Below are positions 1 through 64,000 of a stretch of DNA of 64,000 nucleotides, in pieces. The stretch is taken from the NCBI GenBank assembly GCA_018873225.1, contig JAEILZ010000001.1:4712001-4776000 (forward strand), written 5' to 3'. The DNA comes from [Phialemoniopsis] sp. UDSM-2020 (lineage: Eukaryota; Ascomycota; Sordariomycetes; Thyridiales; Thyridiaceae). Below the pieces are notes generated by a model. The model was given only the letters and a program-made list of their open reading frames with translations, had not been told where the DNA came from and made no database searches. How positions within the stretch are numbered: the stretch's first letter is position 1; each line of letters begins with the position of its first letter. Made by a program: the position numbers and the translations under genes.

Positions 1-246
1 AACGTGACGTGGTAGATGAAAGAATTCTTCATGCCCTTCACCAAGGGAACGAGAGCTTGTCTGGGAAACAACTTGGCTATCATGGAGTTGAAGCTAATCG
101 TTGCTCACCTGACAAAACGATTCCGATGGACTTCCGCGCCATTAACGACGGACGCCTCTATGGCGATGACTGACCACCTTTTGCTGATCCCAGTGAGCGG
201 GAAATGCGAACTTAGCTTCACAGCGATCGAGTCGTCCTTGAAGTGA
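1..246 (+). CDS. cytochrome P450, 3' terminal exon (partial)
   Basis: This is the last exon of a cytochrome P450; the rest of the gene lies left of the window. The heme-binding signature [11 protein letters not shown] is readable at the start of the exon, with the Cys that would ligate the heme iron, followed by the usual helix ([13 protein letters not shown]) and a short C-terminal tail ending in TGA at 244-246. The 15 bases before position 16 hold an in-frame stop and end in TAG, so they look like the 3' end of an intron, with coding starting at 16. The substrate cannot be told from this fragment. Confidence 0.85.
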
Positions 247-415
247 GGAAGGGGTTAAAGGGGGGTCAAAAAATTGATCTAGCTGTATTATCATACTCCA
301 GCATGTGTCGATTTTCCTCCAAGCAAATTGGGCCAGGATAATACGTTTTGGTCGTTTATGTAATGATCATCCATGTTGATATCAGCCTTATACCTATGAG
401 GCCCTCATAACCGAA

Positions 416-2566
416 CTAAACCACAAAACACAAGACATAACATAATAGACATAAGTCTCCCATAAGATACCCCCCAATCCAACAACGCGTTAAGGAGTTT
501 CCACAAGGTCCATGCGATGAGTTCGGAACCACAAAAGTTGAATAACAGTTCAACTCCAAAAGAACGAGGCATATAAGAGGAAATGCGAAGGTCAAGAGCT
601 GAAACGGAGAAATGAGCATCTTGCCCTCTTGGATATGTACACAGATGCCGAAGTGAGTGATAGCCCGTGCTGGACCGTTTGTGATCTCATATGTGGCAAT
701 GTCATTCAGAGGTTCCGTCCAGTCCCTTTCCCGTACTTCAAGTGACGGGCGTGTGAGTGGAAGATAGCGTCGTAAACAACGGAAGACAATCACCCCCCAC
801 GTCACGAGACTGTTGAAGATTGAGGGTGAAAGGAGGAGGAGACTTATCAGGGGTAACGTCAGCTCGCAAGCCTCTGCCAGCCAAGGCACGATGCCCACGG
901 GCTGGAAAACGAAAAGGGAGAACCAGACTGTAAGGACGACGCAGAGGATGACTTGCAATGGTCCCAAATCCCGAAAACCGTCCTTGAAACCGAAGATTTG
1001 GTGTAACGGGGTATACTGGATGACGTGCTTGGAATAGATGTCGAGTATGATTTTCTTCGTAGTATCGTATTCTTCTTGGTATGCAATTCGAACGGCACTG
1101 ACCCCTTTACTAGTTCTCAAATAGATCGGCTCAATCCCAAAAAGTTGCTTGACCGGCGTCCCAAAGCCTCGTTTAGTGGTTGGTTCCAAACGACAAATCC
1201 GACTCCAGACTTCGGTGGTCGACTGTGCTGAATCCTGGGATGATGTCACCACATAGCAATCAACAACTATGATATCGCCTGAATATGCTTCATGAAAACA
1301 AAGGCTTTCTCTGAACTGGACATGCCCTCTCAAGTCTGGGGGTATGGACATGTTGAACAGGCTTGGACCTTTGATAGCCTTCAAGCTCGGAGAAAGCTCG
1401 TCTATCCATAGAGTATAGGTCGACATTTTGTAGTGACGGGTTTTCGAGGATGCGGCTACATTGATGGTGTCGGTATAATATGATTCCTTGGTAGTATAGA
1501 TTGATACTGAATGCAATCCAGATCCTTTTCTGTAATAGACGTCATCACTCTGAAGTTGTAGTCCAAGAGCAATGAGGCAAGAGGAGTTGTCATCCTTCCG
1601 CCCACACTTGAGGATTGCGAATGGGTTATCTTCCTCTTCTGAAAGGAGACCAGTGAACCGGATGCATCCATTTGCCATAGTCCACGTCCGCTCTTGGTAA
1701 GACATGAAAGGATGTCGCACGAACATTGCGCTCCGCTTGAATGCTGCCGGGTGAGGAGCTAAGACCCCATGATAGGTGTCGTCGACTTCTCCAGTAGATG
1801 ATGTAGTGGTCGGTACAGAAGACCAAGCGAATAGGGAATCGTCATCCGTATTCTTCAATATTTCCTCTTGGAGTCTTAGAAAGGCTTTAGATCGCTCGCC
1901 ATACACAAGCGGCATATTGACGTCAAAGATACCCAACAGGCAATATGCGATATCTTCAGCCCGTGTCGTCTCTCGTTCAGCGGCCCAGCTCATCCTCTCC
2001 GCCACGCTCGCATGGGAAAAGAAGGAAGGGAGATCATGTTGATGTTTTCTGCGGTTCTCCTCAGTCAGGAAAAATTGGTCTATCCCGGTCACAGAGCTGA
2101 CAAGCCGAGAAAAGTCGTCGCGGGTGCCAAGGTACTTCCAATTTGCGGAGAAGAAGTGCAAAGTGCGTGGAGCCAGCAGCTCCTGTAGCGTCCATCCTCG
2201 TGTAAACCACCGGCTGCCTCCAATTTCGCTAGCTTGCGAGACATCGGTGAGGAATGCGTAGCATACGGCTGCTTGCGAATACCAAAGCATCATCGAGTTG
2301 ATGGCCTCAGACAGCTCGGCGCTGCTGAACTTGTCGATACAGCAGGTGTCGATCCAAGCGTAGTGATATCCATCCCTCAGCGCTTGGTCGCAGGTCAATT
2401 GAATCTTTTTGAATCCCAGTTTTCGCTCCGCGAGACGTCGAGACCGGCGCATATCTTCATAGCTGACTTCCCCGGTTCCCCAAGTATGTGACAGGATCGC
2501 GTATTGCGGCACGTGGGACCCAGGAAAGTCCTCGAATTCCAACGTCGTGGCGTTGAGTAAGCGCAT
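416..2566 (-). CDS. HET-domain (heterokaryon incompatibility) protein with C-terminal membrane segments
   Basis: The single-exon gene encodes 716 residues. The N-terminus has the canonical HET-domain opening: MRLLN..., then YAILSHTWG near residue 22, then a block ending in YAWIDTCCID, and GWTLQELLAPR further on. HET domains act in fungal non-self recognition and can trigger cell death when heterokaryons form. The middle part has no motif I recognise. The last 170 or so residues contain several strongly hydrophobic stretches, so the protein may be membrane-anchored, which differs from the NACHT-type HET proteins. The ATG at 2566 fits the family start. No intron is needed. Confidence 0.88.
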   Translation of the reverse strand: MRLLNATTLEFEDFPGSHVPQYAILSHTWGTGEVSYEDMRRSRRLAERKLGFKKIQLTCDQALRDGYHYAWIDTCCIDKFSSAELSEAINSMMLWYSQAAVCYAFLTDVSQASEIGGSRWFTRGWTLQELLAPRTLHFFSANWKYLGTRDDFSRLVSSVTGIDQFFLTEENRRKHQHDLPSFFSHASVAERMSWAAERETTRAEDIAYCLLGIFDVNMPLVYGERSKAFLRLQEEILKNTDDDSLFAWSSVPTTTSSTGEVDDTYHGVLAPHPAAFKRSAMFVRHPFMSYQERTWTMANGCIRFTGLLSEEEDNPFAILKCGRKDDNSSCLIALGLQLQSDDVYYRKGSGLHSVSIYTTKESYYTDTINVAASSKTRHYKMSTYTLWIDELSPSLKAIKGPSLFNMSIPPDLRGHVQFRESLCFHEAYSGDIIVVDCYVVTSSQDSAQSTTEVWSRICRLEPTTKRGFGTPVKQLFGIEPIYLRTSKGVSAVRIAYQEEYDTTKKIILDIYSKHVIQYTPLHQIFGFKDGFRDLGPLQVILCVVLTVWFSLFVFQPVGIVPWLAEACELTLPLISLLLLSPSIFNSLVTWGVIVFRCLRRYLPLTRPSLEVRERDWTEPLNDIATYEITNGPARAITHFGICVHIQEGKMLISPFQLLTFAFPLICLVLLELNCYSTFVVPNSSHGPCGNSLTRCWIGGYLMGDLCLLCYVLCFVV

Positions 2567-3141
2567 CCTGACCAGTGTCTGTTGGAAGTCGAAACCCTAT
2601 GGCAATTCGAGAGGAAAGAGGCTCAATTACATATAAGTCGAGCGAAGGTTGTGCCTGTCCTATCACGGGTTTGATTGGGCTGCTCTCTTCGTTTGGATGG
2701 GTTGTCACATCAATTTATGGTTGGCGATGTGCTTGCCCCCTATTCCATGAGAAAATTCTGCCCTGACATAACTCAGCCATCTATTCATCCCTGTTGAGCT
2801 GCCTGTTCCAGCGTGCCATCAAAGGCGCAGCTGAGGTTGCCTGGACAGGGATACACCACAGGTGCACCGAGCGCACTGAAAAGAACATCGGATTTACCTA
2901 ACAAGGACCTGTGCCCAGGGATCACCGTTGCATGGATTTCCAGGATCCGATGATATCAGAAATTGGTCATTGGGATAACACGTAGGTAGCGGACCAGGCT
3001 ATCTCGCGCGCGCGCAATCAACCAGAACAACAATCCGGTCATCTGGGGTTGACCCCACACCACCTTCTCCAGCTCCCAGGGTCGATGCAGGGGTTGTTGA
3101 AACATTAAAAAGCTACTCGCAACTCGCTTCCTCTCCCTGCA
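2567..3141. other. intergenic region, no gene seen
   Basis: This stretch separates the HET gene from the convergently placed end of the SDR gene. It holds a short CG-alternating run near 3006 and no ORF with recognisable content. Confidence 0.5.
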
Positions 3142-4184
3142 TTAAGATGAAACATGTTTCGATACCTTGTCGAAGACCTGTAACGTAAAATCCCACACCT
3201 TGCTAGCCATGCCTTCATCTAAGTAGCCACGTAGGACCGGATTTGGCGGTACCTCTTCGCTTGTTTCATTGATCAGAACGACAGATCCTGGACTGAACAC
3301 ATCACTGGTCAAGTGATATGCGTGTCGATCGCCGCTTTCTTCAGGGGTGATGCCCTGAATGAGCATCAAAAGACCGACGACGTTGCGGATGCAGGCCAGT
3401 GCAATCGACCACAAGAAGCTCGAGGACTCAGGTGCTCGCAACTTTGAGAAGATCTCCGTCCTCACCAGACCGGGAAACGCATGCATCAGCTTAACATTGC
3501 GGTTGGCAGGATCCTGCTGGATTTGGTTTAGGGCGAGGCTCATCATCGTAGTCGTGTGATTGATGACGGTCGTGGTTGACCAGTTGGCCTTGTTCTCGAG
3601 GCCGAGGTCACTCGTGTTGATGGCTTGCTCCTTCCCAGCATTTAGTACGCTTAGAACACGAGGGTTTGGCGACTTTCTGAGCAGTGGGAGTAGATTCATC
3701 AAGAGCCGAATTCGGGAGTAGTATGATAGTGCAAAGCAGATCTCGAGACCCTCTGAAGTGTCTTCGCCAAGGAGTGTCAGTACAATATGCAACTGCAAGG
3801 TACAGACTTTAGACACTTACATTCTGCCCCGTTAAGCGGGTACAGTCCTTGGCTCATGTAGAGCAGGTCGACTCTCTCCTCCTGCTCTTTGATTCGTTCG
3901 CACGCAACTTCGACGGCGGCCAGCAGTGAGACATCGGCTTCAACGAAAATGATCTCGCACGACGGGTTCTTTTCCCTCAATCGCTGCCGTTGTGGTTCAA
4001 ACCTCTGGGCAGATCTTCCCAGTATGTAGAACTTGGAGTCATGAACCAGAGGCACCAGCGTCTCAAGTGTGCTGGCACCTATGCCGCTTGTAGCACCAGC
4101 AAAGACGCAGATTAGTCCGCTAGACTTTGAGCGGTCGGCTGCGAAAGCAGCGTTGCTCTGCTGGATAGATGCTATCTTGACCAT
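3142..4184 (-). CDS. short-chain dehydrogenase/reductase, retinol-dehydrogenase-like
   Basis: Two exons fit: 4184-3821 and 3761-3142, with an intron of 59 bp (GTAAGT donor, CTGAC branch site, AAG acceptor). The start was set at the ATG at 4184 (MVKIASIQQ), because the ORF upstream of it has no conserved content. The Rossmann motif is visible as GATSGIGAST, and the usual NAG motif is replaced by MSQG. The classical active-site YxxxK is not seen at its expected place, where the sequence reads NHTTTMMSL. This matches a fungal SDR group annotated as retinol dehydrogenase-like, so catalysis may be altered or lost. The AAG acceptor was chosen because it alone keeps the frame and gives a sensible join. 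Confidence 0.72.
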
Positions 4185-4208
4185 TGTGTAGTTCTCGGCA
4201 GCCTTGCC

Positions 4209-4240
4209 AGAACACCGCGAAAGCCGAACACCGCGAAAGC
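4209..4240 (+). repeat. 16-bp tandem duplication upstream of the SDR gene
   Basis: The 14-base unit AACACCGCGAAAGC occurs at 4211-4224 and again at 4227-4240, just upstream of the SDR start codon (minus strand). It looks like a local slippage duplication in the 5' leader. Confidence 0.6.
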
Positions 4241-4606
4241 GCGGCCGAGTCGACGAAAGAAGATGCAAATGAAGCGATTGGATGTCCAACGTTGCCAGCC
4301 TCGCTTCGTCACTCCATTCATTCAACTTAATTGCAGTAAGAGTAAACATGGCTCAAGCCAGCCCACGCTACCAGAGAAATAGTAAATCGGGCCAAGCTCT
4401 CGCGAGATCGCGCGCTAGTTGCTGTTATGTCCGGGAATAATTTTCTGTTATCGCCGATCGCGGATCGCGAGCCAAGACAAGAGTCATCCTGCGTACTTTG
4501 CAGGGTTTTCTTGCTACGCAAATCCGTGCACCGTGCAATACCACTCAGCCTGCACATACCTTCTCCAACTACGTCCGAAGCCGCTTCCGGGCGCCACTAC
4601 GTGACC

Positions 4607-5147
4607 ATGTCGCGAATCCTGGCCTACATCAGAGCCGTCAACGCGAGGATCCGCTCGAACAAGACCCTCGACTACTTCTGCTCGACGCGTAAGTTTACCA
4701 GTCTGACTTCCAAGTCGATCTACCTCGACTCAAAGGCCCAAGATACTGACATGCTGGCCAACTCTAGACTTCTGGGGTCCGGCGTCAAACTTTGGCGTGC
4801 CTCTCGCCGCCATTGCTGATGCGCAGAAAAGTCCGGATCGGTGAGTCATCCCTGAACCTGCGCTGGTCTTGCGCTCCTGTGATGGGACCTTCAAGCAGCT
4901 CTTGCTAACCTTTGCACTCATTAGGATCTCCGGTCCTATGACTGGTGCTCTCACAGTCTACGCATTCACGTTCATGCGGTACTCCCTGGCTGTCACCCCG
5001 CGTAACTACCTCCTGTTCGCGTGCCACTGCGTCAATGCTGTGGCGCAGGTGACTCAGAGCTATCGGTGGACCATGTATCACTACGGTGGAGGCAAAGAGA
5101 AAGAGAACGCGGCCAAGGAAGCTTTGCCGGCTCCTGTCGCGCTGTGA
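4607..5147 (+). CDS. MPC1: mitochondrial pyruvate carrier subunit, MPC1-like
   Basis: Three exons (4607-4688, 4768-4840, 4925-5147) join in frame to a 125-residue protein; both introns have GT-AG ends. The joined protein shows the MPC1 family landmarks: STHFWGPASNFGVPLAAIAD across the first junction, then RISGPMTGAL, and the conserved TPRNYLLFACHCVNAVAQ block. MPC1 pairs with MPC2 or MPC3 to import pyruvate across the inner mitochondrial membrane. Compared with what I remember of housekeeping fungal MPC1 proteins, this copy has unusual N- and C-terminal ends, so it may be a second paralog. A pyruvate carrier near a pathway that should yield pyruvate is suggestive, but the two lie more than 20 kb apart. 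Confidence 0.85.
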
Positions 5148-5369
5148 GGACGGGGAACAAGATGTTTACACCCAGCATTACACTATTGTTACCATTGACT
5201 AGAAGGTTCTGTAGACTAGAGATCTCGTAGACCGTTCATAGAATCCAAGTTTCACAAGAAATCGATCCATTAATCGTTCAGGCAGCTCCAAAGTCCGTCT
5301 TTCGAGCACTGGCACGGACTAAGCATGGCCAGCGCAAGAGATCGTAGAGTTTGGGCGGTGCTCCGCCGC

Positions 5370-6659
5370 TCACTCGAGACGGTACAACAGGGTTCCGAAG
5401 CCAAGTTGGTCATATCCGCCGCTTGTAGAGCCATAGTCACCGCCACCCCCCTCGGCACCACCGCCAGCCTTGACAACCTGGTCACGGTACGCCCGGGTCC
5501 AGGACGCGTCCAGCTTCTTGACTCCAGCATAGTGAGCATAGAGCAACTCGCCGATAGGCCGGATACCGCCCCGACCGCTGGAGCTGATGGCAGTTGCAGT
5601 GCCGTACTCATTCGTGTAGGGGCTGAAAGGCACATCGTTGCCGGTATTGTACTTGAACACGTACTCGGAGCTGGATAGCGGTTAGTGTGCGAAAGGAGAC
5701 ATGCAAACTCGTCGATCTACTCACCCGGCAAGGATGCGGTTCTCCATCAGAGCGAACAGGTCGACGCCCTGGTTATACGACTGCTGAGCTAAGACACCCA
5801 GTAGTCCAAAGTCTAAGAGGGCGTGGCCCTGGTCACGACCAGCCTCTTGACCCTGTCCCAGAGGTTTGTTGGTGCCCGATTCTTTGTGGATCGTGTGGAT
5901 GGCGTTGGGCAGAGCGCCCATGCCGGCGCCGCTCTTGAAGTAGTTGACAGCTTCGTTGATAAGCCCCTGGTCATCTGCAAGGACACCAATGGCATGAAGA
6001 GACGCCAGCTGGGCAAGGTCCCACTAATTATGTATTCAGTCAGTTCAGAATTTCTATGCGCCTCAAACCCCATTCGGGAAGATGCTCACGTTCGCCCAGT
6101 AGTGGGTGATACCCGCACCGACATGGTTCGCCAGAAAGTCTCTGTTCATGGGCAAGAAGACCTTCTTCATCATGTCAGTAAACGCCTTGAGACCAGTCCA
6201 CTTGCTGTAACCCCTTAGTATCTCCGCTGCGTTGGCAAGTTGGTACCCCTGCAAGCCGGCCACGAGGAATTTGTCGTTGCTGCCGGTCACCGTGGTGAGC
6301 GTGGTGGCCCACGCGTTGAGGATCTTGGCCGCCGCGTCGCCGTAAGCCGCGTCACCGGTGACCTTCCAGTAGATGGCGTTGGCGTACGCGGCATGGGCGT
6401 CGCGGTAGAGTACGGCATAGTTCTCAGGGTCGCACCACGACGCGCCGCGGCAGATGACGGCGGCAGCAGCGGGTGCGTAGCCCTTGTTGGCGCGGGCGAC
6501 GAGCTTGTTCCAGCCGCTGAGCCAGGGCTCGCGCTTGGCGTTGACGTGGCCCTTGATGCGGTCAAAGTCGGCGGCCGTGTGCAGCAGACCTGGGTGCACG
6601 GCAGCCAGCGCGGACTGCGCGAGCAGCAGGGGAAGTCCGAGGAAGTATGTAGCCTTCAT
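5370..6659 (-). CDS. secreted alginate-lyase-family protein
   Basis: Three exons (6659-6090, 6023-5734, 5670-5370) give about 386 residues. The N-terminus is a clear signal peptide (hydrophobic core LGLPLLLAQSALA). The mature part begins VHPGLLHTAADFDRIKGHV and continues with an all-helical pattern and HYWANWDLAQLASLHAIGVL across intron 1, as in the fungal alginate_lyase (PL-type, alpha/alpha toroid) family. Such enzymes cleave uronic-acid polysaccharides by beta-elimination; in ascomycetes the true substrate is usually unknown. Intron phases match at both junctions. The C-terminus is Gly-rich and ends in a conserved-looking GGYDQLGFGTLLYRLE. Confidence 0.82.
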
Positions 6660-7316
6660 GATGATGTGCGGTTGGCGCTATTTGGAGTTGCTGCTTGATG
6701 GGCTTCGATCAAGACTGTCGTGGACGGGAAACCTCCCTCTATTTAATCAAGTCTAGATGTTGACCTCCTGATGTGCTACTGGATCCCTCCTTCGAGTTGT
6801 AAAGGTCAACTCTCCGAGACTTTACCCCAGCTCCGAATTGTGTTCCAATGTTGACGATGAGGATTCAGAGTTGCGGTGGTGTAAAGAGACAACTCCCGCC
6901 CTTGTGACAAAGACGCGTAGTGTTACTGTTTTCTTGGCACCCATCGGCATTGGGTAGATGGTGCCGATCTTTACTGGGAGTCAAGAAGCTAGCACTACCC
7001 CACGGGGAAGGCGGAATTGAATCTGCGGGGACATGAAACTGTCCAGAACCTCCTCGAATAAAACTTGCAAGCGCACTAATTAGAAATCAGATTTCTGACA
7101 AGGGTTCCAGCTCTCCGGGCCGGCAAGTGCCCCGGCGTCCGGGACTTAACACAATCTTATACTGGTTCCGTTACTTCACCCGACTCCCGGCAGGGATGAG
7201 CTGAATGTGGGAGGCAAACTTTCAATTGCCGACAATTGACCACAACAGAACGATAATCCATCGTTCATACGAGGCAACGTCGTTTTTCTTTATGAAAACA
7301 TCTTGACATTCTTGAA
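6660..7316. other. intergenic region, no gene seen
   Basis: This is the promoter side of the alginate-lyase gene and the 3' side of the hypothetical gene to its right. I saw no ORF, RNA gene or strong repeat. Confidence 0.5.
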
Positions 7317-8911
7317 CTAAACTATGTCTGCTAAAGCCCCCACAAGGATAGGAAATCCGTCATTTCCAGCCGAGAAGACCAGCTTATTGCTACTACCAGG
7401 GACACGCTTCAACGGAAGATCCATCACAGCCAGCGTGGTGTTTGCGATCTCGTCAAGAGAGATCACATCGGGTATGGTCAATTCAATCTCAAGGCCCCAC
7501 GTGAGAATGAGCTTCGAAGTCTTCCAAACTGGGTTCTTGACACTCTTTGGGGCCTTGGGTTGTAATTGAAACTTGCCGCGAATATCAGTGGTATCCCACA
7601 GACCTCGACTGAGATTACCAGCGTATGGTTTCTGCAGGAACGTGATCGTGGCAGAGAGCGAGTTGATGAATTTCTTCTGTTCGTCGCTCAGAGTCTCATG
7701 CGGTTTTGCTCCGTCCAGCAATGGATGCCCGAGGTCTGACCATTCTCGGTCCCAGACGTTGGCAAGAGGTATGAGGTAAGGCCCGTCCCGCACCATGTCG
7801 GTTGACGCTGTACTGGCCCGGACCCAGTAGTCTGTGATTATCTCGTACGACGGCAAGCTGTACAGAGGCTGGTAGAAGACGGTGCTGGGATCAATCAGGT
7901 CCTTTAGGGGTTTCGTCGTGTCTTGCAGCGCCAGCTGCAGCCAGTCCTGATCAACGGCAATCACGGGCATGTTGTTACTAGCGATTGTTAGCACCAGAAG
8001 CTGTGATCAGGAGAGACGGCATTACCCAGCCTGAGGCTCCAGGCGCATGTCGGCCAGTCTGAGCACTTCCAGCTGCGCTGAGGCACTGCTTAACGCAGGC
8101 TTCTGTAGTTGCGCTAGAGCAAGCTGGGCAGTTCTCTCCGCTTCCCAAGCCTCGTTGTAATTGTTCTTGCTGCGAATGAAGTCGATCAAAGAAGCATTCG
8201 GCTTCAAGTCTTGCCCTAGCAGGTGGCTTCGGAACACCTGGTTCTTTTTGCTCTTCGCTTGAACGAGGTTCTGGCGTGATTGAACCAGCTCGGCTGATTC
8301 ATTCTCCTGGCACTTGGTAAGTAAGCTGTCTAGCGAAAGTTTTGAACGTATGGTCTATACTTCTCCGACGTTCTCAAGGTACCTACGCATACCATTTGTC
8401 AATACAAATCAATTTGGGGGAAACTGGTTGACACTTACAGATCGACAAAGTCAAAGTAGGAGCCTCCTGTCAGCCTGAAGGTGGGGTAGTTGACTTGTTG
8501 CATGATGTCACCATAAGTGAACAGTTGGTAGTTTGTGACCTCTGCTGGACATGCTGGACCTTCGAGTATGCCGAGCTGCCCGGGGTCACCAAAGAAAAGC
8601 GCACGGTGATCATCGGACAGACTACCAGAACTAGTGAACTTGTTCTTGAGGCAGAGGCCGATGGCTTTCCAGAAGAGAGGGGGCTGTGTGCTGGGCCCAG
8701 TGTCGGGGCCATTGGGTGGTGCAGGTGCTGGAGCGGAGAAGCGCGGAGGGATAGGAATGACACGGTTCGATGAAACAACTGGCTGACTCAAGCCAGCAAG
8801 TCCCTCGCTCAGAGGCATAGAAGCCAGGGCATCAGCATGATCCGACGCTGTTACTTGGACAATCCCAACGTCCACAAGTGCCTGCAAAGAGGGAGGCAAT
8901 GGTGCAGTCAT
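7317..8911 (-). CDS. hypothetical protein, family not recognised
   Basis: Three exons (8911-8439, 8325-8026, 7977-7317) join in phase to about 477 residues. The second intron is 48 bp with a GCTAAC branch site. The protein has a Pro-rich linker at about residues 52-78, a segment rich in Glu, Gln and Ala that may form a coiled coil in exon 2, and a C-terminal half with mixed alpha/beta composition ending in GNDGFPILVGAL. No signal peptide or membrane segment is evident and no domain is recognised. The start is uncertain: the reading frame stays open upstream of the ATG at 8911 to a possible acceptor (CCTTCAG) near 8938, so an extra 5' exon is possible. Confidence 0.6.
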
Positions 8912-8939
8912 TTTGCCGCTAGCTATCGTCACAGCCTGA

Positions 8940-10070
8940 AGGAGAACGTTTCAATGGATCGGGTGTTGTGGAATTGTAAAAAATGTCTGCTGCAACATAA
9001 GTAAGTGAATGCAACCCAGACGGGCACTGGCTGCTTTATTGACTTTGCTGCCCCAGTCAGAGTCAAGCTCTTTCCCAGTATCCATGCTTTACGCATTCTC
9101 GGGATAAATGTCCTTTTGGCAGCGGCAACTATTACTGCTGTGTAACATCTGAAAAGAGACAAAGAACGACGCTGGTCAGCCTCCAGCTGGTGTGCTCCAC
9201 AGCCCAAACTGCAACGGTGTCTGACCAATTGTTGAAATCAGTCAGACGATCAGTTTCGTTTGGCTGGACGCCGGCATGGTGGCTGGCGGGGCCTCCATAA
9301 CCTGGCTGCCAGCGCATCTAGTGGCTAGCTGACCTTGGTGGCTGGCTGACTGCCGGAGCGGTAATTGCACCTCAACGGCCGGCTAAGGGCGGGGTTGATG
9401 CAACCCAATCACCGTTTCTGGGTGGGTTCAACTTGGCGCCTAGAGTCTTCGCAACTCTTGCCAGCTCATGTGCACGATTATCACTGTCCTTTTTCACCCT
9501 CGCCATGACGGCGAGACGCGTACTGTGATATGAAAAGGGTAGCATGCAGCAATGGCGACAAGCTGACGCGAGATCGTCGACAGCTTGACCGATACCGAAT
9601 GCGGCTTTGCTGAAAGCCGTGGCTAGCTGTTGTGATGAACTTCAATGGCGAATCTGCAAGTTGGCGGATGATCGAAACAAATGTTGGGTGAGTTTGGAGG
9701 CTTGGCGGACTATGGCGACGTCAACTCCCTCATGATCGTCAACTTGTCGACCGAGACTAGACAACTCCGTGATGCTGTGGCTGGCTGTGATATAAGAGTC
9801 TAGACGCATCCAAAACACTTCGCGCAAAAAGATGTGCGAAGGATAGCGGCGATATCCGCGAGGGCGCAGAAGGACGATGTTGGATGAAAGGTCGGAAGAC
9901 GAAGCTCCAAACTCTCAAGTATAAGAATGCCGGTCCTCGCCAGCTTTGGTAAGGTCCTGATCCTCTGTTCACCACATGAAAACAGAACAGAACAGCTACC
10001 GGAACTCAAAGCCTCAGTGCAACACACATCATACAATCTTCATAGCTTTCATCTCTTACGGTTCACCAAC
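8940..10070. other. long intergenic or upstream region with short GGCTGGCTGAC-like repeats
   Basis: No convincing gene is seen. Between about 9285 and 9360 there are several variants of TGGCTGGC(TGAC). The words GATCGTCGACAGCTTGACC and GATCGTCAACTTGTCGACC, at about 9571 and 9736, are related. These may be control elements of the plus-strand gene at 10071, or of the minus-strand gene to the left, which may have a 5' exon here. Confidence 0.4.
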
Positions 10071-11676
10071 ATGTCGACCGACAAGATCAACCAACTCTTC
10101 TGGCTTTACTATGGCCAGGCCATCAAGGACAAGGCCGGCGCCAAGTTCGGTTCCACGGGCGCCTTCTTCTTGGCTACTGAGGCCCAGAAGGGTCCTGTTG
10201 GCGGTAGCAACATTCCTGATGAGTACACCTACCAGGGTCTGTACGACATCGGCAACAACCTGCTCGCCATTGACAACCTGTTCTACAACCCATCCGCTCT
10301 TCATGGATACTATGAGGCCATTGGCACGTGAGTATGACCTTTTTGACTAGTTCAATACTTTCGTATACTGATTAGAGACTGCAGGTACTTGAACTGGGTC
10401 GACCTGGTAGGTTGAGAGACTGTGCTCGCTTCAGAGACATCGCTGACACATCGCAGCAAGGCAAGCCAAACGCAGCTCTGGACTCTGCTCTGCTTCAGGC
10501 CCTCCAGGACCAGGCTGCCGACCAGACCAAGTATGCTACGGAGCGCACCAACGCCGCCAACCAGTGGAAGGCGGACAAGGAGCTGGGTCTGACTACCCTG
10601 AGCTTCTACGACTGGGTCTATGGGGGCAATGCTCCCGCCTTCATCGCGGCTCAGAAAGAGCTCGCCAGGATTGGCTCCAAGATCCAGGGCATTCAGTCCC
10701 AGATCAACGGCCCCATGGCTGCTACCATCAACAAGGACCGAGCTACCTACGATCAGGGTTCGGACCAGCAGAAGGACTGGCCAGGGTACGTGAACTTACG
10801 CACACCTTGTGGATAATTTGACCGCACTACTAACTCGACACAGCGCCAATATGCACGGTGCATTCGGCAACATCCTCAGCCCTGAGGAGCTTGTGCGCAA
10901 GTTTAACTCGGGTGAGGCCGTCCCCCCTCCCGACTTCCAGCGCATCCCGGCCTTCAATGCCCCAAAGTACAAGCAGGCTGTTCAGGCCGCTATGAGGAAG
11001 GCTGAGGGCGAGTACGACCCCGCCAACTCGGTCTCCTTCACCATCGACACAGGCAAGAGCACCTCGGATTTCGACTTTGGACAGACCAAGGTCGGTGCCA
11101 ACATCGGTGGCACCTTCGGCGGCTGGTTCTCGTTCAACGTCGGTGGTGAGCATTCGTCAGAGTCTTCCACCCTGAAGACCGGCGAAGAGAGCAACAAGGT
11201 GTCCGTCAGGATCACCTACGACACTATTGAGCTTATCGACATCACTCCTGGATCGTGGTATGTATCTTGATCATCCTTCAAACAATCAAACACCACACTG
11301 CTAATAGTCCCATCTTTCTAGGAACATCGACTTCACCAAGTACAAGCTGCGCAACGATGCTCCCGCGGCCGTCAAGGCCCTGGCGCGTGTCAGCCAGCTC
11401 GTCATCGCCACCGGCATCGGCTACGAGATTACCGTCGGTTCCTCTACCGCCAGCACCCTCGACACCAAGCTCAAGGAGACGACCAGCGCCGGCGGTAGCG
11501 TCAGCGTCTTCGGCATTCCACTCAGCTTGGGCGGCAGTGGCAGCCACTCCGAGGAGCACGACTCGCACACGGCCACCTGGGATAGCGCCAGCAAGACCTT
11601 CAAGGTCGTCCCCGCCACTGATGTCGGCTTCGCCACCGTCGTCGGTGTTGTCGGTGAGAAGCTCCATATACTGTGA
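10071..11676 (+). CDS. hypothetical protein with beta-rich C-terminal half
   Basis: Five exons (10071-10327, 10385-10406, 10457-10785, 10844-11257, 11322-11676) join without a frame break to 458 residues. The second exon is only 22 bp. The N-terminal part is helical and rich in Gln, Ala and Lys, with a possible coiled coil around LARIGSKIQGIQSQI. The C-terminal half alternates hydrophobic with Ser/Thr/Gly residues (for example GGTFGGWFSFNVGGEHSSES), as in extended amphipathic beta-strands. I do not recognise the family. The pattern recalls proteins that insert beta-hairpins into membranes, but that is only an impression. There is no signal peptide. Confidence 0.7.
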
Positions 11677-11952
11677 ATGGCTATTTCCTGCGTGCGCTGG
11701 TGATCGAGGAGAATAGGTGGGGTGCTCATACTACACTCACTTAGGGCCATATGGCTTCTCTATTAAGTCTAATTAGTCACGCGCTATCATGAAGTACTTG
11801 TTTTTCCGATTTACAGCATTAATTGCGCATTTCCCTAACGTCAATGAATCGCCTCCGTGATGTATGAAAGAACCCTTGTGCAGTGTGGCCCAGTATCCTG
11901 ATGGCAATCAATTACTAGATGTCCTCTTCCTCACTTCACAATTCAGCTACTG

Positions 11953-12333
11953 CTAGTAAACAGCCCTGCCACCGCACGCCTTGACCAGAAATGTCTGCAC
12001 AGACCCCACAATCATAAAGTTAGCTTCGTCGTCAGAGAGCTGCTTAATGACCTCAGGTTTTGAGCAAGCCGCCTGAAATCTTGCGTGGTCCTCTTCCGTC
12101 TCAAACCACAACTCTGTCACCACATCGCAAAGTGCCGAGGGCCCTTGTGCCGTTCGACTGTTGGCCGCTGTGTCCGGCTTGATATAGTTTCGCACATAGT
12201 GAGAAATGTTGGGTAGTAGGGCGAGGACTAAGGGCACATGGTGTGTTTCGTAGTAGCGCTCAAAATCCTCTAGCGATATGTCGGGCCTTTTCTGCAGAAA
12301 GGCGACCATCTTAATAGCAGGTTCATCCGACAT
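11953..12333 (-). CDS. EthD-domain protein
   Basis: The single exon encodes 126 residues starting at the ATG at 12333; the ORF upstream of it lacks conserved sequence. The opening IKMVAFLQKRPDISLEDFERYY and the following HHVPLVL are typical of EthD/dabb-like ferredoxin-fold proteins. Fungal members assist decarboxylation or isomerisation steps in aromatic polyketide and lactone chemistry. It carries an exact copy of the CCACAATACCC cluster motif at 12509-12519, 176 bp upstream of its start, which places it in the same regulon as the mhp-like genes. The C-terminus (SVQTFLVKACGG) completes the fold. Confidence 0.8.
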   Translation of the reverse strand: MSDEPAIKMVAFLQKRPDISLEDFERYYETHHVPLVLALLPNISHYVRNYIKPDTAANSRTAQGPSALCDVVTELWFETEEDHARFQAACSKPEVIKQLSDDEANFMIVGSVQTFLVKACGGRAVY

Positions 12334-12508
12334 GGCTTCCGCATAGACAGATGTTCTCAATTTTATCTCTTGCATGAACGAAGCAAAGCTCAGCAGACTG
12401 TGGAGGCTTGGACACAATCATAATATTCCTCCTTATGAATGATGCTCAATAGCGTGAGACCATACCCACGCAGACAACAGAGATTAAAGTCGCTGCGATG
12501 CGGTAAAA

Positions 12509-12519
12509 CCACAATACCC
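12509..12519 (+). promoter_or_regulatory. CCACAATAYCC cluster motif upstream of the EthD gene
   Basis: An exact CCACAATACCC lies 176-186 bp upstream of the EthD start codon. The same word occurs upstream of other genes of the cluster. Confidence 0.6.
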
Positions 12520-13450
12520 TAGGCTTGAGAGACAGTGGCGTCTCGCGTTGTGGACTACAAACACCACCCAAGCACCGCTAGCGATTACTGCTATCCACTT
12601 TACCCGACGCGACGACAGAGACAGAACACTCCATCGCCTTCCCATCAGATGAAATTCGACTTGCACAAGACTCACTATGAGCTAAAGTGGAGCCATAACA
12701 TACTTACTACGGAGTATGGCTTCGTCAAATTTCCGACTCGGAGATCTTCCAGACTATCATGAATGTTTTGAACCGGGACTTCATCTGGAAGTCTTGGGTA
12801 CTATTACAAGAAGACGAGGCCGTTTCTCTCACGATCAAGGGCTTTTTGCTTGCTAGGTTACAAGTGGCGTTGGAGCTGATCACCTCTCCCCTCAAAAGAC
12901 TAACTTAAAGAGGGGTTACTGGGTGGCTGGTACGTTTGTGCTGATCTTGGCTCTGCCTTGGTTGGATTGACCAAGTCCATCAGCCTAGCAGTCAGGCTCC
13001 AAGAAGTCAGTTGAAGCGAAGACCAGACCTCATCTTAGGTCTGGTCTCTAGGTAACCTGACTCGTACTGAGCTTCCTTGCCTGAATGGGTAGCGTAACTA
13101 GACCGTACCTGGCCACAAGGAGCATAAGAGAACAAGTAACTCCCTTTTGACTTACGAACGTGAGGGGACTCTACAGCCCAAGACACAACCTAGCATATTG
13201 GATGACTGCCACTGTACCCGGTGTAAGCGACGATTACCACTCCGCACTAGCTGGGGAAAGGGCGAGCTGTACCCCGGATTCACCCCATGAACAAGATCCA
13301 TATTATCCCCATGGGACTCCCCGTTTCGGAAGGAAAGATAGTAACATCACGATTTTCAACACGGTTCGATCTGATTCATCTCTGACTTTTTTCATTTGTT
13401 CTTACAAGTCTACGCATCAAGTTCCTCTTGTGAGACACCGCATCGCCATC
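12520..13450. other. intergenic region between the EthD and MFS genes
   Basis: This is the shared upstream region of the divergent EthD (minus) and MFS (plus) genes. Apart from the hairpin at 13020-13047 I saw no gene. A CT-rich stretch around 13370-13450 is probably the MFS 5' leader. Confidence 0.5.
13020..13047. repeat. perfect inverted repeat (11-bp arms, 6-bp loop)
   Basis: AGACCAGACCT at 13020-13030 is followed by CATCTT and its exact complement AGGTCTGGTCT. It lies in the divergent EthD/MFS intergenic region. It could be a regulator binding site or the relic of a foldback element. Confidence 0.7.
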
Positions 13451-15579
13451 ATGGACGTTACACATGTGCCGCCCAAGCCACGAGATCCTTCTCCCTCAAT
13501 AGTAGAGCACGAAGGAATTCGACTAGGGAAGGAAGAGCTCGCGGCCCATCACCCTGGCGTCGACCCCGTGAACGATGTTGAACTTCCAAAGGGCTATTAC
13601 TACAGCCCATTGTTCCTTGGGTCATACATCGTGAGATGTTTGTCGCTTGCTTTGTTTCTCCGAGCTAACGGAAATGATTTGCACAGGCACAAGCGCTGGG
13701 TTTCATGGCCGCCGTCGGCATTTATGCCCTGGTGGCCCCTAACCTAGTGATGATAAACGCCGATATTGGAGGGGCTGATTCGAGCACCTCTTGGGTGGCG
13801 ATTGTCTACACCCTGATGTTTGGGGTTGGAAGTGAGCATCCGTAACTTATTCTGTTATATCAAAGTCAAGGACTCTGATGTGCTAACAATATCCTCTTGC
13901 ACCCCTGAACAGGCTCTCTTTTCGGTCGCATTAGCGATCTGTTTGGCCGCCGATGGTTCTTTGTCGTTGGCGCCGGCCTTGGTGTTATTGGAAACATCAT
14001 TTGCTCTCGAGCACAGAATATTCCTACGCTGATCGGCGGTATGACCGTGATTGGAGCATGTCAGTGAGATGGTTCTCGATTGCACGTATGGAATGAGAAA
14101 GGCGACCTGACAGTGTACCTCGTTGCGTAGCGGCGGCCTCTCAGGTTTTGTTTCCCATGGCCATTGGAGAGCTGGTGCCCATCAAGTATCGCTTTCTCGC
14201 CGGCGCTGGCTTTTACGGCCTGGGGGCACCTTTCGGAATGTTCTCGGGCAAGGTTGGGGTCGACATTGCCAACAACCTTGGGTGGAGATGGATGTTCTAC
14301 ATCATGGCCATCATCAATGCCGTATCCACAGCGTGCTGGTACTTCTTCTATCACCCCCCAACTTTCACAATGCTCCATCACGGCCGCGAGACCGTGAGAC
14401 AGCTGGTGAAAGGGTTTGACTACGTTGGGTTTGTTCTCTTCAATGGTGGATTCGCCCTGATACTACTGGCACTCAGCTGGGGCGGGCAACTCTACCGTGA
14501 GTGGTCTTTACCAGTAAAACATTGAGTATCATGCGAAACTGACACAATCAGCGTGGCGCTCTGCACGGGTCATCTGTTTCTTCGTCATCGGAGGGGTTTC
14601 CATGATGGCCTTTGTTGGGTATGAAAGATTCACCTCTCCTAAGAATCCGTACATACCCTTGAAGCTATTCCGCAATATCCAATACGATGCCGCCATCGTC
14701 ACGGTGACCGTTGCATCGATGGCCTATTATGGTTTCAGGTAAGCCTGTTCGTTGCATTTTCTCTGTCCGGATCGAAGAGATCCAAGGACCCACCGTACTG
14801 ACCAAATGCATTGACATAGTCTTATCTGGCCATCCATGACACTTACCCTGTACCCATCATCCCCAGGACTGAACGGGTGGAAGGTGTGTGCTGTTCCAGG
14901 AGGGTTCTGCTTTGGCTCCTTCATTGGTCTGGCGATCGCATCGTACGTTCGCCGTTTGAAATTTCTGATGGTCGGAATGATGGTTCTCGGAACCGCATTC
15001 ATTGGAGCCGCCGCGGTCAGCACCCAGCACAACGAAGGGATAGCAGTGTCTATGATAACCCTCGGAAACTTCTTTTTAGGCGCCGTGGACAGTATCGCCT
15101 TGACGCTCAGCAGCATTTCAGTCGACGACCAAAACGAGATCGGCACAGCCGTCGGAGTCGCCGCCAGCATTCGCTCATTGGGTGGCTCTGTCGCTGTCTC
15201 TGTTTTCTCCACTGTCCTTGCCAATCGCCTGAAAACAACTATCGCGGCTCTGGTGCCGGCGGCATTGCTACAGGCAGGTCTGCCTGAAGGCTCAATTGCT
15301 ACTTTTCTCCAAGCGTTACAGGGGCTCATTCCGATGAGTGAAGTCCCGGGGCTCACTCCGAGCATCCTGGCCGTCGGTACTGATGCATATCAGACTGCAA
15401 GCTCGCAAGCCTACCGAACTTGCTTTCTTGTCAACATCGCGTTCTCTGTACTAGGTTTGATCGGTTCCTTCTTCTGCGCCGATTTGAACCCGGAACTGGA
15501 GCATGTGGTAGTCAAGGAACTCCATCACAAGAAAGAAGAAAAGCGCCTGGAGCAAGAGAACATCACTGAAGGCCTTTGA
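13451..15579 (+). CDS. MFS transporter, TRI12/DHA14-type efflux pump
   Basis: Six exons (13451-13630, 13687-13831, 13913-14059, 14131-14496, 14552-14738, 14820-15579) join in phase to 594 residues. A soluble N-terminus of about 55 residues precedes about 14 hydrophobic segments. The motif SLFGRISDLFGRRWFFVVG after the second exon junction is the MFS motif A loop, and LIGGMTVIGA plus FPMAIGELVPIKYRF are typical of the fungal trichothecene-efflux (TRI12) group. It probably exports a toxic substrate or intermediate of the neighbouring catabolic cluster, or takes up its substrate. The donor of intron 3 is GTCAGT, slightly off consensus, and was chosen by phase. Confidence 0.87.
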
Positions 15580-16202
15580 AGGTAGGGACTACATCGTATA
15601 ACCTGAATGACCTTGGAAATTGAGCAGGAGGCCGGTCGTGCGCGCCCCACAAGCCCCCGGAGATGGAGGGTGTCCAGATATCCCTCGGTTAGAGCGGTCC
15701 AAGCCAGTAGCCCGATGGAGCATTTATCAATCTAGTACTAGCTGATATTTTCGTTGCTATTGCAATCTCAATTCATCTTGAGGCTGTTCAACCTGATCCC
15801 AATGTCTTTAGTCCCCGGATCGCACAATCGTGGAGTGCAAAGAGACATAAGCCAACAGTAGTTCACTTGTCGAAACTGCGATCTATACGACGAAAGACCG
15901 CAGACCTTTGCAATTGTTTGACTGTGTGATGTCACCAATCATGTGTTAAACCTAGTTGGTAACATGTTATCGTAGTACTAATATCTAATCTACATAGGAG
16001 AGGCGCTCAGCCGCTCATCGTTGGTGCATGCTAGAGCAGAAAGCGCAAGACAAGCCGTTTCGTCGAACTCAAAACGATTACCCGGACATTATCCCGTACA
16101 TGAGACCCAGTGTTGCGGTATATCTCGATCTAGCCCAGCTGGCACCGAATTCAGTCCGGAGGCCGAGCACAATGAGCTGATAATCTACACATCGCTGAGT
16201 TG
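15580..16202. other. intergenic region, no gene seen
   Basis: Convergent 3' ends of the MFS transporter (plus) and the KstD-like gene (minus) face each other here. No ORF of note and no repeat were seen. Confidence 0.5.
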
Positions 16203-17996
16203 CTATCTTTTCACTAAATCATCCATCGCGATGTAGGAGAAGGTCACAGCGGGCCCCAAGGTAGCTCCGGCTCCTGCGTACCGTGTCCCCATGACGCTTG
16301 CGCTGACATTACCGGCTGCATAAAGCCCAGGAATAGGCTTCCCATCTTCTTTCAGCACTCGCGCATTCTCATCAGTCAGAAGACCGCCCTTGGTCCCCAG
16401 GTCTCCGGGGTAGATCCTGACGGCATAGAAGGGGGCTTTAGCAACCGTGCCTAGATTCGGATTGGGTTTGTGGCTTGGATCACCGTAGAAATTGTCGTAG
16501 GGATTCTTTCCGCGGTTGAAGTCTTCGTCGACACCAGTGGCGGCGAACCCATTGAATCGGGTGATGGTGCTCTGCAGGTTCGTGGGATCAACGTTGATTT
16601 GCTTCGCTAGTCCCGCTATGCTGTTGTCCCTGTATATGAAGCCATTATCGATCGCCCATTGGGGGGTGGAGCGAGGAAAGAATCTGGAAAGCATGTATTT
16701 GTTGCGATGGGCCTGATCCAGAATGATCCAGGAGGGTACGGCAGCAGCATTGGTCTCGTGATGCTTGTTCATGATGACTCCGAAGTCATTGTAGCACCCG
16801 GACTCGTTCACAAACCGTGAACCATTGCCATCGACAATAATCGAATGCGGGAACGAACGAACTGATAGGTCAAAAATGGGTGTTTCGCCAACCAGTATCA
16901 TGGGCATCCACCATGCTTCATCCATCATAGCAAGGGCGGCGCCAATTCTTTGCCCAGCCAGGATCGCATCGCCTGTGTCGCCTGGCGAGGCCGCACTCCA
17001 GGAAGTGTTCCTTCCTTTGTTCTGAAAGGTTTCGCGCATACCCGAGTTCTTGGCAAATCCACCAGAGGCAAGTAAGACGCCATTTCTGGCTCCGAGTCTT
17101 AATTTCTTTCCATCTCTCTCTGCCACTACTCCCGTGACCGCCCCAGTCTCGTCTGTAATCAACTCCACTAGGCCAGTTTCACGCCAGATTTCCGTGTTTT
17201 GCTGCTTGTTGAGAAGAAGTAATCGAGCAACCAATGCCTTCCCGAACGACACGGCTTTCTGGCCGGCCAAAATCCGCAACATGGTACGTGTAATGATTCC
17301 GCTCGCCTTGATGAAGTCCTTGAAAGTCGAGCCAATGCGATAGATAGGCGGGACCTGCTCGGTGTAGCATGCTGGAGCTGGATCCTGAGGTAGCCGAACC
17401 ATATGTTGCCAGTCTCCGAGTTTCTTGAGGTCGAAAATGCCGGGCTCAATCGTCCGCCCAAATGATGTCGAGCCAGGTTCCAAGCAGTGGTAGTCGGGAT
17501 AGCCCTTGGCAGCGTGCCACTCAAAACCGAGATCCTCCAGAAATTTCACCATCTTGGGGCTCTCGTTGATGTATGCCAGCTTGCGCTCCTTTGTACTCGA
17601 TGGAGTACCAGGTGGGATCAGAGCTTCGAGGTATGTGAGCGCACGCTCAGGGCTATCTTCTAGACCGGCGGCTCTGGAGACATGATTGTTGGGTACCCAA
17701 AGCGCACCACCGGAGTAAGCACTTGATCCGCCGATTTTGGGTGTCTTCTCAATGACCAAGGGCTCCAGCCCATGGAATTTGGCGCGCAGAGCAGCCGTGA
17801 GACCGCCGGCTCCAGTACCGACTATGATGATATCGGAGATCTTGTCAAAGCCTTTTGCCTTCAACGACCTCGCCATCGCCATACGGGCTACCCTCGTGGA
17901 GTTGACACCCACGGGCAGACCGAGAGAGATGCAAGGGCGCATGATTCGGGGCCAAGCGCCGCCATGGCGTCTTGTCACACGGGTGAGGAACGGCAT
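16203..17996 (-). CDS. FAD-dependent dehydrogenase of the 3-ketosteroid delta1-dehydrogenase (KstD) / fumarate reductase family
   Basis: The intronless gene encodes 597 residues from the ATG at 17996; the frame is open further upstream but has no ATG there. The N-terminal dinucleotide motif IIIVGTGAGGLTAALRA binds FAD, followed by GGSSAYSGGALWVPNN. The C-terminus has the KstD hallmarks GTKGGL, PGLYAAGN and the ASVMGTRYAGAGATLGPA block, whose Tyr corresponds to the catalytic Tyr near the KstD C-terminus. These enzymes remove hydrogens next to a ring ketone. In this cluster it may desaturate or aromatise a cyclohexenone-type ring before hydroxylation. It is divergent to the epimerase-like gene. 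The basic N-terminus (MPFLTRVTRRHGG) could be a targeting sequence. Confidence 0.85.
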   Translation of the reverse strand: MPFLTRVTRRHGGAWPRIMRPCISLGLPVGVNSTRVARMAMARSLKAKGFDKISDIIIVGTGAGGLTAALRAKFHGLEPLVIEKTPKIGGSSAYSGGALWVPNNHVSRAAGLEDSPERALTYLEALIPPGTPSSTKERKLAYINESPKMVKFLEDLGFEWHAAKGYPDYHCLEPGSTSFGRTIEPGIFDLKKLGDWQHMVRLPQDPAPACYTEQVPPIYRIGSTFKDFIKASGIITRTMLRILAGQKAVSFGKALVARLLLLNKQQNTEIWRETGLVELITDETGAVTGVVAERDGKKLRLGARNGVLLASGGFAKNSGMRETFQNKGRNTSWSAASPGDTGDAILAGQRIGAALAMMDEAWWMPMILVGETPIFDLSVRSFPHSIIVDGNGSRFVNESGCYNDFGVIMNKHHETNAAAVPSWIILDQAHRNKYMLSRFFPRSTPQWAIDNGFIYRDNSIAGLAKQINVDPTNLQSTITRFNGFAATGVDEDFNRGKNPYDNFYGDPSHKPNPNLGTVAKAPFYAVRIYPGDLGTKGGLLTDENARVLKEDGKPIPGLYAAGNVSASVMGTRYAGAGATLGPAVTFSYIAMDDLVKR

Positions 17997-18188
17997 CTGG
18001 TATGACTTTGTCGAACACACGCCACGTTCCTGCGATGGGTGGCTCAAATACTCGGTCCGAAGGATTCTTTGTAGAGTTTTCTGCTGTTCATTTCGAGTTG
18101 GAATAGAAAATAATGAACACTTTTGCCCCCTCAGTCCGGGGAGCTGTAGTGCTCGAAAAATCCCACGCTTATTTTGTAGAGCCAATCG

Positions 18189-18199
18189 CCACCATACCC
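18189..18199 (+). promoter_or_regulatory. CCACAATAYCC-like motif (one mismatch) between the KstD-like and epimerase genes
   Basis: CCACCATACCC lies 193-203 bp upstream of the KstD-like ATG at 17996 and about 205 bp upstream of the epimerase start. It differs at one base from the exact cluster motif, and the spacing is like that of the other sites. Confidence 0.4.
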
Positions 18200-18403
18200 G
18201 GACAGCCCCCTTTTTGTGTTTTCATCATTTCTACGCCGCTTTCTCCGCCTTGGGAGCTAGAACAAGGGCCCAGGGGCTTGAAGTGGCAATCCGGGGCCTG
18301 GGGCATAAATCAAGCCCGGTTAACCATCCCATTCTCGAGGCTTCATCCTAGTACTGGTAGCGCATCGGACGCATAGAAACTAGGCACGAAACCGAAGTTG
18401 GCC

Positions 18404-19366
18404 ATGAAGACATTGGTGATCGGGGCAACCGGCTACATCGGCCGTCGCATAGCCGAGACGTTTCGGTCGCATGGAAGTGACGTATATGGATTGGCTCGGA
18501 GCGAGCCAAATAAGGTTACACTCTTGTCTACCGGTATCACACCGATCCAGGGCAGCCTGACCACTGGCGATCCGTGGACGAAGAGCCTCTGCGAATTCGA
18601 CACGCTCGTCTTTGCCGCCACGATCCCATTTCAAGAAGAACGACAAATAATCGGAGAGATCATTGACTGCTTTTCAAGCCACGGGAAAACTTTTATTTTC
18701 ATCTCGGGCTCCGCAGTCGTCGCTGTTCCTGCGCCGGACGGGGGATGGAACGATTACACTTCGGCGGAGGACGACCCTTACCCGTTCGAAGCCGTCCTGC
18801 GATCTCGCAAGATTAGACTAGAGACCGAAAAGCTGGTTCTCGATGCATCTACGCAAGAAGGGCTTCGCTCGTTGGTGATCCGACCTCCACTGGTCTGGGG
18901 CCACGCAGGAAGCATTCAAGTCCCCCAGTTCTTCGAATCGGCTCGCAGGACCGGGGCCGTCTGCTATCTCGGCGCGGGACTAAACCTCTACTCTCACGTC
19001 CACGTTGACGACGTTGCCTCTGCGACCTATCTGGCTTTCGAGAGAGGACAAGGCGGCAATATCTATCACGTGGTTGCAGGAGAAGTGAATTTTCGAACGA
19101 TTGCCGAGGCTGTGGGCGAGGTGACTGGTTGCCCTACGCGCAGTCTCAACTATGATGAAGCCGTCCAGCTATGGGGCGCTGCATGGGTTGAGATTGGCCT
19201 GGCCGTAAATAGTCGCATTCGCGCACCCAAGACTCGAGACCATCTGGGGTGGAGACCTGTCCATCTGGATCTCATTGCAGACATCAAACAGGGTTCCTAC
19301 AAGATTGCGTACGACGAAGCGAGGGAACGCGGCAACCTCGCGACGTATGACTGGGGAGCCCAGTGA
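18404..19366 (+). CDS. NAD-dependent epimerase/dehydratase-like protein (extended SDR)
   Basis: The single exon encodes 320 residues from the ATG at 18404. The Rossmann motif TLVIGATGYIGRRIAE is at the very N-terminus, FISGSAVVAVP marks the catalytic Ser region, and VHVDDVASATYLAFE is the conserved distal strand of extended SDRs. An obvious YxxxK pair is not visible after the Ser, so catalysis may be atypical. The gene is divergent to the KstD-like dehydrogenase and both lack introns, suggesting joint control and perhaps consecutive steps on the same ring substrate. The substrate is unknown. Confidence 0.8.
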   Translation: MKTLVIGATGYIGRRIAETFRSHGSDVYGLARSEPNKVTLLSTGITPIQGSLTTGDPWTKSLCEFDTLVFAATIPFQEERQIIGEIIDCFSSHGKTFIFISGSAVVAVPAPDGGWNDYTSAEDDPYPFEAVLRSRKIRLETEKLVLDASTQEGLRSLVIRPPLVWGHAGSIQVPQFFESARRTGAVCYLGAGLNLYSHVHVDDVASATYLAFERGQGGNIYHVVAGEVNFRTIAEAVGEVTGCPTRSLNYDEAVQLWGAAWVEIGLAVNSRIRAPKTRDHLGWRPVHLDLIADIKQGSYKIAYDEARERGNLATYDWGAQ

Positions 19367-19498
19367 GACAGACTGTGCATTAGGAGGACTGGACTGATAG
19401 ATAGGTAGCCATGGAAGAGTGCGTAGGCTTCAGTAGGTAACTACGCCTAGCTCAATGTGACAAATGATCTGGCCACCTCAGCCTCCACAAAGCCAGTG

Positions 19499-19510
19499 TG
19501 CGGAGCCGCA
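19499..19510. promoter_or_regulatory. CGG-N2-CCG inverted repeat, site 1
   Basis: TGCGGAGCCGCA consists of arms TGCGG and CCGCA around AG. It lies 227-238 bp upstream of the C2H2/Zn2Cys6 regulator. Facing CGG triplets are the classical target of dimeric Zn2Cys6 factors. Confidence 0.5.
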
Positions 19511-19550
19511 GGTGGAACCCACGTATCTCCACATGCACTCCACCCCGCAG

Positions 19551-19566
19551 CATGCGGAGCCGCATG
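19551..19566. promoter_or_regulatory. CGG-N2-CCG inverted repeat, site 2
   Basis: CATGCGGAGCCGCATG has perfect 7-bp arms around AG. It lies 171-186 bp upstream of the regulator start at 19737. The same 16-bp arrangement, with CT in the centre, recurs at 37473. Confidence 0.6.
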
Positions 19567-19736
19567 GCACACACAAGGGTGAACCAAGGCGAAAGACATC
19601 TACCCCAGGGTCCCTCGCCGGGTAGAGTGGCTGACTTCTTTGAGAAACATTCTTCTCCGTTTTCCCCACGTTGGACCCAAACAAGCTCCTTCTCTCACCC
19701 CATCTAACGAAACCCTGCGGGTTTAGACATGCAATC

Positions 19737-22730
19737 ATGTATTCCTGCGGAGAGTGTGGCAAGTCGTATTCGACTCCGAACTCATTGAGCAGGCATATGA
19801 ACAATCATTCCATACAAACTAAAGGGCACAAGTGTCCAACATGCGACCTTGTCTTTTCACGAAGAGATTTAATGGTGCGCCACAAGGGCATTCATGATAA
19901 TGCACCATGTACGACTAGACGACGATGCCATACCGCCTGCAAACCCTGCCGAAGCTCGCACGAAAAATGCAACGGACAAAGCCCCTGCAATATATGCCGC
20001 GATCGAAATCTAGATTGTGAGTACGGGCCGAGGTCTCGAAGGGTAAGCCACCATGTCAGCGGTGCTGCCGGCCATGTCGCGACGCAGACTCCAGCCCCTG
20101 TCGTCAACGGCGAAGTTTCTGGCGAGCATCGCCCGTCCTACGACCCTCAAAAACATGCACAACAGGGTTCCGAGGCCCTAGAAAGCTCTTGTCTATCCTC
20201 TTCCACGTCTTCTTCCTTCTCTTCGCCCTCGACCTCGCCTTCATCCTGGTCTGCGATAGCCAACTCAACATATCAGACCTCACAAGAACCAAATTTCAGC
20301 GAAGAGGTAAACCTACGGGACAGCACTACCGACATGATACGGATTGAATACGATGGAGGTGGTACGCCCGGTGCAACGACGCCACTGGATTTCGCAGAAT
20401 TCATGATGCCAGATTTGCCCGAGATCATCATGGAAGAAAGCGAAACTTTACCCACCAATGCCGACCAAATACCCATCACAACTACGGAACGAGTTACTTC
20501 GGATGATTATACCTTCTCAGGAACAGATGTCACATTACAACAGTCGGAGTTTGATATGTTCACCAAGAGCACAGATAATCAGGGCCCTTCTCTTCACAAT
20601 ACCAAGGAAGGCTGCATGGATCTCATGAACTGTGACCCATCGCCGAACCCCATGAACCTCAATCCAGAAGACCTAACCGGAGACCTGACTGGAGATGATT
20701 TCACAGTTATGGGCAATACTACAACACAAGGCGCGAATCTAGAGTCCAACTCTACTCAATGGGACTCCTCCTGGGGTGCGAACCGTATGATCTATCAGCT
20801 GACCGAAACCGACCTCTTCACATCTTTTCTGAGCTCGCCTGATGCTGCGTCTTATTTCTTACCTCTGAGGCCAAACGATCTCCTCGCCGAGGGCTCATCC
20901 ATAAATCAACTGGACAACCAGCTCATCATCCCGCCACTACCTGATCTGGGACCCGATTCTCAGGCACTAGTTACATCTCCTCTCGATAAAGAAAAAAGGC
21001 TCAGGCCAAGGAGGCTGGCCAATGGCGTGTCGCAGGAGGACTACCATTCAACGCAAACGGCGCTTATTCGGGAGATTTTTGATTTCGCCGCCGTGGCTTC
21101 CAATATATCTCGAGAGGAGCGAGGCCGATATTGGGAGTCTGCCTCGGTCAAAGTATGCACAGCATTCGGTCTTCCCCGGCCACACAGCTCTGAGGATTGT
21201 ACTTTGTTTCAAATGGTGCACTTGTACAAAGTGAACCTCCTTCCTCTGTGGCCTATGATCTGCGAGACAAGTCTCGAGGACCCCGCTGGCTTGCACCCCG
21301 TTCTCTTCTTGGTCGCAGCGTCAAGCGGGGCCATGTATCTCGAAGAAGACAATGCCAGCGCGTTTGGCACAATGATGCACCAGTGTCTACAGACCTCTCT
21401 TGTCACGTCATTCATGGAGAATGAGATGACTGAGGCTGATACCATGTGGCTGGCACAAGCCAGGAACACCATCCAGGTGGTCTCGCTGTACTTTGGCAAG
21501 GGACAAGAACTCGCCTATGCACGACGTTTGGGCGCAGCCCTGGTCTCACAATCCCGACATATGGGCCTTTTCAAGCAAACTAGGTTCGAGGATTGTTGCG
21601 CTGGAGATAACCCCGAAGAGCAGTTCGCAGCGTGGGTACGGGCGGAAACCAGGAGACGAGTCGCATTCGGTATATATCGAGCGGATGTCTTCCTGAGCCT
21701 GCTGATGAACTGCCCTCCGAGCATTTCAGTTGATGAGCTGGAAATATCACTTCCATACCCAGATTCTCTGTGGCTATCGATAGGGCGGACTCCTCTGGAT
21801 GAATCACTGGCTGCTTTAGAAGTCGAGAGGTCAAAACGAAATGAGACTCGGTTCTGCGACCTAATTCGCATCTTGCGGGATCGCGATGAAGTTCTATTGA
21901 GCATGGAGGCGAGAGACTACGAGCTGCTCTTGTTTGGCCTACAGGAGCAGGTATGGAAGTTCAGCCACGATCCCGACATATTCCAGCGTTTGACCGGACG
22001 TGCCTGGGAGGAGGAGGCAGACGCCGAGTCTCTGGATGCAGAGATCAATCGTGTTCTCAACAACTCAACCATGCAATCTCGCGACCACCTTGACTTCCGA
22101 CATCGTGAGATGAAGGACTTGGTGCAGGAGAGAAGGCGGCTGTCTCTTGCCCTCGACAAGTGGCTTCAAAGTTTCAACGCCAATCGTTTCCGACCTGCCT
22201 TCAACAAGGACCGTGGGCGAATATTGAGCAGCCTGCTACTCTTCCATATCTATCATTTACAGCTCAATGTCTCCTTGGACGTTCTCCATCATATTGCAGA
22301 CAGTATGTGCAACAACACGGCCATTGACGATAAGAGGCTGCGGATGGCCGTTGGCTGGGCACACAATGCGCAAGCCAGGAAAGCAACGTATCATGCCTCC
22401 AAAATATGGTCTCTGCTAGACAACGAAGCGAAGATGAACCCATTGAAACAGCCGCGATACACACTACTGTCCTTCATGGGCTTGCATCACGCTTCGGTCG
22501 TTCTCTGGACTTGTTTCGGGGCTCGCAGAGCGCCGGCCGACGCGCCTCGGTTGTACACGGCGGCAAGAAATGATGCTTGGGATGGTGGCGTTCATTACAG
22601 CCGATTCGATGAAGTGTTGACGAGTATTGTGTTTCTGTATTCTAGATTGAAATGCATGAGTTGGGATGTATTTGCAGAGAGGGTTCGAAGATTGTCATGT
22701 TCTCCGTTCCCACAGGACAAGTCAAGTTAG
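19737..22730 (+). CDS. C2H2 + Zn2Cys6 transcription factor with fungal-specific TF domain
   Basis: The single exon encodes 997 residues from the ATG at 19737; the frame upstream has no ATG. Two C2H2 fingers come first (C4, C7, H20, H24 and C33, C36, H49, H53). A Zn2Cys6 cluster follows directly, with cysteines 68, 71, 78, 84, 87 and 94 in the spacing C-x2-C-x6-C-x5-C-x2-C-x6-C. A long acidic and Ser/Thr-rich region comes next. The C-terminal half resembles the fungal-specific transcription factor domain (MWLAQARNTIQVVSLYFG, then a typical RRVAFGIYRADVFLSLLMNC block). Two CGG-N2-CCG sites stand in its own promoter, so autoregulation is plausible. It is a good candidate for the cluster regulator. 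Confidence 0.88.
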   Translation: MYSCGECGKSYSTPNSLSRHMNNHSIQTKGHKCPTCDLVFSRRDLMVRHKGIHDNAPCTTRRRCHTACKPCRSSHEKCNGQSPCNICRDRNLDCEYGPRSRRVSHHVSGAAGHVATQTPAPVVNGEVSGEHRPSYDPQKHAQQGSEALESSCLSSSTSSSFSSPSTSPSSWSAIANSTYQTSQEPNFSEEVNLRDSTTDMIRIEYDGGGTPGATTPLDFAEFMMPDLPEIIMEESETLPTNADQIPITTTERVTSDDYTFSGTDVTLQQSEFDMFTKSTDNQGPSLHNTKEGCMDLMNCDPSPNPMNLNPEDLTGDLTGDDFTVMGNTTTQGANLESNSTQWDSSWGANRMIYQLTETDLFTSFLSSPDAASYFLPLRPNDLLAEGSSINQLDNQLIIPPLPDLGPDSQALVTSPLDKEKRLRPRRLANGVSQEDYHSTQTALIREIFDFAAVASNISREERGRYWESASVKVCTAFGLPRPHSSEDCTLFQMVHLYKVNLLPLWPMICETSLEDPAGLHPVLFLVAASSGAMYLEEDNASAFGTMMHQCLQTSLVTSFMENEMTEADTMWLAQARNTIQVVSLYFGKGQELAYARRLGAALVSQSRHMGLFKQTRFEDCCAGDNPEEQFAAWVRAETRRRVAFGIYRADVFLSLLMNCPPSISVDELEISLPYPDSLWLSIGRTPLDESLAALEVERSKRNETRFCDLIRILRDRDEVLLSMEARDYELLLFGLQEQVWKFSHDPDIFQRLTGRAWEEEADAESLDAEINRVLNNSTMQSRDHLDFRHREMKDLVQERRRLSLALDKWLQSFNANRFRPAFNKDRGRILSSLLLFHIYHLQLNVSLDVLHHIADSMCNNTAIDDKRLRMAVGWAHNAQARKATYHASKIWSLLDNEAKMNPLKQPRYTLLSFMGLHHASVVLWTCFGARRAPADAPRLYTAARNDAWDGGVHYSRFDEVLTSIVFLYSRLKCMSWDVFAERVRRLSCSPFPQDKSS

Positions 22731-22848
22731 TATCTCGATATACAATACGATGACTAAGGTTCATCTCATTGCAAGTATATCCACTGCATGATCCTTTCCT
22801 CAGGCGAGGCACCCACTGTAGAATGGAATTTCCAAATTACTCTAAGTA

Positions 22849-24681
22849 TTAGTTTAAGAGGGGTGCTTCTTTCGGTGCTGATGACGTGTTCCTGGGGCTA
22901 CGTCGGAATCCCTCGGTAATGAGACCATCGAGATCGGCCTTCACCAGCAGGGCAAGGCGTCTCGACCCAGGCCGTACCTGGTTGATCCCGCCGCCATTGA
23001 ACCACAATCCACGCTGACCTGTCTGACCCCATATGTTGGCCCATTCACCTTCCTCGTCCAGCCGCGCGATGTCGCCCACCCGCTCTGCGACGTCCTCTCC
23101 AAACTGTTCTGTGACTTCGGCCTTGCGGTTCTGGTAGCCCGTGGCAAGCACAATCAGGTCCGCCGCGATGACTTGGCCATCGTCAAGCTTGACTCCCTCA
23201 GCGATAAACTCCACCACACGAGAATACTGCTCGACCTTGATGCCACCCCTGACGATAATGTTAGACGTGCCTTTGTTGAAGTAGTACCCGCCGCCTGTAC
23301 GAAGAAACAGATCGAGCCATCCCATGGCCTTGACGCCGTTGCCCACCCGCAACCCGGCCGCAGTGAGCCCTTGTATCAAGTCCGCGTCAATCTCGGTGGC
23401 CAGCTTGTGGTATGCCTGACTGCGCGACTCGCGAATATCGTTGATCAGACCGATGCCATACTGAATATCAACTAGCTCGGTCGGTATGTTGGGGTCGACG
23501 TATCCCGAATAAGCAACGTTCGCCGTGTCGATATTGACCACGACGACGGGCCTACGCTGCAGCATCGTCACCTCGACCTGGTTCTTATACAAGTCGTCCG
23601 CAATGTCGTGCGCACTAGTCGCCGCGCCGACGACGATGGCCTTCTTCGGGGATCCGTGATCCGTTGCCTTTGTGTATGCGGACGAATGCATCACGTCGCC
23701 CTTGAAAGACGAAAGTCCGGGCAACTCGGGCATGGCTGGCTTGCCGCCAATACCGCCAGTAGCGAGGATAATGTGGCGCGGATGAAGAACGCGCACGTCA
23801 CCGTTTGCGAGCTTAACGGAGGCCGACCAAGTATTGGTCTTTTCGTCGTACTCGCCGTGCACAAATTCGGTTGATGTCCATACGTTGAGGTCCAGGTACT
23901 CCGCGTAGATTGCGAGCCACTGGCCTATGAGGTCCTTTGGCAGGTACTCGGGATAGTGCTTTGGGAATGGCAGATACGGGAAGTCGTTCATCTCGAGAGG
24001 GTTGTGCAGGTGGAGAGCATCGTAGCGGTTGTACCAGTTGTCGCCGACGCGCTTGTTCTTGTCGATGATGAGTGGGCTGACACCCAGCTGTTCGAGATGG
24101 GCTGCAACCATGAGACCTGCTTGCCCTGATCCTACGATCAGGACCTCAGGCTCGCTGTCGCGATACTGTCTCTTCCTGTCGTGATTCTGCTGCCACGTCT
24201 CTCCGTCGTGATTGGGTGTGAAGCCATTGCCTCGAGGATTGACCACTACTCCCTTGGCGGTTTTGAGATTCTCGAGTCGTGTGTAGAGAGCGAAGACTCG
24301 CAATTTGTCCGGCTGGTGCGTGTCACTGACGGCATTGAGCACTGCCACTGCCGTTCCGCTTGCGGTCTCAAAATCCGCAAACGCTTCAATCACTGGCGGC
24401 GACTTTGATTCGCTCGATGCCTGCTGGATCCGGGGCTCGGGCCAGTACGACGACACCTTGAAACTGGTTGCCTTAATCTCCTTGTTAGCACTCAGCAAGG
24501 TGGAGATGACGGTGTCACGGCCGCTAAACTGCCGAAAGTCCCATGTGAATGCGCCGTTGTCGCGGAAGTAAGAAGTATCGGACAGGAGGCCCTTGAGAGC
24601 CTCCGCGTCATTTGCTGTGAGAGCACGTTCAAAGTCTGCCAGCCATCTCTCGACTTGGCCTCGAACAGAGGTTGACGCCAT
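22849..24681 (-). CDS. flavin-containing monooxygenase with N-terminal NTF2-like domain
   Basis: The intronless gene encodes 610 residues. Residues 1 to about 150 form an NTF2/SnoaL-like domain (WLADFERALTANDAEALKGL...). The rest is an FMO or Baeyer-Villiger-type flavoprotein: FAD motif VLIVGSGQAGLMVAAHLEQL, then GDNWYNRYDALHLHNP, then ILATGGIGGKPAMP, and the C-terminal LATGYQN typical of FMOs. The NADPH-binding motif reads IVVGAATSAHDIA, so its glycine pattern is altered. Such enzymes insert oxygen into ketones or hydroxylate soft nucleophiles. The divergent intergenic region shared with the cyclase-family gene has both cluster motifs, so it probably acts in an early step of the same pathway. 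Confidence 0.87.
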   Translation of the reverse strand: MASTSVRGQVERWLADFERALTANDAEALKGLLSDTSYFRDNGAFTWDFRQFSGRDTVISTLLSANKEIKATSFKVSSYWPEPRIQQASSESKSPPVIEAFADFETASGTAVAVLNAVSDTHQPDKLRVFALYTRLENLKTAKGVVVNPRGNGFTPNHDGETWQQNHDRKRQYRDSEPEVLIVGSGQAGLMVAAHLEQLGVSPLIIDKNKRVGDNWYNRYDALHLHNPLEMNDFPYLPFPKHYPEYLPKDLIGQWLAIYAEYLDLNVWTSTEFVHGEYDEKTNTWSASVKLANGDVRVLHPRHIILATGGIGGKPAMPELPGLSSFKGDVMHSSAYTKATDHGSPKKAIVVGAATSAHDIADDLYKNQVEVTMLQRRPVVVVNIDTANVAYSGYVDPNIPTELVDIQYGIGLINDIRESRSQAYHKLATEIDADLIQGLTAAGLRVGNGVKAMGWLDLFLRTGGGYYFNKGTSNIIVRGGIKVEQYSRVVEFIAEGVKLDDGQVIAADLIVLATGYQNRKAEVTEQFGEDVAERVGDIARLDEEGEWANIWGQTGQRGLWFNGGGINQVRPGSRRLALLVKADLDGLITEGFRRSPRNTSSAPKEAPLLN

Positions 24682-24877
24682 TTGGTTGGTGTATGTTCTT
24701 GGATTGGAATACGAACGTAGGTACGGTGATGTAGATTTCTGGATCTCTCTTCTACTTTGACGGGACGTCTACGGCATTTTGAAGAGCCCAAATGCTATGC
24801 TTCGCGCGTGGCCAGCATTTTAGTAATGGCTCGTTATGATGCCGGAGACGACAAGTGGTTCATTGTATCCGCTAGGC

Positions 24878-24888
24878 GGATATAGTGG
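24878..24888 (-). promoter_or_regulatory. CCACAATAYCC-like motif (one mismatch) upstream of the FMO gene
   Basis: GGATATAGTGG lies 197-207 bp upstream of the FMO start. It differs at one base from the exact motif and lies directly beside a CGG-N2-CCG site. Confidence 0.4.
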
Positions 24889-24892
24889 CTGC

Positions 24893-24905
24893 CATGCGGC
24901 TCCGG
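24893..24905. promoter_or_regulatory. CGG-N2-CCG site between the FMO and cyclase genes
   Basis: CATGCGGCTCCGG keeps one full arm and the CGG-CT-CCG core. It is placed in the divergent promoter of the FMO and cyclase-family genes. Confidence 0.5.
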
Positions 24906-25022
24906 GCCATCTGAGATCACTTTTAGTGGCGACTCACGATGACCTCCGAATGCGTCAATTCCACCCTCTGCGCGAGTCTATGGAATGAATCGATACCCTG
25001 CAGACGTTTCATTACAGCAAGA

Positions 25023-26483
25023 GATGGAAGTTCGTAAGTACAAGAAGCCATGACTAGACTTGCCGCACCATAAAGACAGCTGTGCTAACTCGGAGAGGTG
25101 CGTACCAGCGGATTGGGATGATCTTCCCGCAGGTAAGTGTCGGACAAGCTCCAAATGCTTCGTTTCACAAGATAACGGGGGATCTAGTCGACGGGCTTCC
25201 ACAAGGTTGTGCATGGGGCCTCTGGGACCGTGATGGAAAGAAAGATGTGTATGGCACGCTTAACCTATTGACACCACAAGTGGTTCAGGGAGCCCTGGGA
25301 GAGGCGACTGACGGCATACACGTCTCGTTGAAGTAAGATGACCCTTCTATACATGTCTCTGGCGAAGCCATGTGCGCAAGCACAAAGAGCTGATGATCGA
25401 AGTTGGCCATTGGGATCTATCAAGACGCCCGGATTCGGACGTAAGCCCCTGAGGCACAAAGTTGTCAGCTTTTCGGATACCCCTGGCGGCTTCCGTGGCT
25501 ATGATGATGAGGTATGGTTCATGACACAACCCTCCAAAAGGTTTCCTGCTCATTTCATTCAGGTTGAGTTCAACACACAGATCAGCAGCCAGTGGGACAG
25601 TCTTTGTACGTCTATAATTCCAGAAGGTGGACAGCGATAAGATCTGGCCTCGACTTACAGACTACACAGGTCACTACCACCACCAAGGAACCACTCTTGC
25701 TTATAATGGCATCAGAACGAGCGTAAAGGATTTGACTCAGCAGTTTGGGACAGAAGACAAGAAGCAATTGTTTCCGACCCTTAATCGTAGGTGCAGCGAA
25801 GTACTGTAGCAAGCATTGTCGCATGCCTGACTGGAGTCACAGATTGGCATCACCGTGGCGGAATTGTGGCTCGCGGAGTCTTGATAGACTACAAGGCGTA
25901 TGCTGATTCCTTCGGCCTGAGGATGAATCTTTTCGATAACGACCAAATCACGATCGAAGACATCGAGAAGATTGCGGAATACCAAGGCGTCGAGTTCAAG
26001 TATGGAGATATTCTGATCATCCGTTCCGGCTTTACCGAAGCTCTAACAGGCATGACCGGGGAGGAACAAGCCGAGGTGTTGGCGTCATACCGAACATGCG
26101 GTGTTGAGGGGACTGAAGAAGCTGCCAAATGGATCTGGAACAAGCATTTCGCTGCAGTCGCCGGTGACATGATGGGGTTTGAGCACAGTCCTTGTATCAT
26201 CAATGGCAAGGATGGGAAAGGTGGCGAAGACCTAGGCAAGTACCATTGGAAGCAGCTCAGGGACCAGGACCAAGAGATGTTCAGCTGACGCAAAAGCAAA
26301 TACACAGTACTGCATTCGTACCTTCTATCCCTGATGGGAATGCCCATTGGCGAGCTATGGGACCTGAAAGCTTTGTCCGTACATTGTGCAAAGATCAAGC
26401 GATACAGCTTTCTGCTTACTTCTATTCCGTTGAATGTACCAGGCAGTATTGCTTCGCCGCCAAATGCCATCGCTATATTCTAG
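25023..26483 (+). CDS. cyclase-family (kynurenine formamidase-like) hydrolase
   Basis: The gene is split into many exons. Supported ones end at 25132 and then run 25188-25332, 25403-25511, 25563-25605, 25670-25786, 25843-26235 and 26308-26483. Joined, they read PADWDDLPAVDGLPQGCAWG, then SIKTPGFGRK, NHWHHRGGIVARGVL, and a tail MGMPIGELWDLKALS. This is the fungal cyclase (PF04199) family of metal-dependent hydrolases related to kynurenine formamidase and isatin hydrolase; HWHHRGG carries probable metal ligands. The last intron (26236-26307) has a GC donor (G|GCAAGT); reading through it would stop early at 26288 and lose the conserved C-terminus. The first exon and start are unresolved: the ATG at 25023 before a good donor gives a phase mismatch. 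Confidence 0.75.
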
Positions 26484-26608
26484 ATAGGATAGCTCGGGAA
26501 AACAATTCAAGGAAATGTTGGAGCTGCATCAAGGCCAGACTGACGGTGTATCGAATGTCCTCATGACAGGCACGTTATGGGGCTTTTTCCATGGACATCC
26601 TCCCAAAG

Positions 26609-26637
26609 CCACAATACCCTATGCAGGGATATTGTGG
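26609..26637. promoter_or_regulatory. 29-bp dyad of the cluster motif upstream of mhpA-like
   Basis: CCACAATACCC (26609-26619), a 7-bp spacer and GGATATTGTGG (26627-26637) form a near-perfect palindrome of two cluster motifs. It lies 161-189 bp upstream of the mhpA-like ATG. This is the only place where the motif appears as a full dyad. Confidence 0.7.
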
Positions 26638-26797
26638 TTCAGCGCCGGCAACCATCAGTGCTCTCCGTGAGGGTTCTCCTACCAAATTCTCATAGTTAGC
26701 CATATAGCAACAAATGTCTGCGAGAGAGATCTCCAGGCGCGTAGCACACTGAATGAAGGAGAGAGGGATCGAAGACCAGAAGCATCGTTCGACTGAA

Positions 26798-28426
26798 ATG
26801 TCATCTTTCACTACAGATGTCGTTATTGTGGGCGCCGGACCCGTGGGCCTCACATTGGCAAACTTCCTCGGGCTAAGTGGGGTGCGCGTCTTGGTGGTTG
26901 AGAAGCTTGACACAATCATCAATTATCCCAGGGCCATTGGCATAGATGACGAGTCTCTCCGTCTACTCCAAGCGCTCCAGCTCGTCGACGACGTAATCCC
27001 ACATACGACGCCGAACCACTCCATGAGGTTCTTGACCGCTGGGGGACGCTGCTTCGCCGACTTCAAGCCCACTACCTTGGACTTTGGATGGCCACGACGT
27101 AATGCCTTCATCCAGCCTGAAATCGACAAAGTTCTTTTGAAAGGATTGGAGCGCTTTCCAAATGTGGAAGTCCTGTTTTCCCAAACTTTGATCTCGGTAG
27201 ATCAGGACGAGAAGGGCGTGACGGTGGTCACCGACAAGCAGAATTTCCGGTCACAATACCTTGTCGGGGCTGATGGAGGCAGCAGCTTTGTAAGAAAGCA
27301 TGTCGGGATCTCCTTCGAAGGTACCACGGCGCCGAACAAGTGGATAGTCGTCGATATCCGCAACGACCCTTTAGGTATTCCCAACCTCTACGTGTGCTGC
27401 GACCCAATGCGACCATATGTCTCTGCTGCACTACCCCACGGAATACGAAGATTCGAGTTCATGGTCATGAGTGACGAGACTGAGGATCAGCTAAGAGAAC
27501 CTGCGACCATGAGAAAGCTCTTCGCCAAAGTGGTACCGGATCCCGACAACATTGACATCATCCAGAGTCGGGTATATAGTCACAACGCCCGCTTGGCCGC
27601 TCGATTCCGCTCCGGACGCGTTTTGCTTGCAGGCGATGCAGCCCACATCATGCCCGTCTGGCAGGGGCAAGGATATAACAGCGGGCTAAGAGACACTCTT
27701 AACCTGGGTTGGAAGCTCGCTCGCGTCGTCAAAGGGACTCTAGATGCTCGGATTCTGGACACCTTCGAAACGGAGCGTCGCACACACGCAAAGGCGATGC
27801 GCGACCTTTCAGTGCTGACCGGTCACATATTCGCGCCCCCGTATCGCTGGCTAGGTTGGCTCCGCGACGGGCTCACCTGGTTCCTGGCTTACCTACCCCA
27901 AGTTAAGGCGTACTTCTTGGAGATGAGGTTCAAGCCTATGCCGCGATACGGTGAAGGGGCGGCCTTGGTCCTCGAAAAGGACCCCCGGGCACCTGTCGGC
28001 ACCATGTTCATCCAACCATTCGTTTTCAGGGACCAAGAGGGAGGACTCGCAGAGCCGGTGAGGTTTGACGATATCATGGGATCCGACAAATTTGCATTGA
28101 TATCCTGGGGCACGAATCCGCTTTGGGGCCTGTCCCGTTCCCAGATTGCCGCATGGAGACAGCTGGGGACTGCATTCATTGAGGTGCTACCGGCATGTCA
28201 GCTTAGAAGCCCCCAGGCTCCAGCCGAAGCAGAAGAAGGCGTAACCCGAGTCGGCGACAGCAAAGATGGCACACTCAAGAAGTATTTCGGCAATTATCCG
28301 CGCTCGATTGCCATCATTCGGCCCGATCGTTTTGTCGGGGCCTTAGCCATTCCTCAGACAATCGGCAGGATATCGGATCAGTTTTTTGACGCCATAGGAT
28401 TTGTACCTGATGGCGATAGATCTTAA
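26798..28426 (+). CDS. mhpA: FAD-dependent aromatic hydroxylase, 3-(3-hydroxyphenyl)propionate hydroxylase (MhpA)-like
   Basis: The intronless gene encodes 542 residues; from memory E. coli MhpA has 554. The class A flavin monooxygenase motifs are all present: GAGPVG at 12-17, the DG motif in LVGADGGSSFVR, and GDAAHIMPVWQGQGYN from residue 279. Long strings such as PRAIGIDDE, FGWPRRNAFIQP, CCDPMRPYVSAALPH and FLEMRFKPMP are those I recall from bacterial MhpA, so this is far closer than the general fungal phenol hydroxylases. The expected reaction is NAD(P)H-dependent ortho-hydroxylation of a 3-hydroxyphenyl-alkanoate to a catechol. The start was chosen at 26798 (MSSFTTD); an in-frame ATG at 26753 is possible. 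It is followed by the B, C and D homologues. Confidence 0.92.
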   Translation: MSSFTTDVVIVGAGPVGLTLANFLGLSGVRVLVVEKLDTIINYPRAIGIDDESLRLLQALQLVDDVIPHTTPNHSMRFLTAGGRCFADFKPTTLDFGWPRRNAFIQPEIDKVLLKGLERFPNVEVLFSQTLISVDQDEKGVTVVTDKQNFRSQYLVGADGGSSFVRKHVGISFEGTTAPNKWIVVDIRNDPLGIPNLYVCCDPMRPYVSAALPHGIRRFEFMVMSDETEDQLREPATMRKLFAKVVPDPDNIDIIQSRVYSHNARLAARFRSGRVLLAGDAAHIMPVWQGQGYNSGLRDTLNLGWKLARVVKGTLDARILDTFETERRTHAKAMRDLSVLTGHIFAPPYRWLGWLRDGLTWFLAYLPQVKAYFLEMRFKPMPRYGEGAALVLEKDPRAPVGTMFIQPFVFRDQEGGLAEPVRFDDIMGSDKFALISWGTNPLWGLSRSQIAAWRQLGTAFIEVLPACQLRSPQAPAEAEEGVTRVGDSKDGTLKKYFGNYPRSIAIIRPDRFVGALAIPQTIGRISDQFFDAIGFVPDGDRS

Positions 28427-28737
28427 CAGTAGAATGATTGTCAACTTCGAGATGGTGGACATTCTTAGTCGACAGGTTGCGGCAACTTCTAACGTCAATT
28501 TATTGAGTGGTCTAAAGGAATTGTTGTGAAGATCTAAGGGTACAAGCTCACGGCGTGTATATCAAACCTGCGAGCCCGATGGCAATTACCGCACAGGGAC
28601 TATGAGATTGGTGAAAACTGTATCTTCCATCTTGTTACATCCTTTCATTCTATGAGTGTGTGTAGATAGACTGGCTTTCGTGGCCTAATTAGGTAGCGAG
28701 AGCTGGGGTGAACTAAGTGCAGCCCAACATCATGTGC
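28427..28737. other. short convergent intergenic region
   Basis: The 3' ends of mhpA-like and mhpB-like face each other here. Nothing else was seen. Confidence 0.5.
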
Positions 28738-29685
28738 TCATTCCGTGACTGATGTGGCTGTAATACCGCCGAAGCCAGCGATCCATTCAGGAATTGGCCT
28801 GTAATATCGACTTGTAACCTCGTAAGGGCTGAACATGGACATCGCAGACGCTGCGGCCACCCACGTCTTGACCTCGTGTGTCGACGCGCCTGCGACGTCC
28901 GTCACCTCCTGGCTTGTCATAGTGTCCAAGGACGACATCGCGTTGTTGGCAATGGTGTCGAGGAACCTGCGATCCCATTCTGGCGCGAGGGCATGCAGTG
29001 TGGACTGGTCTTCGACGAAATCTTTTGCAGCCTTGATGGTGCGATTCGTTCTCGCTTCCCGATCTTCTGGAGAGAGATTCTTGCCTGCCCCTAGGAGCAC
29101 CTCCCGCACCTCTTCAGGAGCCGTGGCGTACTGTGGCACCGGTGGCTGATGAGACAGTCCGCCAGACGCCAAGAAGAGCACCCTCTTGTTCAGTGTCTTG
29201 CAGAAGCGTCCCACTGTCTCGCCCAATATTCTAGCCCGCCTGAAGGGCGGCAAAGGCGGAGCGACACAGTTCACGAAGACCGGGATGATGGGGTACTTTT
29301 CGATTCCACCGAGCACGAATGCCAGAGGCTGTGCAAAGCCATGATCCACCTGCATCCTCTGAGAGGTAGCTATATCCACGTCGTGCTCCATGCAGTACTC
29401 GGCCAGTTTCGCCACCAGTTCCGACGCAGTAGAGAGCGGTCCCTTTGGTGTGTTGAAGTCGCCTATGGCGAAGGCCTCTACGCCGACACAGAATGATGGC
29501 ATCACGTCGTGAAAGAAGCCATTGAAGTGATCGGGCGCGAATAAGACGACAAGCTCTGGGTCAAACTCGGCGACCTTTTGGCGCGTGTTCTCGATGTAAT
29601 CGTCGATTTCTCCCAGAACGGCCTGAGAAGGATTGACCAGCCCGATCAGCGGCGTGTGCGAGATGCATGCCAAGAATCCCGACAT
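28738..29685 (-). CDS. mhpB: LigB-type (class III) extradiol dioxygenase, 2,3-dihydroxyphenylpropionate 1,2-dioxygenase (MhpB)-like
   Basis: The intronless gene encodes 315 residues; E. coli MhpB has 314 as I recall. With the start at 29685 (MSGFLAC), the catalytic Asp-His of QVDHGFAQPL falls at 114-115 and the His of SGGLSHQPPVP at 179. These are the residue numbers established for MhpB. ELVVLFAPDHFNGFFHDVMP near the N-terminus and the tail RYYRPIPEWIAGFG are further signatures. The enzyme would open a catechol next to its two hydroxyls (meta cleavage) using Fe(II) and O2. It is transcribed opposite to mhpA-like and toward it. An in-frame ATG at 29718 would add 11 residues. No cluster motif was found in its promoter. 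Confidence 0.93.
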   Translation of the reverse strand: MSGFLACISHTPLIGLVNPSQAVLGEIDDYIENTRQKVAEFDPELVVLFAPDHFNGFFHDVMPSFCVGVEAFAIGDFNTPKGPLSTASELVAKLAEYCMEHDVDIATSQRMQVDHGFAQPLAFVLGGIEKYPIIPVFVNCVAPPLPPFRRARILGETVGRFCKTLNKRVLFLASGGLSHQPPVPQYATAPEEVREVLLGAGKNLSPEDREARTNRTIKAAKDFVEDQSTLHALAPEWDRRFLDTIANNAMSSLDTMTSQEVTDVAGASTHEVKTWVAAASAMSMFSPYEVTSRYYRPIPEWIAGFGGITATSVTE

Positions 29686-30251
29686 TGTTCCAATGCGTCT
29701 TTCGGGGCCTTCGAACATGGGCTACTGTCTCCTTGGAGGTCACCAGAGAGGGTAGTCTGTGTAGGAGCGGCGGAGGCTGGAAGAAGGTGAGTTGCGTCAA
29801 TTACGTATATATTTTCTATCTGACAATGTGAATGTAAGATCTACGACAGCAGCATCAGTGCCCTGGCTGGCCCACATCGGAAGCGGAAAAGGTGGCAGAG
29901 ATGCAGTTCCGCATCCTTAGCAACGCAACACCGTCCCGACGACGGACATGCCGATAGCGCATGATGAGTACGGTCACACCGAACCATAGATTGGCAATCA
30001 TGGTCGACTGCAAAGTCTAACTCCTATTACCTAGGTCTAATTCTCTAATCGTGCAGAAGCTAAGTCTTCGAGCTCCTTCAGTGCGTGGTGAGTAGACTTA
30101 ATGAAAAGTTCTTATCTAGGACGGAGGACTATGATCACATGTCTTCTGACTATCGTGTCAAATTGGGACGTCTCGTCTGAATATGATGTGAGCTGTGATA
30201 AGGTTTGGCAGTACTGCAGTATCAGATGCAGATCAGATTTATAATTCGGCT
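29686..30251. other. intergenic region between mhpB-like and mhpC-like
   Basis: This is the promoter of mhpB-like (minus). I looked for the CCACAATAYCC and CGG-N2-CCG motifs and found neither. No further gene was seen. Confidence 0.5.
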
Positions 30252-31109
30252 TTACGCTTTCAGGAAGTCTATCACGATTCTATTGAATCTATCGGCGTGC
30301 TCCCATTGAGCCCAATGGCCACATCTGTTGAACAGATGAGTTTCTGAATTGGGAATCCCGGCAGCCAGTCTGAGCGCACCGTCCATTGGCATGACGCGAT
30401 CCTGCCGGCCCCAGATGATCAAAGTCTGTTGTCTGATCTCGGGAAGCCTGGCAGTAACATCGGGATACTGCCTAGGATTCAGGGAGTAGCTCTCCACAAA
30501 GTTCTCCAGGTGGTCTTCCCTCTCCAGCATATTCTTTAGACGAAGTTGTAGAAGATCGTATGTGATGGAGGTACTGTCGTAAACGAAGATGTTGTTGAAT
30601 CTTTTCAGGTTTTCCACGGTAGGATTCCGATACAGTTCAAGTACATGCTTCATACCCTCTGTCGGGGTAGGGATAAACAGACTGACGCCTCCCGTACCAC
30701 CGCCCATCAGAATTAGTTTCCTAACGTGTGTTGGGTACTCCAAGGTGAATGCGACGGCACTATGTGCGCCCATCGAGTTTCCTACCAGATGGATCTTGCT
30801 GAGGCCCAGTCCATCGATGACGCCCTTGACAGCTCGGGCGTTTAGTGACGAGCGCGAGCCTGAGTTGACGATGGAGTCACTTTGGCCCCAGCCCGGGAGA
30901 TCAATGAGCAGGACCCGATATCCGCTCTCCACAAACGGGTCAACATTTCGGTGGAAGTTTGCCCATCCAGTAGCCCCAGGGCCGGACCCATGAAGCATGA
31001 CCACGACTTCTTCACCATCACCGCAGTCGTTGTAATGTAGTCGTAAGGGCTTTTCGCCCTCTTGAATAACGATGAACTGTTTTGTATTCTCCGCAGTGAT
31101 GGGAGCCAT
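30252..31109 (-). CDS. mhpC: alpha/beta hydrolase, meta-cleavage product hydrolase (MhpC)-like
   Basis: The intronless gene encodes 285 residues from the ATG at 31109 (MAPITAENT); bacterial MhpC has about 288. The oxyanion-hole region is [15 protein letters not shown], the nucleophile elbow [12 protein letters not shown] carries the Ser, [10 protein letters not shown] carries the Asp, and [11 protein letters not shown] carries the His. [11 protein letters not shown] and [12 protein letters not shown] also match MhpC, which hydrolyses the C-C bond of the ring-fission product to a 2-hydroxydienoate plus a dicarboxylic acid. The frame is open 29 codons further upstream with a hydrophobic run, but conservation begins after MAPITAEN. 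It is divergent to mhpD-like, with a variant cluster motif between them. Confidence 0.92.
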
Positions 31110-31268
31110 CGTGATATCTGAATCTGGCTGGCGGATGATGTTCAGGTTCGCCAACAACAACAAAAGCATCGAAAGACACGCGAGATCGCATTTCACAGCT
31201 CTTGATCAAATACAACATGGACCAAGTATCGAGGACAGGGTAGCTTGGTGCCACGCGACGAAGATTCA

Positions 31269-31279
31269 GGGTAATGTGG
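31269..31279 (-). promoter_or_regulatory. CCACAATAYCC-like motif (one mismatch) between mhpC-like and mhpD-like
   Basis: GGGTAATGTGG lies in the divergent promoter, 160-170 bp from the mhpC-like start and 179-189 bp from the mhpD-like start. Confidence 0.4.
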
Positions 31280-31457
31280 CTGCGGAAGCTCTTTCGAAGG
31301 AGAGGATAAAGTGGCGTGGTATCTCAATCATGCCTCTTTAGGGGAGCCACTTAGCAGGGTGTGCAGATTCGAGCAGACCTATGCAAAAAAATACTGAAAG
31401 TCAATGCGGCTCATTCGCACATGCAAAGTCTCGCCACAATCTTCCTCGAATTAATTC

Positions 31458-32264
31458 ATGACCATTATGGAGACCATCGTCACTCAAGCCGCCCAGGTTC
31501 TCCGCAACGCGCACAGCACTGGAAATCCTATCCCCCCTCTTCGGAAACTATTCAAAGGGCTAGATGTCAACGATGCATACGCAGTTCAGAAACGCAATAT
31601 CGATCTGCAGCTTGCCCAAGGTGCTCGAATCGTCGGGTCCAAGATCGGCCTCACCTCGGCAGCAGTGCGGAAACAGATAGGTGTGGATCAGCCAGACTAC
31701 GGGTTACTGTTAGATCACATGGAATGCGCCGAGGGCGAGCCGATTCCTGTGTCTCGCCATATGCAGCCCAAGATCGAAGCAGAAGTGGCTTTCATTCTCG
31801 GTAAAGACCTCGATTTTCCACGGCCCACAGTCGTCGATGTGATCCAGGCGATCGAACATGTCGTTCCCGCGTTTGAGATCGTTGGCAGTCGCATCGAAAA
31901 CTGGAATATCGGTTTGGTCGACACGATTGCCGACAACGCATCTTCGTCGGGGTACGTTTTGGGCACACCCGTGCGCAGGCTCGACGGGTTAGACCTGCGC
32001 AGCTGTGCCATGACTATTACGAGCGCGTCCACGGCGCATGGGACAGTGCTGTCCTCGGGAGACGGTGCGGCCTGTCTCGGGAATCCACTGAACGCGGTAG
32101 TATGGCTTGCAAGAGTCATGCACGAACGTGGGTTTCCCTTGAAGGCTGGTAGTCTTATTCTCTCCGGTGCATTGGGGCCAATGGTGACTGTAGAGCCTGG
32201 AGAGACCTACAAAGCGCACATTGAAGGCCTTGGAGATGTGACGGCAGTCTTTGCCGCCGAATGA
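31458..32264 (+). CDS. mhpD: 2-keto-4-pentenoate hydratase (MhpD)-like
   Basis: The intronless gene encodes 268 residues; E. coli MhpD has 269 as I recall. Landmarks of the FAH-type hydratase fold are GSKIGLTSAAVRKQIGVDQP, KIEAEVAFILGKDL with the metal-binding acidic residues, FEIVGSRIENWNI, DTIADNASSSGYV and LSGALGPMVTV. The enzyme adds water to 2-hydroxypenta-2,4-dienoate to give 4-hydroxy-2-oxovalerate, the step after MhpC. Two close start codons exist (31458 and 31467) and cannot be separated here. The next enzyme of the bacterial route, the aldolase MhpE, is not found in the window. Confidence 0.92.
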   Translation: MTIMETIVTQAAQVLRNAHSTGNPIPPLRKLFKGLDVNDAYAVQKRNIDLQLAQGARIVGSKIGLTSAAVRKQIGVDQPDYGLLLDHMECAEGEPIPVSRHMQPKIEAEVAFILGKDLDFPRPTVVDVIQAIEHVVPAFEIVGSRIENWNIGLVDTIADNASSSGYVLGTPVRRLDGLDLRSCAMTITSASTAHGTVLSSGDGAACLGNPLNAVVWLARVMHERGFPLKAGSLILSGALGPMVTVEPGETYKAHIEGLGDVTAVFAAE

Positions 32265-32505
32265 TAATGGGAAATCAATTTAACCTCCAGAAGCCCGAGA
32301 CACACAAGCACGCCATCATGTTTACTCCTGCCACTCTACCCGTTGCTGGTGGGGCTGTGGCCAAGATGAAATTTAATAGTCTTAAACATTCCTTGCCGCC
32401 TCACCTGTGTTGACTCAAGTTCTACTGTTACCAAAATTGTCCTCCTTTCCAATAGGATTGCTTCCATCAAAGCTGACCCAACAAAGAGTTGCGTTCGTAA
32501 TTATC

Positions 32506-33322
32506 ATGTCTTTCAGCGGCAAAGTAGTCGCCATCACTGGAGGCGCATCGGGAATCGGCCTTGCCACGGCAAAACTACTAGCATCAGAGGGTGCAAAGCT
32601 TGCCTTGGCCGATGCCCAGGACAGAGCTCTGGTGGATGCCGGGAAGGAGATTGCCGCTACAGGAGCCGAGGTGGACTGTACCTTGCTGGATGTGCGACAG
32701 CGAGCTGCTGTAGAGCAATGGGCTCAAAAGACGGTGTTACGATTCGGAAGAATCGATGGGCTGGTGACCTGCGCTGGTGTCACCGGTAGGCAGACCTTGG
32801 TAGCCGATGTCCAGGATATCGAGGATGATGACTGGGACTTTGTCTTTGATGTCAATCTCAAGGGCACCCTCAACAGTCTAAGGGCCATCATACCCAGTCT
32901 TGATAGCGGAGCGTCGATCGTGACGCTTGCTAGCTTTGCTGGACGTGCAGGCCTTGCTAAGTACGGCGCTTACGTTGCCTCGAAGCATGCGGTGGTAGGC
33001 TTGTCCAAGACTGCGACTGCAGAGCTGGGACCTAAGAATATTCGGGTGAATTGTGTCTGCCCGTAAGTCTTTTATTTCCCCGCTTGAGCAAGTTTGGCGA
33101 ATAACTGCTGATCGATTGCCTTCTTCAAGAGGTCCAATCGAGACACCTATGATAACAGAGGCCAACACCTCGGGAACAGAGCAATTCAAGCAGTTCGCAC
33201 CTTTGCGAAGGAATGGTCAGCCAATGGAGGTTGCAAATCTCATACGATGGCTACTTTCTAGTGGTTCCTCGTTCGTGACAGGCACGACACAAGTGGTTGA
33301 TGGGGGCTTCCTGAACCAATAA
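32506..33322 (+). CDS. classical short-chain dehydrogenase/reductase
   Basis: Two exons (32506-33062 and 33130-33322) give 249 residues; the intron interrupts the codon after VCP and is in phase. Motifs: VAITGGASGIGLATAK for NAD(P) binding, LVTCAGV, the Ser in VTLASFAG, YVASK as the catalytic Tyr-Lys, and the C-terminal GTTQVVDGG. These are all features of an active classical SDR. It probably oxidises or reduces an alcohol or a cis-diol of the pathway. The gene lies directly downstream of mhpD-like on the same strand but, unlike it, has an intron, suggesting a fungal origin. The start at 32506 (MSFSGKVV) fits the family. Confidence 0.87.
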
Positions 33323-33814
33323 TGATACAATGATTTCACAAGGATCACAAAATAAGTCAATCTCAGTGCGCAACCAGAATTCGATGGTTTGCAGCAAGGT
33401 CTGCGAAAATAGAACTACCAGATCTTAACATGTCTGAGGGTCCACATCTGTCTTGAGTAAATATTGTTCACACATAAGAGCTCTATTGAGTTTGTGATGT
33501 GGTCAGAGGTTGTGTCTGATTGAGTAGCCGAAACTTCCGAGATACTGAAAGAGTCCGGGGGAACGGAGACCGGAATGTGACAACCGCGCCTCGACTTCCA
33601 GCGTGTTTTTAGTCTTACTTCTGTCATACGGCTTAGTTTCTCCTGCCCAGAAGAAGGCCGAATCCACATCATTCAGAGCAGAGTTCTCCATATTTACCCC
33701 GCATTTGATTCGCCCCCAGCACGAGCAACCACAAAATGCGCACGACCATCCAGGGTTCTCCTCTTTTTTTTCCGACATCACCAGGGCATCCACGAATGTA
33801 CACCAGTGGGCAGA
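33323..33814. other. intergenic region upstream of the Zn2Cys6 regulator
   Basis: There is a pyrimidine-rich run (CTCCTCTTTTTTTT) near 33760, probably part of the regulator's 5' leader. No gene was seen. Confidence 0.45.
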
Positions 33815-36311
33815 ATGGAAGACTATCCTCGCCGTCGTCAACACAGGAGCTGTGATCAATGTCGCCAAGGCAAACGACGGTGCGATGTCGTTTTTGCGCA
33901 GCACAACTCCGACTATGCCGTCCCAACCGCTCATAGTCCCTGCTCGAACTGTACCAAGTGGAAGAAGGCATGCACTATCGACTGGGCCAGGTCTCAAGAG
34001 AAACGTAGAGCGCAGGGACGGTCAAGCAACCGCCGCACGACCAGAACAGCGCGGGCGGTAACTACAGCGGCCGCGGCAAAAGTCGATGACTCTCCTGACA
34101 GTTCCCTTCCCGCCACTGTTTCCGGCTGCCTTTCACCAAGTACTGCTTGGAGCGATCTTGATCTATCTGGTTTTGACACAGGCATGATCCTTGGCCCGAT
34201 GGACGATGATCTTGTGGCCCAGCATCCCGTCGAGACTTTCAGCCAAGAGCATGCATTCCTAGCTAGGTGGATTTCTGGCCGGATATGTCAGATCTTCTCA
34301 GACCATGACTCTTCCTGTTTTGATAGTCTGTTAGAGGAAGCCGCTGTCGAAGACGATAAGTCTTCAAAGGTGGGTCATTAATCCTTCGAGTTGATTCGGC
34401 TGTACTGAACTGATCGTTGAACAGATGGGTTCTGATGTACATCCTGGCGGAACACACCAACACATCTCACCACAGGAGCAAAGCATCTATATTCCCAATG
34501 GGATCTCTGATACTTGGCCAAATGAGCCAATATCCCCTTTGTCGTCTCATTATCTCACGGAAAAGCAGCACCGACTCGACATTAATAACGGGCTGCTGAG
34601 GCTCTACTTTGATTTTCTGGAGGATAAGTTGGGTTGTTGGATCGTGGAGAAGAATTGCCCTTTCGATGTCAACCCTCGTCTCGACATCCCTACTGAGCAG
34701 GCCCCGTCAAACCGTTTGGTGACGAGAGTGTGTAAATTGGACAGGGCACTGTCAACGGCCAATCTTTTGTCCAAGCATGATCAGAAACAAGCCTCGAAAA
34801 GTCTTGCACTCGCGATGATGACCTTGGCCATGCAATGGGGCCACCTTGTCAATGGAGATGACAAAGATCTTCCAAAGGACGGACGTCAAGCATCTGGGCT
34901 AGTCACCTTCGAACGCAGGTTGCAGAGTGCACTATGGCAGCAAGCGAATCAGGCTCTGGGTGAGGCTTTGACCAATCCTTCATTCAAGGTGATATATGCC
35001 TGCATCATCTTCTCTCTGACACAGCGTCCGTCCAACGTCAGTGAAGAGCTGATGCCCTCCCAGTCAGATCTAGGCTCTCTTCATGGCATGTTGGAGCGTG
35101 ACACAAGCCAGGCTTACCTCGACCTCGCAGTCCTTAAGTTGCGCCAACACCAAAGAGGAGAGTTAGGCCGTGGACGTGGACGTGCCACATCAACACTTAC
35201 GGCGTCATTGAGTGCAGATGATCAAAGAACGTACGCTGTGGTTCTATGGATGGCAATCATGTTCGATAGCATGTCGGCCGCCATCAACGGCACAGCGTTC
35301 ATCTTCAGTGATGCAGACACAAATATGGTCTACGAAGAGTACAACAAGAACAATCCGACTTCATCTGGAGGATTGTCTGATAATCCGAATGAGATCACTG
35401 GCGAAACACCACTGGATCTCTGGGGCAACCAATTCCTCTCACAAGAAACACCTCATGGAAATGTCCGGGTGCAAACGGCACAATGGCCTTTCTCATTCGA
35501 GGATGCTGCATCGTGTGTAGCCGACGGCGTTCCGGTTCTTATCTTGCTCTACCGTCGCATTGGCCAGCTTCAGAAGCTTCGCTACCGGCGTGCATCGCTC
35601 AAGAAGATCGCGGCGGGGCTCTCGGCAGCACTTGACGTGTACCATCATTGGAATGCCACCCACGGTTTATTTCTTGAAGAGTGTGTGATACACCATCGAG
35701 AGCTGTCGAGCCGCATTCAGTCGTGGCACGTTCTACTGAACAGCAATTTCAACATGGGAATACTCATCTTGGCGGATTTGATTGAGCAACTCGATGCAGA
35801 ACACATGACGACACCATGCAACACTACGTCCATGCAACCCTTCGATTGCGCTACTTCCATGCAACCCTTCGATTGCGCTACTTCCATGCGCATTCGCGCG
35901 GCCTACACAATCTCTGACCTCGCTCGCTGCTGCTGCGGGGAGAGCGTCAACTTGCAATTCTCCGAATCGCTGGGCATCAATAGTGCAATTGACCAGTCGG
36001 CTCTACTTAGGGAGTGTTGGCCTACAGTACTAATTCGATCACTGACGTACGCCAGCGAGATCTTCGCCAAGACAGTTCTTCTACAAAAGGATCTGGGCCC
36101 TTTGGGTGACGCTGCCGCCATGTACGAAGCACAATCACGCCTCGACGACTGCATCAATGCCCTGTGGCTTTTGGGCCGGAAGAGCGACCAAGCAGCCTGT
36201 CTTAATAAGGTGCTACGGGACATTGTGCATCCCGTCCTAGCAGCAGGTGATGTTGATCAAGCATTCATGGACTCGCTTTTGGCACATGACTTGTTTGGCG
36301 TAGCTAGTTGA
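33815..36311 (+). CDS. Zn2Cys6 transcription factor with an unusually long zinc-cluster loop
   Basis: Two exons (33815-34369 and 34425-36311) give 813 residues. The zinc cluster is near the N-terminus: cysteines 13, 16, 23, 43, 46 and 53, that is C-x2-C-x6-C-x19-C-x2-C-x6-C. The middle loop of 19 residues is much longer than the usual 5-9. A basic stretch rich in Arg and Ala follows, then a long helical regulatory region resembling the fungal TF domain (TYAVVLWMAIMFDSMSAAINGT). A perfect tandem repeat of nine residues occurs around residue 650 (see the repeat entry). It sits between the mhp-like core and the decarboxylase-like gene, so it is a second candidate regulator. Confidence 0.85.
35832..35885 (+). 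repeat. 27-bp tandem repeat inside the Zn2Cys6 regulator
   Basis: The unit coding for MQPFDCATS is present twice in direct tandem with identical DNA, and a third ATG follows. It keeps the frame, so it is a recent duplication with no synonymous changes. Confidence 0.8.
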
Positions 36312-36363
36312 TCTGTGCTAGAGACTGTATGTATTCATAAAATTGATGACCGTGCCTTCATCG

Positions 36364-37185
36364 TCATGCGAGCTTCTGGAGAACCCGCTGTCTGGTGAAA
36401 ACCTCCTTCTCGCACTGAGTGTCGGCAATCATGGCACCCTTGATCTCGCCTGGGTTCAGCTCGGCCAACGGGTCACGCGAGCTACTCTCGAACTTGATCG
36501 AAGACTTGCCCGCTTTCCAGCCCCGGAGTATCTTGAAACCTGTGCCAGACACCGTGACGAGCACACTTCGGTCGAGGAACGCACTCCAATCCTCGTTCGG
36601 GATCTCTCGAACCGTCAAAGTATCAATCGACAGGGGGTTCCCCGGTCCGCTGGTGATAGCTTCGAGGTCCTTGGGCTCTATCTCGGCCTCAATCTCCATC
36701 TTCATCGTGATCAGCGTCGTCTGGTCCCTCGACACTGTGATTCGCAGCTCGTTTCCTCCTGTCGGAACAACGCGGATGTCGGCAAACCTCTTGGCCATGC
36801 CGAACTGCACGGCCCAGGAGCCCATAATTTCCATCTCCGTCTTGTCGTTGTTTGGGCTGTCGACAAACTCAAACCCAGCCATGCCCTTCACCCCATTGCA
36901 TTCGGTGTAACCCCGAAACTGAAACCCCGTGTAGCCAAAACGCTGGCCGCCGGGACCCTGAGTGTCGACGCTGCTGAAGTACCACACGACGACCTCGGGG
37001 GGCTGAGAGCGGTCTACCTTCAGAGGCGGCGGTAGGATCAGTTTCTCGATAGCTTCGTAGTTGCTGACGAATGTCATCACATAGCAAACCTGTTTCGGAA
37101 ATGCAGGTCCTTGGAACTTGAACGCCTTGCCGGGGTGTGCCCCTAGAACACCGAGCAGTCCGCCGATATATGGTGCGTCAGACAT
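36364..37185 (-). CDS. acetoacetate-decarboxylase-family protein
   Basis: The intronless gene encodes 273 residues. The sequence PFPKQVCYVMTFVSNYEAIEKLILPPPL-like opening (seen in part as NYEAIEKLILPPPL) and the central QFGMAKRFADIRV correspond to the acetoacetate decarboxylase fold. K132 in AKRFAD aligns with the Schiff-base Lys of that family. Members include decarboxylases but also aldolase-dehydratases, so it could act on a 2- or 3-oxo acid of the pathway. Its promoter holds one exact CCACAATATCC (166-176 bp upstream) and two CGG-N2-CCG sites, tying it to the cluster. Expected length for the family is about 245-280. Confidence 0.82.
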   Translation of the reverse strand: MSDAPYIGGLLGVLGAHPGKAFKFQGPAFPKQVCYVMTFVSNYEAIEKLILPPPLKVDRSQPPEVVVWYFSSVDTQGPGGQRFGYTGFQFRGYTECNGVKGMAGFEFVDSPNNDKTEMEIMGSWAVQFGMAKRFADIRVVPTGGNELRITVSRDQTTLITMKMEIEAEIEPKDLEAITSGPGNPLSIDTLTVREIPNEDWSAFLDRSVLVTVSGTGFKILRGWKAGKSSIKFESSSRDPLAELNPGEIKGAMIADTQCEKEVFTRQRVLQKLA

Positions 37186-37350
37186 GTTTGGGATTATTTG
37201 CGTCGAGACGAGAAGGAGAATTGAGAAGCTGAGACTATCTTGGACACCAGGATGCTGTACGCGTGGGTTCTCACTTTAGTTGGACACGGAGTGTGAAACC
37301 ACGGGCCTTCTTTTTATCTGTGAGACACATGGGATCATCATCATCAGAGA

Positions 37351-37361
37351 ACCACAATATC
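37351..37361 (+). promoter_or_regulatory. CCACAATAYCC cluster motif upstream of the decarboxylase-like gene
   Basis: An exact CCACAATATCC lies 166-176 bp upstream of the start codon at 37185. Confidence 0.6.
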
Positions 37362-37442
37362 CTGTATTTACGGACGCAGTACTGTATCATAGTAGCGCTA
37401 TCTACGAAGGCATTCCAGATTTCCCCGGTTTGAATCACACAG

Positions 37443-37488
37443 CATGCGGCTCCGACTTCCTACCCCGCGCGCCATGCGGCTCCGCATG
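37443..37488. promoter_or_regulatory. two CGG-N2-CCG sites upstream of the decarboxylase-like gene
   Basis: CATGCGGCTCCG (37443-37454) and the full CATGCGGCTCCGCATG (37473-37488) lie 258-303 bp upstream of the gene. The second has perfect 7-bp arms, like the site at 19551. Confidence 0.6.
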
Positions 37489-37870
37489 TACGACTTGCAT
37501 TGCAAACAAACCCCTTTAACCACTTTATGCGCGTGCGCGCGCACAGAGGACACGCACTACACTTGCCAGGGATTTGTTGGATCAGACCAGATAAAACAAC
37601 TCTATGATCAGGCAGTTGTCGTGGGGCTCTACACAAGTGCCGGCAGCAAGTACACGAACATCACGTGTCTGATACTGAGAAGTAACGAGCGTTTCTTCGG
37701 TGCTGGTAGACTATGAAAGAGCTAAGAACACGATACATGAATGGTCTTTCTCTGCCTAATCAGACAGGGATGACGCACAATTTTGGCGTCCATTGAACAC
37801 ACAGGGCGTGACGACGCTGGTCCAGAAATACATCCATTACATGAAACGTCCCAGCTATTTCTCTCCTCTC
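37489..37870. other. intergenic region, no gene seen
   Basis: This is the 3' flank of the P450 gene and the distal promoter of the decarboxylase-like gene. A CG-alternating run near 37530 is the only notable feature. Confidence 0.45.
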
Positions 37871-39699
37871 CTACGTGGCCAGCTCAACGACTTCCTTCCT
37901 TAACTTGACATCTCGAGGATGGAGCTTGATCGGTAGGGGTTTTTTCTCCCATAGAAGATAGACGTTCTGGTCCATCCAGCCCTCTGCTTCTGAAGTACCC
38001 TCGATGTCAAAGTTGAACAAAAGGCGTGCCAGGGTGAGACGCATCTCAACATAAGCCAGGCTGGTAAGAAGCTGTCAGTAAGATTCCAGTACGCAGCAAC
38101 CCCTTCCCCAGTACAGATGTAACATAAAGAGAGGGGCTCTGAGATAGAAAGCCTTGAGAGTACTTACTTTCGACCAATACAGTTCCTCGGGCCGTAGCTG
38201 AAGGGTTGGACAGCAGCGAGACTGTCATTCTTGTATTGCCCTTCTCCGGACCAGCGCTCTGGGACGAATTCTTCCGGGTTGACAAAATGCTTTGGATCAC
38301 GGTAGATAGCCCAGTGATAGATGCCCACGGTGATCTGTGCATCGTCAGTCATCTTCTTCGGGTCAATCAGTAAAAGTCGATAGTGAAAGGGACCATACGT
38401 TGGGCGGAACATAGTCACCGCAGATTGTGTCACCTTCGCGGGTCCGGCGGAGAAGGGCGCCTGGGACGGGAGGATACAGGCGGAATGCTTCGTTGATACA
38501 GGCGAGCATGTACTCCAATGTGTTCACTCCCTGATAGTCGATATCATCCTCAGACTTGAACTTGTTTCGAATCTCATCTTCGAGCTTTCTGAGAACGCGC
38601 GGATTCTTTACCAGGAAGTACGTCAGGCCCGAGAGAAGGGTCGCGGTAGTCTCACTGCCGCCAAGGAGTACGGTGTCACTGCTGGCAACGAACTCTTCCG
38701 CCGTTAGTCCGCTTTCCGGGGCGGCCATCTTCGACATCAAATCCAGTCGGTCTGTCTTCATGTGAAAACGACCGAGGGCCTTATCCTTGACATATTGGAT
38801 GTGGGCTTGGTAACCTTTGGCAGTCTCCTTGCCAGCCAGAGAAAGAACCAGCCGCTTAAACAAAGGATAGTAGTCGCTGGCGCGCATCATGGTCTGCATC
38901 TTCAAAGCTTCAAAAGTGAAATCGATCCATGGGTGGGACTTTGAGGTCTTGAGGCAATCAAACGGCTTAGAGAAGGCCAAGTCGGCGATAATGTCGAAGG
39001 TAAAGAACTAGATCAGGAACGTCAGTTGCATAGGGTCTTGAGTAATAATCGAAGATACCTACGTTATACCAGGATACAATGTCAATTACTTCGCCTTTGG
39101 CGCCCAGGTCTCTAAGTCGACGAATAAAGAGGTCGAGATAGTTGAGGATAATTGGCTCCTGCGAGCGAAGCGCCTTCTCGGAAAAGCCGTGGGAGAGCAA
39201 TCTCCGCAGCTCGCCATGCCGCGGTGAGGGGGCAGCAAAGATGCTCAGCGCTCCTGCTGACGTATTCAGATACATGCCGGGATCTTTCGGCATTTCGCCC
39301 CCCTTGCCGTGTTTGAACCCGTAGATCTGCTTCCATCCATCGGGGTCGATGTAGGAGAGCTCGTCAGGCGCGAGCCGCAGGGTAGGACCATATTTGTGGT
39401 GCGCTTTCTCCACAGCAAAAGGCAGTCTACCAGTAACCAAATGGTAAACGTACCAGAGGCGAGTACACCGTGCAAGAAGAGGGCCGGGATAACGAGCAAG
39501 AGGGTGGAGATAGAGGCAATAGAAGATAGATAATACTTGGTAGGATAAATACTGCTGGCGGATTAGTTATACTTCCCAAGAGGCAAAACAAGGGTCAGAT
39601 CACGCCACTTACCGCCGCTACCAGGATTCCGAGATACTGACCCAGGGAGTAGCCTCTAAGCTGCTTTACAGCAGAGAGTATATCATCTTGAGGAGCCAT
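37871..39699 (-). CDS. cytochrome P450 monooxygenase, microsomal
   Basis: Five exons (39699-39613, 39551-39063, 39007-38399, 38334-38168, 38060-37871) join in phase to 513 residues. An N-terminal hydrophobic segment (GQYLGILVAAVSG and following) anchors it in the ER. The Pro-rich hinge reads HPLARYPGPLLAR across exon 2. LGGSETTATLLSGL is the oxygen-binding helix I, NEAFRLYPP carries the ExxR, PERW follows, and FSYGPRNCIGRNLAYVEMR is the heme loop, completed only when exons 4 and 5 are joined. The set resembles the fungal P450s named after isotrichodermin C-15 hydroxylase. A hydroxylation step on the substrate of the cluster is likely, but no specificity can be assigned. Confidence 0.9.
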
Positions 39700-40276
39700 G
39701 CTGATGATGTGACGAAGTCGAACGATGAGGACGGAAGAAGGGTAGATTAGTGATAGACCAGACCTCCAATGAGAGACGCTATATATCAATCATTCAGACC
39801 CCCGCAATACTCTATATCTTCCTCCATGCCACCAGTCACTACTTCCCCGGCTACGCCACCATTGCCGGCTCGTCCTCAGCTCGCCCCAGACTGTAAGCCC
39901 ACCATTATGACGCAATTGCAACAATACACCTAGCAATGAACGGGTGAGCCGGACTTGTAGCCTTCAAAACATGCTGCAGTGTTTTGTTCCTTTCGTCCGT
40001 GGCATGCATAGCCTTCTCAACGTACACCCATGGATTGGCAATCGACAGAATTACCGAGACTTGCCGACAGTGGTTACATGTTAGGACTGACCAAATTACC
40101 CATCGAATTGTGTCCGGGTAAAGCTAGTTCACGGATAACAACAACTGGATGGAGTTGAAGGTTTGCACATCGCTTCTGAAGGCCACATATAAAAAAAATG
40201 GTAGCCGGAACGAGATGAGATCAGTGATAACTCCTTTTTCAAACCTTGTATCTATGACCTTTCAACTTGGGAAGTT
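39700..40276. other. intergenic region upstream of the P450
   Basis: I looked for the two cluster motifs and did not find them. An A-run lies near 40192. No gene was seen. Confidence 0.45.
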
Positions 40277-41146
40277 TTAAGTAGTCCAGCCACCAGATAC
40301 CTCGTAGCAAGTACCCGTGACAAACTTGGACTCATCGCTGAGAAGAAAGGCTACAACGTTACCCACTTCAACTGGGTCTGCAATCCGGTCCACGCACTGG
40401 TACCTTTTGGTTCTCCTCCTGAGCTCCTCCTCGGGCACGCCGTCAACAATTGGGGTCCTAGTCATGCCTGCAAAAAGTCTTCCTGTCAGACTCGATTTCT
40501 CAAGGCATTCCAAACTAATGAAGAGCAAAACATACCTGGAGCGACGCAGTTGACCCTGATTCCCCTCTCGCCTTCATCACGCGCGGCTGCCCGACTCAGG
40601 CCCAGAACCGCGTGCTTGCTGGCCGTGTACACGCCGTGACTCTGCAAGGCCACCAGAGCCGCGATGCTGGCGAAATTTACAACACTGCCCCCATCGGGCT
40701 TCATGTGCTGTAGCTGCGCCCTCATACAATTGAACACGCCTTTAACGTTGATGTCCATGACAAAGTCCCACTCGTCGTCCTTCAGCTCGCGGACCTTCCT
40801 GGGAGCGCCAAGGACGCCAGCAATGTTTGCTGCGCCGTCGAGAGGGCCCAGCTTCTCGACCGTAGCCGAGATCCAGTCGTTGACGGCGGATGCAGACCGC
40901 ACGTCCACGACATGGCACATGTGACGCTCCGGATGGGGCAGCTCTTGGGCCGCCTTGGTCAGAGCCTCGCCGTTCACGTCTGCCAGAGACAGTATCGCGC
41001 CGCGAGACGCCAGGAGGTGGGCGGTAGCATTGCCGATCCCGGAGGCGGCGCCGGTGAGTGCAATCTGTCAAGCAATATGTAAGGCAAGAACACCATGATC
41101 CGAGACTGAGCAGGGCACCCACAGCTTTTCCTTCAAGTGATGCCAT
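40277..41146 (-). CDS. classical short-chain dehydrogenase/reductase
   Basis: Three exons (41146-41123, 41064-40536, 40467-40277) give 247 residues. The first exon is only 24 bp, coding MASLEGKA. Joining it restores the canonical IALTGAASGIGNATA Rossmann motif. Further motifs are NIAGVLG, the Ser region NFASIAALVAL, YTASK for the catalytic Tyr-Lys, and the C-terminal TGTCYEVSGGW. It is divergent to the VOC gene, with an exact cluster motif in between (256-266 bp from this start). It is similar in layout to the SDR at 32506 and may catalyse a related step. Confidence 0.86.
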
Positions 41147-41401
41147 TTCGAGTTTTCCTGCGGTTGGATGGGCTTCTGATAGACTCTGGTGGTCTGACGA
41201 GGTCAACGTGCTAATGGTCCATAACAGACTGCAGAGTCCATCACCGGAGAGACATTCTTCTGGGGAAGATGTCTGCACTCAAAAGGGCAGAACAATACAC
41301 GTGGGGCGATGACAATCATTCTGATTCATACTGATGGGTTTCAAGGCCCACTTCCAGTGTCATTTGGCAAGGTGCTAAACGCCACTTTATCCGCAAAATC
41401 G

Positions 41402-41412
41402 GGATATTGTGG
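41402..41412 (-). promoter_or_regulatory. CCACAATAYCC cluster motif upstream of the VOC gene
   Basis: GGATATTGTGG, the exact complement of the motif, lies 141-151 bp upstream of the VOC start in the divergent SDR/VOC promoter. Confidence 0.6.
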
Positions 41413-41552
41413 CTTTAGGGTTGCTAGATGACAGGAGAGAAATCTGTTTCAACCCTGTCCACAAAATCGTTACCGAAATTTCTGTAGGGCATTGTCTTTT
41501 GCTGTGTCGGCGAGTTTCGGCGTCAAAGATTCCCTCCAAGTTCACAGATACC

Positions 41553-42578
41553 ATGGCTCCTCAGCGTGGGTCACACGATCGCCTCAACCATGTGTCGCAC
41601 TGGGACATCAACGTCACCGACCTCGAACGGTCGAGAGAGTGGTACGAGGCCAACACAAACTTGCGCGTTGTGCATCGTACGTCAGCGTCGCAAGACTTTC
41701 CAAGCCTCAACATCACGGGTGGCAGCTTCAAGGGCTACATGTTGAAAGACGAGACACTGCCTGCTGGGTCTCCGATGATCCACCTCGTCGAGTGGAAGAC
41801 GCCCAAGTCAGTAGGCAAGCCCTATTCCTCCCACTCCAACGTGGGTTGGTATCGCATGATCGCAGTCGTTCCAAGCATCGACGAGGCACGCAAAACGGTG
41901 ATTGCGAACGGGACCGAACCGTTCCACCCTACCTTTCGCACTCCACTCCGCATCAATCCCCACATGCCAGAGATGGACTTCCAGATCTTCATCGCGCCTG
42001 ATCCAGATGGATTCAGCGTCGAGTTCTGCGATGCATCGGCATTGATGGGCCCCGGCCAAAGGCCTCAGGTCCCGCTCATGGTGGCTCCCAACACAGCTCA
42101 GCTCGAAAGGAGTGTGCCCTTCTTCGCCGACGTGATTGGCCTGGACTTCATAGCTGGAGTCCAGACTGATGGCCAGGTCTTCAACGCCTGGGATACCTCC
42201 GGAGGCAAGACCGGCTTCACCGGCGCATTTTACGGCGTTCGTGGAGCAGGGTCCTGTTTCTGGGAGTGCCTGCAGTGGAACGATTCGCCCAACCACGCAA
42301 CACCCTACAAAGAGGGCAACCATGTCGGTGCTGTCCGGCTATCAATCGAAGTTGACGACATTGAGGCCGCACACGTTGCTCTCAAGGAGCAATCTCGTGC
42401 ATTGGGATATGATGTATTCATCGGCGAAATAGAAACATGGGATTTGGGACCTGAAATGGGTGCACGCAAGGTTGTCAACTTCCTAGACCCTGAAGGTGTA
42501 GCGTTTCAATTCATTCAACAGCAACTGGCCCCATTTCGAGCTCTTCATCCGTTCGGGGTGGGTGCTCAGTTGCGATAG
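41553..42578 (+). CDS. two-domain VOC (glyoxalase/extradiol dioxygenase fold) protein
   Basis: The intronless gene encodes 341 residues from the ATG at 41553. Two VOC modules are visible: residues about 12-160 begin LNHVSHWDINVTDLERSREW and end DPDGFSVEFCDAS, and about 175-325 run from LERSVPFFADVIGLDF to FLDPEGVAFQFIQ. In the first module a His and a Glu sit where metal ligands are expected. In the second the Glu position is Gln and the first His is absent, so it does not look like a standard catechol 2,3-dioxygenase, whose metal site is in the C-terminal half. It may be an isomerase, a lyase or an atypical dioxygenase. Its promoter carries the exact cluster motif. Confidence 0.8.
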   Translation: MAPQRGSHDRLNHVSHWDINVTDLERSREWYEANTNLRVVHRTSASQDFPSLNITGGSFKGYMLKDETLPAGSPMIHLVEWKTPKSVGKPYSSHSNVGWYRMIAVVPSIDEARKTVIANGTEPFHPTFRTPLRINPHMPEMDFQIFIAPDPDGFSVEFCDASALMGPGQRPQVPLMVAPNTAQLERSVPFFADVIGLDFIAGVQTDGQVFNAWDTSGGKTGFTGAFYGVRGAGSCFWECLQWNDSPNHATPYKEGNHVGAVRLSIEVDDIEAAHVALKEQSRALGYDVFIGEIETWDLGPEMGARKVVNFLDPEGVAFQFIQQQLAPFRALHPFGVGAQLR

Positions 42579-42709
42579 ACCCGCAACAAAGTGATCTAAA
42601 AACATTCGTTTTCCAACCCTTCTTTCTTTGTTTGAATCTGATCTGATCATTTGACTTGATATGATCGGAGATTGTGGAGGTTCAAGAAGGACAACTCGAT
42701 ATCTAAGGT

Positions 42710-45010
42710 TTAGCTCATTGAAGCTTCCCATTTGGTACGAATGTTGTTGTTTAGATCCTGAAGGGTCTTGACCATTGGTTGAAGATCCTGATCCCTCTCG
42801 CCAACTGTAGCAACGCTTTGAGTGACCTGCTCTAGCAGAGCCATGTCGTCCTCTGCGGTGGATCCGACATCCCTCGGATTGCTGGCGAAAAGATGCTTGG
42901 CCAAGCTGCCGTATGCCACATAGCAGCGGAATGCGCCCAGCACGGCGGACACTGTTGCGGACACCGGATATCTGTCGATGGCCAGGCGAACAAGTTTCAG
43001 AATGCGACGTCCGACATTGACCGTCAGAGGCGTTGTAGGCACATCACCGATAGTCGTGGACGGATCGGCTAAGCCATGCTGAAGTATCGCGAGCTCACGG
43101 CTCATCATCATCATTGCGCCGTATGCCGTAATGGCCAGGTCGTAGAGCATCCACCACAATCCACTTTTATGCTCGTATGTAGTGAGAGAATCTGTCTACG
43201 AGCCGGAGAAGCAAGTCAGCAAGTTATGTTCTCAATAGCAGGTGAAGTTGTGAGGCGGATGAGTAGGTTGAAATGAGAAAAGTAGGTGACCTACCAACGA
43301 CCACTCTTGCAATAGAGCTTCAATTTCCCCACAGAATCCCTCAATCAACTTCATTTGACATTCCCTGTCCTTGGTGTCTTCATCCCGCAAGTCAAAGAAG
43401 CGAAACAGGAGAACAGTCAATCTCGACTTGACGAGAAATGTCAACGCAGGCACTATATGATCAGCATGGGCAGAGGGCGGGTCGATTGCTGGTAAGTTGA
43501 CCCGCCATTCAGTGGTATTGGCGGTTATTATGGCAGGCTTGTCGTGTAGAAGTCTGAAGAAGAAGTCGACGAGCAATAAATCCCAGAAGCCCTTCCTGTG
43601 CTGGTCCGCCCCATCCGACGCAACTCTGGGACTTATGAAGGGATTGGGAACACTCTGATCGAGATTATGAAGGTTCAGCTTTCCGACACAGTGACAAACA
43701 AGTTTGTACATGCTCCAGCTGAACTCAAAGTCGCATTGCTGAAAAGCGGCTCGCATCTTGGACGAGCAATATCAGCATTGTCCGCGTCATGTTTAGTGAA
43801 GGATGGTAGAGAGAATCTTTTCCTTACGAGAAGGACTGCAACAATCAAGTCCGTTTTGGTCCCTGAAGCTCGCTTCTGCCACGCTGGTATCGCGCGGAGA
43901 CAAAGTATGTACATTGTCTGAGTCAAGTCCGTGATCTCCGGCGCCGCCGCCAAGGGAATCGGTAAGGATCCATGATAGAGTATACTGTAATAGAGGAGCA
44001 GTGCAGCCGGATCAATTGTGATCTCAGGGATGTCGATGATATCCGGTATCAGGTACATCAGCTTGATATTGATGAAATCTGGAAAGATATCGACTTGATA
44101 CCACTGACAGAAATCTAGCAGTCAGGGTGATTAGCGTTTTGGTGTGCTACTGAACAAGGGGTCACTGTATGACAATGAATCCTTACTGTCAAGGCACGCT
44201 TTCGCAAGGGCCTGGGGAACCTGGTAATCTAAACTTGCGATCTGCTTTGAACGGCTTTGCCGCTTGAGATGCAGGACATGACGAAGAGCACATTCGAGAC
44301 GCACGTCTGCACAGAGACAGTTCTCGAGGGGGCTTCTTAAAGAGTCTGCAGTGGGATAATCTGTCACAGGAGTAATGCCATTACTCGCTGCTTCAGATAA
44401 GGTCGCGGTATTGGCATTGGGGGACTGTGTTGATGCCGATCGCGGTGAACTCTGATCAGTTCGCGAATCGCTCAGACCAGATATTATCGGATCAGTCAAG
44501 ATGCTAGTATTGGTTGATGCAGTGATGAGCCTTGAGCACTTTTCTTCGACTTGATGTATCCTGTCGAGAAGTTTTGATAGGTCATCGCTGGGACTACTGG
44601 ATGCTAAATTAGCTCTGTCAGGACTTAAACAGGGCCCTGCACATACGCTGGCTCGTTTTGGACTGCCCTAGCATGAGACTTTTCCCTTTTCTTCCGCGTC
44701 GGATAGACACAGGGTTGCTTTCGGGCAAAACAGCCATCGCATGTAGGTTTGGCGCGGTCACAGCGGATCTGAATCAGTTGTTAGTGGCCTAGATGATTTG
44801 CGAAATGCCTAGGAAGGGTTAGGCTGAGCATCGGCATGTCGATACCTTTCGGGACTTGCAGCTGACACACTGTTCGAATACTACGTTAGCACATGCAGCG
44901 TTCCCGAGGTGGGCTAGAGGCTCGGTCAGGTCATCTCGCCCGGGGGGCCTCAATGTCCTTACCGCCAACTGACTTATCACAGCCCCTTGAGGCTGCGTAG
45001 CGGGATCCAT
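42710..45010 (-). CDS. Zn2Cys6 transcription factor, seven exons
   Basis: The exon set starts 45010-44963, 44869-44846, 44768-44647 and 44596 onward, then two exons from about 44114 and 43756, and a last exon ending at 42710. The 24-bp second exon codes exactly for CVSCKSRK; joined to IRCDRAKPTCDGCFARKQPC it gives a canonical zinc cluster with Cys at 17, 20, 27, 34, 37 and 44. A basic linker and a fungal-TF-type regulatory region follow. Phases agree at the junctions I checked. The gene is divergent to the PDR transporter across an 827-bp promoter with a 14-bp direct repeat, and may control that pump. Confidence 0.8.
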
Positions 45011-45082
45011 GTAGGGACACCGAGCTGGAACAATGCTTGCATGCTTGCATGCCACATGTCGACAATGCAGCCCCTCTCTAGA

Positions 45083-45528
45083 AAAGTCCGTCCCACGTTA
45101 GAAATACTGACTTGTCGCTGTAAAATTAATAAGCCTCTTCCCTTCGTATTAATCAGCCCCGTAATTCCTTTCTGTGTTTGTCGGAGATATCGCGTTGCGG
45201 AATGGTCGGGGGCTGTTCTCATCTGAGGGTTTGACGCTGGAGCCTAAGCCTTGGCTGTGGTGTTGATTCGGACACCTCAGAGTCCGTTTGTCCGCTCCAG
45301 ATTTGGGCGTGACGGGGCACGCTGTCTTATCTAAGTTTGACAGGAGACCTGGGGCCATGGCCTGGAAGCGCGTGCTTGGTACAGCGCCAAGGTCCGGCAT
45401 CTGGAAACGAGATCGCGCTTATCCCTATGAGTCAGTTTTAGCGGCGTTTTCATCACCAAAATGATGAAACGCGAGTGGGACAGTGGGCTCCTTGGAATGT
45501 CGCGGCCGAAGCCGAAAGTCCGTCCCAC
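45083..45528. promoter_or_regulatory. 14-bp direct repeat in the TF/ABC divergent promoter
   Basis: AAAGTCCGTCCCAC occurs at 45083-45096 and again at 45515-45528, once near each of the divergent genes. A TCCGCGG word close to the yeast PDRE core lies at 45541. The repeat is a candidate binding site for the adjacent Zn2Cys6 factor. Confidence 0.45.
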
Positions 45529-45837
45529 AATTATCGGGCTTCCGCGGCCGGCTTGACCCTGACACGGTACCGGGGAGGTCGGAGAGCAGTCTCTTCACCG
45601 CGATCTCCGTATCAGAATTGCCTGTTATTAAATGTAGTGATTTGAGAAGTCTGCCTATCCGACTTTGAACCTGGCACGCGCATTTCCTCCTTTTTCAGCT
45701 ATCAAGTCTGAGCTTGGGGTTCACAAAGCTGCAACTCGTCCTCGAGACGATATTGTACATCATATATTCCTCGTTATTGTACCTTGTTTGACTCATATTT
45801 ATCCGACGGAACCCTCGAAGTCGAGCTATTAAGCACG

Positions 45838-48800
45838 ATGTCGTCGAATGAGACGGGCCCTGAGCTCGAGAAACGAGTCCAGCCAACCGAGAAGACGATA
45901 TCATCCCGAGCATCATTCAATACCCTGACTGCTGATCAGGAAAAGGCACACAATGGCCACGACTTAGCGGAAGAGAATATGCACGATGAGATGCAAGAGC
46001 TTGCTAGAAGGCTGACAAGCCGATCTCAAGGCCCAGATGCTCAACCACACCTGTTTCCTTTGCCAGTCAACGGCCCGCTCGATCCCAATAGCGACCAGTT
46101 CAACGCGAAGAAATGGGCCAAGGCGTTTTACAAAGCAAGAAAGGAGTCCCTTGAAGGCAATGCACCGAAGAAAACCGGCATCGCGTTCCACAATCTTAAT
46201 GTATACGGGTTCGGCACCGACACGGATTTTCAGAAGACTGTGGGCAACATTTTTCTTGACGGAGTCACTTTGGCCAAGAAACTGGTCAACAAGAGACAGG
46301 AGCGTGTAGACATACTGCGCGACCTGGAAGGCGTCGTTCACAGCGGCGAAATGCTTTGCGTGCTTGGACCCCCAGGATCTGGCTGTTCCACCTTCCTCAA
46401 GACCGTTGCAGGCGACACCCATGGCTTTCACATACAAGAGTCGTCCAAGCTGAACTATCAAGGCATTCATCCTGACCAGATGAAGACTACTTTCAAGGGC
46501 GAAGCCATCTATACAGCCGAGGTCGATCACCATTTCCCTCAGTTAACGGTCGGGGATACCTTGTACTTCGCAGCGGCTGCACGGTGCCCCAAACATATCC
46601 CGACAGGAACGACACGAAAAGAGTACATCGAGCATCTTCGTGATGTGACCATGGCCATCTTCGGCATATCACACACCAAAAACACCCGCGTTGGTGACGA
46701 TTTTGTGCGAGGCGTCAGTGGTGGAGAGAGAAAACGCGTGACAATTGCTGAGGCCTCGTTGAGCTACGCGCCTCTACAATGCTGGGATAACAGTACTCGA
46801 GGTCTTGATAGCGCGAATGCTGTCGAGTTTTGCCGAACCTTACGAACACAGGCTGATGTACTAGGTTGTACATCGTGTGTCGCTATTTATCAAGCACCCC
46901 AGGACGCATACGACGTAAGTACCAACGACGAGTTCTCTTCCTTGAATTGGCTTGACTGACTCGCGGGAAGTTGTTTGAGAAAGTGCTTGTACTGTACAAG
47001 GGCCACCAAATCTTTTTTGGAAAGACAACCAGGGCCCAACGTTATTTCGAGGAGCTGGGCTTCGTGTGTCCAGATCAGCAGACCACGGCCGACTTCCTAA
47101 CATCCATGACGAGTCCTAAGGAAAGGACAATTCGACCTGGCTGGGAGAACAAGACACCCCGGACCCCGGAGGACTTTGCTCGAGCATGGAAGGAGAGTCG
47201 AGATCGTGCCATTTTACTTGAGGAGATCGACAGCTACATCGAGAGGCACCCTTTCCATGGCGAGCATTACGACAAATTCCTCGAATCTCGACGCATGGAC
47301 CAAGCTTCCACCCAGCGCACCAGGTCTCCCTTTACGCTCTCCTACATGCAGCAAATGGGTCTTACCCTCTGGAGAAGTGTAGTCATGCTGAAGACCGACC
47401 CTAGCTTGACCATCACCATGTTGGTCACAAATTTCCTTCAGGCCATCATCGTCAGCAGCATCTTCTACAATCTGCCCGAAACCACCGCATCATTTCAACC
47501 CCGTGCTATCCTCTTGTTCTTTATCATCCTTATGAATGCTTTTGGCAGCATATTAGAGATTATATCTCTATATGCAAAGCGAAAGATCATTGAGAAGCAC
47601 GCAAGGTATGCGCTGTATCACCCAAGCGCAGAAGCCCTGTCTTCAATGATAGTTGATCTTCCGTACAAGCTGATCAACGCCATCATCACCAACATCATCT
47701 TGTACTTTATGGGAAACTTGAATCGGGAGCCAGGACCGTTCTTCTTTTTCTTGCTGGTCATCTTCACAACCACCATGACCATGTCGATGCTTTTCCGGCT
47801 GATCGCATCCGTCACGAAGTCAATCGCACAGGCCATGGCACCATCTGCAATCATTCTGCTCGGCTTGGTCTTGTACACGGGCTTTACCATTCCCACGCAG
47901 TATATGCGTAGCTGGATCAGCTGGTGCCGCTGGGCCAATCCCATTTTCTATGGTCTCGAGTCCATCATGATCAATGAATTCGCCGGGAGGGACTTCCCTT
48001 GTGCAAGCTTCGTCCCGTTCGGGAATGGGTACAACGACGTGTCTCCCAGCGCTCGAGCATGCGCCTCGCAAGGATCTATTCCTGGACAGAATTTCGTCAG
48101 TGGTACCACATACATTGAGACGGCCTTCGGCTATGAGACGTCGCACCGATGGCGGAACTGGGGTGTTATGATTGCCTTCATGATACTCTATCTCGCTCTA
48201 CACCTGTTGGCTACCGAATATGTGGCCTCAGAACGATCCAAGGGTGAGGTCCTGGTGTACCTTCGCCGGGCCATGAAGCATCTCAAGGCCACCCCAAAAG
48301 ACGTCGAGAGCGGGCCTTCCGCCTCCACCATCCGAGACATGGATGATGGCAACACTTCAGGTGCCGAAGTCGAGAGGCAAACCTCGGTGTTCCACTGGGG
48401 CAACGTATGTTACGACATCAAGATCAAAGGGGAGCCCCGACGCATTCTAGATCATGTTGATGGGTGGGTCAAACCTGGCACTTTGACAGCGCTTATGGTG
48501 AGTTCCTATGCTAGCTTGGAACCCTTTACGCACTCACTAACAGACTTTACAGGGCTCTTCGGGAGCCGGCAAAACCACGCTTCTTGACGTGCTTGCCAGT
48601 CGCGTCACCATGGGCGTGGTCACTGGTGACATGCTTGTCAACGGGAAGCCTCGCGACGAGTCGTTCCAGCGAAAGACGGGCTACGTTCAGCAGCAGGATC
48701 TCCACCTTGCCACATCGACTGTTCGCGAGGCTCTCACGTTCAGTGCCCTGCTCCGTCAGCCAGTGCAGTACAGTCGGCAGGAAAAGATCGACTATGTGGA

Positions 48801-50526
48801 CACCGTCATCAGTCTGCTCGATATGCAAGACTACGCCGATGCGATTATTGGCATCCCTGGAGAAGGCCTAAATGTCGAGCAACGCAAACGACTGACTATC
48901 GGAGTAGAGCTGGCAGCACGGCCACAGCTCCTACTCTTCTTCGATGAGCCTACGTCAGGCTTGGACAGTCAAACATCCTGGTCAATTTGTGATCTGATGG
49001 AGAAGTTGACCAAGAACGGTCAAGCCATTCTTTGTACCATACATCAACCCTCCGCCATATTATTTCAGAGATTCGATCGACTGTTGCTTTTGTCCAAGGG
49101 CAAGACGATATACTTTGGTGAAATTGGCAAGGGCTCTCGGACGCTCGTTGACTACTTCACCCGGAACGGAGCTCATGGCCTTCCCACAGGGGCCAACCCG
49201 GCTGAGTACATGCTTGAGGTCATCGGAGCCGCACCAGGTGCGACTACCGACGTCGATTGGCCGGTAGTTTGGCGGAACAGCCCCGAATACCACGACGTAC
49301 AAGAAGAACTCGCGAATCTGGCGGCTTCCAGTAATGCTGCGCCCAGCAACGAGGACCCTTCTATGTATAAGGAATTTGCTGCGTCATCTTTCGAGCAGTA
49401 CAGACAGGTGATCAAGCGAGTCTTTGAACAATACTGGCGAAGCCCGGGTTATATATATGCCAAGGTCCTGCTATCACTCGGCTCGGTAAGGACGCTACGC
49501 CCAATTTGTGATCTGAGGTGGAAGGCTTGTGCTAACCTTGACAGTCCCTCTTCATCGGCCTGTCCTTCCTGAATGGTGATAACACGCAGCGTGGACTCAC
49601 AAACCAGATGTTCGGGGTATTCATTTTCTTGAGCGTGTTCCCAAACCTGGTCAATCAAATCATGCCGGTCTTTGCCTCACAGCGTGTCATGTACGAGGCC
49701 CGCGAGCGTCCCTCTAAAGCGTATTCTTGGAAAGCCTTCATGGCTGCTAACATCCTGGTCGAACTGGCTTGGAATTCTGTACGTGTTGCAATACCGCGGG
49801 TCTGGTGAATGAAACTAACATCAAGCAGCTCATGTCTCTTTTGGCTTTCCTATGCTGGTACTACCCCATTGGTCTCTTCAGAAACGCCCAATGGACCGAC
49901 TCCGTCAACTCGAGAGGCATTACCATGTTCTTACATCTGTGGATTTTCTTCATGTATTCCAGCACGTTCGCGAACATGCTGATTGCGGGGCTTCCCACGG
50001 CTGATGTTGCTGGCGGCGTGGGTAACCTGCTTCTGATCATGATGTTCACCTTTTGCGGGTATGTTTCCTGTTCCAAAGCAGATTATGAAGCTTTGCTAAA
50101 ACATTCAATAGTGTTCTCGCCGGCCCAGATGCTCTTCCGGGATTTTGGATCTTCATGTATCGCATCAACCCGTTCACATACATCATTGAAAGTTTCTTGG
50201 GTACCTCGCTCGGGAACGCCCCGATGTACTGTGCATCCAACGAGCTGGTCCGCTTCACCGCACCAAACGGCTCGACGTGCGCCGAGTATGCCGCCGGATT
50301 CCTCTCTCAGGCAGGCGGCTACCTCTCGAACCCTGACGCAACCGACTGCGAGTACTGCGCCATGTCAGAGACCAACCAGTTCCTAGCGTCTGTCAACGTC
50401 AGCTTCGGGCACAGGTGGAGGGACTTTGGATTCATGTGGGTATTTTGCATATTCAACCTTTGCATGGCCTTGCTGTTCTACTGGCTTGCAAGGGTGCCGA
50501 AGAACAAGAAGGTCAAGAAGGAGTAG
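45838..50526 (+). CDS. full-size PDR-type ABC transporter (ABC-G)
   Basis: Six exons (45838-46914, 46971-48497, 48553-49485, 49545-49778, 49829-50058, 50112-50526) join in phase to 1471 residues, the usual size. The order is NBD-TMD-NBD-TMD. NBD1 has the degenerate Walker [14 protein letters not shown] with Cys in place of Lys, and the signature [17 protein letters not shown]2 has an intact Walker [13 protein letters not shown], and the altered signature [12 protein letters not shown]. This asymmetry is normal for fungal PDR pumps. They expel hydrophobic toxins and drugs through the plasma membrane. Next to an aromatic degradation cluster it may relieve stress from phenolic substrates or from the quinones derived from them. 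Confidence 0.93.
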
Positions 50527-50891
50527 AAGGATTGGGGCATCGGGAGGACAAAGTATGTCAAGACTATTTCATAAAAATGTGTCATGGGCGGGAGAAGCTA
50601 TTAGTCACTAAAACACTTGTAATTTAGACACTCAAAACTGGTAGATTTATTTAGATTTGAATTTAATGTAAGGCGAGATGCACGATACACTTTACTTCTT
50701 CATCCTATTATTAAGTTGCAAGCAAAGGCATGAGTTCCTTTTCATACGTCAACCGAGCATAGGATCAGTCTTAAATGTTAGATCACTCGCTAAAGGTTTG
50801 TACTGTTGCTGGCTGTGGAGTGCAGAAAGTCCGTATTTGAGCACCTTTTCCTCGTCTCTGGAGTGGCCAGGAAGTGAAGGAACATAAGTAT
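50527..50891. other. convergent intergenic region, AT-rich
   Basis: The 3' ends of the ABC transporter and peroxygenase genes face each other here. The stretch is AT-rich and holds no gene. Confidence 0.5.
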
Positions 50892-51900
50892 TCAAAGACT
50901 TCCGTGAAGGTCGCGGCGTCTGGGGACTGACTCTGCTTCAGCCGAGTCCGTCAGCAGGTTCGTGGCGTTCTTTATCAGATCTGACACGTAAAGGATCTGC
51001 TCGAGGGTGACCGGGTCGACTTTCTTCGACCAGCCTAGTTCGGTAGGTAGACGCTCGTTTTCTGCATTGAGAAGGTCAAACACAGGTCTTATCTGAAGGC
51101 CTTTGAAGGGACCACATACCGAAGAGATACTCGACAAGAGACCTATTGACATGGCCCCCTTGAATATCGCCTAGAACAATGATAGGCGCCGCTACCTCTC
51201 CGAGGCTGAATGACTCAACTGTGGATGTGAACGTGTAGTTTGGATTGGTCGATCGAGATTCAATCTGTCGGAAGAGCTTGCCATTGGCCAACATCTTGGC
51301 ATCCAGAACATCTGCAGTCCAGTACGCTCTCGTCGTGTCGAAAACTTCCTGGTTGAAGACGTGATTGTTGCCAAAGGCAGCGTCCAGACGACTGTATCCA
51401 CAATATCAAAACAATGTTGACCACGTCGGAAATGCTGGTGCTACTTGCCTCATGCTAGCGTCATGCTCCAATACGTTATGCACGTTGAGTTGGTCCCTGT
51501 TCAGCCGGATCAGTTCCGAGCAAGGCTTCATCTTGATCGGTTAGAATTACGTACAGAGTGAAGAAAGTAGCATTGGGCTCTGGATTGGCCACCAGTGCCT
51601 GCTCAAACATGATGGTTCCGAGCGAGGGATCAAAGTTGAGGGCATCTTTCAAGGCACCAACAACCACATCGCGGGTTAGGTTCCTCCCGTCGTGGTGAAG
51701 AAACCCATGATTAGCCAGGGTGTTCATCATAGGGCAGGGTCCGCGAACTTTGTTGTTAGGTCTGGAGATCGTTTCAAAGGCGCGCGAGAAATGGGAAACA
51801 TACAGTCATTAGGGCCTCCGGGAGCCCATGTGTTGTACGAACCTCCAGCGAGGGCGCACTCACAAGCGGCAAGGAGGATGCATGAATGAAATAGCTTCAT
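50892..51900 (-). CDS. secreted heme-thiolate peroxygenase (chloroperoxidase/UPO family, short type)
   Basis: Five exons (51900-51804, 51747-51555, 51496-51449, 51391-51120, 51061-50892) join in phase to 259 residues. A signal peptide (LFHSCILLAACECALA) precedes PGGPNDFRGPCPMMNTLANH, which is formed across intron 1 and holds the heme-thiolate Cys37 in the PCP motif. The third exon codes for LDQLNVHNVLEHDASM with E107-H108-D109, the metal and acid-base motif of short UPOs. The C-terminal FENERLPTELGW is also typical. Intron 3 has a GC donor (AG|GCAAGT) and joins SMSR in frame. UPOs use H2O2 to oxygenate alkyl and aromatic C-H bonds outside the cell. It may prepare substrates for the neighbouring cluster. 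Confidence 0.88.
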
Positions 51901-52789
51901 GATGATATTGAATCTAGCACGAAATAGCAGACTCTGAGGGCTGAGAGACATATCAGCATCTCCCCATGTTTTTTTTACTTGGGCTGGTTCTCCGTCTTTA
52001 TAATAGGCATCCTCTCTGCCATACTTGCTATCCATTGCGTTTCCTGAACAAGTCTCACAGATGGATACTACCATCTCCTCAATTTGAAACAAGTCATATG
52101 GCTTTCCGAGGCAAGTCTTGTGGGTTTCCGAAGACGAGAGCGAGAGCGGATGTAACTTGAGCGGTGCTTTGGTCAACGCTGTCCACGTCAACCAGTCAAA
52201 TTGATGGGATTACGCACCCCGGCAGAGTAGCTACGTCGGCACATTTCGATCTGCACTGCCGAACACCAATAGGGAGCAAGCCCGACCTCCCGTATGGCGC
52301 GCTAACGTGCGGACCTGGGGTGGGATCGACGCGTACGATGTTAAAAATGTCTCCCATGCGGGACAGGAGAGCAAGGGAAGGACCAAGCTAGAATGCTCAT
52401 ATTCTCATGAAGCAAATTCGAGCCGCATCACTGTAAAAGAGCTTACCTAATTCGAGGATTATGTAACTCGAATATTCGGAAGCGGGTGGCTGGCGGTTTA
52501 TCGGGGGATTTCCCTTGCCATAGGACACGAGAAGTGGGTCTTGGGAGATACGGATCAGGGATGCTCATCATCCCTCCGTTGCTGTTGTTGATGACTTCTC
52601 TTCCTTGGTGTTGCATGCGAAGTACATCACCGTCTCTTAGCCCTCTGAACGTCCTAGGTGGAACAATCAAGCTGACAAACGAATAATAGAACCATAGCAG
52701 TGGGACACAGACTAATCCTTCCTGTGCTCGATAAATTTCTACAAAACATAGAATAGATCGACCTCTTGAATCCGCCTCCACTCGAACGG
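51901..52789. other. intergenic region upstream of the peroxygenase
   Basis: No gene was recognised. The short ORFs on both strands here show no conserved pattern. Confidence 0.45.
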
Positions 52790-55700
52790 TCAATTCTCCA
52801 AGTCGGCGATGTCCTCAATTCCCAAGCTCGCCCCTTGAACTCCGAGAGCTACCCACTTGCGAATCAAGTCAGCAACGGTATGGTGCCACCCGGTATCAGC
52901 CACCGTAATAGCTCGATCATACCCTGTTTCGCCAGGACGAGAGCTGGTGGCGCCGCTGTTGAGGAGTAGCTGAACCATGTCCAAGTGACCGTAAAATGCT
53001 GCACTGTCTAATGCATTCAAGTGGGTCCCCGGCTCCAGCAAATTCTTGTGGGCATTGATGTCAAGGCCGTGTCGAAGAAGGGTTGTCATGATATCGATGT
53101 CTCCAGTCCCGGCGTTTTTCGCACCAAGTTTAGCAGCCGTATGACTTGGAAGCATAGCCAGATTCGGTGAATATTGTTCAATGAATTGCATAGTTTCCCG
53201 GACTCGCGGAACCCTCGGCCTAGGCATTATGGCGTCAACTGAGCCAAAAGCCGTAGCCAGGTCGATTGGATCGATGTCAACAATGCCTTCTTGTAAAGCC
53301 TTTTTCAAAAGACAACACCGGTCGTGATAAGCCAGTGATGTTAATACACCACAATTTATAGACTCACCACCCTCCGTTTGTGCATTGTGTTCGAGCACGA
53401 GGAGAATCAAATCGTCACTTGCACTGACGTCCAGTAGTATATCAACGACATTTCCAGGCATCGGCGCTCCATTAGTGACCAAGAAACGGAATGTATGCTC
53501 TAAAGCCAGATCACGAATGCTGCCAACGGTGAATACAGTGTCATCGGTATCATCCTGTCGAGTCCGTATTGCACCGAGGAAGGCGCCGATGAGGTGTGGC
53601 CGCTGCTGTGGTTGAGTACTGAAGTCAAGGCCCTCCGTCTTCACAAGCTTACAAGCCTCCAGCATGGTGTTGGCATCGGTGCTTTCAAGACTGCCAAGAA
53701 GCAAATCATACAAAGCGGTTTGGCTTGCTTGTTGAGAGCCGTCTTTGACAAGGTTCAGGCAGTACTTCAGGCTGCTAAGGCACGGTCTGCAACCTCGTCG
53801 TCCCTTAGCAATAAGTCGCATTAGACTTAGCGGCTTTTGAGTCCACGAACGAACCCATGAATGGCGAGACTTGAATGTTTCGATGGGTTCATCAATCAGC
53901 TCGTCTCCAAGAATTTGTTGGTAGGAACGAGATGCTCCAGCATCTAGCGAACGTAAAACACGGCCCACCTCTTCATTGTCGAGTTCTACACCAGCCTTGT
54001 GAAGAATATTGATGGCGTTCAAATTGTGCTCCCAGGCGGCTACGCAAAGGGCGTATGCTCCGACCTTTCTAATGTCTACACAGTATGAGATGAGACTTGA
54101 CAGAAGGTCGCAGCTTCCAGAGTTCACCGAGCTGGAGAGCGCCGTTGAACTTATTCTACATCCTGCTTCTAGTAACAACTCGATCGCCTCTTCGTAGACG
54201 TGGATGCTGTGATTTGAGTGTGCGGCTTGGTTGACGAAGAAGTGCAGCGTTGTCTCCGCCAGGAAACTTGCATTTCCAGCATTCAGGAGCATTCGTAGAT
54301 GTTTTGCATGCCACATAGTTGAGGCCTGGGCAAAGTGAATTATTACTTTGCGTAGGAACTGATCTTGTTCTTGTTCATTGTGAAATTGGAACAACCGTAT
54401 GTAGGCCTCGAATTCCTCTGTGTTTTGAGATAGGGCATCTAAGACACCAGCAAGAGTTGGAATCAGCCTTGAGTCGCGAAATACCACTCTGCCTAACAAA
54501 GTGTAGAACGTGGGATTGATGCAATAAGCGACGTCGAGGCAAGAAAGCTCCATAACTGGGCCATCTCGTCCAAAAAGACGATGGTTCAGTGCGACGTCCC
54601 AATATTGGCGATGTTCCCATTCACTTCCCGGCAAGTGAGACGATCGCATCAGTGAAAGAACTTCCTCCTGCGTTGCTAGCATGTTTGCGTTGCACTCGAC
54701 CAGGTACTCCAATAGCAGTGTGCAGTCATCTGGGATATGTCCGTAACGCAGGATGTGCATCAAAAGAGCGGCTGCAATCACTGTCGCGTAGTCGGCAGTG
54801 AGTTGATAACGGTGCGAGCACAGTTCCCTGATATAACGAACTATGTAAAGGTCGAATACACACTCGAGCATATTGTAATTCGAGCGCAAGTCCAACAGTG
54901 GAAGCAAGTCTGATCCTAGACTACTTCCCAGCAGAACTATTTGCCAACGAACTCGAGTCCGAGCTCTGTCGATCCAGGCCGGGTGCCGCGCGGCCACTGA
55001 AATCAAGTAATTGAATACTGCTTTATTGTCGGCTTTCCAAGCAATATCGGCCACTTGTTCCCAAACAGCTCTGGAAGTAGGTGTGCTCAGATGGAAGAAT
55101 TTATTCAGAAAGGTATGGTCCAAGGTGGCTAGTATTTTCTCTAGATCATTTTGGTAGGGTTCTCCTCGTTTGGAATACTCCAGAAAGTTTTTGTTGGACA
55201 GTTGATAAATCGTTCGAAACATACGAACTCGGTGATCGTAGTCAGTGAGTATCCTTGGGATGCGGCTGGCAGTGGAATATATAGGAGGGTAGGCTAGATC
55301 TTGGAAATGAAGCTTGAGCCCGAAACTTCCATCTGATCTATGCTCCATAGGGTCTGCCAAAGTTTCCTTGTGGCATCCGTCGTGCTGGTTGGTAGTCAAA
55401 AGACCCCTCTCAGTATGAAGATTCATAAGGGATACTATCGAGGTTTTTTGTCAACCACATAGACCTTACGATAGCCAAAAATATCTGCAGGCTTACGTGA
55501 TTCTGAGAGTAAACTCTCGAATTGTCTCCAGGGAAGGGGATAGAGTTCAGAATAGAGAGACACCAGACTCAGGTCGGTCAAACGTGGCTCACTAGACCTC
55601 TTCACCACTGCCGCCTCCTGGTAGGCAATATTGAACTTTTTCGGCTTCAAGTAGTGATCCGAGGTAGGGGATGGGGTCCGAATTTGCATACCAGCGGGCA

Positions 55701-56166
55701 ACGATGTTGAGTGATTGAGATCTTCGACAGATTAGCCAATGCATTACGAATTTCAAACGCAAAGATCTGCTACCATGGTCACCATCATTGTAACCTGATC
55801 TCCTTATCTCCTTCCACAGCGCGTTCCAGGGTACTGGTACTCCATGTCGAAGCACAACTGTTGGCTTGGGGCTGCTTGGGTGTTTCAGTCCCCGCCGCTC
55901 CAGAAGAAGAGCCACATTTGTAGCCCAATGACTACCCTTTGGAGCTTTTTTACGCAGATGAAGCTGTGACAGGAGCTTTCTGAATCGACGCAAGCTTTGA
56001 TTGAATTAGCACAGGAGTTTGCCACACGTACGAAATGTACGAACCTCATATGAGGGAAGTTATGCTCCTCTTCTAGGACCCTCAGTGTCTTCTCCGCAGT
56101 CAGATTGTTCGTCTCATAGAGTTTTTTGATTGTAGTTGAGTACCGGTCAAGCTGGGTAAAATCCAT
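52790..56166 (-). CDS. Clr5-domain protein with ankyrin-type C-terminus
   Basis: At least four exons are needed: 56166-56045, 55994-55795, 55721 to about 55465, and the long one ending at 52790. The first two joined read NNLTAEKTLRVLEEEHNFPH, then MSLRRFRKLLSQLHLRKK. This is the Clr5 domain pattern, a short N-terminal helical motif common in filamentous fungi. The long exon of more than 850 residues is helical throughout; a clear ankyrin repeat lies near the C-terminus (LNALDSAAFYGHLDMVQLLL). Weaker repeats are likely before it. The third junction is uncertain (best guess 56-bp intron, AAG|GTCTAT to CTGAG|AGG). The role is unknown; such proteins are often lineage-specific. Confidence 0.68.
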
Positions 56167-56461
56167 GATAGCTATTCTTGTGAGTGGCTGCCTTGCGGAG
56201 TGATGGAGCTCTGTGGCGTTAAGTTAAATGGATTCAACGCTGAAAATCGGTTGCCAGAAACGAGCAGGAGAAGGGTAAGGAGTTGGGGCATGTTAGGTTT
56301 ATGACTTCATCAGCTGTAGCTAGTTCAGGATGCTGGCGTTTGAACCTGGCGCATGTGAGGACAGCCTTGCGAGGTGCGAATATCACTGGTGTTGCTGCTC
56401 TTTGCTCCTTCTAGTTGGGCTGCAATGCATCGAAGTGGCCATGTAGCATGCGTGTGGTTCT

Positions 56462-56536
56462 TTTGTCCAAATTCCCCTCCCCTCTATTGGCTCTCCTTAC
56501 TGTGGCTTGCAGCTGACGGCGTTTGTCCAAATTCCC
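56462..56536 (+). repeat. direct repeat TTTGTCCAAATTCCC
   Basis: The 15-base word occurs at 56462-56476 and 56522-56536. A second pair, GGTTCACAYATTTGT, occurs at 56876 and 56912. They suggest local duplications or a decayed element in this gene-poor stretch (56167-57084), which otherwise holds no gene I can support. Confidence 0.55.
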
Positions 56537-57084
56537 TAACCCATGATTGGCGAAGGGACTGCGCCCTGGATGAGTGACAGATTCCCCTCGTGCAAGTTAT
56601 GTGGATTGGCTAAGGTTGTATCACAATTTGCTACATCATGAGCTCCTTGATCAGCTTCTCAGACGAGAGTTCCGCTTTCCAGATTAGTGCGTCTTGAAGA
56701 AAAGATATCATCAACTAGCTCACCGAGCTCCCTCACTGTACTCAAGTATTTTGTAAGCTTAGCTGCAGAATCTTCCGTGGCTATGCAGAACTCCACCCCT
56801 CTCAATGTCAAGCCAGGGCGATGTTTTGGCTGGCAGCAGCTTCAGCCATCTGCCATTGCGATTGGTGGATGCCTCGGTTCACATATTTGTGATCTGGCCA
56901 AGAATTGTGCTGGTTCACACATTTGTAATTTTCAACACATGAACTAGCCTAAGTTTGCGTGCATTTATATCTGTCTTGTTCGTCGTTTGGATGTACGATA
57001 TCATGGAACTCTTCTGCATCCCTTCCAGCCAAAATTCCCTGAGTTGCACTCAGGACAGCCGACTGACGCGATCTGATCCACAAC

Positions 57085-57403
57085 ATGGCCCTCTCAGCCG
57101 AAGCTATCATCGCATTGATTGCTCTGTTCATTGCAATCATCCCGGTGACCAGCATGATTATGAGACGACGCTGGCGCGGCTCGAAAAGAGATTTGGCTCG
57201 CTCAACATCTCAAGGTACGAACCCCTTATCCCTGCTATAGCCACTCGAGTTTAATACTCACAGCCTTTTCGGACAATCATTCTTTGCTTCCGCTCAACCA
57301 TCGCGACATTGTACCTATCCATCGTTCAGCATCCTCGCCTCGTGCTTACACCCTGTTCAGTATCAATGCGATGACCTTTTTTGACGCCACGAGAGGGTTT
57401 TAG
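57085..57403 (+). CDS. small predicted membrane protein, two exons
   Basis: Exon 1 (57085-57214) codes MALSAEAIIALIALFIAIIP and a basic stretch (RRRWRGSKRD). It ends at a good donor, CAAG|GTACGA. Exon 2 (57264-57403) begins after TACTCACAG, stays in frame and ends at TAG, giving 89 residues. The N-terminus is a single membrane anchor with a positively charged cytoplasmic side. N-termini starting MALS-EAI-AL are, as I recall, recurrent in small fungal proteins of unknown role. The function is unknown. Support comes only from the coherent phase, the splice signals and the hydrophobic pattern. Confidence 0.5.
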
Positions 57404-57689
57404 AGGATATCAAACTTGGGACCAATTGCCTATATGTCAGCACTTGGCATCATCTAAGCTCTTACAAGTGTTACTACTACTATCTCTAGTGCATTAGAAT
57501 ACCTCCTACACGTCAATAAGGTGAAAGGTCTAAAGGCTGCATGTATCTAGATTATCGAAAGGATATAGTTCAAGGTGGTGCAAGTGGCCATGTGGAGGTA
57601 AATTGGAAGTATAATATCTACAGATAGGTGTTTCTTTCGATCAAATAACCAAGAATTGAAATGGAGGATGCTTTTATCTCATGGGCCAT

Positions 57690-58696
57690 CTAGGCCGACT
57701 CCCAAACGCCAACATATTGCACCTCCATCATGTTGCCATATCCAGATTCGGTCGCGCCGTCACTTGAGCCAGCCTGTTATAGAAAACATGTCAGTAACTC
57801 ACGCCTTCACCATCCGAAAACGAAAAGAAAGGAACTCACAAAGTTGCCTCCAATAGCCACATTCAAAATGACATAATACGGAGCATGCGCAAGCGTGCTC
57901 CAGACCCCCTGGTCACCCAGCCCAGCGCCAGTAAGCGTATTAAACACCTGCCCGTCGCGGAACCAGGTGATCTTCTCCGCCGCCCAGTCCCCCGGCCGGC
58001 GATCCCACTCGATGCTCCAGGTATGAAACGCATCGTCAAAGCCAACGGGCAATGTGCCTCCCCGGCCGACAGGCTCATTGCACACGCCGCCCTGCGCCGA
58101 CGCGCCGCAGTGCGCTGTGCCGTAGGCCGTGCCCTCGCCGTTGCGCATCTCGAGGATGTCGAGCTCGCCGCACAGCGGCCACTGCGTGCCGTGCCGCACG
58201 GCGTCGCCGAGCAGCCAGAAGGCAGGCCAGACGCCGGCCTTGTTGCCCGGGTTCGCCGTGCCCATGCGCACCGAGGCCTCGACGCGCGTGACTTTGCCGG
58301 GCGAAGGGGTGAACGTGGCCTTGGACTCTATACGCGCCGATGTCCAACCCGCGGCCTGGTCGCGCCAGGGGACGAGCTGAACGGTACCGCCTCCGGAGAG
58401 CTGCAGGTTGCGGTTGGAGCCTGTGTAGGTCTGCTGCTCGTTGTTGCCGTTGTTCATCTTGACTGTTGGGTCAGGGGCTCACATTAGTGTGTGCTGCTCG
58501 TCATACTGGAAATGGCAAAAACGGGCAAGGTGTTGATCTTACCGTTGGCAACCTCCCACAGGTCACCGTTGACTGGCGATCCTGATGAGCCGACAAAAGT
58601 GTCTTGCCAGATCACCTTCATGCCGTTGTAGCCTGGGAGCTGGCCGCCGGCCACGAAGGCCGGGAGAAGGGCCAACAGAGATGCCTGGAGGAGCAT
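57690..58696 (-). CDS. secreted GH16 family glucanase-like enzyme
   Basis: Three exons (58696-58543, 58462-57840, 57773-57690) give 286 residues. A signal peptide (LLQASLLALLPAFVAGG) is followed by KVIWQDTFVGSSGSPVNGDLW. The GH16 catalytic signature reads GELDILEMRNG, with the nucleophile and acid/base Glu residues spaced E-x-D-x-x-E. WSIEWDRRPG, KITWFRDGQVF and VILNVAIGGNF then complete the beta-jelly-roll. The last short exon supplies NMMEVQYVGVW, the usual C-terminal strand. The enzyme should hydrolyse beta-1,3 or mixed-linkage glucans outside the cell. The GC-rich third position gives long spurious ORFs on the other strand. Confidence 0.88.
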
Positions 58697-61241
58697 GTTT
58701 GCTGTGTATCCAAAGAGAAGGTGTTGTTGTAGCGAGGTATTTAGAGTAACCTTTCGAAGGAGTGTGTCTGGAGGCTTGAAGTTTGTCCTCTGGATATTGG
58801 AAGCGAATGTCCAGCGTCGCGAGAGAGAAAAGAAGGATGAACGGTGGCAAGCAGGTTCGTTGCCACAGGGGTATCAGAGAAGAAAAGGAATCCAGTAAAG
58901 CTATATAACGCAGTCCCAGATAGCAACGGAGCGGTTCAACGAGAAAACCGGTTATCGTTGAAACCCCGGGGAGATCTCACAGAGAGTGTAGATAACAAGG
59001 AGTGAAATGCTGCGGGTCTATGACGCACCGACACAAGGAAGAGAACGAAGTGGTGGCTAATAAACCAAAGACAAAACAGAAATCCTGGGCAGAAACGATC
59101 GATGAGTTGGCACAGAAGCATGGCAAGAAGGGGAAAAGTTGAGGTGGATGTACATCAACATATATACAGCAATTATATTGAACAGGGGCGGCTCGGGAGG
59201 GAGGGTCGTCTCCCAGTCCATGCCTTGGCCCACGAGCCAGACCTCCATCCCGGTTATGCTGCTGGCATTGGGCCGAGTTCATATCACTTGATTGCTCCGG
59301 TCCAGTGCCGTGGAGTTCATAGACAGATAGCCCCAGGGGCGCCACCCCTACCATAAATTCAGGCGTAGTGCGGATACGAAGTGATTCGTTGGGCGGATCT
59401 AATGCCCGAGATCTAGACACATGCCAGGGCCAGGACAGGCGGTTACAGACAGAGAAAGTCCCCTACGGCGCAGCTAAGAAAGATCTCGAAGAAGAACAGG
59501 GGGGTGACTTCACTGGTAGCCAATGCACACCAGAAAGGGTGTGTGGCCGTTCCTGATTGGGAAGACTAGATCGAGTGGAGTGCCCAAGCATGAAACAGGC
59601 AGAGATGGGACGGGCAGCTTGGGTGTTTATGGGTTAGCCCAATCGCAGTGCCGGACGATCTGGTCTAGATTGGCCACCACTCTGCCAGACCCCTGTGACT
59701 GGTAGTGACTGGGGCGCCGCTTGCACACCTCCTGCCAGGTACCCGATTGCTCGCCGTTGAAAGAATGTGGGAGCGGGCATTAACGGTGTGGACTGAGTTC
59801 CCTCCGATCGTGGGCGGGAGGTCGATCGCGACTGGACGGAGATCATATATGAATTGCGGCTGTCAAAATGGGACGAGTAGCAAGTGTATTAGAATGACGT
59901 CGGACCAGAGAAGTTCGAAGAAGGCATTCTCGATCACTGATCGCAGCGATGACATGACACCAGCAAGAGAAAAAGCGGACAAAAACCGCTCAGTCCGCAA
60001 CAACAAAACCCAACTCTAAACCATAATAAGAGGCAATATTACCTCCCACTCGTCTCGAAATTTTGGCCACCGCAACCAGTCACCATGCAGAAAAGGGTCA
60101 CAGATAACAAGAAAAAAAGGAGTCGATCCCACCCATCGACCACGTTATCTTGCCCCCCCTCCTCTCGCGACATCGTCGGTACCTGCATGTCACCGACAGC
60201 CCATCCCCTTCCAATCGACTGCCAAGCATAAAGAAAACAGGTGAGGATATATTGGGACGGGACGGTAAGGAGGGGCGAGTTGGCCAGTGCTCTGCGCTGG
60301 CATGACCGAGAGCAGAGGCTGTGCGGAGCGGTCCCATCCATGGCCGGCCGGCCGCCCGCCCTCCCCACTGAAGCTGTCAGGGGTCGACATTCTTGGTCTG
60401 GCCGTCTTTGAGCCGCTTGGCGGACTCTATCTGGGATGAACATCATCATGCTTCTCCATGTCTATGATGCGTCGAGGTCCGGCATTAGACACGCGCGGCT
60501 CAGAGTCGAACTAGGCGCTTGCCACTGTCGCCATTCTGGCGTCAAGATCCTTCTGGGCTCGAACATGACCCATTCCAGCGTCTAGCTGTCTACCCTTAAT
60601 GTCGCCAGTCGGCGCTCCAAAAACCCCTGCCAGCAAACGACCGAACAGCCGAATAGGCACCCCATGAGTCCCCTCTAGTCCAAATCTCGTATTTGTTTCG
60701 AAACAAAGGAGAGCAAGACTTGCCAGAATCCGCCCTAGCGTCCAGACCTCGGCGCAATGACGCTGTACGAGCTGGTGAACCCAGATCCAATCGTTGGGTA
60801 ATGGACGACCCCTGTCCTGCAGGTAGGGTTGCTTGTCAAAATAACCTGAAACATAGCGCCACCGCACGCGGATGCCACGCTGAAGAGTGGGCTAATGAAA
60901 AGGGATCAGCGCTAAAGCTCAGCGCACCCTTGGAGAGATCCGATTGCGGCTCCATGTCAGAATCTTATGTCTGCTTCTGGGAGGGCGAATCTTCGGAGTG
61001 GAGCTGGCAGTCAGGACAGTCACATGCCAGCCCAGACATCACAAGAATAGGAAGGAAGTAGGGTATTTGTATTAGGGTATCCATGTTGAATTGTAGAGTT
61101 TTGTAGGAGAGAAAAACCAGTCATAACCTTCTCCGGCTCGTCGCTTGGATCCAACTGCCCAAGAGATTTGCATTCTGATATCACCCCCTATCCTTGCTCA
61201 CCAGCCCTTTTCCTCATCGCACCAAGCAGTTACCCAGATGC
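58697..61241. other. long intergenic region, no gene supported
   Basis: About 2.5 kb between the GH16 start and the aquaporin stop. Several ORFs of 60-136 codons occur on both strands, but none shows a hydrophobicity pattern, domain motif or splice-consistent extension that I would trust. Non-coding transcripts cannot be excluded. Confidence 0.45.
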
Positions 61242-62186
61242 TTAAACAGCACTGGTGTGAGCTTGATGCGGTACCTCGACATCGGCAGCGGTCCCGTTGT
61301 GAGGCTCAGCCTTATGAGCCAGATTGAGGGCCGGGTCGTCGACATCGCCAGTGTGGCGACGGGCATCCAGAGCCTTAGTCAGGGAGTAGAGCCCGGCCGC
61401 GAGAAGCGTACCGATGACGGGGCCCACCCAGTAGATCCAGTGGTATGGAACAAAGAGACCAGTGACGATGGCAGGGCCGAATGATCTGGCGGGGTTCAGA
61501 CTACCACCGGTATATCTGACACCCGTAGATACGTAGTTAGTAAGGTTAGATACATAGAGCAGGGACAGAGGGAAGACTTATATCAGCTCGCAGATGAAGA
61601 GTGCCAGACCGATGCCAACGGGGGCAATGAAGGTGGCGCGATGTCGCTCTGTAGCCAACATGAAGATGACAAAGACGAGCTCGGCCGTCAGAAAGACTTC
61701 GAGGAACAGCCCCTGGGCGACGCTGATACCATCAGCCAGTTCGGTGGACACAACCAACGGGCCGGGAAGTAGGCCGGCGACAAGTGCAGCAGCCGCGACG
61801 CCACCGGTAATCTCGGCCAAGATACAAAGGAGGAGGCGCACAATGTCGATGGCACCGATGATCCACATGCCAAGGGCGACAGCGGGGTTGAACATGCCTC
61901 CACCAATGCGGAAGAACGCCCAGACGTTGACAAGGAGGGATATACCAAAGGCAAGAGAGATGTAAAGCAGTCTGGGAACCGGATCGGCGATCTCGCCGGG
62001 CGTCTCCATGGCCACGTTGGTGCCGCCAAAGGCAAAGAAGAGGAAGAGAAAGGTGCCTAAGAGCTCGCTGGTGGCGGCCACAGCGTGCTGCCTCTTCTTG
62101 TTTGCCGACGCATTGCGAGTATGAATGCCATCAGAATGGGGGTTCTGACGTCCGCCGCGTCTCGGCCACCACGAGTTGCTGGGCAT
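61242..62186 (-). CDS. aquaporin (MIP family) with an AT-AC intron
   Basis: Exon 1 is 62186-61582 and exon 2 is 61524-61242, giving 295 residues. Six membrane segments are visible. The two pore loops are [14 protein letters not shown] and [15 protein letters not shown], both with NPA. The gap between them cannot be spliced with GT-AG ends. The intron that fits starts ATAAGT and ends TATCTAC (61525-61581, 57 bp), with a TACTAAC branch site 7 bases from the end. It yields [19 protein letters not shown], the conserved family sequence, in perfect phase. The extended hydrophilic N-terminus (about 35 residues) is typical of fungal aquaporins. It moves water and perhaps small solutes across the membrane. 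Confidence 0.88.
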
Positions 62187-63417
62187 GGTTGGTGAGGATT
62201 GCTAGTTGTCGAGAGTGTGTGTAGAGATATACTAGGTAGTGTTGTTGATGGTTTTGATACTAGGACGATGCAGACTATGCAAACAGTCGAATATGATAAG
62301 TTATTGAAGAGCGATGTCTCTGACAAGCGAAGCAGAGCAGCGAGTAAGTGATGCGATGATGTGAAGATATCGATGGCTTGAGAAGACTGGGAAGAAAGAA
62401 AGGAAAACGAGGAGAGCAGAAGAAGGACGAAGATGAGGACGGAGAGAAGCTGGTATAAAGAAGGCGCCAGGCTGTGATTTCGGGGGGAAACAACACTTCA
62501 GGTAAGACACTCGATACGAGAGAGAAGGAACTAGCGCAGCCACCCGCCCTGTCCCTGTCGAGAACATCAAGATCCGTCACTCTTGCCATCTTCCGACGAC
62601 AAGGAACGATGCTGGGGTTGTTTCCGGCTTCGCCTTTCGCGTCATGCTTCGCCAAGTGCCGTCGACGTCGTTGCAGCAAACGGCGACGAGGTCTCGCAAG
62701 AGGGTTGCGCCGGAGGATGTCACAGTGCTTGCACAAGAGACGGGTGCAACCCGACCGGAGATGCTCCTCTCTTGCCTCAATCTCGCCATTCTCGACAAGC
62801 ATGATATTCTAAACCGGTCGGCCTCCGTCTTAGTCGTCGCTGTCTGCTCATCGGTCGGCGTCGACAAGCCGGATCAGCATGAGATATTCCGACGCTGACC
62901 TCATAGCAATCAACACTCCTGCTTCATCCCGGTTGACTTCAAGCATGTGTGCCCAATGCATCGTATGTTGTTCTGTCGGACAAGAATCGCCAGAGTTGCA
63001 GTTTCGGGTAGATCATCTGCGATCACACTCAAATGGCATCTGCCGCGCGCTGCCGACCCTGCAATGGCAATAAGCTTCATGCCCTGCGCCTGCTTGCTTG
63101 CCTTGGTGGGTGGTGCATGAACGGCGTAACTACTCCAACAGAATCTGAGCGACCTGCCACCTCCGCATATCCGGTGTCACAAAGACAAATGCCGTACGAC
63201 ATGGCCGCCGTCGGGTGTGTCACACAGACTCATATCACGAAATGGACTCTGCACCAAAATCACTCTTCAAAGCCAAGCAAAAGGCAACTCGCATAACTTT
63301 ACTTCTCCTAGATTCTCTGACTAAGTAAGCACACACGAACAAGCGAGCGGGGAGTTGAGCACCGCACACAGACGAACAGAGGCACACAAGGGGACACGAC
63401 ATCACAGACACAGGCAA
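62187..63417. other. intergenic region, no gene supported
   Basis: A CT/GA-rich stretch at 62380-62460 is probably the aquaporin leader or promoter. The remainder has only short ORFs without recognisable content. Confidence 0.45.
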
Positions 63418-64000
63418 TCAGTAGTTGCAGATGCCCCCGACGTCATCGTCGACGGTCCACGTCCCCGCCAGGCCGTTGACCTCGACCTCCTCGGTCTGCA
63501 GCGCGCCCTCCCCGTCCTTGCCGGCGAAGAAGTCGCCCGCGCCCTCGCGCTTCATGTTGCGGCTCATGAAGCGCCGCGTCCACTCCTCGACCGCCGGCTC
63601 GCCCGTCTCGTCGCGCGCCTGCTTGAGGAAGCTGATGAGCGCCGTGCCGCCCGTGCCCTTGAGGTTCTTCTTCTGCTCCTCTCCACCCTTGTTCGCGGTG
63701 TGCGCCTCGAACGCGATGCCCACCGACGCAGTGGCCAGGTTGCGCTTCTTGGCCGGCCCGCCTCCGCGCGGGGGCGCGGTGACGGGGTTCGGCGCCTGGG
63801 CGGTGACGGAGCCGCGCCGGCGCACGGCCTCGGGGCTGCGCGAGCGAGACCGCGCGCGCACCTCGCGTGAGGGCAGGACGATGTACCGGCTCACGATGCC
63901 GATGTGCTTGTCGCGCATGGCGCGCAGCATCGACAGGCAGCCGTCGTAGGCGATGCACAGCGGCTTGTCGTCGGGGCGGGACTCGACGAACTCGCGAATG
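63418..64000 (-). CDS. indoleamine 2,3-dioxygenase, C-terminal part (runs off the window)
   Basis: The frame is open to the right edge and ends at the stop at 63418-63420. It codes IREFVESRPDDKPLC, then LRAMRDKHIGIVSRYIVLPS, and later LKGTGGTALISFLKQARDET. These two blocks frame the proximal heme side of fungal indoleamine 2,3-dioxygenases, which cleave tryptophan to N-formylkynurenine. The conserved GTGGT loop is intact. Between them lies an insert of about 65 residues, rich in Arg, Ser, Pro and Ala, that I do not remember from other family members. The gene is very GC-rich and produces long antisense ORFs. The N-terminal heme-binding part is outside the window. Confidence 0.82.
   Translation of the reverse strand, partial: IREFVESRPDDKPLCIAYDGCLSMLRAMRDKHIGIVSRYIVLPSREVRARSRSRSPEAVRRRGSVTAQAPNPVTAPPRGGGPAKKRNLATASVGIAFEAHTANKGGEEQKKNLKGTGGTALISFLKQARDETGEPAVEEWTRRFMSRNMKREGAGDFFAGKDGEGALQTEEVEVNGLAGTWTVDDDVGGICNY

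What the first reader, a model, noticed from the sequence alone, without database searches (positions are those of the whole stretch)
26798..32264. Bacterial-type mhpABCD meta-cleavage pathway in a fungal genome
Four adjacent intronless genes encode full-length homologues of MhpA, MhpB, MhpC and MhpD. Lengths (542, 315, 285, 268) match the E. coli enzymes as I recall them. Catalytic residues are in place: Asp114-His115 and His179 of MhpB even keep the bacterial numbering. Fungi degrade aromatics mostly by intradiol (ortho) cleavage, so a clustered, apparently complete 3-(3-hydroxyphenyl)propionate-type extradiol route is unusual. Inference: it was acquired from bacteria and embedded in a fungal cluster with its own regulators and transporters.
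Basis: partly seen in the sequence, partly recalled or inferred. Interest (0 to 1): 0.95.

Follow-up and report, generated by a model that had tools for sequence, protein, structure and literature searches.

The report
Bacterial ring-cleavage pathway in a fungus
A mould's chromosome carries four neighbouring genes of bacterial kind that together should open and dismantle a plant-type aromatic ring by a route that we did not find described as a complete pathway in fungi.

Summary
Confirmed: four intact intronless genes at 26798-32264 encode full-length MhpA, MhpB, MhpC and MhpD homologues, 57.6, 55.1, 62.5 and 49.2% identical to an E. coli strain's, catalytic motifs kept. They lie inside an 8.58-Mb contig of a 44.2-Mb genome, beside a gene best read with four introns. 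Named relatives occur in Fusarium, Exophiala, Knufia, Rhinocladiella and Zymoseptoria. In trees the fungal MhpA, MhpB and MhpC group together within proteobacterial rows. This supports transfer from bacteria, then spread or patchy loss in fungi. Corrections: strands are + - - +, no operon; MhpE and MhpF give no match over cut-off in the whole genome (positive controls 62, 83), so the last steps must be borrowed; nearest bacterial kin differ between MhpA (Marinobacter type), MhpC (sphingomonad/oxalobacter type) and MhpD (outside the clade of most mhp-locus hydratases), so capture of one sampled operon is not shown; only the cyclase neighbour is linked in a second genome. Most likely function: hydroxyphenylpropionate breakdown to succinate and 4-hydroxy-2-oxopentanoate. 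Substrate and activity are inferred.

The parts
26798..28426 (+). mhpA-like: FAD-dependent 3-(3-hydroxyphenyl)propionate hydroxylase homologue, 542 aa (557 aa from the upstream ATG at 26753)
   Evidence: PF01494 262 bits; NF004827 785.6 bits (cut-off 966, not passed) and NF004831 558.9 (cut-off 546, passed); motifs GAGP, GDAAH, GQGYNS kept
28738..29685 (-). mhpB-like: class III extradiol dioxygenase, 315 aa (326 aa from the upstream ATG at 29718)
   Evidence: PF02900 172.4 bits; NF009907 438.1 (cut-off 549, not passed) and NF009910 408.9 (cut-off 291, passed); nearest solved structure 8k04, 397.7 bits; Asp114, His115, His179
30252..31109 (-). mhpC-like: alpha/beta-fold meta-cleavage-product hydrolase, 285 aa
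   Evidence: PF00561; MhpC 1u2e/9ijk 427.8 bits against 314.7 for BphD 2og1; GNSMG, GRQDR, GHWAQW
31458..32264 (+). mhpD-like: 2-hydroxypenta-2,4-dienoate hydratase, 268 aa
   Evidence: PF01557; NF008461 317 bits (cut-off 350, not passed); 8ih6 263.4 and 1sv6 256.6 bits; motifs GSKIGLT, VDQPDYG, IEAEVA, AFEIVGSRI
25181..26288 (+). PF04199 'cyclase' family gene, best read with four GT-AG introns (25333-25402, 25512-25562, 25606-25669, 25787-25842); first exon start not fixed; adjoins mhpA in F. mundagurra too
32407..33322 (+). short-chain dehydrogenase next to mhpD, at least two exons; membership inferred from position
   Evidence: PF00106/PF13561
33581..36311 (+). Zn2Cys6 transcription-factor gene, at least two exons; regulator role inferred from position
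   Evidence: PF00172 in the first ORF; the long second ORF matched no Pfam family

Best explanation
A working proteobacterial meta-cleavage module was acquired by ascomycetes and is kept in this genome as four separately transcribed genes. MhpA hydroxylates a 3-(hydroxyphenyl)propionate or hydroxycinnamate to the 2,3-dihydroxy compound; MhpB opens that ring beside the diol (extradiol cleavage); MhpC hydrolyses the ring-fission product to succinate (or fumarate) and 2-hydroxypenta-2,4-dienoate; MhpD hydrates the latter to 4-hydroxy-2-oxopentanoate (reactions as known for the bacterial enzymes, recalled). The bacterial last steps (MhpE aldolase, MhpF acetaldehyde dehydrogenase) are missing and are probably replaced by host enzymes, for instance one of the HpcH/HpaI-family aldolases, yielding pyruvate and acetaldehyde. 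Shown here: sequence identity, intact motifs, clade structure, linkage, absence of E and F over cut-off. Inferred: activity, substrate, separate transcription, regulation, the replacement aldolase.
For: Intact ORFs and motifs. Closest solved relatives of B and C are E. coli-type MhpB and MhpC, of D hydratases of this kind; A has no close solved relative (best 128 bits). Fungal rows group together within proteobacterial rows for A, B and C. A, B and C recur together: at least two of the three share a contig length on 9 contigs, all three on 5. The cyclase gene adjoins MhpA in F. mundagurra too. No close second copy in the genome: next best by score 34% for A, none for B, 34% over 114 residues for C, 35% for D. 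Codon usage of A-D pooled correlates 0.75 with neighbouring fungal ORFs, 0.26-0.70 with the mhp genes of eight bacterial loci. 18 HpcH/HpaI matches, some pieces of one gene, exist in the genome.
Against: No transcript or activity data. MhpE and MhpF give nothing over cut-off. MhpC's best NCBIfam model is BphD, below its cut-off; A, B and D stay below the cut-offs of their highest-scoring models. MhpD alone correlates only 0.29 in codon usage, and one bacterial locus reaches 0.70 with the pooled genes, so codon usage discriminates weakly.
Confidence: 0.75

Rival explanations
1. Same enzymes, different natural substrate: the module serves melilotate (3-(2-hydroxyphenyl)propionate, from coumarin or cinnamate), a phenolic made by the neighbouring P450, or detoxification of a plant defence phenolic, rather than growth on 3-(3-hydroxyphenyl)propionate.
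For: P450, SDR, ADC and VOC genes lie at 36-42.6 kb. A review reports melilotic acid as a product seen in A. niger given cinnamate (PMC12388069, passage). Pseudomonas HcdABC shows similar enzyme types acting on 3-(2,4-dihydroxyphenyl)propionate (PMC6222606, start of abstract in the listing).
Against: Nothing here links the P450/ADC/VOC genes to A-D in a second genome; the sequence cannot choose among close phenylpropionates.
Confidence: 0.4
2. MhpD is not part of the acquired module: A-C came from bacteria, and D belongs to another bacterial or fungal hydratase lineage that became a neighbour; the route may end at the dienoate.
For: A 99/93 branch separates 22 proteobacterial hydratase rows (18 of the 19 rows taken from loci, 4 from plasmid loci) from window MhpD; the best plasmid hit is Paracoccus, 58.8%.
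Against: It starts 348 bp from mhpC, is closer to bacterial hydratases than to the genome's own second copy (35%), and NF008461 (MhpD) is its best curated family. The D tree has very long branches and a broken outgroup, and one mhp-locus row (L029) also falls outside the 22.
Confidence: 0.25
3. Members of ordinary, widespread fungal families, without recent bacterial ancestry.
For: Flavin hydroxylases are common in fungi; 27 further MhpA-like matches, some pieces of one gene, occur in this genome. LigB-type enzymes are known in other fungi.
Against: Those other matches are at most 34% identical wherever they cover 100 residues or more. Below the fungal group the listed hits are 55-60% (B), 59-64% (A) and 63-70% (C) identical, and those with organism names are Proteobacteria (only the best 120 of each are listed).
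Confidence: 0.02
4. Bacterial contamination or a chimeric contig.
For: The genes are intronless and bacterial in kind.
Against: Interior of an 8.58-Mb contig, no N in the window, a spliced neighbour on one side and fungal transcription-factor genes on both, and fungal-group relatives at up to 83 (A), 84 (B) and 79% (C), among them named Fusarium proteins at 81-82% for A and B.
Confidence: 0.01
5. A relict that is no longer used.
For: MhpE/F lost or never acquired; no expression data.
Against: Four intact ORFs; the MhpB Asp/His/His residues and the MhpC GNSMG and GHWAQW motifs are kept in the window and in all 18 (B) and 10 (C) fungal-group proteins aligned.
Confidence: 0.07

Closest known systems
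E. coli/Klebsiella/Pseudomonas mhpABCDFE pathway (3-hydroxyphenylpropionate degradation)
   Same: Homologues of A, B, C and D with catalytic motifs; physical order A-B-C-D as in 53 of 80 bacterial loci
   Different: Strands + - - + in place of one operon; no E or F over cut-off in the genome; MhpR and MhpT were not searched for, no such family appeared among the window ORFs scanned; 49-63% identity to E. coli
Sphingomonad mhpB-mhpC pair on contig L039, beside genes that I read as an SDR and a ferredoxin-reductase-like protein (translations, no family search)
   Same: Belongs to the bacterial group nearest to fungal MhpC (P0135)
   Different: No MhpA homologue on that 7.9-kb contig; the fungus carries MhpA
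Fungal LigB-type extradiol dioxygenase CDO3 (DOPA-dioxygenase-like) of Ceratocystidaceae
   Same: Class III extradiol dioxygenase domain in a fungus (PMC8896014, passages)
   Different: The authors could not identify the entire meta-cleavage pathway in any of their fungi (one gene apart); CDO3 is described as similar to DOPA dioxygenase. Not compared by sequence here
Pseudomonas mandelii HcdABC
   Same: Flavin hydroxylase, extradiol dioxygenase, hydrolase for a hydroxylated phenylpropionate (start of abstract in the listing)
   Different: Bacterial operon; not compared by sequence here

Membership tests
mhp meta-cleavage pathway | MhpA: group A flavin hydroxylase of the HPP type | tested here: met
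   NF004827 785.6 bits (below 966), NF004831 558.9 (above 546); FAD motifs
mhp meta-cleavage pathway | MhpB: class III extradiol dioxygenase with Asp114, His115, His179 | tested here: met
   NF009910 408.9 (above 291), NF009907 438.1 (below 549); residues in place
mhp meta-cleavage pathway | MhpC: Ser-Asp-His meta-cleavage-product hydrolase, nearer MhpC than BphD | tested here: met
   427.8 bits to MhpC 1u2e against 314.7 to BphD 2og1; motifs kept. BphD model TIGR03343 344.4, below 462.15
mhp meta-cleavage pathway | MhpD: 2-hydroxypentadienoate hydratase of the mhp lineage | tested here: inconclusive
   Best family NF008461 317 bits, below 350; outside the clade of most mhp-locus hydratases in a weak tree
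mhp meta-cleavage pathway | MhpE aldolase and MhpF acetaldehyde dehydrogenase | tested here: not met
   None over cut-off in the genome (best 42.6 bits for E, no match for F); both over cut-off in 2 of 2 enterobacterial control genomes. The tool's own 14 control genomes gave none over cut-off
mhp meta-cleavage pathway | Co-directional operon | tested here: not met
   + - - +
mhp meta-cleavage pathway | Catalytic activity and substrate | not testable with these tools
   -
Bacteria-to-fungus horizontal transfer | Fungal clade nested inside bacteria | tested here: met
   A, B and C, with long outgroup rows in A and C; D not testable for want of fungal rows
Bacteria-to-fungus horizontal transfer | One donor operon for all genes | tested here: inconclusive
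   A with Marinobacter type (99/95, 98/92; Pseudomonas placement p=0.055); B unresolved; C with sphingomonad/oxalobacter type, Marinobacter grouping rejected p=0.0009

The most novel reading that the evidence does not exclude
Ascomycetes of three classes share a horizontally acquired 2,3-dihydroxyphenylpropionate meta-cleavage route, a ninth central ring-opening pathway in fungi. It was put together from at least two proteobacterial lineages, stripped of its aldolase and dehydrogenase, joined to a fungal cyclase-family gene, and passed on or lost as a cluster.
Probability: 0.45. Interest if true: 0.85.

Novelty: new variant of a known kind. Interest (0 to 1): 0.72.

Why it matters
[quoted passage not shown] A 2026 curated database lists eight central ring-opening intermediates in fungi, without 2,3-dihydroxyphenylpropionate (PMC13094099, introduction). 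This locus supplies a concrete, testable gene set for such a route, and a case of a multi-gene bacterial catabolic module working, if it does, without an operon in a eukaryote.

Tried and rejected
Looked for the organism's name: a 5.8S rDNA pattern gave no match, the trypsin family only weak matches (37.4 and 27.1 bits). Myosin I resembles 6ui4 (Fusarium graminearum by recall; the call names no organism) at about 86% by my eye count of the printed alignment; I judge from recall that a Fusarium would be closer, so the species stays unknown. Rejected contamination and ordinary fungal families (see rivals). An enterobacterial donor is disfavoured for A (p=0.006) and B (p=0.025) (groups named after first trees were seen). 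A first, unrooted B tree could not show nesting, so it was rebuilt with four Rhodococcus rows and Sulfitobacter as outgroup. The C outgroup L108 is very long, and the A tree carried the tool's warning that two long rows, L100 and L109, meet; both were repeated without those rows. Considered a second hydratase-aldolase cluster at C1:1.197-1.203 Mb: of 8 ORFs given to Pfam one matched, a transcription factor; the hydratase piece and the aldolase match themselves were not among frames that gave a hit, so this stays open. Sigma-70-like promoter matches (3 found, 4.8 expected in shuffles) say nothing.

Literature: nine searches of the open-access library ran. None of the titles and abstract starts listed describes an mhp-type pathway in a fungus; in six of the nine only part of the matching papers was listed. 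I saw passages of three papers and one section, no whole text.

Rows chosen by hand: B tree all 18 fungal-group proteins plus the window, 11 of 102 other listed hits, 16 of 80 loci, 7 plasmid rows. C tree 10 fungal-group proteins plus the window, 40 of the other 110 listed hits, 11 loci, 3 plasmid rows; one search used 8 of those 10 plus P0133. A tree 10 fungal-group proteins plus the window, 18 other listed hits, 15 loci, 2 plasmid rows. D tree 19 of 78 loci with a D match. One search used 7 of 10 (A) and 10 of 18 (B) fungal-group proteins plus the window.
Full report
Four uninterrupted ORFs lie at 26798-28426 (+), 28738-29685 (-), 30252-31109 (-) and 31458-32264 (+). Pfam gives FAD_binding_3, LigB, Abhydrolase_1 and FAA_hydrolase. 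The highest-scoring NCBIfam models are the MhpA, MhpB and MhpD equivalogs and, for C, BphD; by sequence against solved structures C is nearer MhpC (427.8 bits) than BphD (314.7 bits). Identity to an E. coli strain (locus L077) is 57.6, 55.1, 62.5 and 49.2% for A, B, C and D. Curated cut-offs are passed by one of the MhpA models (NF004831) and one of the MhpB models (NF009910), not by the highest-scoring models of A, B, C or D. The motifs examined are kept in the window for all four. In the fungal-group rows of B (18) and C (10) the catalytic Asp/His/His, Ser, Asp and His are kept; B shows variants VDHAF and PILEW in at least one row (P0017 has both), and in A (10 rows) at least one row has a gap at the first FAD motif. 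D could not be compared with other fungi.

The host is a fungus. The window is C1:4712001-4776000 of a genome of 44.18 Mb in 11 contigs; contig C1 is 8.58 Mb. Around the four genes lie fungal transcription-factor genes, a P450, a PDR-type ABC transporter and a HET-domain gene. The gene just upstream, a PF04199 'cyclase', is read best with four GT-AG introns; spliced so, it aligns with residues 4-270 of a Fusarium mundagurra gene model. That gene model (P0243, 801 aa) fuses the cyclase to MhpA, which shows the same two neighbours in the same order there. The species is not identified; a myosin I comparison speaks against Fusarium (eye count and recall).

Distribution. Of the 120 best-listed hits each, 18 (MhpB), 10 (MhpC, 11 with the unnamed P0133) and 10 (MhpA) form the fungal group. 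Only 6 of 18, 3 of 10 and 4 of 10 carry fungal names: Fusarium sp. DS 682, F. beomiforme, F. austroafricanum, F. mundagurra, Exophiala aquamarina, E. oligosperma, Knufia peltigerae, Rhinocladiella similis and Zymoseptoria tritici. The other members are called fungal from their place in the trees. Two long MhpA hits between them (P0247, P0252) look bacterial, carry internal duplications, and were not counted. Fusarium, Knufia and Zymoseptoria belong to Sordariomycetes, Eurotiomycetes and Dothideomycetes; Exophiala and Rhinocladiella go with Knufia's order by recall. Equal contig lengths tie at least two of A, B, C together on 9 contigs and all three on 5; in E. oligosperma the locus tags are 009962 (A), 009964 (B) and 009965 (C). 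That contigs of equal length are the same contig is inferred.

Trees. MhpB: 53 rows, the 19 fungal rows are one clade (100/100) inside Proteobacteria when rooted on four Rhodococcus rows and Sulfitobacter (the Sulfitobacter row is long). MhpA: 46 rows, 11 fungal rows one clade (100/100) grouping with Marinobacter, Halomonas and Amphritea (99/95); the two outermost rows are long and meet, and a set of 31 rows without them gives the same grouping (98/92). MhpC: in 65 rows the 11 fungal rows hold together at 82/83, and with P0133 at 100/100; the clade lies with rows from Sphingomonadales, Oxalobacteraceae and Alcaligenes (99/98, one very long outgroup row). In 38 rows without outgroup the same grouping has 99/99, and forcing the fungal rows to Marinobacter is rejected (p = 0.0009). 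Groups for these tests were named after first trees had been seen, so the p values are indicative. MhpD: 32 rows; a 99/93 branch sets 22 proteobacterial hydratase rows, 18 of the 19 taken from the loci and 4 from plasmids, apart from the window protein, whose nearest rows are from Caballeronia and Paracoccus plasmids; very long branches and a broken outgroup weaken this tree. So transfer from Proteobacteria is well supported for A, B and C and likely for D, but a single donor operon is not shown: either the donor carried a hybrid set, or there was more than one acquisition, or the true donor is unsampled.

How complete is the pathway? In the 80 bacterial loci kept of 189 found with MhpB, 53 hold A-B-C-D in that order on one strand, 23 hold B-C-D, 2 C-A-B-D, 1 B-C and 1 B alone within the DNA held. 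The fungus has the same physical order but strands + - - +, so each gene presumably needs its own promoter. With four genes the same order is a weak sign (2 of 24 orders). MhpE and MhpF give nothing over cut-off in the whole genome: best score 42.6 bits (cut-off 286) and no match (cut-off 282.25), against 583-599 and 462-471 bits in two enterobacterial genomes searched as positive controls; the tool's own 14 control genomes gave no match over cut-off for either. The genome does hold 18 HpcH/HpaI-type matches, some pieces of one gene, none in the window; that such an aldolase cleaves 4-hydroxy-2-oxopentanoate here is inference. Succinate released by MhpC would need no further pathway enzyme.

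Codon usage of the four genes pooled resembles the window's fungal ORFs (0.75); singly A, B and C (0.66, 0.59, 0.51) and D (0.29) fall within the spread of single fungal ORFs against the rest (0.26-0.74), D at its low end. Eight bacterial loci reach 0.26-0.70, so the measure is weak. Other MhpA-like matches in the genome do not exceed 34% over 100 residues or more; MhpB has no other match, MhpC 34% over 114 residues at best by score, MhpD one at 35%.

Literature. [quoted passage not shown] A 2026 database names eight fungal ring-opening intermediates, 2,3-dihydroxyphenylpropionate not among them (PMC13094099, introduction; its main text has no occurrence of 'extradiol' or 'mhp'). A 2025 review calls extradiol dioxygenases less common in fungi (PMC12388069, passage). 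Public records already name single fungal proteins of this kind, so the genes are visible in databases; a described pathway I did not find in nine searches of an open-access library with capped listings.

Verdict: a real, probably working, horizontally acquired extradiol module.

Noticed in passing
16203-18185 (-): FAD_binding_2 protein, best match 3-ketosteroid-delta-1-dehydrogenase NF009478 at 652 bits, below its cut-off of 789.
   Followed up: no
41409-42578 (+): VOC/glyoxalase-superfamily protein (PF00903) without an NCBIfam match at E 1e-10; whether it is a type I extradiol enzyme was not tested.
   Followed up: partly
C1:1197218-1202616 of G000 (L118): The genome's second MhpD-type hydratase lies about 4.4 kb from an HpcH/HpaI aldolase match; 8 ORFs of the stretch given to Pfam showed one transcription factor.
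   Followed up: partly
P0247, P0252: Two bacterial-looking MhpA proteins of 732 and 668 aa carry a long internal tandem duplication.
   Followed up: no
L106 7986-8783: The closest plasmid relative of MhpD (Paracoccus aminophilus pAMI4, 58.8%) sits near an SDR and an aromatic amino acid ammonia-lyase.
   Followed up: no
63421-63999 (-): Match to indoleamine 2,3-dioxygenase (PF01231) at the window's end.
   Followed up: no
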